Source: Ascidia mentula
Taxonomy: Eukaryota > Chordata > Ascidiacea > Phlebobranchia > Ascidiidae
Length of the DNA stretch: 64,000 nucleotides
Reading direction: 5' to 3'
Assembly: GCA_947561715.1 (NCBI GenBank)
Contig: OX387202.1
Location: 19,791,001-19,855,000, forward strand
Below, one piece after another: positions 1 to 64,000 of the stretch; position 1 is the stretch's first letter, and the number at the start of each line of letters is the position of its first letter. The notes under the pieces are model-generated. The model ran no database searches, was not told where the DNA came from, and saw only the letters and a program-made list of their open reading frames with translations. A program made the translations under genes and the position numbers.

Positions 1-384
1 ATACTTAGTGACCCAAACTCCTCATATCCTTATTTGTCTGCGAAAAATTACAGTGTTGAATATTCTGCCTATCTCTAGTTGTCATCCGCAACAAGAAAAC
101 AATGCTTTTTCGAATTACGTAACAGTTTTTAGTATTATTGGCTGCTTTTATTATTTCTATTGTTTAGTGCGCCGTAGGATGGCCACCTCTGACCCTCGTG
201 TTTATTAAATTATTTGCATTCATTTGTTTTGAGTGATTTTTAAGTCCTTTTTATGACGTCAGGATGGTCGGGTTTGTGAGCTTTTGTGTTGCGTCATACA
301 AGAATTAGCCGGGGAAATAAAATCCACCGAAACAATCACGAAACCTGATAAAAAAATATCACTTTGAAATTTATTTGTTTGCAG

Positions 385-1456
385 AACTGGCCAGAATATT
401 GTCGAGGCCGCAGCAGCTGGTGCGTCAATGTCAATTTCCATGGTCGCCAACATTGCCGCAAATCTCATTGCATTTCTTGCACTCCTTGCTTTCATCAATG
501 CAACTTTAACTTGGTTTGGTTCTTTTGTTGGAATTCAGGGTTTATCGTTTGAGGTAGGACGTGATTGGTCTGTAACAGACCAAGGGTCGGGAACATTTTA
601 AACGCCTCGTGCCAGATTACAAATTACGTCCAAATTTTAATAACATCTCGAGTCAACTTGCAAGCGCACGCCCAAATATATTAAACTTTTTTTTAAACTT
701 AAAAAAGGCGGAATGGTTGTTTGACAAAATCCAATTTCATGGGACTTCCCCTAGTACTGTCAGCATTCTCCAAGTGCGATAATGAACTCCATTTATATCA
801 GGTAATTTGCAGTTACATTTTTATGCCGATCGCTTTTCTTATGGGAGCTGATTGGGAAGATTGCTTCCTTGTTGGACAACTTTTCGGTGTCAAAACTTTC
901 CTGAACGAATTCATTGCTTACAAGTCAATGAAACCTTACTTTGCAAACAGAATCAATGGAACGATTCCCAAATACGTCAATGGATCGTTGCAGTTTATGT
1001 CGGTGAGAAATATGTGATAAAATAGTAAGCACCGTTGTTTCACTTTTAACTGTGCCGGAACGATGTAGATTATGTTGTAACAATCAGAGCTGCAGACAAA
1101 TTTTAAATCTCATCAGTGCAACCGGTGACAAGGATTTGATTCCGTTTCAGTTCTTTGTTTTTTATTCACAAAATCTAGGAAAGGTCAGAGGTCATCGCTA
1201 CCCATGCCTTGTGTGGATTCTCTAATGTTGGTTCGCTCGGAATATTGGTGGGAATATACAGTACGGAAACCGTCTGAATGATCCAAGTTATTGTGAATTA
1301 TTTTATTGTTTTTTTTACTTTTCAGGTGTTCTGATGCCAACAAGGAAAAGTGATGTTGCTGAGTTGGCTGTGAGAGCTTTGATCGGTGGAATTCTGACTT
1401 GTTGCATGACTGCTTCGATAGCAGGTGTTACACTTTCTAATGTTCCACCTTCATAG
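385..1456 (+). CDS. SLC28: Concentrative nucleoside transporter (SLC28/CNT), 3' exons only
   Basis: This is the C-terminal part of a sodium-coupled nucleoside transporter of the plasma membrane. Four exons fit consensus splice sites and join in phase: 385-553, 802-1002, 1179-1260 and 1326-1456 (stop TAG at 1454). The translation follows the SLC28 family closely: a membrane stretch with [10 protein letters not shown] and [18 protein letters not shown], then [14 protein letters not shown], the signature [14 protein letters not shown], then [19 protein letters not shown], and an end at [16 protein letters not shown]. The GFxNxGSLGI block is a transport-core motif of the family. Upstream exons (N-terminal membrane helices) lie before the window; positions 1-384 look like intron. 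The closest human paralog cannot be fixed from this fragment, although CNT3 is the nearest by memory. A possible poly(A) signal, AATAAA, is at 1807. The gene is convergent with the next one. Confidence 0.9.
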
Positions 1457-2162
1457 TTTAAAAAAAACATAGAATAACATTTTTTTTACCTGGGATGAAA
1501 CTTTTTGTTCAAATAATCCATGTTATGTGATGTTAAACTTTGCAGTCGGGAGTTTTGTCTCCTAGCAATGTTGCTGTTGGTTTTTGCGTCTTGGTTCAAA
1601 ATTATTGACCCATTAATATTTTACTAGGATTACTTTTCGTGGAAACAGGGAGTCTTGTCATGGTTGGAAGCGAAAATATGAACTCCACTATTGGAAGATA
1701 GAAACTGACGGAAATTCAAAATTCATGCACAAAAATATACAGAGGAAAATTACGACTTTCTCAAATGTCCTCTAAACTTTTCGTTGCTTTCGTCAAATGT
1801 CCAAGAAATAAATCTCCCGAATTTGTGAATGGGCGACCAAACTTATGTGGTTATGCATCGTTGATTTCCTTGTCAAGTGTCCGGGTATCATTATTAGGGC
1901 AGAGTTCGAGAATTGGAAATTCCAGGGAATTTTTATTTTGATGAAAACCAAATATTGGATTTTTGATAACTGAAATATGCAACTTTAAGAATGTTTTTAT
2001 GTTTTGGAACACACACAATTATACGCATTGCGCGGACACGAAAAAATCACAAGATTCAAAATCAAATGCCAAGCGTATATTTGTACATGCACTTCAAAAA
2101 TAGGCGAGACACGTGGCACTTCGCACCAAACATGCCACATGTCAGTTGGGGCAAGCCACGTG
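1457..2162. other. Convergent intergenic region (3' UTRs)
   Basis: This stretch lies between the stop of the SLC28 gene and the stop of the minus-strand LU-sushi-vWA gene. It holds an AATAAA at 1807-1812 suited to the plus-strand gene. I see no coding exon. Overlapping frames around 1990-2255 are open on both strands but have no family resemblance. Confidence 0.5.
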
Positions 2163-5100
2163 TCAGTTGTGGCAATGGTCGCAGAGAGATTTGCGAATTT
2201 GTTCCAAAAACTCGGCATTGAGTTGTTTGAAACCTCTCCGGGCCACCAAGATTAAATCTTCGTCACTTGCGATATCTTGAAGTTGAGCCAAATCGAGAGC
2301 TCCCTGTGACGACACAATGCCGACAACCAAAACCTGCGAGTAAGGAAAGTTTCGTGAAAACTAGAACTCCCAAAAAACCTTAATATGCGGAATAATTCCA
2401 TTGTGAGGTCATCGAGTCGCGTGCTCAGGGAAAGGGGGTTTCCCTGTGGTGTATATTTTCACTACACCGGGATTCGAACCCTGGGTATCCAGGCCACGAA
2501 TTCCGATCAGGTTTCTACTTTACAAGCTTACATTGGTCAGGGTGATTGACCGATGTTGCCAGTGGATGAGTGAGGCGTGATTGTGGAATGGATGTGGTTT
2601 GTATACAAAACGTGGCTTAGGAAAGACGTTGTCGTCATCCAGATGGGAATGCGGTATAAAAATAATTCCAATTCAAAGTGAAAGAAAAATGTTGAGGATT
2701 TCACCAACCAGGAAAACCCTTACATTCCTATAACTTGGGAAGTACTTTTAATCCACCCACCGTGGTTCCTCGGTTGTGCAGTTGCCTAGCAACTTTCTTC
2801 ACATCGTCACGTGACCTTCCGTCGGTGATGAGGAGGATGACCTCCTCCGCGCTCTCTCGTCTTCCGTTCTCATCATTCAACATCACTCGCTGTGCGTGCT
2901 CAAGGGCGCCACCAGTGTTTGTTCCTGTTTAAAAAAACAGCAGAAGTTCAAGCAGCGATCATAGCAGAAAGCTGTGGTTTTTATTTTGAAATGTACGTTT
3001 CGTCGTGAAGGCGCCATCAGCTTCTGCAACTATTCTTACAAATGGAAACTTCAGATACTTTTTTGTATCATTTTAATAAATGTTTTAGCAAATCCCCCAA
3101 TACCATTCTTTGAACGCTGTGTTCCTTGAGGTTTGTTAAAAGTTTGGCAAAAGAATAAAAAATATTGGCTACCGAGTCCCGTGTCTATAGAGATCATAGC
3201 GCAAATAACTGTCTTTGGACAGGTTTGTTCTTTTTCAGCAACAATCGTTGGTTAAACTTTAAAGCAAACACGTTTAAAACCAACTTAACATGGAAATTAT
3301 CACGTGTAATTCTATAGATTAGAAATCCTCAAACAAACCAGAGTCACCACAAATCTGAGGATGAACTTGCCTGGAATGTTGCATGTTTATTACACACCCG
3401 GATTACCGGAGACGAGATTTAGGACATAACCCACCAACGCCTGAGTAATCCATTCTATCGATTGCCGCCAGAGCTTCCTCTGAATTCCTCGGGTCATAAT
3501 CTTTCAGGAGGATTTGTGAGCTTGTGTCCACTTCTTCGTTGTAGCGAAAAATACCCACACGTATTTCCGGGTTCGTGGCCATATCCCTTAAATATTTTCA
3601 TAACGGTTAAAGAAGTCGTATATGAGGTTTTAATCGTTGTGTGCGGACCTGATGAAGGCCTTTACCATGGTTGTCATGGTGATCCAGTTTTCTGCTCCTA
3701 TTGATGAGGAGGAGTCGAGGGCAATGATGATGTCCAGGGCACTTCGAGAACAATTACCTATAAACGAGTCCTCGATTGTGACGTCAGAGTATAAACATAC
3801 ACGTAATAAACGAAAAGACGGTATTAAAGAAAACATTCCATTTTAAGGCAACAATCGGGCGTCCTACTTTTAAGTAGAAATATAATTTACCAGGAAGTAT
3901 CCCGAGTGTATTCTTCACTTACATCCGTAGATAACCAGTATTAAAGTCAATAATTTGCATTGGAACTACCGCGCTGTGCATCAGATTATCTTACGTATAC
4001 AACACGGCATGTTGACCGTCCACTCTCCATCATCCCCACATTCGTTACTCCCCACCCCCCTGATGACGTAACCGTCTCTGCAGGTGAACTCGCACTGTGA
4101 ACCAAGGGAATTCCCCCCAACGCAAATCACGTGGCCGTTGCGAAGGAGCCCGAGTTGATTTTCGCATTCTGGAACTGAAACAACGATTGTTACGAAACAA
4201 TCTAAGTAATTGTATCTTAACAATATGCTGTTTACCAACACGTTACACAAAATAACAGCACGAAATATTTTATTCCTTATTACATTTATTGAAATAACTG
4301 ACTGGGATCGTTTTCTGTGTAAATGTTTTCAACTTAGTATGTTTAAATGTCGAAGAGGAAGGTATTGGTGGACTTTGAGAACAACAACCATCAAAGTAAA
4401 GTTTCAGTCAGAGCCACCTGGTTTATGGCATTTAAACAATGGCTTCCGACAACGCCGGTGTACATAATAACCTTCACACGTATCTTATCGCAAGATATCA
4501 TCTCAATCGTTTACGTTTATGCGGTCAAGAGTTTCAAGTATCGGAAAAGCCCGCGGTTATTGACGCTCGATTCCATCAGGCAGCAACAAATACACCGTAA
4601 ACGATTTGGCAGCAACAAATAAAGTTAATGCAATGTCCAAACATTTTAAAAAGACTCTTTTTTAGAAAAAAAAACACTTAGAAAAGAGAATTTGTAGTTA
4701 TCTATTTTGATATTTGTTTCTCAATATTTAATCCTGTTATTTCGTTGAAAAAAGCGGATTCATCATCACTATAGTTATCGAGTGTTTGTCACTTACGCGT
4801 TCTGCATCCCAGCCCTGGCGAATTACAAGAACGGGACGCGCAACAACATCGACACACTGACGTCATCGGATAGTAGTTACATTGCGTTTTGCCGTTCTGT
4901 GAAAAATAAGATTAGTGGAAATGTTAAAATCCTCCGGTGTGCGTCAATTTATGTGAAGTTGCCCACGAAATTCCGGGCAAGTTTACCCAGAGAGTTTATT
5001 AAGACCCTTATCAGATGTAAACAGATTGAAAGTAAAGTCTACGTTGGTAAAATGTCGACTGACAGGTTGTAATGCATCACAAACCATCCTCACCGTCCAC

Positions 5101-6326
5101 GACCTTCTCTAACTCCAACTGGGTGTGGAATACTGAAGGTTGGGAGTTCAAACCCCACCTACAGCGATTTTTACGATCAATATTGTCAAACGTAAAGTCC
5201 TGAAATATGTTTGCCTTGCACCAATGATTCTGGCAACGGACTTGGAGCATTGTGATGTACTTATACGTAACCTGTACCTGTACGAAGTTATTGGAGCAAG
5301 CTTCCATTTGTTTGCATTGTTTCGAGATCGATAGACCGTGACCGCCACGCCTGATTTCGTTTTGACATTTTTTCTGCAAAAACAAAATATTTCTAAATCA
5401 ATGCAAAAATATGATGTGTTGGGGAACACAACAGGACCCCTGTCATTTTGTTCATACGGGGATAGTGGGAATACAAACAGATGCTAAAAAAGTGTGAAAG
5501 AGTTACGGTGTTAAAATGTCGCCCTTTTGTTCATCTTTCAGCTAAACAACATTGTTACGTTGTGTAACGTAGCCTTTTCCGCCCCCGCTAAGCGTATCAC
5601 GTGACCAACAAACTGAATGCGGGTAAATCGGATGAGCGCTGTACCTCGTTGCGTGGGCAGGTTTTGAGGAAGCCTCTGACTTGACAATCTCTCTCACTCC
5701 TCGCGTTGTCGCAAGTCCAGCAACGCAAACCTGACCAATGTAAGGAGTTTCAGGTGGGAGAAGTGTTAAATTGCATTGTGGGATTAAACTTGTTGTATCA
5801 AGGGCATAAAAGGCCATTATAAATCCACAGGTTTATTACGTCATAATACATTACAACCAACAGTCGAATCAACATAACAATCCTTGTTTGAATAAATCCC
5901 GCTTAAATCCGGTTTGTAAAGTGTCACAAAAATTCGCACCTTCTTTTAACACAGAAAAAGTCACAGCCCCTTTGGTATTCGAACCACCGAAATATTTGTG
6001 TTGTGGCTTCGCGTTTAAAACTTGTTGCAAAAGTTTAAAAAATACGATTTCCGCGCATTTGACAAACATAGTTTAAATAACACCTCAACCTAACCGTGCT
6101 TAATTTTATAGCTTTTGCACCAAAACAGCATTGGCACCTGATGTGACAACATTTGTGGTTTTATCGGCGCCAATGCCATTTTCTTGTTTTTGTGTACCGT
6201 AATCATCTGCGTAGTTGTCTTTTTGCGCAAAACATTTCATAAAATTTGAATTAAAACACTTCGTATGTCTAAAAACTTACCGACTGAAAACTGCAAAAGA
6301 CAGAGGGTTACAGCAGTAAAGAGCAT
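2163..6326 (-). CDS. Secreted LU (Ly6/uPAR) - sushi - von Willebrand A domain protein
   Basis: The nine-exon model in transcript order is 6326-6281, 5730-5645, 5373-5278, 4896-4797, 4174-3995, 3757-3649, 3586-3435, 2924-2761, 2333-2163. The lengths total 1104 nt (367 aa plus stop), with every junction GT-AG and in phase. Residues 1-16 form a signal peptide (MLFTAVTLCLLQFSVG). Residues about 17-108 are a three-finger LU domain starting RCWTC and ending with the hallmark CC-x4-CN (CCASRSCN). Residues about 110-170 are a CCP/sushi module with GEWTVNMPC near its end. Residues about 172-360 are a vWA domain with an apparently complete metal site: DSSSS (D184, S186, S188), T258 in GTNTGG, and D291 in ITDG. 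No transmembrane or GPI signal is seen, so it is probably secreted. vWA and sushi together recall complement factor B, but there is no protease domain. An adhesion or immune recognition role is inference. Confidence 0.88.
2456..2570 (-). repeat. tRNA-derived SINE-like repeat, copy 1
   Basis: On the minus strand this carries a Pol III B-box, GGGTTCGAATCCC, in a T-arm-like stem. It is preceded by a head with CTGGCAACATCGGTCAATC and a middle part with AACCTGATCGGAATTC. The same order of blocks recurs at 40590-40697 inside the myosin X gene. It sits in the last intron of the LU-sushi-vWA gene, in that gene's sense orientation. The tRNA origin is inferred from the B-box and T-arm. The copy is clearly not an intact tRNA. 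Confidence 0.6.
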
Positions 6327-7230
6327 GACGCCTGGTTTGTAGCTCTGTTATAATCGGCTCCCGATAATGTGCTAGTTAACAATGAGGCAAAACCTTGAAG
6401 ACGCGAGACTTATAATTCCTCTGCAGGTCTTTGGAAGACCGCAAAATTCCTCGAAAGTTGAACAACGCATCTTCAGCTACTTGCGGTGTGGTGGTTTATA
6501 ATCAACTCGAGAATAAATACTGCGACCCGCTGCACGTTTTCGGCTAAACAGATAATCACGGCACTGAAAAAGCGCCACCGAGTTTACGAGTGTGGTCAAA
6601 AAGCTTACAGTTGAAAACAGTCGATAGATTTTGATGTGTGTTGTATAATGTTGCAAAGGTTGCTATTGACGCGAAAGGCGTTAATTCTGTTGATATTTCG
6701 ACTGTGTTTGTTCGACTTCAAGTAGAGATAACAGATTGTCGTCACTATGAAAGGTTGTTTGCGTCTTTGAAGGTTTCTGTCACCAGGTGTTCGCCGTCGA
6801 AAATAGAACAACGATGTTATGAGGTCACAAAGCCTGTCACTATGCGTCGCGCGGGAATTTACGTGACCTCTGCGCATGCGCACCACACCTCTTTCCCGCC
6901 TGGTTAGATTGAGGCGAAAATAAACGCATGATGACGTAAACCAATGTTTGTGCAGTTGATGCGTTGGCCATTTGTGTTTTTTTCGTATTATAATCTTACA
7001 TGAACTTCGTACAATAGGAAAGTGTTTGAAGAACTGAATGCGTGAGGTTCAGACTGCTTTTTAAAGGTTTACCACTTGGACTCTGCGCGTTTAACTCAAC
7101 ACATTTTAATATTCAAGTATAAAAATTTAAAAGAAAGATTTTCTTTAAAAAAAATCCTACAAACATGGAAAACATAAAAAACAAAACAGGAAACAAAGAA
7201 AATCAGTTGAAAACAAAACCGTCATAAAAA
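6327..7230. other. Region upstream of the LU-sushi-vWA gene, no gene seen
   Basis: It holds the promoter side of the minus-strand gene starting at 6326 and the 3' flank of the minus-strand gene ending at 7231. Frames at 6605-6907 are open on both strands over the same bases, show no family resemblance and have no convincing splice context. I support no coding feature here. Confidence 0.4.
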
Positions 7231-7857
7231 TTAGCCAGAACTCATCAGAGCTCGCTCGTAATCATCGTTGTCACAGTAACAAGCCACCGGAACTTTCCAT
7301 TTCATCCTATTAATTGTAACCATGTAGTATACCGGCTTGGGTTGAAAGGTCACTGTTCTGACTCCATCCACAGTGCAGGGAGTGTCACAAACAGCAGCAG
7401 TGAGTTTCCCAGGTCTCGTGAGGCACGTTGTCATAATCCACGACGTCGTGGTACTCGTATAGCGCCTGGAAGACCTTAACCCGTTCCTGTACCCGCATTC
7501 TCTTCTGCGATTTAAAACGTTTAAAATCAAAACTTGAGTGAAAGTGGACCTAAAATAGTTTTTAAATAACTGTCCCACAAATTGACGATCACTTCAACAA
7601 AAGTTTGTTTCGTATTTTTAGGTTGGAAACATCATCGCATGGTGGCGCTTTTATAAAGTAAATAGGCAAAGTGGAATCTTTGCTGTACATCTTACGATAT
7701 CGGCTTTATATTTTTTTGGATACAAAGATTAAGTTTATAAACACGAGGTCACGCGTTAAACTTACGATGACGTGTCAACCTGCTTGTGACGTCTGTCCAG
7801 ATGGGCAGCGGTAGTTTGGGAAACCATGGAAACCATGACCAGTAACGCGGCAAACAT
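7231..7857 (-). CDS. Small secreted Cys-rich protein, IL-17-like candidate
   Basis: Two exons, 7857-7766 and 7504-7231, join in phase (GTAAG donor, CGCAG acceptor) to give 121 aa. Residues 1 to about 17 are a strong signal peptide (MFAALLVMVSMVSQTTA). The mature part has six cysteines. Their spacing resembles interleukin-17: a Cys pair three residues apart (AAVCDTPC), a beta-strand-rich stretch with KPVYYMVTINRMKW, then VPVACYC near the C-terminus. In IL-17 proteins the matching pieces are a C-x4-C pair and a V-x-V-G-C-T-C end. Identification rests on this pattern, not on strong sequence identity; another cystine-knot growth factor family is possible. The frame upstream of the ATG stays open to an acceptor-like TTTGCAG near 7884. 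That could mark a trans-splice leader site or an unseen upstream exon. Confidence 0.6.
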
Positions 7858-9431
7858 AAGAAAGGCAAACTTGGGAAAAACCTGCAAATATCAATGTTTC
7901 TTACAAACGAAAAATAAAAACTGATTTTCATTTTGTTAAAAAAACAGTTTTATTTGACGTCATTTATTTTTTGATAAAAAATCCGCTTCTAAAGTTTATT
8001 CCTCGTTGTGCTATCTGGAAGCATTTGTATCTGATTTCCTTTTACCGCAAAAATCACATTCTTACCATTCTTCCTGATGTTGTTGACGAATTCCCGACAA
8101 TTTTCTGATTCTCTTTTTTTTTGGTCTGAATCAAATTTTTCTTGTTGAATAATTCTGATGCAACTTCACGGTGATCTTGTCTCTTATATACCTCCGATAA
8201 GCGACGAATAAAAATACCCAACAGTCCATGCTCCCCCAAAACTGTTGTCATGCCCCCCCAATCTGCATGTTAATCATGCGATAAATCCGTTTTCTTTTAA
8301 CGTTGGTTCTTCCTCTGCAACAGAACTTTATTTGAATGCAAATCATTATGAAAGGTTTTGTCGCTTTATTGTTTGATGAGATTTGATTTTTCGGATCAAA
8401 TCCCAAGTTCCGCGTATTTCAAAACAAAAACGTGATTTATGTGAATTTCCTCCAAACCCACACACCAGCTGCTAGTGTCACATGATCCACAATTGTGACG
8501 CAACAAGAAACCGGAGAAGGTTGGGCGTCAACGCCACTCTTGTAGCAGTTCTACCCTAATTATTTTTTTTATATCGAGTAGTTGACCACAGTGTTAAGCA
8601 CAAAAGGAGTTTTTCCGGGTGAACACGAAGCCTTCAAGACGTCAAACAAACCAAGATATTCCAGGCAAACTTTCGACACTATGAATGTAGATAGATGTAC
8701 GAACCGTAATCCGGTTTATGTTGTTTTCGTTTTTTTGTGTTGTTTGTGAGCAGGATTTCGTCTTAAAGCATTTGGCATTTTTTTTATGAAACTCTTTTTG
8801 TTGTTGGGAAATTTGTAACTTCAGCGGCGGCCAAACAACATGGTCGACAGCATGAAAAAATACTTTTTCAACCATCTTCAATCCCTCTAAACCTTTTTGT
8901 TTCGTTTTTTTACTGTTTGGGAAGAAAATAATCGTATCCAACTAGAGTTTAAACACGGGTTACATCTAAAAAATTACCTTTTTGTGGGTCGTGATGCGCC
9001 CACGCACCAGCTGACACAAAAACTTGGTTCAAATTACAATGAAGCGAGTGACGTACACTGATGGTAAATGATAAACCTTGTAAGGGCAAAAAGAAATCTA
9101 TGATGAATTTTGTTGCATTAAATTTCTTGTTATATTTGCTTTTTGTTGTTTTACAAATTACCACTTAACTTTATATTTATAAAGCGTGACGGACTTTCTC
9201 ATGCGTGACAAATAAAATCCCGCTCATGCGAAAATGGTATTTTGTTGTTAATGTGCTAAGTAGTAAGAAAATATATTTCCGTTCTTTATCAACAAAATAG
9301 AGGCAATATTATGCAATTAAACATGTGGTGACACAATGCGCGGATTACAAATAAAACTTTGCAAATGTGGCAAATATCTTCCGCGCTATTTTGCCTGAAA
9401 ACAGTTTATTTGTTTTTTTCGTGCTTCTAGC
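7858..9431. other. Gene-poor interval with one or two doubtful minus-strand exons
   Basis: Between two divergent genes (7857 minus, 9432 plus) I see no firm gene. One possible minus-strand exon at 8154-8066 has a CAG acceptor, a GTAAG donor and an open frame including RESENCREFVNNIRKN. Its phase does not join the signal-peptide exon of the neighbouring small secreted gene. Another open stretch at 9164-8979 ends at AAG/GTAATT. Neither has a recognisable domain. The remainder is AT-rich and unassigned. Confidence 0.3.
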
Positions 9432-11867
9432 ATGATGGGAGTTACTTATACGTATTTAATGATGTCTTCCTGCGACTGTAAAAACGTTTTAATTTTACCT
9501 TTAGATTATCTTTTAATTCTTCAAGCAAATTGGTCAGTTTATTTTGAGAAAAACAGACGTTTTACGGCAAACATGATTAAGCGACATCATCCAAGAAGTG
9601 GTTACATCAAGCGGCGCCACAGAAGTTCCCTGGTACCAAACACTTCCTCATCCCAAACCAATAAAATACCATTTGGTTGCAATGTCTGCAATTTTTCATC
9701 GTATAGCATCCGCAAATATGTCTTGCATGTCAAGGTTAAACACTTTAACCCTGTGCTTGAAAACGATGACAATTCCAGCAAAGAAGGTCAAAGGAACATG
9801 AATAATGCTGATGTTTCTATGTCAGTGGAAAATCCTGATATTGAGAAGGTCGAAAACACTAATGTTGTCTGTGATCCTGATAAAAACGAAATGGAAATTG
9901 TAGAAACAAAAGATGAAAATAATCAGCAATTATCGGAACCTGCTGTTATAGACAATCCTTATGACAAATACAATTCTTTAAATTCAAGCAGTAATTCACA
10001 AACCAGTGACAGTCCAAATATCTCTGCTGAAGAAGATAAAAGTCACTCTGGCAAAGAACCTAAGAATGCAATAGTCGATAATATTGATGAAAATTTTGCT
10101 GAAAATTTAAAAAACCCTGCCCTGAAATCTTTCTCAAATACAGAACATGAATTTTTGCCAATGGAAAGTCACAAAAACCCTACAGCTCCCAAAATTGAAG
10201 AAAAACCTTCACAACCCGTGGATGAAAATAATGCAACTGAAATCACGAGAAACAACAAAATTGAGAAGACCTCAAAATCTGTCAATGAAACTAAAATCTT
10301 GATAAACAAACATGCAGAATCTAATGGTGAGAAGACAGACCAGAAAAAACAATTATCCCAGCAACCTTTAATAAAAGTTCCCAAAGATAAATCATCACCG
10401 CCGAAAAGCAAGAGCTGCTCTAAGTTGGAGGATATTGTGCACAACTTGAAAGATCACCTTTCTTCTCAATCCAATAACAGCAGTGATCGGTCAAACACAA
10501 GTTTGTCACCAGGTGGGATTGAACATGAAACAAATTCTCCCAAAGCAACCGCAAGCGCATCTTCACAAATGTCACCCACGTTATCAACAACAACTGCAGG
10601 AGCCGATTGCAGTAAAAGTTTACCTGGAACTCAGAGAAAACGACGTGTTTCACAACCAGATATTTCTCAATCATCCCATCCAACTCTACCAGGTATTGTT
10701 TTTCACAAACAAAGACCTCCTGGACATCAAAATGTGCCGTGCAATAGTGGTGCACCAAATGTTTTAAATTACAACACCATTATTGACCCCCGTGAGTTGT
10801 TTTCTGCAATTGCTGAAAGGAGGATTGTCAGTTTTCCAAATATGAGAATTATTTCTTACATTGATTCCAACCCAAAAATTCGCTCAGTACTTCTGCACAG
10901 TTTCTCAAAGTTCCCCTACCCTCCTGTGGAGGAAATTTGCTACTTGTCGAGCGTAACCAAACTCTCAGTCCCACAGATTAAGAACTGGTTTGTTGGGGCA
11001 CGCATTAAGTATGGGATCAGTTGGAGTCCTGATGAAGTTATGGAAGCCTGGTCTTTTGTTGGTGGCCAACCTGTTAACAATGTGACACAACCTTTGGTGA
11101 GCCCACCTGGCGGCCCTGGGCCAAACTTGCATAACGCGATACCAAAACCAAATGCTATGATGATGAATAAACCATTAGGAGTTGCACATTTTCCTGTGAA
11201 TCCCACTGTATGGATGACTTGCAACTGTGGATTGGAACATGAACTCAATCCATCCCAGATTGGGATGCTTAATAATATGGGAGATAACATTAACACAATG
11301 CCCAGCGGTCACATGTTGCAGAATGCACAGCAGGTCACTGGCCTGCCTTTGTGTGCTGTTGAATCTTTTTTTCAAGGCAAATGTGAAGTTAACAACAAAC
11401 AAGTTCCAAATACATTGGGAAAATCTTCAAAACGAAAATCTGCAAAACGTGGAATGAAAAAAGTCTCCAAAGCGATTTGTGACGGAGAGCATTTGACTGC
11501 TGACAGTAGCCCTCCTCTTGGTGCTGGTGGTGATGTTTTAATTGTTCCACTAAATAATCAAAGCCTGCCTAATCCTCCTGCCAACCAAGCTGGACTCGAT
11601 GTCTTGTACGAGAGCTTCTGTATCGAGCCATATCCAAGCGACAGTGAAGTCCAGAGAATAGAAATGGCAACAGGGATTGGAATCACAACCATCCGTGAAT
11701 ATTTCCTCAGCAAACGCAGAGAAATGCAGGAAAGGTTAAAGTTCACGTCTGCCAAGCCGCACCAGATCGAAGTTTATGAAAATTACGCCTCATGGGCTCA
11801 AGATTTGGAAATGAGTCGAAGCGTCCACCAACAAGCCATAAATGCCTGTTCACAATTAAAGAAATAG
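9432..11867 (+). CDS. ZHX: ZHX/HOMEZ-type zinc-finger and homeodomain protein, single-exon CDS
   Basis: An uninterrupted 811-codon frame encodes a probable nuclear DNA-binding transcription regulator. A C2H2 finger lies at residues 83-104 (C83, C86, H99, H104: C-x2-C-x12-H-x4-H). A long Ser/Asn/Lys-rich low-complexity region follows. Homeodomain 1 lies at about 465-530, with FPYPPVEEICYLSS and IKNWFVGARIKYGISWSPDEV. The GISWSPxEV tail after the recognition helix is characteristic of ZHX homeodomains. A second, more diverged homeodomain at about 705-765 contains IREYFLSKRREMQERLK. Vertebrate ZHX proteins have two fingers and four or five homeodomains, so this one is simpler. The start is uncertain: the first ATG follows an acceptor-like TTCTAG, and the ATG at 9573 (MIKRHHPRSG) is an equally good initiator. 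Introns may exist only in the 5' UTR. Confidence 0.85.
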   Translation: MMGVTYTYLMMSSCDCKNVLILPLDYLLILQANWSVYFEKNRRFTANMIKRHHPRSGYIKRRHRSSLVPNTSSSQTNKIPFGCNVCNFSSYSIRKYVLHVKVKHFNPVLENDDNSSKEGQRNMNNADVSMSVENPDIEKVENTNVVCDPDKNEMEIVETKDENNQQLSEPAVIDNPYDKYNSLNSSSNSQTSDSPNISAEEDKSHSGKEPKNAIVDNIDENFAENLKNPALKSFSNTEHEFLPMESHKNPTAPKIEEKPSQPVDENNATEITRNNKIEKTSKSVNETKILINKHAESNGEKTDQKKQLSQQPLIKVPKDKSSPPKSKSCSKLEDIVHNLKDHLSSQSNNSSDRSNTSLSPGGIEHETNSPKATASASSQMSPTLSTTTAGADCSKSLPGTQRKRRVSQPDISQSSHPTLPGIVFHKQRPPGHQNVPCNSGAPNVLNYNTIIDPRELFSAIAERRIVSFPNMRIISYIDSNPKIRSVLLHSFSKFPYPPVEEICYLSSVTKLSVPQIKNWFVGARIKYGISWSPDEVMEAWSFVGGQPVNNVTQPLVSPPGGPGPNLHNAIPKPNAMMMNKPLGVAHFPVNPTVWMTCNCGLEHELNPSQIGMLNNMGDNINTMPSGHMLQNAQQVTGLPLCAVESFFQGKCEVNNKQVPNTLGKSSKRKSAKRGMKKVSKAICDGEHLTADSSPPLGAGGDVLIVPLNNQSLPNPPANQAGLDVLYESFCIEPYPSDSEVQRIEMATGIGITTIREYFLSKRREMQERLKFTSAKPHQIEVYENYASWAQDLEMSRSVHQQAINACSQLKK

Positions 11868-12345
11868 TTTCTTGTCACGATGTTTGTTGTTTAAACAAAT
11901 GATGTTGTATGTGCTGCTAAATACTTTTACCTACATAAACTTTTACTTGGTACTGATGCAACTGGAGCAGAATTTTTCTGTTAGTTTTTTGCATAGCAAA
12001 CATCATGTACCTGTTTAGTAATACTGTACTTTATTGTTGTTAAACTTTTTACAGTTCAATCTTTGTATTTTGTTTACTTCATGTATTTGTGTTCATACAT
12101 CATGATGTTGAAATGCATGAATGAGGTTTGCATGTGAATGCATGTCCCACTACTTTAAGTTCATTTTCAGAATATTTATTGTGCACAGTGTTTTAAACAC
12201 CAATGTCAACACCCTTTTTGTGCAGCATAACTGAACAAGGAAAACTTAGTTTTAATACTGTGACAACACTACTGACTGTGGAGAGTTATCGTTTGTTGGA
12301 AGAATTTTTGTTTGGCAACCAAGGGAAGCTTGTGGTTTAACAAAG
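11868..12345 (+). other. 3' flank of the ZHX-like gene and upstream region of VPS72
   Basis: These 478 bases separate two same-strand genes. The distance is too large for the tightly spaced operons known in ascidians. It is AT-rich 3' UTR-like sequence followed by the VPS72 leader (AACAAAG before the ATG). I see no other feature. Confidence 0.4.
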
Positions 12346-14488
12346 ATGGCAGCTACCCGAGAACCTCGTCGAAATGCTGGTAACAGGATGTCTCGTGTGA
12401 TGGAGGAAGAAGCTGACGAAGATGACTTTTACAAAACTACCTACGGCGGGTTTAATGAGGTAAAATGCATTATAATTTACAAATTTTCCATCAGATACTG
12501 TAATATTGGACAGAAGTGATGTATTCTCCATGCACAGAGTGTATATAGATATATAATACTGATTATACCAGTATGTTGCATTCCAATCTGCATGGTTTTT
12601 ATTGTAAGTTTGATTAACATTGGCCATTCTTGCAAACCTTCATCACTGAAAAACTAAAGCAGATAAAATTGAAATAATAATGTCTAATTTGTGGTGTAAT
12701 TGTCACTTTCATGATGACATAATCATCGAATCTGCAGGAGGAAGAAGACAATGATTTTGATTCCGAGCAAGAAGATTCGGCTGACGAGGTGGATTCTGAC
12801 TTCGATCGTTCCGAGGAAGATGAACCAGAGAGCGGTGACGATGACGCGGACAAACCGAAACGGAGGAAGAAAGGAATTTTAACAAAAGCTTACAAGGAAA
12901 TTCCGACAACGAAAAAACCCACAAAGAAAAGTGACTCTGGTTCATCTAAACAAGTAAAGTCATCGGATGCACAAGAAAAGCAAGATGTCATTGGAAAATC
13001 ACCAAGGATTGTCGGCGACGACGATGGCCCAAGTAATTGCAAACATTTGTTGGCTTATACCATGTTTGAAGTGTTTAATGGTAAACCATGGCATGCTACT
13101 CAAACTTTCTATGATGCAGCATTCCAGATTGAATATATTATCTTGTAGTTTGGTAGCATGGTTTCACTAGTACTGAACTGGGCTATGTTAACTTAGGACT
13201 TTGTATTCTCCTAAATACTAAACTGTTGTTGTTTTTTAGTGAGAAAATCATCTCGGAAATCCACCGCCACGAACTCCCTGTTGACAAGTTTGCGTCGAAA
13301 AGAGAGAGAAGCGAGTGATAAAAAGAAGAAAGAAACAGGAAAGAAACCACTTGTTGGGGTAAATATCCATGTTTATCTATGTGAGATATACAAGATGATG
13401 TTTTTCATGTAAAAAAACAATCGCAAATTGGTTGAATAAACTCAGAAACACAACACTTTTTCAAATACATACGTTTAAGGAAAAAAATCAATTATTACTT
13501 ATTTCAAATGTTGCTGTTTTTGACATTATGCCGTTTAGGAAAAAGAAGTAGCCATGAAAGTATTGTTGTGAATGTCTTGTGTCACAATACTATTCAATAC
13601 TGGCTAACTATTTCTTGATACAAGCACCAAAAAGTAACAAATATTTTATCTTGTCAACAGATAAGAAGATTGACACAGGAAGAGCTGCTCGCTGAAGCGG
13701 AAAAGACAGAGAAAAAAAATCTCAAATCTTTAGGTTTGGTCGTTATCTTGTGGTCAGTATATTCCGTCTCATTCATGCTTTTTTATCAGAAAACTACCAG
13801 AGGCTTGAAGCAAACAGAAAAAAGACAACAACCAAAAAAAGAGTGTTTGAAGAACCAACTGTGAAGTATTTTTCCACCTCAATCCCAGCTGTGATCAATG
13901 GAAACAACGTCGATGTGGAAAAGTGTGTATTTTTGCCTCTACTAAAATACCGGCCGTTAATCTTTGTCGCCACCACTTTAAAATTACCAAAACTGCTTGC
14001 ATCTCTTCGGATATAGAAAGAGCCTCTCGTACATTTGATAAAAAAAGTCCACAATGAATTTCACTGTCTGCAATTGTAATGTTAGGTTTGATGCTAGATA
14101 TGTACAAAGCAGTATATTATATAACCTGTGCAGTAAAATAACAATGCCTACCCAATACTTATATTAGAGGCATATTTTAGCTTGAATTTTCAATCATATT
14201 TATTTTATTTTCTACAGGGTGGATTCCCCACTAGTGACCTCCGATGCCAAAAACAAGGTGTCTTGCAACTTTATCATATTCTCCCACGATGCAACTTTTC
14301 ACAAAACATTTCGCTGGAAGCGTGCACGACCAAGACCAAAACCTTACTGTGTTGTCACAAACAAGCCTGCCCGTTTTATCGACCCACTCACAAAAATCCC
14401 ATATTACGATTTAGCTGCGTTTAAGAAAATTCGTGAGGCGTGCAGCATAACTGTTACCGAGTTAAAGGAAAGGGGGAACATTCGATAA
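12346..14488 (+). CDS. VPS72: VPS72/YL1, H2A.Z chaperone subunit of SRCAP and TIP60 complexes
   Basis: Six exons (12346-12459, 12738-13032, 13240-13358, 13661-13733, 13790-13922, 14218-14488) total 1005 nt and encode 334 aa with every phase matching. The protein binds histone H2A.Z-H2B and delivers it to the SWR1-type remodelling complex in the nucleus. The N-terminus has the YL1 signature (RRNAGNRMS, then DDFYKTTYGGFNE). An acidic stretch (DEVDSDFDRSEEDEPESGDD) and a basic KRRKKGILTKAYKE segment follow. The middle has LTQEELLAEAEKTEKKNLKSL and ENYQRLEANRKK, as in human YL1. The C-terminal YL1-C domain contains FIIFSHDATF and KPARFIDPLTKIPYYDLAAFKKIREA. Length is close to human VPS72 (364 aa), lacking only its Pro-rich tail. 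The annotation is firm. Confidence 0.95.
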
Positions 14489-14536
14489 AACTTTGACACA
14501 AATTTCTCCCATGTCTAACGTCCTGCAGGGATTGAG

Positions 14537-14542
14537 AATAAA
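14537..14542 (+). terminator. Poly(A) signal of VPS72
   Basis: AATAAA lies about 50 nt after the VPS72 stop codon, the usual spacing for a compact 3' UTR. Confidence 0.55.
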
Positions 14543-15746
14543 AACACAGTGATGGATATTGTGTACTGTATAACCATACTGTGGTCATTGAAAACCTTGA
14601 ACAATTTGTCATGAATCTGATTCTGCAACAAAAGCACAAATTGATTTGAACCTGCTTGATCATTTATAGAGGAAGGTGTATAGGAAGTGAGTGTTTACGT
14701 TTGGGTTCCGCACAATTGACCGTTTTTTGTCTCTGCTGAAAAAAATTTCTTTGGTATTACTTGCCCACAATACAATCGTAATGGTATAATTTTTCTGTAT
14801 TTCTTCGTATCTAAGTAAACTTTGTAGGATTTCGTTGACAACACATTGCAACATAGCAAATACACAAAACACAAGGATGTAAACAGATTCAATTTTAACG
14901 GGGGGGTTGTTTTCTATGAATTGTGGGTGATTCAGCACCAGAGGTGAATAAAATAACAAAACCGCCATGAAACACTGTCAGATTTTATCGGGGATGGGTG
15001 ATCTGTCATCAGCATAGCAGAAGTGTTTGGGCTTATTTGAATTAGGTGTAAGCCATGCCTGAACACTAGAAATTACAAATTGAACAACACACTGCATAAA
15101 TGTTGAGAGTAATATTAAACGCAAGCACAAGTGCATTATCTAGAAAGGATGGCATGACCAATGACAAGCATGTAACTACAAAAAAAACTTTCACCTTCAC
15201 ATACATACATGGGATACAAAACCAGAAGCTCTACATGCTGGAATCTAACATGCTATGTATACCCCAAACTGGCAGCATACAAAAAACATTTTGTATTTCT
15301 TTTTAATAAAAATTGTCAATTACTATTGAGGTCACAATTAATTATAGCTGGCAAGATATATAGTGGGGTTATTGGGATTTGCATAAATGCTTCATGTGAA
15401 CAAATAATAATGTGAAGTAGATCATAGGATTACAGCTTCATTTGACGAACTAAAAATCAACAACAAAAACAAGGTTCCTAATTCATATTTTTCGCCAACA
15501 ATGCTATCTATTGTGAAATGGCTGGACAACTTGGGGCAGTACTGAATGTTAATGTATTTAAACTATATATGTTAAATTTACACATGGTCTACAAATTATT
15601 GTGAACCTTGAAGTGTTATCGCCCAAATTTCCCAATTCCAATGTAGCACTACCAACATGGCTGCTGCTACGCAATAAAAATTCCTTAGAGCATGTTTATG
15701 TGAGCAATGATCAGCAGTTAACTGGTCGTATTTGGAGCTGGTGTGT
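14543..15746. other. Convergent intergenic region between VPS72 and GFOD
   Basis: This is 3' flank of both genes. Several short frames are open, including 14660-14968 on the minus strand, but none resembles a known family or has convincing splice context. No repeat was recognised. Confidence 0.4.
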
Positions 15747-17175
15747 TTATGGCACATTTATAACACTGCTTTGTTTGTTTAATCCACTTGAACTGACTGA
15801 TTTGGTGCCGGTTCCAGTTGGGTGGACCTGAAACAACACAAAACACATTCCATGTTAAATACAGCAAGAATTATGTAAATATCAATGGATCCTAAAAATC
15901 AAAACGTTTTAAACTCCAACCAAATATGAAAAAAAATTAGGTAAAATTTAAAATTTTAGGTAAACAGCTGCACTGATGAGAACTAACAGGTCGAAACAGT
16001 GCGTGTACACACCCTGTCTGCAGCTTTGCAATTCAAAATTTTGTTTTGTTACTTACTTGCACCCAGTCACTGGTTTTGCTGGACTTTTCTATCGATTCTA
16101 TGACCGACTGGACATACAGCGCGTCTTCAAACGTTGCTGCAGTTTCCATTGAAGCAAAGTCCCATGTTCGCTTGTCAGCTTGCTGGAGGAATGATTCTTT
16201 TAATGATTCAATAAACTTTATCATCCCTTGACAGAGTGAAGCGGGCATCTGTTCAAAGATGTTTATTGGGAAGATTTCATCAAAACCACTTGGCACAATC
16301 TGGTCATCGGATTCCATCAACTCCTGTTTACTGAATTCATTTCCTGTTGACTTGGTTTTTCCGTACAAAAATCCATCTTTTGCAATGAGGCAAGCGTTGG
16401 TGCCGATAACTAGAACCTCATAAGAGAACTTTCCGGGTACATTGTTGTTCAGAACACAAGTACAACAAGCTCCCTTGTCAAGTTTCATTTGAAAAGTGCA
16501 AAAATCATCGCTGGTAATCTCTCTAAAGCCATTTACTTTAGCTGTGTGCTTCTGGAATGTGGTGAGGAAGCCGTGAACTTGAGTTGCTTTTTGGCTGGTG
16601 ACAAAATTAATGACGTCAATAAAATGACCTCCGAATTGTGCCAGGATACCACCTCCCATTCTACCATCGTGCAACCAGTTGTAGTGTTGGTCCAACTGGA
16701 CACCACTATGCACACGAACCTCTATGACAAGAATGTCACCAATAAACCCCTCCATGACTTTCTCTTTCATTTTTCGAAATGTGGGCAGAAAACGGAGATG
16801 ATATGTCATCAGGGACATTAGGGTAGGGTAGTATTTGGCAGCATTTAACATCCGCAGGGTATCTTCAAAGCCCAGGCCACCAGGACGCTCACAAACCACA
16901 TTTTTCCCAATATTCAGGGTTTTAACAGCGATTTGTGATTGCAGAAAAGGGGGGCTGTGGATACACACCAGATCGACGTCTTGATTAAGAAGAACATCAT
17001 CAATGTTAGATGTAAAGAACGGAATGTCGAGAAGTTTCGCAAGCTCTTCAGCTTCATCTCTTGTTCTTCCCCATAGAGCTTGAATCCGAAAACCAGCACA
17101 TCGCAAAATATGAATGAAAGCTTTTGCAGTGATACCTGTACCAAATACCCCTACACCAGGTAAGAGGTAAGTCAT
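15747..17175 (-). CDS. GFOD: Glucose-fructose oxidoreductase domain protein (GFOD1/2 family)
   Basis: The main exon is 17175-16057 and a short last exon 15827-15747 joins it in phase (GTAAGT donor, TTTCAG acceptor), giving 399 aa. If the intron were retained the protein would end ten codons after the donor. The N-terminus LLPGVGVFGTGITAKAF is the Rossmann dinucleotide-binding loop, identical in layout to human GFOD1/2. DVDLVCIHSPP, KTLNIGKNVVCERPGG, YYPTLMSLMTYHLRFLPTF, and later EITSDDFCTFQMKLDKGACC and TWDFASMETAATFEDALYVQSV all track the family. In C-terminal GFO/IDH/MocA-type domains a Lys in the EKP motif is catalytic; here that place reads CERPGG, and vertebrate GFODs are also altered there. 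Enzyme activity is therefore uncertain. The last exon is supported only by splice sites and phase. Confidence 0.93.
15966..16025 (+). ncRNA. Type I hammerhead self-cleaving ribozyme
   Basis: All conserved parts are present in order. Stem I 5' strand AGCTGCA (15966-15972) pairs perfectly with TGCAGCT (16019-16025). The core CTGATGA is at 15973-15979. Stem II GAACT/AGGTC (15980-15992) has one mismatch and an AAC loop. GAAA is at 15993-15996. Stem III ACAG pairs with CTGT (16014-16017) around a 14-nt loop. The predicted cleavage is after C16018 (GTC). Open ends on stem I make it type I. It lies in the last GFOD intron, antisense to GFOD. Such small type I hammerheads are known from Penelope-like elements and retrozymes; no such element is recognised around this one. 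Activity is inferred from structure alone. Confidence 0.82.
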
Positions 17176-18227
17176 AATTGTTTCACATTTTAAGTCATTT
17201 CAATAGGTGTTAGATCTACAAATTTCAACAGGTTTTCATGAAAAAAACTAAGTGAATGAAATGACATTTATTTCTTGTTTCTAAACTGAATACTGTATAA
17301 ACTAATAAAATTTATAAAAACTTCTACACAAAAATTAACGGTTTATTTCAGTTGGTGGGGAAAACCTATTTTAAGTTTTCATTATTTCAGTTATTCAATT
17401 TGCAGCAAGATAACTTGTTTTTTTCCAAAAATAATAAAGGGCAAGACAACTTTTAAACATCTTAACAAAGAAACTTTTAAAAGTAATTACAGACTGCCTG
17501 CTTTTAAGAGCGCAACAGTTGCAAAAACAACACCTCACAAAATGCCGCACACAGTCAAACATTTACGCATGACTTTCCATTTGCATTTCAGATGGGAGAA
17601 GGGGTCTCGCCTGTTTTCTGTAGCCGACCTCTTCTGGCGAATTTTTATGCCTAAAAAAAACCTAAATTGTGATGCAAAAATAATTTACTAATAATTCCTA
17701 TATTTGTATGGTGTAATACAATACATCTGTTTTTGTTTTGCAATACCCTTGTTCATCTAATTTGATTGTTATTTGTTGTTGATAAAGTTGTCTAATTTGA
17801 ATTAATTACTTACGTACAATTAATTATAATGAAATTTTAAATAAACATATCTTACCAACACTACAATATATGATAAACTTCCGAATATTTAACTGTACCG
17901 CAGTGTGAAATATGAACTTTTTCTCTCGTTTCGCAAGAATTGTGATTTGTACTTTATGTGTGGGTAGAACTTGTTGCAGAATATTTCGTGAGGTTTGTAG
18001 CTTCGATGTTTGGACATTTTGGCTCACAGGAAGGGTGTTATGACGCCATTGTAGCTTACATTAAATCTGCCGCTAGCAAAGCTAGGTTTTTGTTGTTTGT
18101 GTGTTTCCTATGTGTAGCTTTGAGTTTAAATAATATATTGACAAACCATTTTCAATTTCTGTGCATTAGGTTGTGTCTGTATGTTTAGCAGTGCTTGTGG
18201 TTTTTGTGAACCAAAAGATTAACAAAA
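17176..18227. other. Divergent intergenic region between GFOD and VAP starts
   Basis: About 1 kb lies between two head-to-head genes and probably holds both promoters. It is AT-rich; I see no clear TATA box or repeat and no supported coding exon. Confidence 0.4.
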
Positions 18228-21200
18228 ATGGCTCGGCAAAAGCAACCACAGATTTTGGACATAGAACCATTGAATGAACTACGGTTCAAAGGTAATTGTA
18301 ACAGCTAAACTAATACAGGTTTATGCTTGCATACATGTCAATGAATTATTATTGAATAATTGATGTTTTTTTTTTAATTTATAATTGGCATTGTAACACC
18401 AACCACTTGAAAAAGTAGCTAACATTTGAAAGTAAAATATTTTCAAAAATATTTTCTTGTTTCCAGGTCCTTTCACTGAAGTTGTAACTTCTCAATTAAA
18501 ACTAAAAAATCCTTCACATCAGCGTGTGTGCTTTAAAGTAAAGACAACCGCACCAAAACGATACTGTGTCAGACCCAACAGTGGATTTGTTGACCCTGGT
18601 GCAACCGTAAGCGTTTCCGGTAGGTAAAATATGTTGGTTGGGAAATATGCCTCACCCTCTGCTGTCACACTTATGTGGTGACATTAACTGATGCAGAATT
18701 TGTGTTCGTTTATAATATTGTGTTTAAAGTGCATATGACACGGCCATGACAACTTTGCGTAAAACTAAAGGTACATCTACAACAAACATATATCCAAAGT
18801 TTTACGGCTCTACGTCAACTAAAAAATGTAGAAAACTGCACGAAAAGTAACGGCGACCAAAAATCGTAAACCTTTTGCGCTGAGGGGAAAAGGACATCAC
18901 ATAAGGCGCTTGAGTCGAAAAAATGCATTGTTTAGATAGGAGAAGGCACCTGTTTTTGCAGATATCGAATAGTTTCGAACATAGGAGAATCCACAGATTA
19001 CCTTACCTTAAAGGTCAGGACAGGGTTTTGCATCACACAAAAATTTGGCATTGTGACGTCATGAATCGAAGGCTTATTTGTCCCTAATTAACGGAAGACC
19101 ATAGGGTATAGCAGAAACGACATAACTGTGAGTGGACAAAACGACAATGCTAAACTGATGGTTTGTCTCTGTCGTGTTTTCAAAAGTTCATGTATCACGT
19201 TAGCGATCATAAATGCTGTAACAACAAGAACACCCTGTCCCAGTAACTGTTTATTATTGCACAACTAAATTAGACATAATAGGTCGAACAGCGGCCATCT
19301 GTCTTCAGCTTAAATTAACATCAAAATCCGTTTATTGCACTTGTTCACTTTTTGTCCCCTGTTTAATGCAATATTATGCTTAAATCAGTTTACAATGTTT
19401 TCCATTCCTACGCATAAGGCTTGCTGCCAGCACTCGCGCTCGACCGAAGCACCTTCTTTGACGTCACGCAACAATATCTCGCTTTCGCACGATTTCGTTC
19501 GCAGCGGCAAAAGTGCGACTTTGATCAGCTGTATCTCAGAAACCAGTCGTCGTATCAAGCTACTTTTTTCGCCAGAAATGTTCTAAAGTTATGAACATTT
19601 CTTAGTTTGATTATTAACATGTTTGATTTTTACGTGTCATATGCACTTTAATTACAATTCTACCATTCTTTGAAATGTTTTTTATTTTTTGTTTAGTAAT
19701 GCTACAGCCGATGGATGCTGATGCCCCTGATAAGGGAAAGCACAAGTTCATGGTTCAATCCATGTTTGCCCAAATGGTCGGAGATGATGTCGAACAACTG
19801 GTAATATTATTTGATGTGTAATCGCTGTTGTTATTCAAGCAAAAAATGGGGTCACTTAGTTTGTACTAAAAACATTTGCTCTCCCTATTTCATTGAATCA
19901 TTGATTCTTCTATGGCAAGTCAGAGATTAATTTTCCTCCATATTAAATGCATTTATTTGTTTTTAAGTCATTGGCAATTGGCATCAATGAAACAAATTTT
20001 TACCCAGCAAAATCACACAGTTGTAAATCACTACTATTCAAACATTAACTTACTTGGATTAAAAAAAGTTTTTTACCCGCTGTTATTGTTCGTCAAATAT
20101 CATTCAAAATAATATGAGTCACTGCAAGTGAAACACCTAAATACTGTGTGACTTTAATTATTTAGTGATTAACCAGTGTGCGATAACCTATAACAAAGTA
20201 ATTCTTTATTTTTAGTGGGCAGCAGCCTCACCTGGTGACCTCATGGACTCAAAGCTCCGATGTGTTTTTGAAGACCCAGAATCTGAGGTTTGTGTCATAA
20301 TCGGACCTAGTGATTTACACCTAAACATATTTATACTTGCCGAGGTGCATGGCAAAACTTGGGATATAAATTATCCTTTACCATAGATGCCAGCAGGTGG
20401 TTGTTTTTCAACATGTTTTCTTTACTTTAAATGTTTATGAAATAATTTTGCTGATGCAAGTTGCCTTCAGTCACATGCTTGTTTGTTTGAATCAGCAGGA
20501 CTTCATCTCTTGTGTTGTTTCAATAACAGAGGTCATGAAAATTGGCCCTCTTATTGTTTGGAATAAAGTCAGCGTTTATTCTGCACAAACCTTAATAATA
20601 ATACACCCTGTGTCAGATGTATTTGAACACGGATGGTTTGTTATGTGCTGACACATGGTTTTGCTTGACAAACAAACCCCAACCACAGACAGTAAATTTA
20701 AATGTCAAAAAAGGATAGGCATACTATGTTGGCAATATCTGTATATCTGTACCGTATGCCATGTTAATAGCAATCCCTACACATACTAATGTGCTTGCAC
20801 ACCTTAGGCTTCTATTCAGAAGGAAGAAGCTAAGGAAGAGACGTCCCAATTTCAAGGGAAAGATGAACCTTTGTCTGCTCCGAGCAGTCAGGCGGAACTG
20901 CAGTCTATCATGGAGGAGTGTAAGAGGCTTCAGTCGGACAACGCAAAACTTAAGCATCTCAATGCAGAATATAAGGTAGGTTTTTGTTTTACCACTGGCC
21001 AATGCTATGTGTCACAATGATGTTGGTTCAAAACTGTAGGGGAGCTGCTTGCCTGTTTGTCGTACATACTCAATATTAACACCAATTCACACAATGATTC
21101 AAAAAAGACAGAATTAGTTCAACTAAGCTCATGTTGCTCATTTGCTTTGGCATCACAAAATATTTGAATGTAAATAAAGTGTGCCTGCTTCAAAATTTTT

Positions 21201-21461
21201 ACTTAGTGTTGAGTTTTCCACTTCAGTATCTAAGGTCAAGAGCTCCTGACTATGGCATGTCTCACAGTATTGGAATATTTGTAACTACTTCTAAGTCCTT
21301 TTACTGCAACATGCAGTTTTAACTCCTTCCCGTTTCAGAGTAAATTGGCTCCGGACAGATCGGGAGGCTCTGACACCTTGGCCCAACAAAAGCGACAGTT
21401 CACATTGTTCATAATCATCGCGTTTGTGATGGGTGTCCTCCTGGGTTACATCCTGCTGTAA
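18228..21461 (+). CDS. VAP: VAMP-associated protein (VAPA/VAPB), ER tail-anchored MSP protein
   Basis: Six exons (18228-18291, 18467-18619, 19697-19800, 20216-20287, 20808-20975, 21339-21461) total 684 nt and encode 227 aa with perfect phase. The protein sits in the ER membrane and recruits FFAT-motif lipid-transfer and tethering proteins at contact sites. The MSP domain covers about residues 8-125, with [41 protein letters not shown], the VMLQP strand, KHKFMVQS, and the end [12 protein letters not shown] coiled coil follows ([22 protein letters not shown]). Last comes a C-terminal tail anchor ([20 protein letters not shown]). Human VAPB is 243 aa, so the architecture is complete. Intron 2 carries a MITE. 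Orthology to A versus B is not resolvable, as expected for a pre-duplication chordate gene. Confidence 0.95.
18728..19647. mobile_element. TTAA-flanked MITE (piggyBac-type target site)
   Basis: The element has perfect 15-bp terminal inverted repeats: AGTGCATATGACACG at 18728-18742 and its complement at 19633-19647. It is flanked on both sides by TTAA (18724-18727 and 19648-19651), the target duplication of piggyBac-type transposons. It is about 920 bp long with no transposase frame, so it is non-autonomous. It sits wholly within intron 2 of the VAP gene. Confidence 0.8.
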
Positions 21462-24400
21462 GCTCCGGGGACAACGCAGACTATACCTTCACTGAACAAC
21501 CTTTTCTTCTGTAGTCGTATAAATAGGGTTGATGTTCTTTCTTACAAATTTTACTCAAAGTCCACAGAGTTGTTTGAATGACACTCAATTTCGCAATAAC
21601 TTTAAGCGTAGAGACTGGTAGGGTTTCTTCCAGGACAAATATATGTTAGTGGTTCACTGGTTTTGTGTGTGGTGTTGGTACCTCTGTTATAACGACCAAT
21701 ACGCTGCTCCTAATGGGCCTGATATCATATCGTTTTACCGTGTTACCGTTGTGAGGATTTGCTAAAAGAGCTATATAAAAAGTGCTGGAATCCTCCTTTT
21801 GTGCTCTGTACCTTGTGTATTGTCTGCCTGCTTCAAATTTAACAGATATGTGTAGATATTTTTCTTATGTGATACAAACGCACATTCAAATATTTCAAAC
21901 TTGACCCTAGGTTTGTGTTGTGGTTCAACATCCTTTTCTAAGGCTTCCCACACACAATAACTTGCTTCCAAATGCAGTTACTGCATCAAAGTTTTGATGT
22001 TAGAATTCAGGACCTACTAGAGCCAGACTAACAATATTTATAATTTTACACTGATTTAATCACAGTAAATGTTATGCAATGGATGTGAAAGGCATTCTGA
22101 TGATAATGCCGGGCTACAATGTGCATGTGATTAAGGTTGCTTTGCCATTCATTACAGTTGGCGTTGATTGTCTTAAAAATACAGGAGTTGAAAAATAACG
22201 CGTCTGTTGTAGTTTCAGATGTAATTGAAATAGTTTAATGCAAATGTTGATCTTTGTTGTGTAACAGAGATTAAAAACAATACACCGCAGAACAAATACA
22301 TACAGATGAAAATTTGGGCTTGTGAACAGAAGTTGCTTCACAGCGGTGAGGCCGTTAGTGCACAAATCGTGCGTAACCACGCAAGCGTGACGAACGCCCA
22401 CAGGTTGTGTTGACTTTGTATGTGAAGGTGCCGAAAGGCTTGTAGGTCAACGCTTGGTTGGAGTGATATCTTCACGACCTTCTGGCTTATTTGCGTTCGA
22501 GATGTATCTTAAAAGTCTTAAGCCATATTACCTGGGAATGGTAAATGATGCTTAAAGTTAAACAACTTGAATTGTTTGCAAATATGTCGATGACAACAAA
22601 AACCAAACATTGTTATCGCTTGCTTGGGCACCGAGATGTAACAGTCCACAAACATTAGTTCCACAACTATTGACTTACCGGTGACTGGTATAAATTTCAA
22701 CAACTTCGTCTTTTTTTGCTTGATTCAACAGAAAAAGCTCAAATTTACACTTGGCCATCTGCTGCCGCTTCTCGCATCACATGACGCAACGTAACAATGC
22801 CATTTGTGACGCAAACGTAGCACTTTACGCTTCGCTTTGGAAATTAGATTAGTGTCTTGAAATAGTTTGTGCCACTCTTTGAAGTGTTGCGAGGCAACCT
22901 TTCCCACCCACGAAAGTCTCAGAAATATTAGGTCAACCAGAAACGTTTTCTTTTCGGCGTTTAGCACACCGGAAGGTAACGTCATCACAGAATCTTAACA
23001 TCAACAAATTACAAAATATAACAGAGAGCATTTGTTCTTTCCTCAATAAAAAGGTGCCTTTTTGCTAACAATTCACGCAAATAAGAAAATGGTAAGTGGA
23101 ATTTCAACATTTAATGTGCACTGTGTAACTTGAGTTGTACCTAATTGCACAAATATTACATAAACTTGCGTGTTTTATGTATAAGGGATTCGGCCAATCG
23201 ACCTATTGTGTCGTTATCTGTCACCAAACTGCAATGGCGAGGCCTAGTAGTGATAGATAGAAACAGTGGCACGGTCTGCAACACACTTTTGTGTTTCATT
23301 TTTGGCACGACGTTGGTCGTCCGTCTATGCGAGAAACAGCGCCACTTAGCGACAAACAATTTTGCTAAATTGAACCGCGCGGCGTCGACAGAAATCTGAA
23401 ATTACCCGAAGCATATTTTTGCAATATTATTTGTGCAAAGATTATGAAAATCATTCCCTATCCTGTTGCAATCGCCGTGACGATTTCCACCTCTTCTACT
23501 TAACATAAGCAGCAGGGAAACGTTTATATCCGCATATAAATAGGACACGGTTGATGCCTTAGTTTAGCGAAATATATTTGTCTTAAATAAGAAAGCTGAT
23601 TGATTTGAGCCTACGGAAATAAACGTCCCGCGCCGCTTGCGCTATGTTTTGTGTTCAGATTTCAGGCCACAGAAACAATGTTAGAATGCGATTTTGGCGG
23701 ATTTTGATTTACTTTACAGTTTACATTAATTTCATTGTTATGATTGTTTCGTTCATTGTGTCGTAACAAAGCAGCAATATTGTTTTAGACTTTTAATCTT
23801 CGGCAATTTATTTTGTCACGTGGCGCGTGGCGTCGCCAATTCGTGCGCGGAAGCGACCGGTCTTTCTGACGTCACAATAACAGCGCGCGATGACGCGAGG
23901 TTGTTACCACATAATGTTTCACTGTTCAAGGGACGGACAACCCGGAAGCTGACAGCTTCGAATATGAGAGTGTAACAACATAACCTGCATGTTGTGCGCA
24001 GAATAGATCATAGGTCAAGTCGTCATAAGTACAAAACGGACGAGATTTGCATGAAGATGTTTAAAAATATCAGAAACAACTTATTTGCTTGGTTTCCATT
24101 CTTTTGTTTCGTTCTGTGTGTTCCAACCATGCGAAATAGCGGCAAGTTTAACTTTCCAGTGTATTTACCTAAGAAGGAAGTAAAAGCAATTTGGAGCCAA
24201 TAATACGAATTGTGTATAAGCTACAGACAATAAAGGTTTCAAAGCAATAACACTTTCGATATTATTCCATAAATAAGAAGTTTGTTTACTAAACTTTGCT
24301 CAGATTGACACAACATCAATTTAAAGTGTGAAAACAGTAGTGGAAAGCAACCTTTGGAAACAACACAATGTAGAAGGCATCAATACATTTAAATTAGCAG

Positions 24401-27400
24401 CTTCCTGTATTCCCGGGTCGCCTTGAATAGCTATGCCAAAATCGTGTGTCTACTCATTATTCAGCAGAGGAGGTGGTACAGGAGTTGTTGACCTGCAGAA
24501 GACGCCACTGATCGTCTGCTAATTTGCAGATGTTTTCAACTGTTATAAATAAGCTGGCCGAAAAAATTTAGTGCTGATACGAATGTGTTTTGGGGCAAAT
24601 ATGACTCTTTTGAAGCATATCTAGGTGCTTGGGCAGTTTTTAACACAACTATAACAAGGCATTTTGGTCAGTGTTTCTGTGAAGGTGAGAATTTCGTTTC
24701 AATCCTTTTTGTTACAACTATTTGTTTTAACGTACATGTCGCTTGCAATGTCAGACAGAAATGCACGCGCGATATTCGAGCTTATGTTTATCAACAAGGG
24801 CTATGGGCACGTATAATATCTATATAGGGTCCGGTGTTTCACTACGGATAAACTTGATACACTCAGTATTCGAAACAAGCAACTAACTTGTCATCACCGA
24901 CCACCATTATTTCCTCGTTACGAAGGAAACGAACAAGTGTTTGGCTTTCCTGTTTGAGATGACGTCACTGAAGGAAATGTCGTTTGAATTCTGACATAAT
25001 TTTTCGTGTCATTCCGAGAGAGGCTTTTGCTTGTTTCGCCGACACCATATTTCGAATAGGAAGATGTTGAGTAGTTCGCGATCGGGCATCCGGTTACAGA
25101 GCATCGTTGTTACATTATAGGTGCCAGTATACAGCGGATGTAGGTACACAGGGAAGGGTTTGACTTTGTGGGTCCACAATTAACGTGGCAGGGCTGCAGG
25201 CGTAGAGGAAACCTGTTTAGATCTTTGGATTTGTGGAGCTTTGTTGGCGTGGAAGCAAAATTAAACGAAACTGTTTGTTAAATTATCATGTTACTGCTAA
25301 ATTATCATGTTAAAAATAATCTGCCCTTTTTGTGGTAAGGGCAGATTATTTTTGTCTCAAGAAACTTGGAATTGTGTGAAACATGTGAACAACATCACAG
25401 TGGAAAGATTGTCGTAAAAAACAAGTCCGGCCACCTCTCAGAAGTAACTTTCTGGCGCAATTTCGGACAATTTTTCTAATGGTTACTGTTATAAGAAGGA
25501 CACGCGGTCCATTCCGCCTTTTTGAATTCCATCTTAATGATGACCATGGGAAGTCGCGTGTTTAATCCTACAGGCTTTGCTGCATCAACAGGACATTCTG
25601 CGGCAACAAATTGTGTGTGGGTCGCGTTGCCGTTGTGTGTGATCTAATTTCCTGTCAGGCATGGTGTGCAAGCGTAACTATATGATGTCCCTTGTTGTCG
25701 TTTGCAGCTACTTACACTGTTCAGACCTGCTTAGTGGGTTGTAGCGACTTCCTATTTCAAGCTGTGTAACATTTCACTTGGAACCCTAGGTTTTGTTGCG
25801 TAAGCGTATAGATAATTAGTAGAATCTCAAGTTGTTATGTAGGAAACGTTTTGCTGCTGCTGCAATACAGCTTCACAACGAGGTGGTTTTGAATTGGGGG
25901 ATGTAGTGCAGGGTTAGAAATGTGTAACTTTCCCCAACTTTTGTGCCTGCGTTTCCGCGACTGAAAACCTTTTTCTAAAGTTTGGGATGAAATTAAGCAA
26001 TTGCTGTTGCCAACGGTAACTTGTGTTTTGTGTGCAGAAAAAATTCCCTGTCAGAAAACTTTTACAAATGCAGTGTTTTTCAAATAGCGTGGGAATGGTT
26101 GGTTGCAGTCGTGTTATGATAAACGTGAAAAGGTGCCCGACTCATACTTAACGGTATGACAGGTCAAGTTTACTTGGTTTAAAGTTACGTGTTGACTTGA
26201 ACGAGCATTGGCAATTATTCATTTTAACACAGTCTACATTTAATACAACACTCCGTCATGCTGTCACGTGGCCTCAACGTTTCATAATCGCGGGCCAAGT
26301 GCGAAATTTGACACCGAACTGTCAGCGCTTTAGTCGGTTATGGCCTGATGGCGCCCGCTTCCAGCTAATGTAATCCAATCGAATTCGTCACATCGAACCT
26401 GCCTCAATCAGATTGCGATTGTTTGGAACGCGACCGTTCGCGATTTGTTTGTGACGCAGAATCGCGTTCTTATATTGCCCGATTTTTGCGAACTGTGGAC
26501 CGAAAAGAGTGACTCATTGGTAGACGAACAAAATCACCTCCCTAGATTACAACCGCGGTGGGCACTTATATCTACGTTTATGACGTCACAGACTGGCTAG
26601 GAAAGCGTCTGGAACCGCGGGAAAGCAAGGTGGAGTTTTGGGCGTCGGTTTCCTCGACTACGCGAGTTTGGGGTCGACTTCTCTCGCGAAAATCTGCCGG
26701 GCGCGGAGAACAGATAAGACCCATTACTGAAATTGCTTTGACAAGCTTTGGGTTTATCAGATTTGGGTGATTAATCGCTTTTTCCACTCCTGCTCACGTC
26801 GGTTGAGGCGAGAAAAGATCTGAACCGGTTTGCGAATGGTGAGGTCGAAAGGAAAATCTTTGAGTAAATTTGTGGGAAGAAAAAAGTAATTGTGAAATTT
26901 AAAAGCTTGGCTTTAGTTTGAAAGTTTCAGCGATGAAGAACAGATAGATTGTACTGTATCAGCAAAATATACGTCAGAATCAAAAGAGCTTTGTGGCTTC
27001 GAATGTTATGTAGTGGAATCATAGATTAGCCAATGACGCTTCTGTCCGCACGGTTTTGTTTCTACAAATTAGTCTTTAACCAAATTCTCTGCAGAAACTT
27101 TCTTAGAAGATATTTAAAGCTACATAGAAAACTTCGCATCAGGTCGTGTTGTGACTCCCTCTGTGTAAGTTGCTGCCCCAGATGGTTGGGGAAATGTAGC
27201 AACTCTGGGCAAAGGATTATTGCGAGCTTCACTCCCTGAGGTGGAAGGCGCAGTTTCATGCTCACTAGCTGATTGTGAAGCCAGCCCGTACAACCGGTTC
27301 GGAAATTCCAGCGCGTTATTTGCCAGGAAACAGCTGATCTGAATTTGAAACCTCAGGGAGTTTTGGCGCAGAGCGAGTAACTGGTCGTGAATGAAGTTAA

Positions 27401-27921
27401 ATTACACAAACAAAAGTGCATTCACAGATGGTGGCAAAATGCAAAACACAAGATCAGTGAAACCACATGGTGTTTAGTGTGCCGAAAAAAGTAATGTTTC
27501 AGTTGTTATGTGAGCGTAACTTTGACCATCATTAACAGAATAGTTAAAACAAAAACATGTTTGTAAAGCAATGCCTGTGTTGTTTTCATAAGTAAGGTTT
27601 TCGATTATGTTTCCTGCTGTAATTTACAGACAGCCATTTACCAGCACTTTCTACAGTTAAGATAACAGTGCAAATGTTTGGAAACAATCCATTACTTGTT
27701 TCCAGCTAAAGTTGTCACTATAAAGAACCTGGCAATCGATTACACCGGGATTAAGCCACGTTAATTAGTGCTTTTGCATAATACATGGAACCTGTGCTAC
27801 TTTACTTAATCATCAAATGTTGGTTTACAGCATAGGTAATAGTCCTAATGCAATGCATGTTTTAATCATTTAGTTTTTGACATAAGTTCAATTCAACCAG
27901 CGAACGGATTATACGCGAACA
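21462..27921. other. Large gene-poor interval between VAP and myosin X
   Basis: I find no complete gene in these 6.5 kb. Weak candidates are minus-strand frames near 22679-22988. One begins ATG at 22758 (MAKCKFELFLLNQ...) and runs to a GTAAGT donor at 22678; the other is an 87-codon frame from 22988. The two overlap in different frames and neither has a recognised domain. Segments near 23810-23900 and 26260-26820 are richer in CpG and contain TGACGTCA (CRE-type) sites, so they may be regulatory. A strong hairpin lies at 25312-25353. The end of the interval is the myosin X 5' region. Confidence 0.35.
25280..25353. repeat. Perfect 17-bp hairpin preceded by a 14-bp direct repeat
   Basis: AAAAATAATCTGCCCTT (25312-25328) pairs perfectly with its complement at 25337-25353 around an 8-base loop. 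Just before it, AAATTATCATGTTA occurs twice (25280-25293 and 25299-25312). Its function is unknown; it could be the remnant of a small palindromic MITE or a structured RNA. Confidence 0.6.
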
Positions 27922-30900
27922 ATGGCCGAATCTGACGTCACAACAGTGGTAAGTGTTCTATTCATACATTATTCAAATATATCAAAACACTCTATTGCGT
28001 AAATATGCTTTTACTCGCCCACCTTTAAAACAACACAGCATTCGGTATCATAGAGTGCATTGTTACGTCACACACGTGGGTTTGTGATGACCGGCCCGAG
28101 ACAAGCGGCGTGGAGGCAATTTCTCCTAGCTGTGTTAAAGGCACTTGGAAGTGCTTGAACGTTTGTGACCAATTGTTAAGTAATGTTTGTAAGATCCAGT
28201 GAAATACTTACATATGAAAGTTGACTGGACTCACCAGTTGCTTCAAGTCAACAAAGTCAATACAAAGTAAAATGCACTTTAACTCTGAAGAAAAATGTTA
28301 ATTTATTCCAAACAGACTTGATATTTATTGCAACAAATCATTTTAACAGTTATCAATAAATATCCTCGAAAGTGTAGCTCAACTCTACATAACAAACCAT
28401 CGGCTGCACATTTAATATATTGAGTTCAAATGTTCTTTTTTGACATCATATAGTGTGTATAGTGAAACCATCTATTGTAACACAGGGCGGAAGAGTTTGG
28501 TTGGTGAATGGTTCAAACGCAGACGAATGGACGCCGGCTGTGGTTGTTGAATGCGACGGTGTGGAGGTTGTGTACAAGACTGACTATGGAGAGGTAGGTG
28601 GTACTATAAAAAAGCCTGAAGCAATGTTTCGTTCGTTATGTGGAATGAATTGCTTTATTGTGGTATTTTTGTAAACGAACTTGGGTCATGGCACCAGCAG
28701 AAGGGACAAAATGGGGTCGCGTGTTTAATGTGTTTATGTTGAAATAACTGTACAGTACTTAACTGGTTTAAAATTTTAAGCTAACCATAAGTTTACGTGG
28801 AACAAGCACTTCCGCAACCGCCGTGACCGCAAACAAGTCCTTTGCGAACCACAACGTACATAACTTACAACCCAACAGTTCCACAAAAACCAACCAGCAC
28901 TCACCAGACACTTGTTGTCGTTACTGTTTGCTGAGCGGCTGTGACTCAGCGTGGCTTCCTTTGACGCAATTCTGTACCTTGGCTCTTGTTTACGTTTCGG
29001 ACCGATCGCATCCCTAACAAGTCGGCGATCGCAATGTTTCTCTCGTGTCTGCGCTACAGCCCTGCTGATGACCAAACATTTCTTAAATCACGTGTCTTTA
29101 CCCACTTGTAAACCGGGCCATGAGTCATTATTACAACTCGCTACAGAAAGGACGCCTTAACCTCATGATGTATTGATATTCGGAAAAACGGCCTTCGCTT
29201 GATCTATGGTTAAGTTTATCTGGCGCGCCTTGAAGATCGGTTGAGCGTGAAAATAATGCCTGCGTTTAACCGGTCAATGTTGCACGAAAAGTTGTGGTCA
29301 CCTGGCTTAAACCACGAAGCAGGCAATAAACCTTGCTTTAACTAACTTTAGTTTGTTACAAATGCATTGGAAATTCCTGAGAAACATTTACAACATTCTC
29401 GTGGCAATCACGTGTTTCTCGGTTGAAAGAGTGGGAGGTATTTTACTTCCTCCTATAATACAGGTAGTTACAGTTCTTCTTGCCATGTGAGTTTGACATT
29501 TGCCGAAACTTACTAATGCTTGCCAAACATTTGCGAGCCGTTTGTAAGGGCGATGTCCTGAATATGTTGACAAAGAAAGTTCATTGAACAAATCACAATT
29601 CGGGACGAAAATATTTTCAAACATTGAAAATCAGCTCCCTTGCCATTTTCAAACCGATGGCGTACCCAAGTTGTCATGCGTGCCTTACGATGTTGTGCAC
29701 CCTGTCCTAACTGTTATGCCACAAAATATGTAGCTGTGGAAGTAACCGATATATATTGCCTGTCGGCCTAGCAACCCTAGCACAAACCTTCACCGCTCCG
29801 TTATAAAACAACTGAAAGTTTTGGGCAGACTTCATGGCTTTGGGCAGTTTCTTTTCACTGTAGTACAGGAGTAATAATCACAATCGAGCGGTTTTCTTTG
29901 GGGCAAAACCAAGGTCGTGGAAAGTTTTGCCGCCTGTCTAATACGTTGCTCTCATCCGCCATTCGAAAAGATACGTGCGAAAGTGACGTCACAAAAGTGA
30001 TAACTTGGCGTTTTTAAAGGGAATGCAGAATCGTTTGCGTATTATTGGATTGGTAGAAGATGAATGGTTCTACTGCTGGGGAAAAATTGTTTTCTTTGCC
30101 AAAAAAGGTGACATTTTCAGCGTCACGCACAGAGCTTGTGTATTTCCTGCAACTTAGCTTCCCTGAAAGCTTTAATGCCGCTCAAACTTACTCTGTTCTC
30201 CTGCACAATTTCTCAATGCTTTCGATTTACACAAGATTTCAATGCCCTTAGTTGAAGCCATTGTTGTGAGTTTTGCGTTGAAACGTTTCCTGATATTAAG
30301 CGACTTAAAACACTGGTGAAAGGATTTTGGCTCCCGTCGTTTTGTACGTCACAATGGATGTAGAACTCCTCATTCATTTCAGGACAAGGAGCTTTGCTGA
30401 AACAAAAAATTCCCGGTTTAACGGCAGCAGGCAACGATCTCAAGGCTGATTCACGAGGAAATTATCTTTTTTATGGACTCATTACTTGATGAATTGATCC
30501 ATCCCAATGTCTTTAAATTTTCTACAAAACATATTTTTATTTTGTTCCATAGTTGCAGTTGAACCGATATATTGGTGTTTAACCACGAGGTAAATGCCTT
30601 TAGTTTATATTTACTGTCTCTATATGAACCATGGGCGGAAAAAAATACCCCCTGCAAACAGGGTGTACACACTGTTTCAACTTGTAAGGTCTTATAAGTG
30701 CAGCTGTTGACTGTGGCCAGCGAATCGACGTTGACCGAAAGGTACCACAAAGTGGAAATCTGTGTGCCTGCTAGTGTAAAAGCTTGCGCAGTGCCACAGT
30801 CAATAAGCTGCACTGCCTAAATTAAAGTGTAAACATTAATTGCTTGTTGCAATAGTAACATGACCTGCGGTCAGCTTAATTGGGAACTACAGTATACAAA

Positions 30901-33900
30901 TGCATGTGACCAAGGGTATTTTGTGGATGCTTTAAAAAAACTGTTGGAATTATTTTAGGAACAACGAAAGTGGGTTTCGGAGGTAACTGGGTCTGATGTG
31001 AAGCCGATGAATGGAGTCAACGATGGAGTCCCGGACATGGCGAAACTCTCCGAGTTGAACCAAGCTACTATTCTATGCAATCTGAACACCAGATATCAGA
31101 AGAACGACATTTACGTAAGAGCTTACGTTTTTACAAACAAGATGTGTTTATAATTTGTACCTTGGGTGGGGTTTGATTGAGAGTGATTTGGTTTTGCATT
31201 TGGGCTGAAAATGATCGCGATTATTGTCGCAAAAGTTGATTTGTGCGACCGACAGAATTGCCTTCGTTGAGTCTCCACACCCTTAGTTCCTCATATCTTT
31301 ATTGCAGTGAATAATTTGCGCCTGTGTTTCCTGCGCTTCAACCCGATTGTGATAAAATGAATGTTCGCTCTGCAACACAAAAACATAACATTTTAAACGT
31401 TATTAAAGTTTCATAAAATTATCCACCCGGTGTTAATCGCACTTACTTTGCATAAAAATTTAAATAAAAATTTACATAAAACACGCATTAATTTTGGCGC
31501 ACTGAATGAACGTAAAAGTTTATGCCGAGTAAAAAGGGTTTGGTTCTCGGTTAAGGTTTTGTTGTGGTTTCGGATGTGTGTGATTGTGTTGGAATATTTC
31601 GGTGGAAGTCGGGGATCTTTGTCTGAATATGTAAAGGCAACCTTATTGCACGGATTCTGTGGATGCAAAAGTACAAGGGTTTTTGTCAACCTGAGGTTTT
31701 GGTTTCCCCGAGACATTTGGTTATATGATGTATGTTAATAGCCGAAAACTAATTTTAACTTTAATCGTTGGGTTGTTCGTTCAACGTCTGTTTCACATTT
31801 TATGTAAACAACGACTTGGGTGTTTATCGATTTGTTTCAACACAAAACACAAATCACGAACGGATTAACCTCGAGAACCGCCAGCGTTACGAACAATTTG
31901 TTGCAATATTTTCGCGTGAACGAACGCTCAAGTCACGTGATCACTTTTCACACGTTAGTTAAGCTATCAATTCCACACATTAACGTCACCGAATGCGCAA
32001 CACACGAACCTTGACAGATTGACGTAGCCCGGGGAAGGGTTTACGCGCACTTACCTCATATAATTACCTGGGAAGTGGAACCGTCTTTAACACCACACAT
32101 TTGAAGACGCATTTTCAAACGACCCATCTTATGTAATTAACGATGCTGCGTTAAAGCTTCTGAGTAATCAGAATTTTTTCCCAAGTTTGAAGTGATTTAA
32201 TTGATTTGCTGAGACGACGCCCCGACAAATCGATTGAAATTGATTCAGTGTTTCTGCGAACATCACTCAGACATAACACGATTCACGCCAAAGCTTCACA
32301 ACATAAACGGACGAATATCAAAGCAAATTATTGACCATGCAAAAGCGAAAAACCTCAACCTTCGTATAATGCTGAACCCGCTCATTGTTTTTGTACCACT
32401 TTCATATTAGGGGTTTCCATCATTTTAATAACCGAAAGCAGCCGTGCTCGAATCATTAAATCCTGTGTTACGTCATCAGTGATGACGTATAAACCTTGTT
32501 GCGCAGACCTACATCGGTTCAATCCTAATCTCTGTGAACCCTTACAAACGCCTCCACGACCTCTACTCCGACGATGTTTTGGCGAAATACAAAAACAAGG
32601 ACCTAGGAGAGGAACCTCCACACGTGTACGCTGTATCCAATGAGTGCTACACGTGCATGTGGAAGAGGGAGGAAAATCAATGTGTGCTCATCAGGTGGGT
32701 GGACTTGAATCCCATGAGAACAAGTAAAACATCAGGAGGTTTGTTAACGATCTATAGGAAATGTCAGCCCTGGGGTTGTTTCGGTTGAAAATGTTTTTGA
32801 ACATTTATGTGAGGTCGTTGGGGGCAAACTTTTATAAAGAAACGAATCGTTTTTTTTATGCATATCCCGTCTCATACTCATGTCGATAGTTTGAAAAGTT
32901 TGAAAACGCGTTACCTCCGCTCCCCTGGGTCCGGATTTAAATTCAATCCACATCACCACAGAACGTCATGCGATTATTTCCATTATAAGCAGATTTAAAC
33001 GAAAGATTTTTTCCCGGAACCCGGTTTCCACCCCACAAGCGCATGGTGCATATTTGGCGCCGAATCATGTTTAGCATTTTCCGGTAATGTGTGACGTGGC
33101 AAATTAGCTGACCTTTGATTGGCTTAACAGTTGCCATGGCAACAGGTCACGACTGAGTCTAGTTTGGTGTGAGAACAAAAATTGTAAAATTGGATGATTT
33201 GGAGATTAGCGCTAAACATGGACATGCGTGTATTTAAACACTTGATGTGAACGCACGGCGTGTTTCGGGGAAAGGTTTTGGTTAATTGCAATTAAATAAG
33301 GTTTAAAGATTGATTTCTATGTTGTATTTCCCTCAACAACCACAGACCGACTCGGCGTAACTCAAACGAACGTTTAAACAGAATCCTGTTTAAAACATTT
33401 TGGAAATCTTATCTATTGTAATCGAACGCAAGCGAATTGTTTTGGAAATCTTCAAATTAAGTTGACGGACGAGTTGCTGGGACTGCAACTCAAATTTTCC
33501 TGCTTTTAGTGCAAACACCTTTTCGTTATCTTTTCTGTTAATGCTATAATTGTAACCGAGCACTTTGTCTGTGACGGCGTTAACTGAAAAATTGTTCCCT
33601 GCTCATCAAGTACAGCAGAAAGTGAATCGCTAATTGACGTTAATACGGTTACTATGACAACCGAGGGAGACTTGCGAAAGGAACCAACATTTTACCACGG
33701 CAGAAAACTTTTTGGAAACACTGTTGCGTGGCCTGTGTTGTTGCATTCAACTCGTATCGTTACAAACACGTGTTATTATTCTTGTATTTCGTTGCTACGG
33801 AAACAACGTCGACAAACGTAACAATATGCTGACGTCAGACGTGACGTCAAATTTACGTGGTTCTGTTTTTTAATTGCTTCTAGAATTATAGGAGTTCATT

Positions 33901-36900
33901 GACAGTTTTTTGGCCGTTTCGCTTCATGTTGTATTCTTTTGAGATTGGACCGAAGGAACTCGATTCCAACAACATTTCAAATTTCTTTGTATCTCGGTCT
34001 TCGTGACGAAAGTGCGTCAGTGCCGGGTATTCCCCCATTATCTTCTGTGCCAAATTTCGGGGAAATTTGAGTGAAGGAAAAGCAACAGAATTTTCCAAAT
34101 GCCATATGAATGTTAGGATTCTTCAGTGCGAATTCGTTGCCTTCGAATCACTTTTTGCACCAAAGTTTTGCTGAATGTGCGTGTATTTATTTATTGCAAT
34201 AACGCAATGCAATGTATTGACTTGTTGACAGCTTGGTGTCGCGGCGCCTTCCTCGCCCTTAATAAACTCCACCAAACATGACCATATACATGTAGCCCCA
34301 AGGCCCAATAATAACCCCTGATATCGGTATAACCTGAGATAACCCCCAAACAATATTTTACAACTTTTTGTGTGACCTTTAATAACCCCAATATTTTATT
34401 CAGCGGAGAAAGTGGAGCTGGAAAGACGGAAACGACCAAATTCATGCTCAGTTATCTCTCCCACGTCAGCCGAGCTTCCAGCAAGACAGAGTGAGTTTAA
34501 CCTATGACGTCACGGCATGTGGAAATTTATGAATGGGGAAACTGGCAGTAGGTTTTCAAAGGCGTTTGATCCCGAATGCCGGGGTGCTTGGGGTTTTTGT
34601 GCAGCCAACTTGTGATGCAAACCCTTGGTCTATATGAGTTGAATCGGCGCATGAATTTTCCCGATCACTAAGCTGTGAAAGCTGTGTCTCCCAAGATTGT
34701 GGAACAATAATAATTCTGCTTCGAGCTTTTGTTTATATGTGAAAATTATTTAAACCGTTGTAACCGGGCATGAGGTTTCACTAAATCATCGCTCAAAGAA
34801 CGATTGACCTTTCGTGACCCCTGCCGTCTCTAAACCCTGTTCCATTTTTTCCCCAACAGACCATCAAAGGACAACGGGCGTTCGATCGAGCAGTCCATTC
34901 TTGAAAGCAGTCCATTACTCGAGGCTCTCGGGAACGCGAAAACCGTGTACAACAATAATTCGAGTCGGTTCGGAAAGTTTATCCAGCTTCTCTTCAGTGA
35001 GGCTGGCCAGATCAAAGGGGCTCGGATAACTGATTGTATCCTTCAGTGTCTATATGGGACTGCGGTGATATTGTTAGGGACTTGGGTTGATATGTTGGGA
35101 TTAAAGGATCTAGGCTTGGTTACCTCGGTTAAAGTTGGTATCAAAGGTGGTCAAATAATCTTATCAATGGTTGTAGGCCAACCTTAGCATAAATACATCC
35201 GGGTGGAACTCAAATAGTCCCTAATATTGTAAGAGACTCCATGCCTTTCTTGCTGATTCGTATTTACCAAGATGGCTGATAACCGTCTGTCGGCACCTCC
35301 CCGTCTGCATCAAAAAGTAAGGGACATTTTGCACTTTTTTAAATCGGAAACACCGCTGGCGAACTTGGCCCCCAGCGAACAACTATCTGGCGACCATGTC
35401 GTTGTTTATTACATCACTAAAGCTTAAGCAGTTTCTTGTCGCACCAATTTGGAAGGTTTTTCCAATATATAGTTTTTTGTAATTTGCTTTTCCTTCTGTC
35501 CGTGCGCTGGGTTTTTGCCTAGCTCGTCTAAAGTGGCCGGTCTTGGTGGGGAAACCCCCTATAATACCAATATTATGAACGTCACCGTTGTCACCTGGCA
35601 AGTCATTCGATAAAGTCGCCGTAAAAAACATTTCATGTAATTTAAAATGGAACAAAACTATGTATTTGTAAATTATCGCCCCTTAACCCCCTGTGATGTC
35701 CGCGAACCCCAGATCTCCTTGAGAAGGTAAGGTTTTCAGACTATTACAATATTATAGAAAGACGTTGTAATATTTTATATTTATTTGAAAATATTTTGAA
35801 ACCAATTCAGTTCAATCGTGCAAAATACATAAGGCGTATGATGTATAAGACCGATGACGAGGTCTTCATATTTACATAAAATTATAAAAAAACACTCCAA
35901 TTATTTTGATATCGTTAGTGGTTTTGTTCGACCGCAGAAATTTATTCGAAGTTAAATTAACACTTATCTCGTGCTGCAACACCCTGACGTTTGTCACGGC
36001 TCGCTCTCGTTTATCGACGCCGACGAACTTTTATAACTGAAACGTGACGTTATAGTATTGTGCTTACGTCATCACAGCATAGAGTCGTCCGTCAGAACCC
36101 CGGAGAGAGGAATTATCACATTTTTTATCAACTCGTCCGCGGTCTTTCTCAAGATGAAAAAGGTGAGGCTGCTTTGCATGAAATAACTTAAAACACGAAA
36201 TAATCTCGTGATATCTCGATGGATTGTTTTTAATGTATGACGTCATGTTTATGCCGAACGAACGGTTAAGGCAACAATTAAACAAAAAAAACCTTGGGGT
36301 ATCTTTGCTGGGACAATTTAACCATTTTGCAAATACTTGCAGACAAGTTGCACTTGGGTGAACCCGCCAACTACCACTATCTCAACCAATCAGGATGCGA
36401 CTCCGATCCTACCCTCGATGACGTCAAAGACTGGGAGCAATTAGAGGTACTTCCCCTAGATTAGGACTGTTTGAAAACAAATTGTCGTCTAATTTAAGGC
36501 GGTTCTTTCTTCGTGTTTGACCATTAGAAAGCACAAATATATATAACACTATTTTCAATGTTTTGCGACTCCTTGTTCTGTGTGGTGAATATATTGACCT
36601 ATAAACGTGTTTATAAATAAACAAAACGAGAATAACCGACCTGTGCTAATTTTGCAATTCAATTGAAACCACGATCTTGAATTCAAAACGAATTGACACC
36701 TCGGGTCAAATCCTTTCTGAATTAGAAGCCGCAAGGCTTTATATATCCACAAACACCAGTAATGCAAATTCGCAACAGAATAAACTAAACCCGATACTTG
36801 CGGAAATCACGTGACAAGGATCAAATCTTTCAATTGTTCTCCCGCGTAATTTGAAACCTGTTTTTTTCCTGAAACCGTTTCGTCATTCCGTGGCCGTAGA

Positions 36901-39900
36901 CCACGTGCTGTTCCCTTTACTAAAATACGTGTTTTTTAATTCATATAACAAGAGAAAAAAATGTTGCTCGGTATTCCGATCAAAATGTCTGCTTTGTGGG
37001 TACTTTTGCGTGCAAAGTTACTGATTTCCAAGCAATGTTCCAAGCATTCGTCACAAAGTTTATGTTGATTTGTGAATAATATCTGGTCATGTGACTTTGA
37101 GTCGTACAAAGCTTTGCTTTCGCATGTATTTCCATCAAAAAACCCGTCACAGTTACCAATGTACCAGAAATAGGCAACAAATTGTTTTAATCCAAATCAG
37201 TTCGAAAGCAAGTCCTGGGTTATACTTTATTACCGAATGTAAATTGTGCTTTTACATCACTTACAAAATATATGTTTTGAATATCGTTCGTAGATAACAA
37301 TATAAGCCTCGGTGTAAAAAGAATCGTGAGGTCGAACTTCCCCAGCAAGTTGCAACTTATTTCGTGTCGACCTTATTTGATCGCTTTTCATTCACACGCT
37401 ATCTCTAGTTCGGAAATGATGACGTCACAATACCACGCCGGACGTGACAAGGCCTAAATGTTTTCGTGCCAGTTTGTTACGTCACAGTGATGAATTATCG
37501 TGAAATTTTTATTGTTTGGAGTTGGGGACATTTGATGCGATGAACTTTCGAGCCAGCGCTGTTTTAAAACTCGGAATCATGAATTGCTGAACTGTTGCAA
37601 ATGCAGGCTTTGCCATGGATGGTTTTCACGACCCGAAAAGCTACATATTTTCATAAGAACAAATATCAACCCCTTAACTTTCCCTTCTTCGTGTTTAGCA
37701 AGCGCTCAAAACGATTGGTTTCAAAGACGGCCAACAGCAGGACATGAAAAGTGTGCTTGCTGGGATTCTCCAACTTGGCAATGTTGCTTTTGCCAACGCT
37801 GGTGGTGCCCAAGTCGTTGATGTGGACGGTAAGTCTTTCTTTCTTGTATGTCTTATACAATTACACATGTATAACTAATTGGTCAGTACATAACATTTCG
37901 TTTTACACGGGTATCAGTGCTTTAATAATTTGTATCACAAAGTTTATCTATAAGCATTGGTGTTTATCCTGCCTTTGTTGGTGACCCCGATGTTCGACCA
38001 AATTTAACCACGGACGTAAACACTTGGTTTCTTTCTTTGTTCTCTGCTCCTTATTTATTCCTTGGGCGTTTGCCTTCTCTCAATCACGTCTTTCGAAATT
38101 TAACGATGGTCGGATATCTTTGATTTTGTACGTTTTAACCTCGACCACTCAACTCAAGCAATCCGTTTCCTTGCTTGTTTTAAGTTTAGTTTCCTATTAT
38201 GTAAACTACTTTCGTTTCCTCCACTTTGTAACATAGGAAAAGCGTTTCTTCCACCGGATATCTTGCCAGGTAAACGTATTGCTGGTTGTAGGCTGTAGCT
38301 GTCTGTAGATGGAATCATCCGCATGCTTTTAATTAACTCCCAAGTTAGCCAACACTAATTTGCAACAACATGTAGAATGTGCACTAAATCCGATCACCGC
38401 AACTAATATTCCCGTGAGTAGGATCCAGGAGGTTTAGTGTGTCTTGCAATGAAGCATTTGTGGTGACAACTTCGCGATAAACATAACTAAAACGAAAAAT
38501 ATTGTTCGCTGGATGGAAAAGCCAAACAATAAACCTTTTCGTGTTGTTTTGAATGTTTCATATTTTAATTTTTAGAGTTGAATCTTTTGTAAAAACAATT
38601 TATGTAAAATAAGCATGGGGTCCTGTAGTTATCACGTTAAATCAAATACCTCACCACGGTATGTTGTATTCAGACTCAAGTGCATGCTCGGTAAAACGTT
38701 CACATCTAATGGTTTGTGTCTTATCTAATATCACGGCCACAAGCATGTGTAGTTGTTTGTGTGTAGACAACTTTGTGTGGTTCATTTAGAAGTAATGTAA
38801 ACAGATCTTGGATTTCTGCCTACTTTGTGGTAAAAGCTTGCTGTGAAAACTGTGAGTCATTTAATTCTTAACGTAGAGAGAATAAAGATTCAATAATATG
38901 TGCTGTGGAAAGTCGTGCACTTTGCGTGTGTTGCGCAGACCCAGTGTAAAGTAATACAGACTCCCATAGCTTTCATATTCAGGAAGTTACATTTTGTCCC
39001 TGCAGTTGTTGAGAGAACGTCCAAGTTGCTCGGGATCGACAGTGAGAGGTTGGAGGCGGTGATGAAAGAGAGGACGATGAAGTTGAGAGGTGAAAACATA
39101 ACCTCACCGCAAAGCGTGGATCAGGTAGATGAGACAAGCACAAGGTCATGGTGACCTTGCAGTGGAAACCACTCAAATTCGTATCCAAAGTAGACTTTCT
39201 GTACAACGTAATCACGTTCAAACGCACGGTCGGAAAACGATTTTTCTTTTTAGCTCGGCACTTGTGGTGTTGTGTAAACAAACTGTCCAAATGTTTGTGT
39301 AAATCTGTCTTGCGTCATTAAAGCTTTGAACAGTCCTGACCCGGTTACTCAGCACTTGCGGATCTACGTAAGCATGAGTCAGCAATTCGTTCCCACAGTC
39401 ACGCGTCAACATTTGAACAAGAATAAATATCATATTCAGCTCAAACGCCAACGTTTTAAAGAGTTACACGTCTATATATTCATACTACGTTAATGAGAAG
39501 CTCCAAAAAATGCACAAAATTTTCTTTGTATTACATCCTGTGCAACTATAGTCGAGCCCATGAAATACTATATTCCTTGTCTCTGATTGGCAGGCCTGCG
39601 ACTCACGTGACTCCCTTTCTATGGCGCTCTACTCCCAATTATTCCGTTGGATAATCTCGAAGGTGAATCACCGCATCAAGGGACCGGACGACTTCCATTT
39701 CATCGGAATTCTCGATATTTTCGGTTTTGAGAACTTCTCGGTAACGAAGTTGCTTTGATTGTATGAAGAAAAAGTCCTTGTATAAAATGTTTTTATTGCA
39801 ACCGAAGTTACGTCTGCCATCCGGCGAGGGTTGCCACAAGAACAGTTCCTTTAAACTAACAATACATGTCAGCTAGAGTTACACTGCAGTTGCTATAATT

Positions 39901-42900
39901 GCTCAAAAACCAGCAGCGTTTCTATCAATGTTGATTAGAGTCGAAATTACAAACGTTTTTTTTACATTTTTGAAGCCCAGAAACGTGGACATATAAGTTT
40001 GTTTTGCTAAAGGGTTGCTTGGTTACAGTTATTTCTAATTCAAGATATACATTATTTGTTCTTGTTGCATCAATGTATTGTGTGAGAAAGTACTGAAATC
40101 TTTGCAATCATTCAGTCACCTTCTATCGCCGGGTCTACATGTGTTGTTTTCAGGTGAATCGTTTTGAGCAATTCTGCATCAACTTTGCAAACGAAAAACT
40201 ACAGGAATTTTTTAACCGGCACATTTTCAGCTTGGAACAAATCGAATACAACAAGTGAGTCTTCGTAAAACATCACTTACTGCATTGGACAGCACAAATT
40301 AATGCAACAAAAAATGGAAACCATGCAATCTTCCCATTCCCCTCCACTTGTTATTTAGATTAATTAAGGACCTAAAAAACCTTTTCTGTATTTTTTTTCT
40401 CTACATTTTTCACTTTTTCGCCTGTATTTTATATCTTCGGTCGTGGTAATATCTGTGGGGAATAACTTTTCGCTTTATCTTAACATACCACGTTGGGACT
40501 CGAACCCATGCTATCCTGCACACGAACCCTAGTAAATTTGTTAACTTATTTGTGTTTTTTTTGTGATTTCAATCCCAACCATTTTATAATCGTTTTTAAC
40601 TACACCGGGATTCGAACCCAGGATATCCTGGCCTGGAATCCCGATCAGGTTCCTACTGGTATATGAGTCGGGCGCTTGACCAATGTTGCCACCATTTCAC
40701 AATCTTCCACTTTACAGGGAAGGTATAGACTGGTGCGACGTCCAGTGGTCAGATAACAGTGAGTGTCTCGACCTGGTGGAGAAAAACCTCGGTTTGATGT
40801 CACTTATTAACGAGGAGAGTAGATTTCCGAAAGGAACGGACAAATCCCTGCTGCAGAAACTCCACAACCAACATGCGGTAAGTAAAAACATATTTTTCAC
40901 CCTACTTTGTTACGTCACAACTTCCTTAACAACTCGGTATTTCGAGTTTAAAGCACTAGTGTCCGCTTTGTTACGTCACAACTTTAACTATGTTTTTTTT
41001 CGCAGAAAAATCCCTTCTACGTGAAACCTCGAGTGACCGGAAACCAGTTCGGGATTCGACATTACGCTGGGGAGGTAAGGGTTGAGGCTGGGTTGAGGCT
41101 GGGTTTAGGCTGGGTTGAAGTTGGATTAAGGCTAGGTTGAGATTGGGTATTCCCAAACCATTTTGCTTTATGCGTTCGTGGGTGATGGCTAACTTAATAT
41201 TGCAGGTTCTCTACAATATCGATGGGTTCCTGGAGAAAAACCGCGATACATTTCGTGATGATTTACTCGGCTTGTTGAAGGATTCCAGGTTTATATTTTA
41301 ACTAATTTAATTATCTAAAAAAAAACTCGTGACATTATTTTTCATAGCTGTGATCTTATCTACGACATGTTTGAGAAAGTTCGGGGAACTTCGGAAGACT
41401 CCGGGAAAGGTCGGAAAAAGCAGTCAGCCGTAACAGCAAGTGGCCACTTTAAAGTAAGTTCTCTTTCTACAGTTGAAGTTAATTTGGATTTTCCATACAT
41501 TTAACAATTTGACAGAAATCCCTCCACGCTTTAATGGAAAGACTTTCATCTGCAAGTCCGTTCTTCGTGAGATGCGTGAAACCAAATGTGGAGAAGGTGA
41601 TTACTTGTAAAATGTTCACAATGTATAAAATGCATATGTGGGTACCTAGTTACATAAATAATTAACTTTTGTTATTTTTCCTGTGTTGCGCAGGAACAAG
41701 GAAATTTAATGCACATAATATACGCAAATAAACATAAATATTAACAATCACAATCCCGTTCAAAAGCAACAAAAATATCAGCAGAAGTCGCCGCGATCAG
41801 AAAGTTTGTAACAAACTTGTTATTCACCACTAGGTGGCGGAGAACTTCAACCCCGGGGTCGTTCTAAACCAACTTCGTTATTCGGGAATGTTGGAAACTG
41901 TGAGAGTGAGGAAGGCTGGCTTTCCGGTCAGGCGGTTGTACAAAGACTTTCTTGACAGGTGGGTCACGTGACTATCTAGAACTGGTCTGTGATCCAGGTC
42001 TGTGATTGGTTGTTGCTTTCACGCGACATGGATCTAGTAATAACTAAAAATTCATGTGTAGAAATTTCCTCCACTTTCGACCATTTAAAATGTGCATGTT
42101 GGACCACAAATCATGCATTTAGTCACACCAGTCTCTGTCGCTTAACTGCTAAATGTTTTGACCATTAAGATACGGAATGATTTGCGCTCTGTCGTCATCC
42201 AACGAACCACTTGATCACAGCAAGGAAGTTTTGAACTTGGTTGACCCCGAAGGGACGAATTGGAGACTCGGAAATACAAAGGTGGGATTTGAACAAGATC
42301 CATTCTTCACAGGTGTAAAGTATTTGCCGTCTTGGTTTAAGTCGCGAACTGCTGGCAGATCTTTCACTCAAGGGTCTTATGCGAAAACCCTGCGTAACCG
42401 CGCAATTGCCTCGAACAATGTTTACATTCTGTGTTATTTTTATTGATAAGAAATAATGACGTAACGTTGGATGTTTTAACTCTGCAGGCGTTCATGAAGG
42501 AAATTCTCGAACAAAAGTTGGAAAAGGCGCGATTTGAAAAGGTGTCACGTGCCGCTATTATCATCCAATCAGTGATGAGAGCTGTAGCGGCGCGAAAATA
42601 CTTTCTTCGCCTGAAGAAGAACATCGTACACACACAACGATTCGTGCGAGTAAGCAATTTGTATGATTTCTGTGGGTTCAAGTATCGCGATCGAATGCAT
42701 GCCAATATTATGGAACAACAACGACACCAAGTGGCGTAAAATATTACTTGGCCTAACGCGAAACACAGTGAGGTTTTTTTAATTGTCTGGGAGTCCCCAA
42801 AGTAAAAGAAGTAAATACCAACGTTTCTTACTATGGTTAACGTTATCAATTTATTTGTTCTGTTCTCGTGTGCCTGTCGCACAAAAAGTTTACAGACAAA

Positions 42901-45900
42901 TTCAGTGCCTTCATATCTTTTGTGAAACCCTAGTTTTTTGGGGGTCTGTATAAAAACTTGTTTGTTATTTTCCCGCCATTATTCAGGGGTTTGTTGCGCG
43001 GAGGAAGTTCAAACGAGTTCACAAGGCGATCATCACAATGCAGAAATTCGAGAGAGGAAGGAAAGCAAGAAAATTATTCAAACTTCTTCTCGCAGAAAAA
43101 CGAGAGAGGGAGAGAAAAAGGGCGGAGGCGACGATCGTCTTCCAGAAATACACGAGAGGGCGGGCAGCCCGGAAGATGTTTAAGGTAGGATGTTGCTGTT
43201 TTTGGATGGTTTCAATGCTGTTGGTAGTTTTAGCACAGGAGTACACAACCCATGCATGTCATATTAGTTGTCACATGCCAAACATTTGCGTGACCTCTTT
43301 TCAGTGATTGATGCTTGCTGGCAAGGAAACTTGACGCAACATTGTTGGACAACATACTATCAATAAACACACTTGGAGTTTACGATTTTCTACTTAAAAT
43401 ACTAAATACACCCAAAGCACTGTCACTTTGTGTAAAAAGTCATTGTGTGCATTTGATGATACGATTTCCATGGCAACCTTCATATTTACACCTTCCCATT
43501 ATTTAGATCCTGCTTGAGAAACACAGACAACTCAAGGCTCTTAAGGAACAAATGGAAAGGGAGAGGAAACAGAGGGAGGAACAGGTTTGTCCGTCCCTTA
43601 CTTTCCTTTTACCCCCCAGCTTTATAAATTTAAAGGTCACAATAACATTGTGTAAGAATCCTGGAACAGAACGGTTTCTTCCACTTTTATGAATTTCCAC
43701 ATAAATTGTTTGGCTAATATTTAAAGTTTGACTTTGTGTTTGCAATAAGTTTGTTGAGGTTTCAAAAGTTGGGCGAATTGTTCTCAAAAATTAGGTTTTT
43801 TGAATAAACTAAGACAAGAAAATGGTTTCTGTAGGCGCGCTTGGAACGGGAGAGACTCGCGAGGGAGGAAGAAGAAAAAAGGCGAAGAGAGAAACAGGAA
43901 CGAGAGGTGGTAAAAAAAACCTTAAAATTTTCTGATTTCCTTGCATAGAAGGAAAAGTTACCTTTCCTGTGTTGATTGTTTGAAGAAACCCAGACACCAA
44001 ATTGCTTTAAATCTCAACAATCTGATTTTTGCAGTGGAAATACTGAAAAGATTTATTTTAGCAATTGGTTGACATGTTTGTACAAGTAACACGAAAAGTG
44101 CAATATTTTCTGTGTGTTAATCATTCCCACAATACTTGGCCACTCTCTGATTATCTGGTGAAATTTCCCCTTTCCAGATGGCGAGAGAGGCTGAAATGGC
44201 CAGGGAAGCGACGGAGAACGGATTGGAGGAGGACGCTGAGGGTCTTCCTTCACCCCCACCGCCCCCACCTTGTGAAAAAATGTACAGCCCCCGCAAATCC
44301 ATGGATGGCGAACACGTGGGTGCTTGTGTGTGCTACGTATACGTTTTTGTGAAACAAATCTTGATCTTTTAAACAAAATACTTGCTTTTAGGGTTGGTTA
44401 CTTTCCAACACTTGGAACTTTTAATTTAATTGTTTCTTGGTTTCCGCCAGCAAGAGATTCAAATCATATTTCTATTGTAAAAAAAACAACTCGCCTATCT
44501 CTTCGGGCAGGAATCGGCTCTTGCGTCACTCGACGCCGTCATAGATTCCGCTGACGTAGACAGTGCTTACTCAACCGTAAACAAGAGGATGCTCTCATCC
44601 GGTGGTGAGGAGGAGCTTGATGATGCGGAACGGGAGGAGATGGAGAGGATCTTCCAACTTGAACTTGAGATCGCGCAGATGCATCGACGAAGCGAGGCCA
44701 GGGAGAGTCTTGCGCTGGAAGTGGTGAGAATAAGTGTTGTGATGTCATAATATGATTCAGAATACTGGAAGGTATTTAAGAACAATCTAAGTTGGCAAAA
44801 AACTAATCTGGTATTTTTACAAAAAAGAATTTTTGTTTGTTTTGCTGACTTTAATAATTTTTAATCAGGATCAACCTGAAGCAACCGATGAATTCGTAAC
44901 GAACGTGGGTGAGGAATATTACCCCGACGAGAAGGCAGACGAAAACAGAGGAATGGACATTCTACAGGTTACAAATATAAGTTGTTTGCGTGCAAACAAC
45001 ACTGTGAATGTTATTAGGATTTTATTTTGTCCATACTAACAATTCAATCCGGCTCGATTGTTTAATGGTGGTTGCTATTTTTAAATTCACTAACAAATGA
45101 TTTTGCGTAACCCGAGATCATTCTTATCAGTTGTAATTCCGATAATCAATCCGATGACGTCATCCTCGTTACGTAGCAAGTCAGCTTGTATTAGGTCTGA
45201 AATCATCTTAAAATAATTTTCCGTTTAAATTATAATTGGTCTATAGTTTAATGGCGTTTACTGATTGATTTTAAATTGCCCCCGAGTGCGTAATATTGTG
45301 ATTTATGCAACGCATAAGCGAGTTACTCGCAACCACAAAGCAAAGTTCGGGGTGCTGGCGATACTATGGACAAAAAAGAAGGTTTTTTAAACATTTTGTT
45401 GCTCCAGGATTTGGGTTTTGAAGATTTTGAAAGCCAAGTGGACGCAATGATGCATAACACATCGTATGACGTCGATCAAATGAATGTACGATATTTGTTT
45501 TTGTTTTAAGCTGATTTGCACGTTGTTTTGTAACAGTTACCTGGGTGGCGACGAGTCACATTGTAAGTTTCCGAGACGGGGAAGAGGTTGTGGTTATATT
45601 GTTTATGTTTGCAGGGAAGTATTCTCGCACTGGGTGACAATTAGTAAACAACAATATGGCAGTCGTTTTATTTATGCTAAGAGCAAACGATTTGATATTA
45701 TTCTATTAAAACGTAACTCTGCAGTTGCCTGTGTGCGTTTTTCTTTTGCTACAAACAGACAAGGGTTTTGATTCTTGATTATTTAAAGTTAATCTTTATC
45801 GTTTCTCAACTAACAACAAGTGTAAAAGGTTAATTTCAACCTTACATGGAAAAAGTTAGTAAACAAATATTTCCCCGACCCACAGAACACACAGGATGGA

Positions 45901-48900
45901 ATTGTTCCAGATGACGAGGAGAATTACGAAGCGGAAGACATTAAAACGTCTGATATGGACGACGGTAAGTGTTTAAACGCTTTGTTTTAAAATTTCGCAG
46001 TTTTGACACGGGGTGCTATTACTTCTATGGCAAAGTAGTGACGACATCATGTGATTTGTCGTGACGTCATCAATGTTTTTGTATTGAAATGATGCATGGG
46101 GGTTGAACTATTGCTGGTGTTTTCAATCAAACTTGTTGATAATGAAACATTATTCTTGGGCGTTTACCCACTATAGAGAGTTATTACACTGATTCGTCGT
46201 TTGATGACGTCGATGATGACGACATGAGTGACGATGGAACGTCCACTAGTGGCGGTATGGAGGTCGCAGAGAAGTGGAGTCCCAACGTATACTTTCATTC
46301 CTACCTCGACGTGAAGGTTAGACGGAATAATATGTTGGACTGAGATTTCCACCTTCGTGGTTCCCAGTGTTCACAACTCGCATTCGTCCAATATGTTCTC
46401 ACGGCGCACTGAAATTTCGTGACGTTTTAAGGATGTAATAGTAATACAGTTGTTGATATTGATCAGTTCGCTTGTTACGTATCACATTGATCAGTGCAAC
46501 AACTAAATGGCTCAGTTTGTTATGGAAATAAAATTCAACTCCACGTAAGTTGGCCAACAACATTTAAGCAACAAACTAGCAAGCGTCACACCAACTTCTG
46601 CCACTGTGAAGATTGGTTGATATTTGAAAACACATCATTGCACAACCTTACAACCTGTTATAGGGTGGCCTCATGAGCCAGTGGAAGAGACGGTGGTGCG
46701 TCCTGAGTAACAGCACTTTCATGATCTTCAGAAGCAAACAGGATAGTTTAAAGTGCGGCTGGCTGTTTAAGAAAGCTGACAGTGGCAAAGGAACTCTGAG
46801 AGGAACTCTCCCAAGGAAGAATTGGCAGAAAAGGTTGGTGGTCGGCGATGTATTTCATATTATATTTCCGTTGTTAGTTCTACGTAGCAGTTAAGTTACA
46901 CGAAGCTTGAACACTAAACAAGGTACAACAACAAAACACTAAACAAGGTACAACAACAAATAACCAAATCCAGATGGTTCACGCTGCGCAACCAGGAGTT
47001 GAAGTTTTACGATAACGACGAAGAGAACGCCAAGTGTCGGGGGACGATCGACCTCAGTCAAATATCCGACGTAACTGACGTCACAGAGAAAGAGAATGGC
47101 ATTGACATCATTATGACGTCATCAAAAGTGCACCACCTTTCGGCGGAATCGAGCGAGGAGGCGGGGGAATGGTACAGGTGAGTTTAAACCAGAATCGCCA
47201 ACGTTTGGTAAAAAGTCTTTGGATGCAGTGTGGACTTTCACTGAAAATACTGTGAAATGTTATTGAGTGGAACTTTTTTTCCGCAGCATGTTGATGAAGA
47301 TTGTATCGAGCACGGAGAAAGAGATAGCAAACATGGAAAGCGAGTTCGCAAACCCGAAGAACGCTCTGATGACGGTCGACGGTCAAACCGTTACCCAGGC
47401 AACCGCAACATCTGTGTCAGGTGACTCTCGTGTATTTGAGCAAGTTGGCAGTTTCTCTTGAGGAAAAGACGTTACAATATAAATAGGCTTTAGGGGTTCT
47501 GGCACTGATTTTAATCTCAGGAATCGGATACATTATGGATGCTACATTATAACCAATTACTCCTATCGTGGCATCGTGGCGACAAGATGTGAATAATATT
47601 AAGTGGTTTGTGACTGCAGGAAAGTCGAACACGTTCACTGTGACGACATCGCAACGTGTTTACACTTTCGCGAGTGATTCGGGGGAGGAAATGCATCACT
47701 GGATCACTTTACTCAATGAGAGCAAGAACACAGCAAGTTCAGGCGACTCGGTACGTGTTAAACAGACAGAAACCAAATCCCATTTGACTTCAAGTTTTAT
47801 AATGATTGCTTCACAATTGGTCACAAATCAAAACGACAAAGTGAATTTTTAGAAAAATTACACAATAAGTTTTGTCAAGAAAATAAAAGTCAGTAACACT
47901 TTCTTTTATAACTCAATACATATTTTCTTTGTGGTAAGGGAACTCTTCAGGCTCGCCCACAATCTCAAATATTGTTAATACACTTTCAGGCTGGCCAGGA
48001 TTCTTTCATACAGCAAGGTTGGTTGCTTAAAACATCTTACGAGAAGCAGAAAGTGAGTCACCAACGTCGGTGGTTCGTTCTGAAACCAAACGCGATCGAA
48101 TATTTCAAGAACAGCAACCGCGATGCCCAGAAGATCGGGTCGATGGGACTCAACAGTCTCTGTGTTGTCACCTCACCGGACGAGAACGTCTTTGTAAGTC
48201 CCTGGTGTATGTAGGAGTAAAAGTGAGCTTTCGTGTGTTTACTAGAGATGAACACTTGTTAATCGAACCTCGCTGTGAGATCCTGTATAGCTGGACGATT
48301 CCGTCTTACCATGTAAAACACGTAACACTTAAAATCATAAAACGAATGTAATAAAGTTTAATAATATGTATGTTGCCTACACAAAAAGCACTTGTTTAAA
48401 CAGGATCAGTCTGGTATAATACAAGGGAAATATACGTTTATTCCCGTTAAGCATGTCATTTTTTGTGTAATATTACTGAACATTGACCGGCAGCTGTAGT
48501 TTGGATCCACACTTTCTATACTAGAAGTTACGCCACCTCTATTTCACTACAGACGCAGACAGGTTTGTGGGAGATTGTGGTGTACGGGAGGAAGCACACC
48601 CTCCGACTCAGCACGGAGGTAGAGGAAGACGCGAACATCTGGAGCAGTGAGATCCAGGCTATGATAGATGGACAACCTCTGATTATCACCAAAACAAAGA
48701 TCCTAATGGACAAGATCAAGGTACAGAAGTGTAGAATTGAAACTGAGCTTATTGCGCAACTGCTTCGATCTAATATGTCGGTAATGTGTCTGGTGATTAT
48801 CTTGCCACTTAAGTAGCCAGGCGAAAAGCTTATTGCATTGAAATTACCTGCTTAAAAAACACATCAGGAAATATTATTACAATGTTGTTAACAAAACGAC

Positions 48901-51900
48901 TCTGCCCAAAGCATTTCATTATTTCACTTATATTTAGCATGTTGACCATAGTGTATGAAAATATGACTAAAAATTTGTGTATGTTGCAACAGCGTTCAGA
49001 TGACAATGAAAAGGAGATCGACTTAATCTACAAAAGGAACCCAATCTTCAGGCAATCAAGCGAACCTTTAAGATCCCCTTTGCTATCCCTTCCATACGAA
49101 CAGGTGACCCAGCAATTATTACAACTATCCGTCCCAGAATCCAATGCTAACGCAAACTTAATAGTGCTGCAAGTATCCACGTGGTTGTCATAAAACCATG
49201 ATGGCGTCAACATCATCTTACCCGAACTATCTGTGACGTAACATTGCTCACATTGTTGTGTTGCTTGCGAACCAAGTTGATTATTCAAAAAAAAATATGA
49301 AAGTATTGGTTTCGCTACTTAGAAAAAAAAGGCATAGAAATCATAATCAACCGATGTTTGCTCACAGGTGCCCTCTCGTGACGACCACTACACGTTGAGG
49401 GACGAGGCTGTGAGGATTTTTAACGTCCTCCTTCAAATGGAAGAACGGACTTTTCAGAACATTGAGGAGGAAGCGAAATCACTCCAGGTAAAAAAACTGA
49501 AAAAATTGTTTTTAAATTTTGCTTTTTGATATTTCTCGAATTCCCGCCTGTAATTGAGTTTCCTCCCCTATATATTTGCACATGTTATGACGTTTGTCAG
49601 GTAATTGTGGATCTTCCTTTGCAATGAGTGGGGAACGATGTTCACATATCACAATTTATATCAAAGTTTTACTTGACGTCAATCAGCATTCAAAACAGAC
49701 AATCAAAAAGCATTGCGACACCGTCCAGCCAACAAACTATCTATCTGTTCGTTTCAGGCGATCATGCGAGTGTGCCACGGCTCCAAGCTATTCCAGGACG
49801 AGCTTTATCTCCAATTAATCAAACAAACCGCCATCTACACCCTCCAACTCACCACAGACGAGCAAATGTGTGACCAGCTTCATGTGACGTCATGTCCGCA
49901 TTACTGGCATCTCATAGCTTGTATGTGTTGCGCGTACCACCCATCACGTCCTGTGCTGTCTTACCTGAAGCTGCATCTAAAGAGGTATGACGTCACCAAA
50001 GTGTGTAAATAACTTGGTTATCCAATGTAGAGTTCGCGGAACCCTTAACACAAAAGGTTTACTAAATTTGGGGGTTCTTGGTTAAGTTAAACAATCGTTC
50101 TAGGTTTCGCAGACGAAAATTTTGTGAATATCTGATCTGAGCGCTAATTCTAAAACATCTCTAACCCCACTTTTGTTGGTAAACCAGAATTTATTGCTTG
50201 CCTCAATGCTTTGTATTCCCAGTAAATTTGAAACAAAATGCTCGTTTAATGAGAGATAAGCCAAGAAATGTCTTAAGCTTTCACGCCCACCGACGATTTT
50301 GCCGGGCAAAACTGGTGGGGCGTGCGCCACTGAGAAGCACTTGCTACTAAGCAGTAGTTTTGCATTACAGCGGGTCGGGTTATTTTACCTCACGCTGTTG
50401 ACTGCACACAAATGTGCCATAAGATGCCTGGGAATCTGTACAGTAATGATTATTCGGGGATCCTTTTCACCGTTTGTTTATTAACATCCGTTATCAGGGT
50501 ACAAGAGCGATTTCCTGGTACTCTTGGTGGAGCTTATGCTGAGTTCGGTGAAAATGCGCTGAGTCAGCAGACGTCACGTCGACGTGAGATGGTTCCTTCC
50601 ATTGCTGAGATTTGTGCTGTGCTGGAGATGAGGGACCTGGTCACTGTGATTAACTGCTATGGTGGCGCAACATGCGAAATCTACATTAACTCTTTCACCA
50701 CTGCTGGAAAGGCAAGTAGAGCATTGCTGCAAATTGTAATGTCGAACACTCGGAAGTATTTCTTGTATAATTTTGAATTGTATTTTCTTCTGATGATCTG
50801 GTTTTGTTGGTTGGTGGCAAACATGCTTCTTTTTCAATATTTGTTATTAAATTATGTTCTGCATTTTTATGTGTTCAGAAGCGTTTCGTTGTTTTAGTTA
50901 CAAAATGTTTTTACTTTAAATTAGAGGAGTCACTTTAGACAGTTTACGTCCAACTTTGGTGTTCAGGTTGTTCAGAAACTCCAGCATGGAATGAACGTGG
51001 AAGGGAATAAGAACACGTTCGCATTATTCGAACACAAGGGCGATGTTGACAGAGCGATTGAACCAAACACTTTCCTCGCTGATATCGTTGCAAAGTTCGA
51101 ACAGTAAGTTGCCGTTCGAACTTTTTTACTTGATTTGAGAAGTCTAGTTACAAATTCGTTGCAAGTAATTGGTCACACAGCTCAAAGAAGAAAATAATAA
51201 TATTATCGTACAAAAGTAGATTTTCGCATCATGTAATTTAACCCTTTCTCATGTAACGCGAAACATTCGAATTTAAACAGAACAAACTCGGAATCACAAA
51301 CGAATCCGGATAGTGGCGGTAAGGATTCGGAATGGGTATTCTACTTCAAACTTTACTGTGTGTTCGATCCGATTGATGCACGGGAAGACTCAATCGAATA
51401 TCACTTCGTTTACGAAGACGTGAGTCGGGAGTTTCTCTGTTTCCATTCAGTGATTTTAGTTTTTTTGATTGAAAACTTGCCTCGGTTGATTCTGTCGTCA
51501 TGGTAACCTGGCATCCAACGCGGATTTCACGAAGCCCTAGAATTCCTTACATGAGCTACTGGACACCTTAAATCGTCTGGGTTCCTTCTCAACTCAAATA
51601 ACTTTGGCGAAAAAATTTCGGGAAACACTGACCTTGAGTGCTTGACTTAAAATAAATATTTACTCATTTTTGTATTTTGTATTTTCTAAACGCAGGAGTT
51701 TCCAATGCAGAAAATAAATTTCATACAACCTCTAGCTTTCTTAAAAACATTAACTCAGAACTTCCCTAATGTTGCAGGTCCACGAACAAGTGATACAGGG
51801 ACTTTACCCTCTATCTGATGACGCATTGAAAGATATCGCAGCTTTAAGGTTGCAATTCGCTGAAGGAAATTACCATCAAATCAATATTGAGTAAGTTTAT

Positions 51901-53794
51901 TTAAGTGGAGCCGAAACTTTATCTTCATTGCTTCGTTCCGTTTAACCAACAAAAAGCATAAAAATATAAAAATGCCAATGGATTTTCAAGACTTCTTTTG
52001 CGAATATAAAACATGGATTTCATTTTCCAGTGCTGACATTGGCAAATATTATCCAATCAACAAGTTGATGGCCGCTTACGAGATCACAAACGAAAACGAA
52101 GACTTCTACTTCAAACGAACCGATTCTTTCTCGAATGAATTAAATGCAAACTCAATGCCAGCCAAGAAACGTTCTGTGAGTAAAGGTTTTTATTCGGTCT
52201 CAATTTGATTTTTTCGATAATTAAGACGTTCTCATAAATTACGTAAAATTTCAAACTCGCCACGTAGATCTCCCCCTCTTTGAACACATCCTTTCATCCC
52301 ATGCTAGTTATCCGTTCCCATGGGGGCCTGACTCGATAAACTGTGGTTTTATCGGTGCCTGTGCCATTTTATTCCGCATATTTATTGTTCGCACGCGTTC
52401 AAGTCGTTTTTGTTCAAAAGAAAATTGAGTTATATTTGGACGTTGGCATCAACCGCGCATGAATCGTATTCCACAACTAATCGTCATTCTTTAAATCAGC
52501 TCGTATATTGATAGTTAGTAAAATAACAAAGGATTTTGATTTGTGGACGAAGCGAATAGAGGCCGAAACGTTAAAATTGAACAAATCGTTTTTGTCAACG
52601 AAGAGTTTCGTCAGATTTTAATTCTTTCAGGGGTCGAGTCTTTTCAACACGTTCCGGAAGAGAGGGATGAAGAAGGTGAAGGAGGAAGGTGAGAGCGTTG
52701 AGATGAAGAGGACTCTCTTCCTGGAGGAACTGCAGGATGTCAAATCAAACGTCCTGGATAGATGGAGGAGATTGAGAGGAATGCCGCAAGAAGACGCCGT
52801 GGTCAGTATCACAATAATCTCACTAAACAATAAGACTGGAGTTTTTGTGTTATTGGATGTCGGGACATCTCTGCCCGTGGTTGATATTTATTGGCATTGT
52901 ATTTGGGTGCTTGATGTTTAAATATTATTTGCATAATTTTATGTTCAGCATATTTCGCGTTCTCTTCATTCCGTCTAATTCATTTTATCTCAACAATTTG
53001 TTTCAGGCTGAATATGTTAACCTTGCACGTCGGTGGCCCGGATACGGATCCTACTTGTTTAAAGTTGAAAATCACGACGCGCAGTTCGGTCAAACCCTTC
53101 TCACTCTGGCGATATCGGCGCAGGGAGCAACTGTGTTCAAACGAGGTCACTCACAGTCCCTGGATCATTTCTCATATGAAAAGTAAGTTTGATCGAACAC
53201 AATGGTTCGTTTTCAACGCGGAAAGACACGAAACTTGTTGGAGTTATTGGCTCTCAACATTTCTGCTTATCGGTCTTATGAATATAATGCAGTTTATTTT
53301 ATGAAACAAAAACTTACCATTACCATAGTAGTGCAAATTGTAAATTGACTGAACTACCCTTCTTGTGGCGCTTACCATAGTAGTGGGGTAACGTGGAGTC
53401 CATATTTCCCTGCAGTTTATTTGGCGTCAGAAAACAAAATTGTTGGTAAACTACGGCCCAAATGTTTGATTCGGTCAAATGCCCACTTACAAATAAAGTT
53501 TTCAAATAGAGTCTCGGGTTTGCTGCGGCCGGTTTCGAATTCGGCTCTGACGTTTGAAAAGTCTCAGAACCACTGTTCCAAACAATTAAACAAGATTTTG
53601 CAGCTACATTCCTTGAGTTGAACATGTTATTGTGTCTTCCTCTCAGGATCCAGTCTTTCGGAGCGGGATCTGCGAATGTTTTCAGACTTCAGACCGAGTC
53701 AAGAGGGGACATTTCCTTCACCGCAGAACAAGTTAATGAGATTGTGAAACTCATGCGAGCTTACGTCACCGCCCTCTTCCGCCGAAAGCATTGA
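27922..53794 (+). CDS. MYO10: Myosin X (unconventional MyTH4-FERM myosin), complete 48-exon gene
   Basis: This is an actin motor that moves to filopodium tips and carries integrins and other cargo. Forty-eight coding exons fit splice consensus and sum to 6180 nt (about 2059 aa; human MYO10 is 2058). Key exons: ATG 27922-27948; 28486-28593; 30959-31114; 32507-32694; P-loop exon 34404-34490; 34860-35035; 14-nt micro-exon 35713-35726; 36078-36162; 33-nt micro-exon 38237-38269; last exon 53647-53794. Motor motifs are GESGAGKT (161-168), NNNSSRFG (220-227) and DIFGFENF (450-457). Three canonical IQ motifs and a probable fourth ([20 protein letters not shown]) lie at about 757-857. A charged helix and PPPPPP follow. 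PH domains span about 1147-1475, MyTH4 about 1495-1690 and FERM about 1695-2055. The charged neck and post-neck region is shorter than in human. The intron after 50711 has a GC donor (AAAG/GCAAGT). One internal exon near 40153-40254 has an edge uncertain by one base. Confidence 0.95.
30652..30705 (-). repeat. Decayed hammerhead-like copy
   Basis: The minus strand aligns over about 55 nt with the hammerhead at 15966-16025. It keeps AGCTGCA, the GAAACAG...CTGT stem III and the TGCAG return strand. Its core reads CTTATAAG instead of CTGATGAG, changing two essential guanines, so it should not cleave. It lies in the second myosin X intron (28594-30958), antisense to the gene. Confidence 0.65.
40485..40535 (-). 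repeat. Fragment of tRNA-derived SINE-like repeat, copy 3
   Basis: The minus strand reads GGGTTCGTGTGCAGGATAGC then ATGGGTTCGAGTCCCAACGT, a B-box region related to the copies at 2456-2570 and 40590-40697. Only the 3' half is recognisable. It lies in the same myosin X intron as the next copy. Confidence 0.45.
40590..40697 (-). repeat. tRNA-derived SINE-like repeat, copy 2
   Basis: On the minus strand the order is TGGCAACATTGGTCAAGCGC (A-box-like), AACCTGATCGGGATTCC, then a T-arm-like GGGTTCGAATCCCGG with the Pol III B-box. It matches copy 1 at 2456-2570 block for block. It sits in a myosin X intron, antisense to the gene, ending just before the exon at 40718. Confidence 0.6.
41078..41150 (+). 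repeat. Intronic minisatellite, about 10-11 bp unit
   Basis: About six to seven imperfect copies of GGGTTGAGGCT occur right after the exon ending at 41074. This is a simple tandem expansion inside a short intron, with no sign of function. Confidence 0.75.
46910..46959 (+). repeat. Short tandem duplication in a myosin X intron
   Basis: A unit of about 24 bp containing ACTAAACAAGGTACAACAAC is present twice back to back, just upstream of the acceptor for the PH2 exon at 46974. Confidence 0.7.
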
Positions 53795-55525
53795 AAGTTG
53801 ACACCGAGCACTTTTATTGCGTTCAGATTTTAACGAAACTTTAGCATTTGTCGTTCTAGCCACAAACTTGAATGTTAAAATCAGGGGTTTTCCACAGGGT
53901 CACCATATGGACCACAGCGATCTATATCAATGGCTTCCACATTACCACACAATATTACCTTCGCCGATGCATGTTTTTGTGACATTACTCAGCAAAAACT
54001 TTCGTCGGTTGGGAGGATCCACAGAATTAACCAGGGTGTCGTTGGACCCGAACAAGCTCGCGAGTTGTTCCAAGTCTTTCACGTCCCAATAAGGTTTATT
54101 TACAGGATCATGTATCTTATAGTTTCGGCATATACGCTTGCACCCACTCTCAATACTTCGCTCCAGTGTTTAAACCTTGCAGTGACGATTTTCATTTGTT
54201 TTGCCACTTTCACATGTTTTTTTCGCTAGTCATATTCTTTCTTGTCCTGAAGCACTTGGTGATCTTTTCTGTCTATTTTGTTTTCGGGAAACCAAATTCC
54301 ATAACCATAGAAATCACAACCAGCGATAAAGTTGTCAGTCCCACTCATGGCATTTTAACTTGTGATTTGTAATTTCAATATTATTTCACAATTATTTCGC
54401 CCCAATCATGACCCACACCCAAAACATGTGTGTCTGCTTAATTTTAACATCTAAATAGCGTCATCAACACGACGACGTCACCACGTAACATGAAATATTC
54501 CAACCGCTTTCGTACCGATTGTTGTTAACTCTTTTATCCTTAGACTGCCTATCTTTTAACATTGTTATCTGTCTAATATTATTTATTGTACATTTGCATC
54601 AATTTATTGCTTCTTCGATTTGGTTGTTTTATAAACACAGTTCCTTGTATGTCTGCGGCAAGCCAGTTGAGGCCTGTGATGTCACAATTGCTTATTGTTA
54701 CGTTCCAATTACTGATATTGTTTCACTGTCGCTCGGTTTTGAAAAAGAAACAAACCCTGAATTGGGATCGAAAAGAAATTCATATTTTGAGATCTTGTCG
54801 GAAAATTCTGGTTTTTAACAAGGCCTGAAACTGACATCATGACCCTTGGTGTTTGGTGGCTGGAAATTCTATTTATCGAGTAATTTATTTCGGGTTCAGG
54901 AATCAATTCTACAAAACTTCACTCTCTCCATGCCATCTACATTGTGCCATGGAATGCAACCGGCAGACGCATCAGACGCGTCTGTGTCCTCCACAAACTG
55001 CTGTGTTAAGTTTGGTTATTACACAAGAGTGTATAAGGTCTAACCATGGGAGGTGACAAGAAAATGATTTGTAAAGAAAAGCCAAAGCTAGTATGCTACT
55101 CATGCCGAAGCAAACGTTTCAAACACCACTGTGTTCATCATCAGTGCCAAGTAAGAATGAGTTGCAGCAAGGTGTGTGCAGAGGTAGGCAGGTAACTGAA
55201 CAGACAAAAACAACAACACAAATAAAACACGTGACAGACGCCACTCGAAGGCCCACGGCCGTGACGTCATCATTTGGGCTGCAATGAGGACCTGTGTGTT
55301 GACAAGAAACCTTGTTACACAATTTACCCTCACATTAAACCTTTCCCATAAGTCGGAGAAATGGCGCCGCGATATCCGCGCACTTATGTAAATATTTGCG
55401 GTGAATTGGCGTGAATGCATTTTGGGGGTTTATCAGAGAAAGCCAAACTGAACTGAACCAAATTTACTGACATCCTCGAATCAGAAATCAACTGTCGAAT
55501 CTGATGGATCAATGTTTATATTTAC
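53795..55525. other. 3' flank of myosin X, no further gene seen
   Basis: After the stop at 53792-53794 the sequence is AT-rich and probably includes the 3' UTR. Frames such as 53930-54229 and 54519-54818 are open but hydrophobic by T-richness and have no family resemblance. No clear repeat boundary was found before 55526. Confidence 0.4.
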
Positions 55526-56095
55526 ATGGATTATCAACATAAAGCATGGAAACGGTTGCATGCGATAATGCGATGCTCAGATGAGCAGACACAATATTTT
55601 CTGGCTTCTTTACTCAATGAGGAATTGGACAATTTACCGAGGGACATAAAACACAGAGCACTTGCAACAGATAAATCTAAATGAAATCCAGCTGTGTTAA
55701 ATGCAGTTCCATTGTTTATGTTACGAATGTATGAAAGAAACAAACAACCAAACTTGAAAGTCAGTTATGCATCAGCTTTACTTATGTGCTATAACCCGCA
55801 GTGTGAGGTCGATAAAGCTGGAAATCTTGTTTCAAGAAGTTTGGTTGCTCGGGGAAGAAACTTTACTCAAATACTTCAAGCTCTGCTTTCTGAAGTCACA
55901 GTGGATTTGAAACAGTGGAATTCCAGCATGCAGGCCGTCGTATCATGGAGGTTGTTTATTGGAAGATGTTTTAATGCTTTGGTGGAAAGTAGAAGAACTG
56001 AACTTAATCTTCAACTGAAACAGAAAAGTTGCAAAGAAGAAGATGATGATGTTGAACACAAACTTGCAACCTGTGAGCTTTCATGTAGAACATAA
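55526..56095 (+). pseudogene. Broken or retrocopied coding fragment of unknown family
   Basis: A long plus-strand frame starts MDYQHKAWKRLHAIMRCSDE and continues, after an interruption, through PLFMLRMYERNKQPNLKVSY, RNFTQILQALLSEVTVDLKQ and WRLFIGRCFNALVESRRTEL to an acidic end. Composition and codon flow look like a real helical protein, yet the frame is not intact and shows no introns. This suggests a retrocopy or a decayed element-borne gene. The 27-bp stretch at its start (AACATAAAGCATGGAAACGG...) recurs at about 56089-56115. There a second frame reads HKAWKRLHGIIEPMVF, implying a partial internal duplication. I do not recognise the parent protein. Confidence 0.45.
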
Positions 56096-56627
56096 AGCAT
56101 GGAAACGGTTGCATGGTATAATTGAACCAATGGTTTTTCACAGCAGCATCCCGCTTAGACGCCGTTCTACACACCGCTTTGTAATGCAGTTACGGCACCA
56201 TTTCACACGCTCAAAACAATCGCTCACATGTCAAACGCGGTCACATCACACAACCACAACTAAAATAATATACGTCCTCTCCTTTCAACCCTTTAAGCGC
56301 CACGCCCTATAATCAACAATTGAAGATTTTTCATTGTTTAAGTTCAGGAAGCTATAACTTTTTATCTACAAACGCTAGACTAAAAATTAAAACACAAAAA
56401 TCATATACAAATTCATACTCTACACAATCATCGCTTTTCCAGTTCAATAACTCCATGTTTTGGAGTAGTTATATCCAAAAATGTAACCACCCCTACTAAA
56501 ATAGCTTCCAAGCCATAGGTACCCTATTTAAAATTTCCATAACTCCCGAAATTGTGCGAATTTTAAAATAATTCGACTGTTGACTGAATCAGTGTGAACA
56601 CCAAGACGCAATGAAGCGAAAAAACTG

Positions 56628-56690
56628 GGTCGCTGCGGTCGCTGCGGTCGCTGCGGTCGCTGCGGTCGCTGCGGTCGCTGCGGTCGCTGC
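56628..56690 (+). repeat. 9-bp tandem repeat GGTCGCTGC x7
   Basis: Seven perfect 9-mers lie head to tail. They fall inside a 39-codon frame from ATG 56611 to TGA 56728. That frame reads MKRKNW, then seven VAA units, then FDIFERRYCLVN, so the repeat preserves the frame. It may be a remnant of the start of a transposase-like protein. Confidence 0.85.
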
Positions 56691-56954
56691 ATTTGATATT
56701 TTTGAGCGACGGTACTGTCTAGTAAACTGAAATTTTAGGGAGTTATTTTGGTATAACCTACTTATACTGTTAGTTATTGCTTGTAAAAGGGCTTGTAAAC
56801 TTTATAACACAGCTCAGGCGTTTGCTAACTGATAGCAGATGAATTTGACAGCACTTCTAAAAAAATTTTTTTTGTTTGTTTCTTTTTGTGTTCAACTGGT
56901 AGTGTATGTCAGCAAGTTGATGAAAAAGAAGGCATAACATCAATGTATATTGAT

Positions 56955-57640
56955 AATTGAATAGACAAGCCTTCTACCAGTGCATATAAACCTTTTCCAC
57001 AACATAACAGAGACAATGTAGAAAAAAAACAAGGAAAAAAATCAGTTGTATGAAATTTAAGCTACCCTAATTACTGGGTGACGCCCACAGCCACACCCAC
57101 AACTGTTGGATACTTGAACAAATTGCATGAATATGGTTCCATATATGATGCTTTGATAGCAAATTATACATCAGGGATGTTACAGAGGTGACTGTGACAT
57201 GACCAAATCATCATCATTGAACTTTTTGTGGTTCTATTTTGGATATACCCTTCCGAGAACAATTGGCGATTGTTATGCAAAGAAAAGAATATGAATAATT
57301 GAATATACAAGCCAACTACCAGTGTATAAGCCTTAGCCACAACATGACAGAGACACTCTAAAAAAAAGACAAGGAAAAAATCAGCTGTATGAAATTGAAG
57401 CGATCGTATTTACTGAGTCACGCCTTCAACGACACCCACAACCCTTTGATTCTTGAACAAATTGAATGAATATGGTTCAATATATGATGCTTTGATAGCA
57501 AATTATGCATCAGGGATGTTACAGAGATGACTGTGACATGACCAAATCATCATCTTTGAACTTTTTGTGGATATGTTTTGGATATACCCTTCCGAAAACC
57601 ATTGGCGATTGTTATGCTGAGGAAAGAATTACTCAATTGT
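56955..57640 (+). repeat. Tandem duplication, unit about 342 bp
   Basis: Two adjacent copies begin AATTGAATAGACAAGCC (56955) and AATTGAATATACAAGCC (57297). They share blocks such as ATATGATGCTTTGATAGCAA, CATCAGGGATGTTACAGAG, TGTGACATGACCAAATCATC and ATTGGCGATTGTTATGC. Many substitutions separate them, so the duplication is not recent. They lie inside the piggyBac-like element. Confidence 0.8.
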
Positions 57641-58259
57641 CTATTGTCCGGAAAGCAAAACCAGTGTTATGGAACCAGAATAAAAACCTGTAACTATAAG
57701 TAATGAAGGTGTTCTATTTTTTTGTAAATTGGTGTTTTTTATGCTTCGGCGAAAAAAAAAATTTTTTTTTGTTTATTTATTATAATTTTTTTCTTTATTT
57801 TTTTTATACTGCACCCTCATAATGTTTATTTCATTTTATGTACATTTCTTCCTGCTATTTTGTTGTTTTGTACGCAAAAAATACAGCAATACCACCAGTC
57901 AAAATTTGCGTGCGCACATCTCGCCATTGTGACGTCATAGAGAGAAACGGAAACCGCCGATCGAAAGCTGAGACCCTCGCGCACAATTCGTCTGTAGAAC
58001 GTTTTGCGCTACTCCCAACGGGTAGTTGGCCATTTAATTGGACATGCAATCAGACCACCTGCTGTGCTGGTTTGTTCATAATGATAATCATCATCAAATG
58101 AATGACTAATTAGTCAAAAAATTTCAATGCGAATGTATTTTTTTTTTTTTCAATAAACTTCACGCTTCAAGTTGTCTGTTGCTGAAAACCTTATGTCTCT
58201 AGGCCAATCACAACGGAATTGATAATTAATGAAAAAAAGCACCTCGCTTAAAGGGTTAA

Positions 58260-58575
58260 GCAGTCGCCTTGCACTCTCGCATTAATGTGTGCCGAAATAT
58301 GCCCAACTGTGCCCGAATTTATGCTCGTCGAGCAAAAGCGAGCACATCCCAGCTCAGACCGGCACATCCCATCCCAGCACAACTCAGCACGCGCGCGCAA
58401 TAAAACAAACACGGAATCGTCTGTAGTGTAAACGGGCCTTTAGTGTGTAACAACGTTTTTGCATGAACAAACTTAATATTAGAGTTATAATATTGCAAAG
58501 TCTTCGTGGAAACTAATGTTGAGTAGCCACGCATGAAACGGAGAAATCCCGTTTCGCCCATCCGTGAGGTGGTTT
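58260..58575. other. Short flank between the piggyBac-like element and the LINE
   Basis: It contains a run of GCACATCCCA-type short repeats (58345-58390) and the stretch TAGTGTAAACGGGCCTTTAG near 58424-58443. That stretch resembles the terminal sequence of hAT-type MITEs, but no partner end was found. No gene is seen. Confidence 0.35.
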
Positions 58576-58589
58576 AAGTGTCTCCCGTT
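58576..58589. repeat. LINE target-site duplication, right copy in element sense (3' side)
   Basis: AAGTGTCTCCCGTT occurs here and again exactly at 63854-63867 on the other side of the LINE. The last bases merge with the poly(T) run, so the boundary is uncertain by a base or two. Confidence 0.85.
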
Positions 58590-58715
58590 TTTTTTTTTTT
58601 TTTTTTTTTGCTCAGTGACATTTATTTTACACAATTACGCTACCACAATACACATAAGAAGCAGAGCCAAAGGGAGCATAGCGAAAAGTTAAAAAAACAA
58701 ATTACGTTGAGTACT

Positions 58716-61700
58716 TTAGACAGTATGCGACCATTTACTTTTATGCAAATATAAAGTATTTCTTTTTTTTGCTAGGTTAAATTCACAGTTACGTAGATTC
58801 TTCAAAAAAAGCACAAATTTCGTTAAGGTCGGATTCGTTTCCGCGTATTTGCTACTGTAAATCACATATCTGGCGCATAACAACGCACAATTCATAAAAA
58901 GTTGACTTGGCAAATCAGAATGCATTCCAAAAAGTTTTTCTGCATCTGTTAAAATTAAATTTTGTCTTATTCTAGCACTTAAATATGAAATTACATCCTC
59001 CCAGTATACATTTACAATGGGGCATGAACAAAAAAGATGACACACAGTTTCAACTTGCTTCTTACAGAAAACGCACATGTTACTAATTACTTTCCCAAAA
59101 GAATGTAGTTGTTTGTTGGTTGTAACGGCATTGAGATTTAATTTAATTTGGAAGCTTCTTAATTTGGTTTCTATGGTTGATTTGTAGACGTTCTTGTAAA
59201 CAAGGGGCCATGGGGTGTCTTCCCCTAACCTTTTGTCCCAGATGTCTTGTGCTTTTGGTTTAGAGGCTTTATTTTTCAGAATGGAATATATATCTTTTGT
59301 TTTGTTCAATGCATGCAACGTCTGAATTAAAGTTTTGACAATGGAATTGTGCGGTGGGACACACTCCATGTCCCACTCGGGGGGAAATTTTGAGACAAGC
59401 TTGATAAATTCCACGAAATCCTTATTATTGGGCGTTAAGCCGTAATTTTTTGCAATCGTATCATATGCAAGATACTCTCCGTTTGTGTTAAGTATGTCTA
59501 TTTGAAATAAAATTCCCGCTTTAATACATGTATTCATGAACCCGGGTTTTGCGTGGTATTTAACTTTGGCATTGAACCATAATGGACGATTGTTCTGTTG
59601 TAAGCCTAGCGTTGTAAAGAGGTTTTTGCAAGCTCCCACGGTGGCTCGTAGGGAACGTAGGGGTAAAATTCGCTTTAACCGTGAAGACTCAACTTTTGCA
59701 TTTCCATTTAAAATTGCCTCCAACCAATTTTCGTTGCAAAGCGGCTTTTCTATCACCTTCCAAGTTTCATTAATGTTGTCATCGTGGAGTTTCCTAAACC
59801 ATTTTAAGTTTAGTGCAAGGAGGTAGTTTTCAACATCGATTACGCCGAGGCCGCCTTCGTCTACATCCAAACATATTGTCTCTCTTTTAACTCTTTCCCA
59901 CTTCGACCCCCAAAGAAATTTAAATATTGGTCGCTTGATTTTTGAAATAAGATCGTTGGTTAAGATTATCGGTAATACACTGAATTTATACGTTAAAATT
60001 GGAATTACCAGAGATTTAATAATTGTTGTCTTTCCGAGTAGTGTCAAGCTTCTTGACGACCAGAGATTTAATACCACTTGGATTTGTTTAAGAGTGGGAT
60101 TAAAGTTCCTGTTTATCATAACATTGTTGTCATTTGTTTTGATTGGTATTTCTACCCCAAGATATTTTATTACATTCTCGGGCCATGACAATCCTTCATT
60201 TTCCATAGGTTTGAAACGTTCATTTCTTTTTGAACCTATGAAAAAGGCGACGGACTTATTCATGTTTAATTTGCACCCTGGCAATTCTCCAAACTCTTCT
60301 ATTACTTTAAATACCTTATGAAAGTCGTCCTCATCTCCCTTTAAAAAAACGATCGTATCATCTGCAAACATTGAGATTTTAAATTCGTGTTGATTAATTG
60401 GAATGCCTTGAAAGTTGGCCTTTTTAAGTGCGCTCGCAAGACATTCTATGCATAAAACAAAAAGGGTAGGAGAAAGTGGATCTCCTTGCCCTACACCTCG
60501 TTTTATTGTGAATTCCGGCGACAAGTGGTTGTTGTTTACTATAATACCGGTCGGTTTCCTGTAAAGGCATTTGATCCAGGATAAAATTTTATTGCCAAAC
60601 CCAAATATTTTGAGCACCTCGTAGATGAAGTCCCAGCTTATGGTATCAAATGCCTTGTATATGTCCAAGGACAGTACCGCACCAGGGATATTACGAAAAT
60701 CTGCGAAATCGATTACGTCGAACAAGAGGCGAATGTTCGTACCAATATATCTACCAGGTATAAAACCGTTTTGACTGGGAGAAATTAGTTGGTTCAAAAC
60801 CGATTTTAATCGCGTATTTATGACTTTGGAGGCAATTTTATAATCTACGTTCAGTAGTGTTATCGGCCTGTAACTTGCCGGTAGGAGAGAGTCTTTTCCA
60901 GGTTTTGGTATTAATGTTACCACCCCCTGCACTTGCGTGTTAGAGAGCGCTCCAGTTGCCGTTGTATATTTCCAAGCTGCCATAAACATGTTTTTCAAGT
61001 TACTCCAAAAGGTTAAATAAAATTCTGCAGGAAAACCATCTAATCCGGGAGATTTATTTTTTGCCATTTGCATAAGCGCCATGTAAAACTCTTTTTCCGT
61101 AATTTCTGCATCTAATTCGATGGCTTGTTCATTTGTTAATTTTGGTAGATCAAGGTTTGCTAATTTAGCAGCGGTGGCACTACTATCCAGATTGTTTGGG
61201 TTTTGTTTGTACAGCTCTTCGTAAAAATTAACAAGATCGGACAAAATAAGCTTCTGGTCTGTTATAATCCCGTTTCCCGACCTTAATTTATCGATGGTTT
61301 TCTTTTGGTTGTGCCGTTTCTCTAAGTTTAAAAAGTATTTAGTATTTTTTTCCCCGTCTTCGGCCCAACGTGCTCTGCTTCTGACGATGGCGCTTTTAGT
61401 TTGGAGCACAAGAAATTCGTTTAATTTGTCCTTAAGTTGCGCTAACTCGGTTAGTAAACGTTCGTCTTCCCCCTTTTTAGTTAAAGTATCTTGCACTTTT
61501 TTTATACGATTTTCGAATTCATGTAGGGTTGCTAATCTGTTTCTTTTAGCGTTTGAGGCGTAACGAATTGTTTCCCCCCTAATCACGGCTTTTAGTGTGT
61601 CCCACCTTGTATGTGGATTTGTATCATTTGGTGGATTTTCGCTTTCGAAGTTGGTGACTACTTTTTTCTCTCTGTAGTTGGTATCATCAAGCAGGGATAC

Positions 61701-62450
61701 ATTAAACTTCCAGTATCCTCTTCCGCGGGACGGAGGGTTGGTATTAAGTTGTAGCGTTATCATACAATGGTCTGACAATATTCCCGGGTCGATATCGGCA
61801 TTTGTAACATTAGAAGTGAGTTGTTTATCTAACAAAAAGAAATCAATACGTGAGGCGGCGTATGGATTTTTCTGAAATCTCGAGTATTTCTGCAGATTTG
61901 GATTTTTTTGTCGAAATATATCTTGCAAGTTTCCTAGAGTTGTATATTGCTCTAACTTTTTCTTCGCATTCCGGTTAGCATGTTTATCGGTACCCGATTT
62001 GTCGAGATTGTCGTTCAATACTAAGTTAAAATCTCCGCCTATAATGACATGGGCATTTGAGAAATTGTTTAGTGATGAAAACAAGTTATCTATAAATTCC
62101 GGTTCGTCCTTGTTTGGTCCGTAGACATTGACAAGGACCAGTTCAATAGCATTGATTGACATTTCAACCATTATGTATCGGCCATCTTGGTCTACTCGAA
62201 CGTTATTTGTATGTTGCGAAGTTGACTTGTCTAGTAGAATTGCAACGCCTCTACTGTTAGATGTGCCATGTGCCCAAAACGCTTTACCTCCCCATTCCAT
62301 TTCCCACAACTTAACTTTGTTAACACTGCTATGCGTTTCCTGCAAGAAGGCAATGTTACACTTTTTACTTCGAAAATATTGAAATATCGATTTGCGTTTC
62401 ATTGTGTTGTTTAAACCGCGAACATTTTGCGAAAAGATGTTGAGAGCCAT
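58716..62450 (-). CDS. LINE ORF2: APE endonuclease, reverse transcriptase, C-terminal zinc knuckle
   Basis: The 1244-aa protein nicks target DNA and reverse-transcribes the element RNA at the nick. Residues about 1-230 form an apurinic-type endonuclease with SQNVRGLN, FLQETHS, VNVYGPN, IIGGDFNLVL, RIDFFLLD and LSDHCMI. These supply the expected Asn, Glu, Tyr, Asp/Asn and Asp-His catalytic set. The reverse transcriptase spans about 480-760: VTLIPKPGKDSLLPASYRPI, NGFIPGRYIGTNIR, LSLDIYKAFDTISW, GVGQGDPLSPTLF and the catalytic MFADDTIVF (about residue 692). A C-terminal CVFCKKQVETVCHLFCSC is the zinc-binding motif of L1-group elements. The frame is uninterrupted. Translation probably depends on reinitiation after ORF1, given the 34-nt gap. 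Confidence 0.95.
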   Translation of the reverse strand: MALNIFSQNVRGLNNTMKRKSIFQYFRSKKCNIAFLQETHSSVNKVKLWEMEWGGKAFWAHGTSNSRGVAILLDKSTSQHTNNVRVDQDGRYIMVEMSINAIELVLVNVYGPNKDEPEFIDNLFSSLNNFSNAHVIIGGDFNLVLNDNLDKSGTDKHANRNAKKKLEQYTTLGNLQDIFRQKNPNLQKYSRFQKNPYAASRIDFFLLDKQLTSNVTNADIDPGILSDHCMITLQLNTNPPSRGRGYWKFNVSLLDDTNYREKKVVTNFESENPPNDTNPHTRWDTLKAVIRGETIRYASNAKRNRLATLHEFENRIKKVQDTLTKKGEDERLLTELAQLKDKLNEFLVLQTKSAIVRSRARWAEDGEKNTKYFLNLEKRHNQKKTIDKLRSGNGIITDQKLILSDLVNFYEELYKQNPNNLDSSATAAKLANLDLPKLTNEQAIELDAEITEKEFYMALMQMAKNKSPGLDGFPAEFYLTFWSNLKNMFMAAWKYTTATGALSNTQVQGVVTLIPKPGKDSLLPASYRPITLLNVDYKIASKVINTRLKSVLNQLISPSQNGFIPGRYIGTNIRLLFDVIDFADFRNIPGAVLSLDIYKAFDTISWDFIYEVLKIFGFGNKILSWIKCLYRKPTGIIVNNNHLSPEFTIKRGVGQGDPLSPTLFVLCIECLASALKKANFQGIPINQHEFKISMFADDTIVFLKGDEDDFHKVFKVIEEFGELPGCKLNMNKSVAFFIGSKRNERFKPMENEGLSWPENVIKYLGVEIPIKTNDNNVMINRNFNPTLKQIQVVLNLWSSRSLTLLGKTTIIKSLVIPILTYKFSVLPIILTNDLISKIKRPIFKFLWGSKWERVKRETICLDVDEGGLGVIDVENYLLALNLKWFRKLHDDNINETWKVIEKPLCNENWLEAILNGNAKVESSRLKRILPLRSLRATVGACKNLFTTLGLQQNNRPLWFNAKVKYHAKPGFMNTCIKAGILFQIDILNTNGEYLAYDTIAKNYGLTPNNKDFVEFIKLVSKFPPEWDMECVPPHNSIVKTLIQTLHALNKTKDIYSILKNKASKPKAQDIWDKRLGEDTPWPLVYKNVYKSTIETKLRSFQIKLNLNAVTTNKQLHSFGKVISNMCVFCKKQVETVCHLFCSCPIVNVYWEDVISYLSARIRQNLILTDAEKLFGMHSDLPSQLFMNCALLCARYVIYSSKYAETNPTLTKFVLFLKNLRNCEFNLAKKRNTLYLHKSKWSHTV

Positions 62451-62484
62451 GATTTGTGTTAAAAAAAATTCTCCGTTGATATTC

Positions 62485-63816
62485 CTATGTTCGATTTACT
62501 CCGAGTTCCATGTCCCACTCGTATTCCATGCCACAATCGCAACGGTAAGGACGACTGGGGCTAATTTGGCGTGCCGATATCTTTTTACACGTACAACTAA
62601 TTATTCTGCATTTACAGATGCTATTTTTACATGCAATCCCCAACGGGGACTTAGGCACAACATTTACGGTTTCACAATCACACTTAAGAGAGTACCTTTG
62701 GCACTGCACGCATTCGAACATGTCTCCATCAAGACGATACTCTGGTTGAAATTCTCTGCAGCAGGGCATAAGTCTCATTGTGTTCTTGCAGGCTGGGCAC
62801 TCACATACTTCCATTCCCTTTTCGGTCAAAAATACTTCACTGGTGCAGCATTCCAATCCTACAGCATATTCTGAACCACGTGACCAGCATGTAAAGGTGG
62901 TTGCATTGACTGGAAATGCTGCTTCTTTTTTGCATTTCTTGCAAGTAACCGTGTTTGTTTGTTCACACAAGCTAATTGATTTGCTTTTCGGCTCCTCCGG
63001 GCTTCTCAGACTTCTCTTTTTGCTATTACCTTTAAGAGGTGTACTTGCTTGCATTTCTCTTTCATGTTGCTTGAAGGTACCTCCTGTGGAGTTCTCTGGA
63101 GCCTCGTCGTCAGTTGCTGCGTGTTTTGCAGCCCTCTTATCAGTTGGGTCTCTGTTATCAGACTTTTTGGTTTTTGCGGCGTTTCGGTGTGGTGTTTGGT
63201 TATTTTGTATTTGTGCACCTAAATCTGGGAAATCCTGTTTTCTAGTTGGACAGTTTGCTTGTTTGTGTCCTTTTCCTCCACAATACTTGCAGGTAAAAAT
63301 TTGCCCATGATAGGTAACATAAAATTCGAAATTGTCAATTCTAATGTAGCTTGGTATCGGGTTTTCTTCTACTTCGTTTAAATTCATTTGGACCACTCTC
63401 ATTCCGGTCAAGAGCCCTTCTTTATCTTTTCTATGGGTAATTCTTTGGACCTTTCCATATTTCTTTGTTAGTTCGTCGACTAGGTATTCGTTAGGAAATG
63501 GAATAGGCACCCATCCGATCGCAACATTAATTTTGTCGCTTTCATACAGTCGGACATATTTAATATCTTCGTTATCAACCAGTATGCCATAAAGCTCAAT
63601 AACATTTTCTCTGCTTGTACATGTAATGTCTAGGTTGTTTCCTCGCATGTCAGCTATACCAACCAATTTTTTAACCGAGTAGTTCACGCTCTTCAGGAAA
63701 GTAAGTAACTCATCTCTTTTTTGGAATTTCTCAGAACGCATAGATAAACAGTTTGGCCTTTTAAAACTTGCCGCTTTCTTGTTTACTGCCTGCGCATAAC
63801 TTGTCTTGTCTGTCAT
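62485..63816 (-). CDS. LINE ORF1: RNA-binding protein with CCHC knuckle and Cys-rich C-terminus
   Basis: The frame is open further upstream, but the target-site duplication places the element's 5' end at 63853. The first internal ATG, at 63816 (MTDKTSYAQAVNKKAASFKR), is therefore taken as the start, giving 443 aa. The N-terminal half resembles the RRM-like part of Tx1-type ORF1 proteins (LVGIADMRGNNLDITC, INVAIGWVPIPFPNEYLVDE). A gag-like CCHC knuckle follows (CKYCGGKGHKQANC). After a charged linker, the last 130 or so residues carry many CxC/CxxC pairs (CKKC, CECPACK, CVQCQRYSLKCDC, CKCRIISCTC), probably a zinc-ribbon module. The product should coat element RNA in the ribonucleoprotein particle. 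Confidence 0.9.
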   Translation of the reverse strand: MTDKTSYAQAVNKKAASFKRPNCLSMRSEKFQKRDELLTFLKSVNYSVKKLVGIADMRGNNLDITCTSRENVIELYGILVDNEDIKYVRLYESDKINVAIGWVPIPFPNEYLVDELTKKYGKVQRITHRKDKEGLLTGMRVVQMNLNEVEENPIPSYIRIDNFEFYVTYHGQIFTCKYCGGKGHKQANCPTRKQDFPDLGAQIQNNQTPHRNAAKTKKSDNRDPTDKRAAKHAATDDEAPENSTGGTFKQHEREMQASTPLKGNSKKRSLRSPEEPKSKSISLCEQTNTVTCKKCKKEAAFPVNATTFTCWSRGSEYAVGLECCTSEVFLTEKGMEVCECPACKNTMRLMPCCREFQPEYRLDGDMFECVQCQRYSLKCDCETVNVVPKSPLGIACKNSICKCRIISCTCKKISARQISPSRPYRCDCGMEYEWDMELGVNRT

Positions 63817-63853
63817 TTTCGCTCCTGCTCGCGCGAGCGTCAGACCTAGAATG

Positions 63854-63867
63854 AAGTGTCTCCCGTT
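63854..63867. repeat. LINE target-site duplication, 5' side of element
   Basis: AAGTGTCTCCCGTT matches 58576-58589. Beyond it (63868-64000) is unassigned flanking DNA that continues the sequence interrupted by the insertion. Confidence 0.88.
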
Positions 63868-64000
63868 CGTAACACTGGGATGAAAATGTACGCACAGCGG
63901 CACCACGTGGTCACTTTCAGGCATTACAAACGCGCCATTAAAGTAACTCGCCAACGAACAGTGATGTTTCCACTGCAGTCAGTACAGTTTAGCTGTTTAG

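Follow-up and report, generated by a model that had tools for sequence, protein, structure and literature searches.

The type I hammerhead on the plus strand of the window (the whole 64-kb stretch of DNA that was analysed) very probably belongs to a 5'-truncated copy of an animal non-LTR retrozyme, a non-coding repeat of about 291 bp that was most likely mobilised in trans by Penelope-like elements. The features assigned to the window are as follows.

15966-16025, plus strand: type I hammerhead, predicted from sequence, folding and a covariance model of 20 other copies
15963-16029, plus strand: 5'-truncated retrozyme copy, 97% identity to the unit over 70 bp
15945-15957, plus strand: left copy of a likely 13-bp target-site duplication with 1 mismatch (score 7.04, cut-off 6.5)
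16030-16042, plus strand: right copy of the likely target-site duplication, its first bases overlapping the element end
15958-15962, plus strand: five bases from the left duplication to the element, possible filler at the 5' junction, judging by the sequence
16036-17199, minus strand: open frame with a GFO/IDH/MocA-family (GFOD-like) exon (Pfam GFO_IDH_MocA and C-terminal domains)
30652-30815, no single strand: second, older head-to-head retrozyme copy with a decayed core, 83% and 88% identity
1085-1136, minus strand: probable relic of a third copy, without GAAA and stem III (model 23.0 bits, E 0.00084)

The hammerhead core reported by the first-pass annotation is real and lies on the plus strand at the positions given there. 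Stem I pairs AGCTGCA (15966-15972) perfectly with TGCAGCT (16019-16025) over 7 bp, and the core contains CTGATGA (15973-15979), GAAA (15993-15996) and a short stem III formed by CAG (15997-15999) and CTG (16014-16016). The GTC triplet occupies 16016-16018, and cleavage is therefore predicted between 16018 and 16019, exactly where it had been placed. Stem II, which had been described as closable, can indeed close, but imperfectly: the segment GAACTAACAGGTC (15980-15992) gives a G-C and an A-U pair, an A·G mismatch inside the stem, and a C-G and a U-A pair. By pattern alone, a chance origin is less improbable than had been claimed, because a looser hammerhead pattern, found once in the window, was expected 0.33 times and reached one match in 27 of 100 shuffles. 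The pattern CTGATGA-N13-GAAA was likewise found once, with 0.05 matches expected and 5 of 100 shuffles reaching 1.

The covariance search that had been suggested as a check succeeded in part. Rfam gave no match at gathering level in the whole window, whereas a model built from 20 other genomic copies, with the window copy left out, recovered the window copy at 84.1 bits (E 1.9e-19, rough calibration). A permissive Rfam search of 201 bp returned RAGATH-1-hammerhead at 27.2 bits (E 0.0077; gathering 56.3), and HH9 scored 13.8 bits against a gathering score of 52, which does not place the sequence in that family. When Rfam was applied to eight other loci, RAGATH-1-hammerhead (28.3 bits, 4 places) and Hammerhead_3 (24.9 bits, 5 places) were found under gathering level, all in L017, L079 and L090; L057 and the four Penelope loci (L072, L073, L074 and L076) showed nothing hammerhead-like up to E 0.5. 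The microRNA-model matches in these eight loci look like palindromes created by head-to-head copies. The RF00163 profile gave no match over the whole genome, a result that says nothing because control genomes gave none either.

The first-pass annotation had seen no mobile element here and had suggested a domesticated or orphan ribozyme. The hammerhead belongs instead to a dispersed 291-bp repeat with thousands of copies, two of which, both decayed, lie elsewhere in the same window. The whole-genome scan for copies, also suggested by that annotation, gave 3,193 matches to the family ribozyme core with up to 3 mismatches (1,604 forward and 1,589 reverse), against 0 for the reversed pattern, and a 131-bp query around the hammerhead matched at least 49 places, itself included, in 195.8 Mb (79 contigs). 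The unit has a GC content of 0.47 (one unit) and is found both in tandem arrays, with spacings of 289-291 bp, and in head-to-head pairs. One three-unit insertion was examined for coding capacity and held no ATG-started open reading frame of 60 aa or more; its frames that start with TTG reached 88 aa at most. The family shows the following traits of animal non-LTR retrozymes: a type I hammerhead (its ends leaving through stem I) with a conserved core, as predicted from sequence and folding; tandem units within about 150-450 bp, of which the window copy is a truncated fragment; a GC content below 50%; target-site duplications longer than 4 bp (43/65 insertions, mode 12 bp); and no protein-coding capacity in the three-unit insertion. 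A Penelope element carries its own reverse transcriptase and GIY-YIG endonuclease, whereas the 291-bp unit has no long open frame and encodes neither.

The window copy measures about 70 bp and holds little beyond the ribozyme, running from unit position 236, just before stem I, to 11-14 nt past the cleavage site (the BLAST match runs to 16032). Its likely target-site duplication scores only just above the cut-off of a caller that also accepts 10 of 252 mismatched flank pairs. As had been noted, the complete core lies on the strand opposite a GFO/IDH/MocA-family gene, for which the name GFOD, used in the first-pass annotation, is fitting. A putative splice donor near 16056, read by eye only, would place the ribozyme antisense in an intron of this GFOD-like gene; in that position and with a damaged stem II, the copy probably does nothing for the host gene. 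The family covariance model listed five places in the window, two of them at chance level (E 0.17 and E 0.45). The second copy consists of a minus arm (30652-30713) and a plus arm (30724-30815), with a model match at 30652-30720 (48.7 bits, E 2.3e-10), and the relic at 1085-1136 gave a weak BLAST match (E 0.014). Elsewhere in the window, an 822-aa open frame with a homeodomain lies at 9399-11864 (plus strand), and an L1-like element at 58719-63978 (minus strand) contains a 1259-aa open frame that encodes endonuclease and reverse transcriptase domains; upstream of it lies a 497-aa frame with a zinc-knuckle-like stretch and no Pfam match.

We scored 65 insertions of the family, a selected sample, with 97 3' ends. 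Target-site duplications were called in 43 of the 65, compared with 10 of 252 mismatched flank pairs, and their lengths were 12 bp (18), 11 (9), 13 (5), 14 (4), 15 (3), 10 (2) and 8 (2). The 3' ends fell past the cleavage site at +1 to +15 (42 ends) or at +29 to +43 (43 ends), with 12 elsewhere. Head-to-head insertions, with both 3' ends outward, made up 32 of the 65 (20 of 52 without the 13 rows of a pre-picked set), a proportion that is not a frequency because 12 of the 14 loci in that set were picked for a listed minus/plus pair. Every head-to-head insertion with a called duplication (25/25) had one end at or before +22 and the other at or after +29, leaving a tail of roughly 30 nt on one side and none on the other, with the short end of L081 lying at -12; the binomial probability against even mixing is 6e-8, with both thresholds chosen after seeing the data. 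By the same thresholds, 28 of the 31 scoreable head-to-head insertions are one-tailed, or 29 if L057 (7/28) is counted. The seven without a called duplication comprise three mixed cases (L020, L048 and L084), L057, two that are not mixed (L065, 7/5; L083, 41/40) and L008, a 102-bp head-to-head piece kept in the sample but outside end scoring; L020 was called 62/4 and reads by eye as about 38/5. The sample leaves out overlapping or duplicated loci (L015, L021, L022, L024, L025, L027-L030, L033, L035, L037-L039, L041, L056, L058, L062 and L063), an array with ends at 16 and 39 (L023), a complex locus (L050) and the Penelope loci L071-L076, and a script filter removed clusters of under about 60 bp as well as those close to the edge of a locus (L026, L089 and some minor pieces).

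In none of the 25 head-to-head insertions with a duplication do the two arms stop at the same unit position: measured around the unit, their stops are 15-143 nt apart, and at the junction the arms either overlap by up to 10 nt or leave a gap of up to 78 nt. The 5' ends do not cluster at the cleavage site; among 18 single-orientation insertions with a duplication, only 3 begin within 9 nt of it. Among the 100 matches listed (C1 and C2), neighbouring ribozymes within 1 kb of each other were arranged minus/plus in 9 cases, of which at least 2 look like segmental duplicates of others (same spacing), minus/minus in 2, plus/plus in 3 and plus/minus in 0. We infer that, in a head-to-head copy, each of the two target strands started a cDNA of its own.

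The host genome, which its gene content suggests to be that of an animal, also contains Penelope-like elements. It has at least 121 GIY-YIG matches, not all of them necessarily Penelope. The loci L073, L074 and L076 hold open frames (879, 801 and 811 aa, respectively) that carry a GIY-YIG domain over the Pfam cut-off, with a reverse transcriptase domain over the cut-off in L073 and L074 and under it in L076. Hammerhead-like motifs were recognised by text pattern and reading in the Penelope loci L072, L073, L074 and L076, in the last three of them near the open frames. Neighbouring GIY-YIG places within 6 kb were oriented minus/plus in 17 cases, minus/minus in 1, plus/plus in 5 and plus/minus in 0, the same polarity as for the ribozymes. 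Four head-to-head Penelope arrays were examined, and in the three with both ends readable the duplications measured 12, 12 and 13 bp and one end was longer by about 42, 44 and 32 nt; this end comparison covers retrozyme insertions and Penelope arrays of one genome. A comparison of the sequence past the cleavage site in five stretches from four Penelope loci revealed no family that clearly shares its 3' sequence: 4 of the 5 behaved like shuffles at 5%, and the stretch from L072 (6 of 500 simple shuffles) gave a weak hint that was lost after correction for five tests. At L072 (reverse-complement 2230-2305), an old, diverged retrozyme-like ribozyme lies near a Penelope 3' region that has its own hammerhead-like motif. 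Two places in the window may be Penelope relics: 39786-39828 (minus strand; 84% over 44 bp to L076) and 55077-55147 (76% over 74 bp to L072).

The end marks of the sampled copies suggest that the family was spread by Penelope-type enzymes. Passages of PMC7229834 and PMC7761336 propose Penelope as the mobiliser of retrozymes from shared type I hammerheads, tandem copies and co-occurrence, and the one-tailed head-to-head signature supports this published proposal beyond co-occurrence. According to parts of PMC3846280, inverted Penelope copies are mostly head-to-head, with an optional 31-bp tail at one inverted pLTR. Parts of PMC11167929 report that purified Penelope protein cleaves and extends both target strands and prefers AT-rich targets, that copying starts internally, and that the tail is the stretch between two start sites. 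The retrozyme insertions agree with both descriptions, in their end signature and in showing extension on two strands from two start sites.

An unlikely alternative is that the window copy is a retrozyme copy of a family mobilised by a LINE, for example by the window's own L1-like element with its long open frames, the head-to-head insertions then arising by L1-type twin priming. Variable 5' truncation and target-site duplications are usual features of LINE copies, and those of the retrozyme family would fit such an origin as well. Twin priming, however, is expected to place the outer end of the inverted arm at varying points inside the element, whereas both outer ends fall within the two narrow clusters in all 25 insertions with a called duplication (in L081 with the short end 12 nt before cleavage). 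In addition, no poly-A end was found in the insertion flanks inspected, and Penelope arrays in the same genome carry the same signature.

It is considerably less likely still that the head-to-head copies were formed by fold-back self-priming of a single cDNA, a route suggested for Penelope in Adineta and proposed, in the relevant passages of PMC3846280, from palindromes at inverted junctions. Fold-back should stop the two arms at nearly equal unit positions, whereas they lay within 10 nt of each other in 0 of 25 insertions. This fits unrelated stops, under which none of 25 would fall that close with a probability of 0.15, and fold-back also leaves one tailed and one untailed outer end unexplained.

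The ribozyme was also analysed by folding. For the common family copy, the 60-nt minimum-energy fold (-19.2) includes the hammerhead helices, and the hammerhead fold itself comes to -17.9. The window copy lies two substitutions apart, one of which breaks a stem II pair, and its hammerhead fold (-11.2) is above a different minimum-energy fold (-14.4), so that by folding its ribozyme is probably weakened. In a 77-nt context, even the family sequence favours a competing helix, with an outer pair probability of 0.87. RNAalifold, applied to 20 copies, likewise favours this helix, which ties up the ribozyme core; both results come from models that ignore tertiary contacts. The helix, formed in the family unit by GCACTG with CAGTGC, is conserved and occupies part of the core. 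It might act as a brake on RNA self-cleavage, or it might be an artefact that arises because the energy models leave out tertiary contacts.

Covariation analysis of 20 copies lent no support, with 0 pairs changed on both sides and a paired fraction not above shuffles. Pairwise differences between copies from 24 loci amounted to 2.8% in the ribozyme and 5.1% in the rest of the unit (rank 15 of 291 shifted masks), which points to a modest extra conservation of the ribozyme. Copies retrieved by an exact ribozyme pattern are biased towards an intact core. Pairwise differences replaced a first estimate that used one copy as reference and had given 3.0/8.6%, 4.4/7.4% and 1.1/3.1% for ribozyme and rest, and 2.8 versus 14.5% in a fourth set biased by how it was found. 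There were 66 distinct ribozyme sequences among 114 places, and the complete hammerhead motif is the common state of the sampled copies. Five loci (L054, L055, L057, L065 and L068) form an older subfamily of the retrozyme, in which the stem III loop is shorter and the core unchanged, an intactness biased by their retrieval through the exact core pattern.

A chance resemblance without any ribozyme is highly improbable: the 0.33 loose matches expected per such window, the absence of any Rfam family at gathering score in it and the competing helix of the longer contexts would all be compatible with chance, but the complete motif is the usual state among the sampled copies of a family whose commonest member folds with hammerhead helices. 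Least probable of all is that the ribozyme is an orphan, or was domesticated within the intron, and acts on a transcript antisense to the GFOD-like gene, since its complete core, perfect stem I and intronic antisense position are outweighed by the thousands of dispersed copies, the likely target-site duplication around the window copy, and the broken stem II pair and non-hammerhead minimum fold, which speak against the domestication that had been proposed.

The retrozyme reading agrees with several known systems in part. Like the animal non-LTR retrozymes described in passages of Cervera and de la Pena 2020 (PMC7229834), the family has a type I hammerhead per unit, duplications longer than 4 bp, a high copy number and Penelope elements in the same genome; it differs from them as presented there in its head-to-head insertions, of which one end is tailed and the other is not. 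Neither this signature nor inverted copies were found in the passages of PMC7229834 searched, and the signature was not found reported for retrozymes in the titles and abstract openings of the open-access papers listed. As in the Penelope-like elements with endonuclease treated in parts of PMC3846280 and PMC11167929, copies occur head-to-head, one end may carry a tail of about 30-40 bp, the target site is duplicated and a hammerhead lies near the 3' start region; the duplications are mostly 11-13 bp here, against 8-10 bp (8, 9 and 10 bp, for example) for Adineta Penelope in the pertinent section of PMC3846280. Plant LTR retrozymes are also non-coding retroelements with hammerheads, but those covered in passages of PMC7229834 have type III hammerheads, LTRs, a length of about 700 bp and 4-bp duplications, in contrast to the type I hammerhead and 291-bp units of this family. 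The amniote HH9 ribozyme shares the location inside an intron; it occurs in few, highly conserved copies according to another passage of that paper, whereas the window hammerhead is a repeat that scores far under the HH9 gathering level. Part of PMC8704543 describes a tunicate genome with 9 type I hammerhead loci.

On the preferred reading, and following the literature on animal retrozymes, the units would be transcribed, the hammerhead would cut the multimeric RNA, and some units would circularise. An enzyme provided in trans, most likely from Penelope-like elements, would then copy the RNA into new sites. Both broken target ends often seem to have been extended; the two cDNAs meet 5' end to 5' end and give head-to-head copies, and the window copy would be one early-terminated cDNA begun near +11.

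On balance, we incline to a further view, in which animal retrozymes parasitise the Penelope machinery and every head-to-head insertion is the trace of a two-sided reaction with different start sites. The enzyme would make a staggered cut of about 12 bp, and each broken end would prime its own cDNA on retrozyme RNA, one priming starting near +10 and the other near +36. Such a difference would be expected of a dimeric enzyme with an asymmetric hold on the RNA, or of an RNA able to serve each site only once, and the two cDNAs would then be joined at unrelated 5' positions. Counting against the preferred reading, purified Penelope protein showed no difference in start site between top and bottom strand in the relevant part of PMC11167929.

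The ribozyme of the window is an ordinary retrozyme remnant, not an orphan. Its family is useful because the earlier Penelope proposal, as set out in parts of PMC7229834 and PMC7761336, rested on shared hammerheads, tandem copies and co-occurrence, whereas these insertions carry the Penelope end signature, which three of the four Penelope arrays examined in the same genome show as well. With short units and both insertion ends easily read, the origin of Penelope head-to-head copies and of the one-sided tail becomes testable by genome annotation. If true, the two-site model would provide one mechanism for the one-sided tail and the head-to-head ends of Penelope and would supply many natural reaction products for study. 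In its insertions, the family preserves in nature a good record of a process that looks like Penelope-type insertion.
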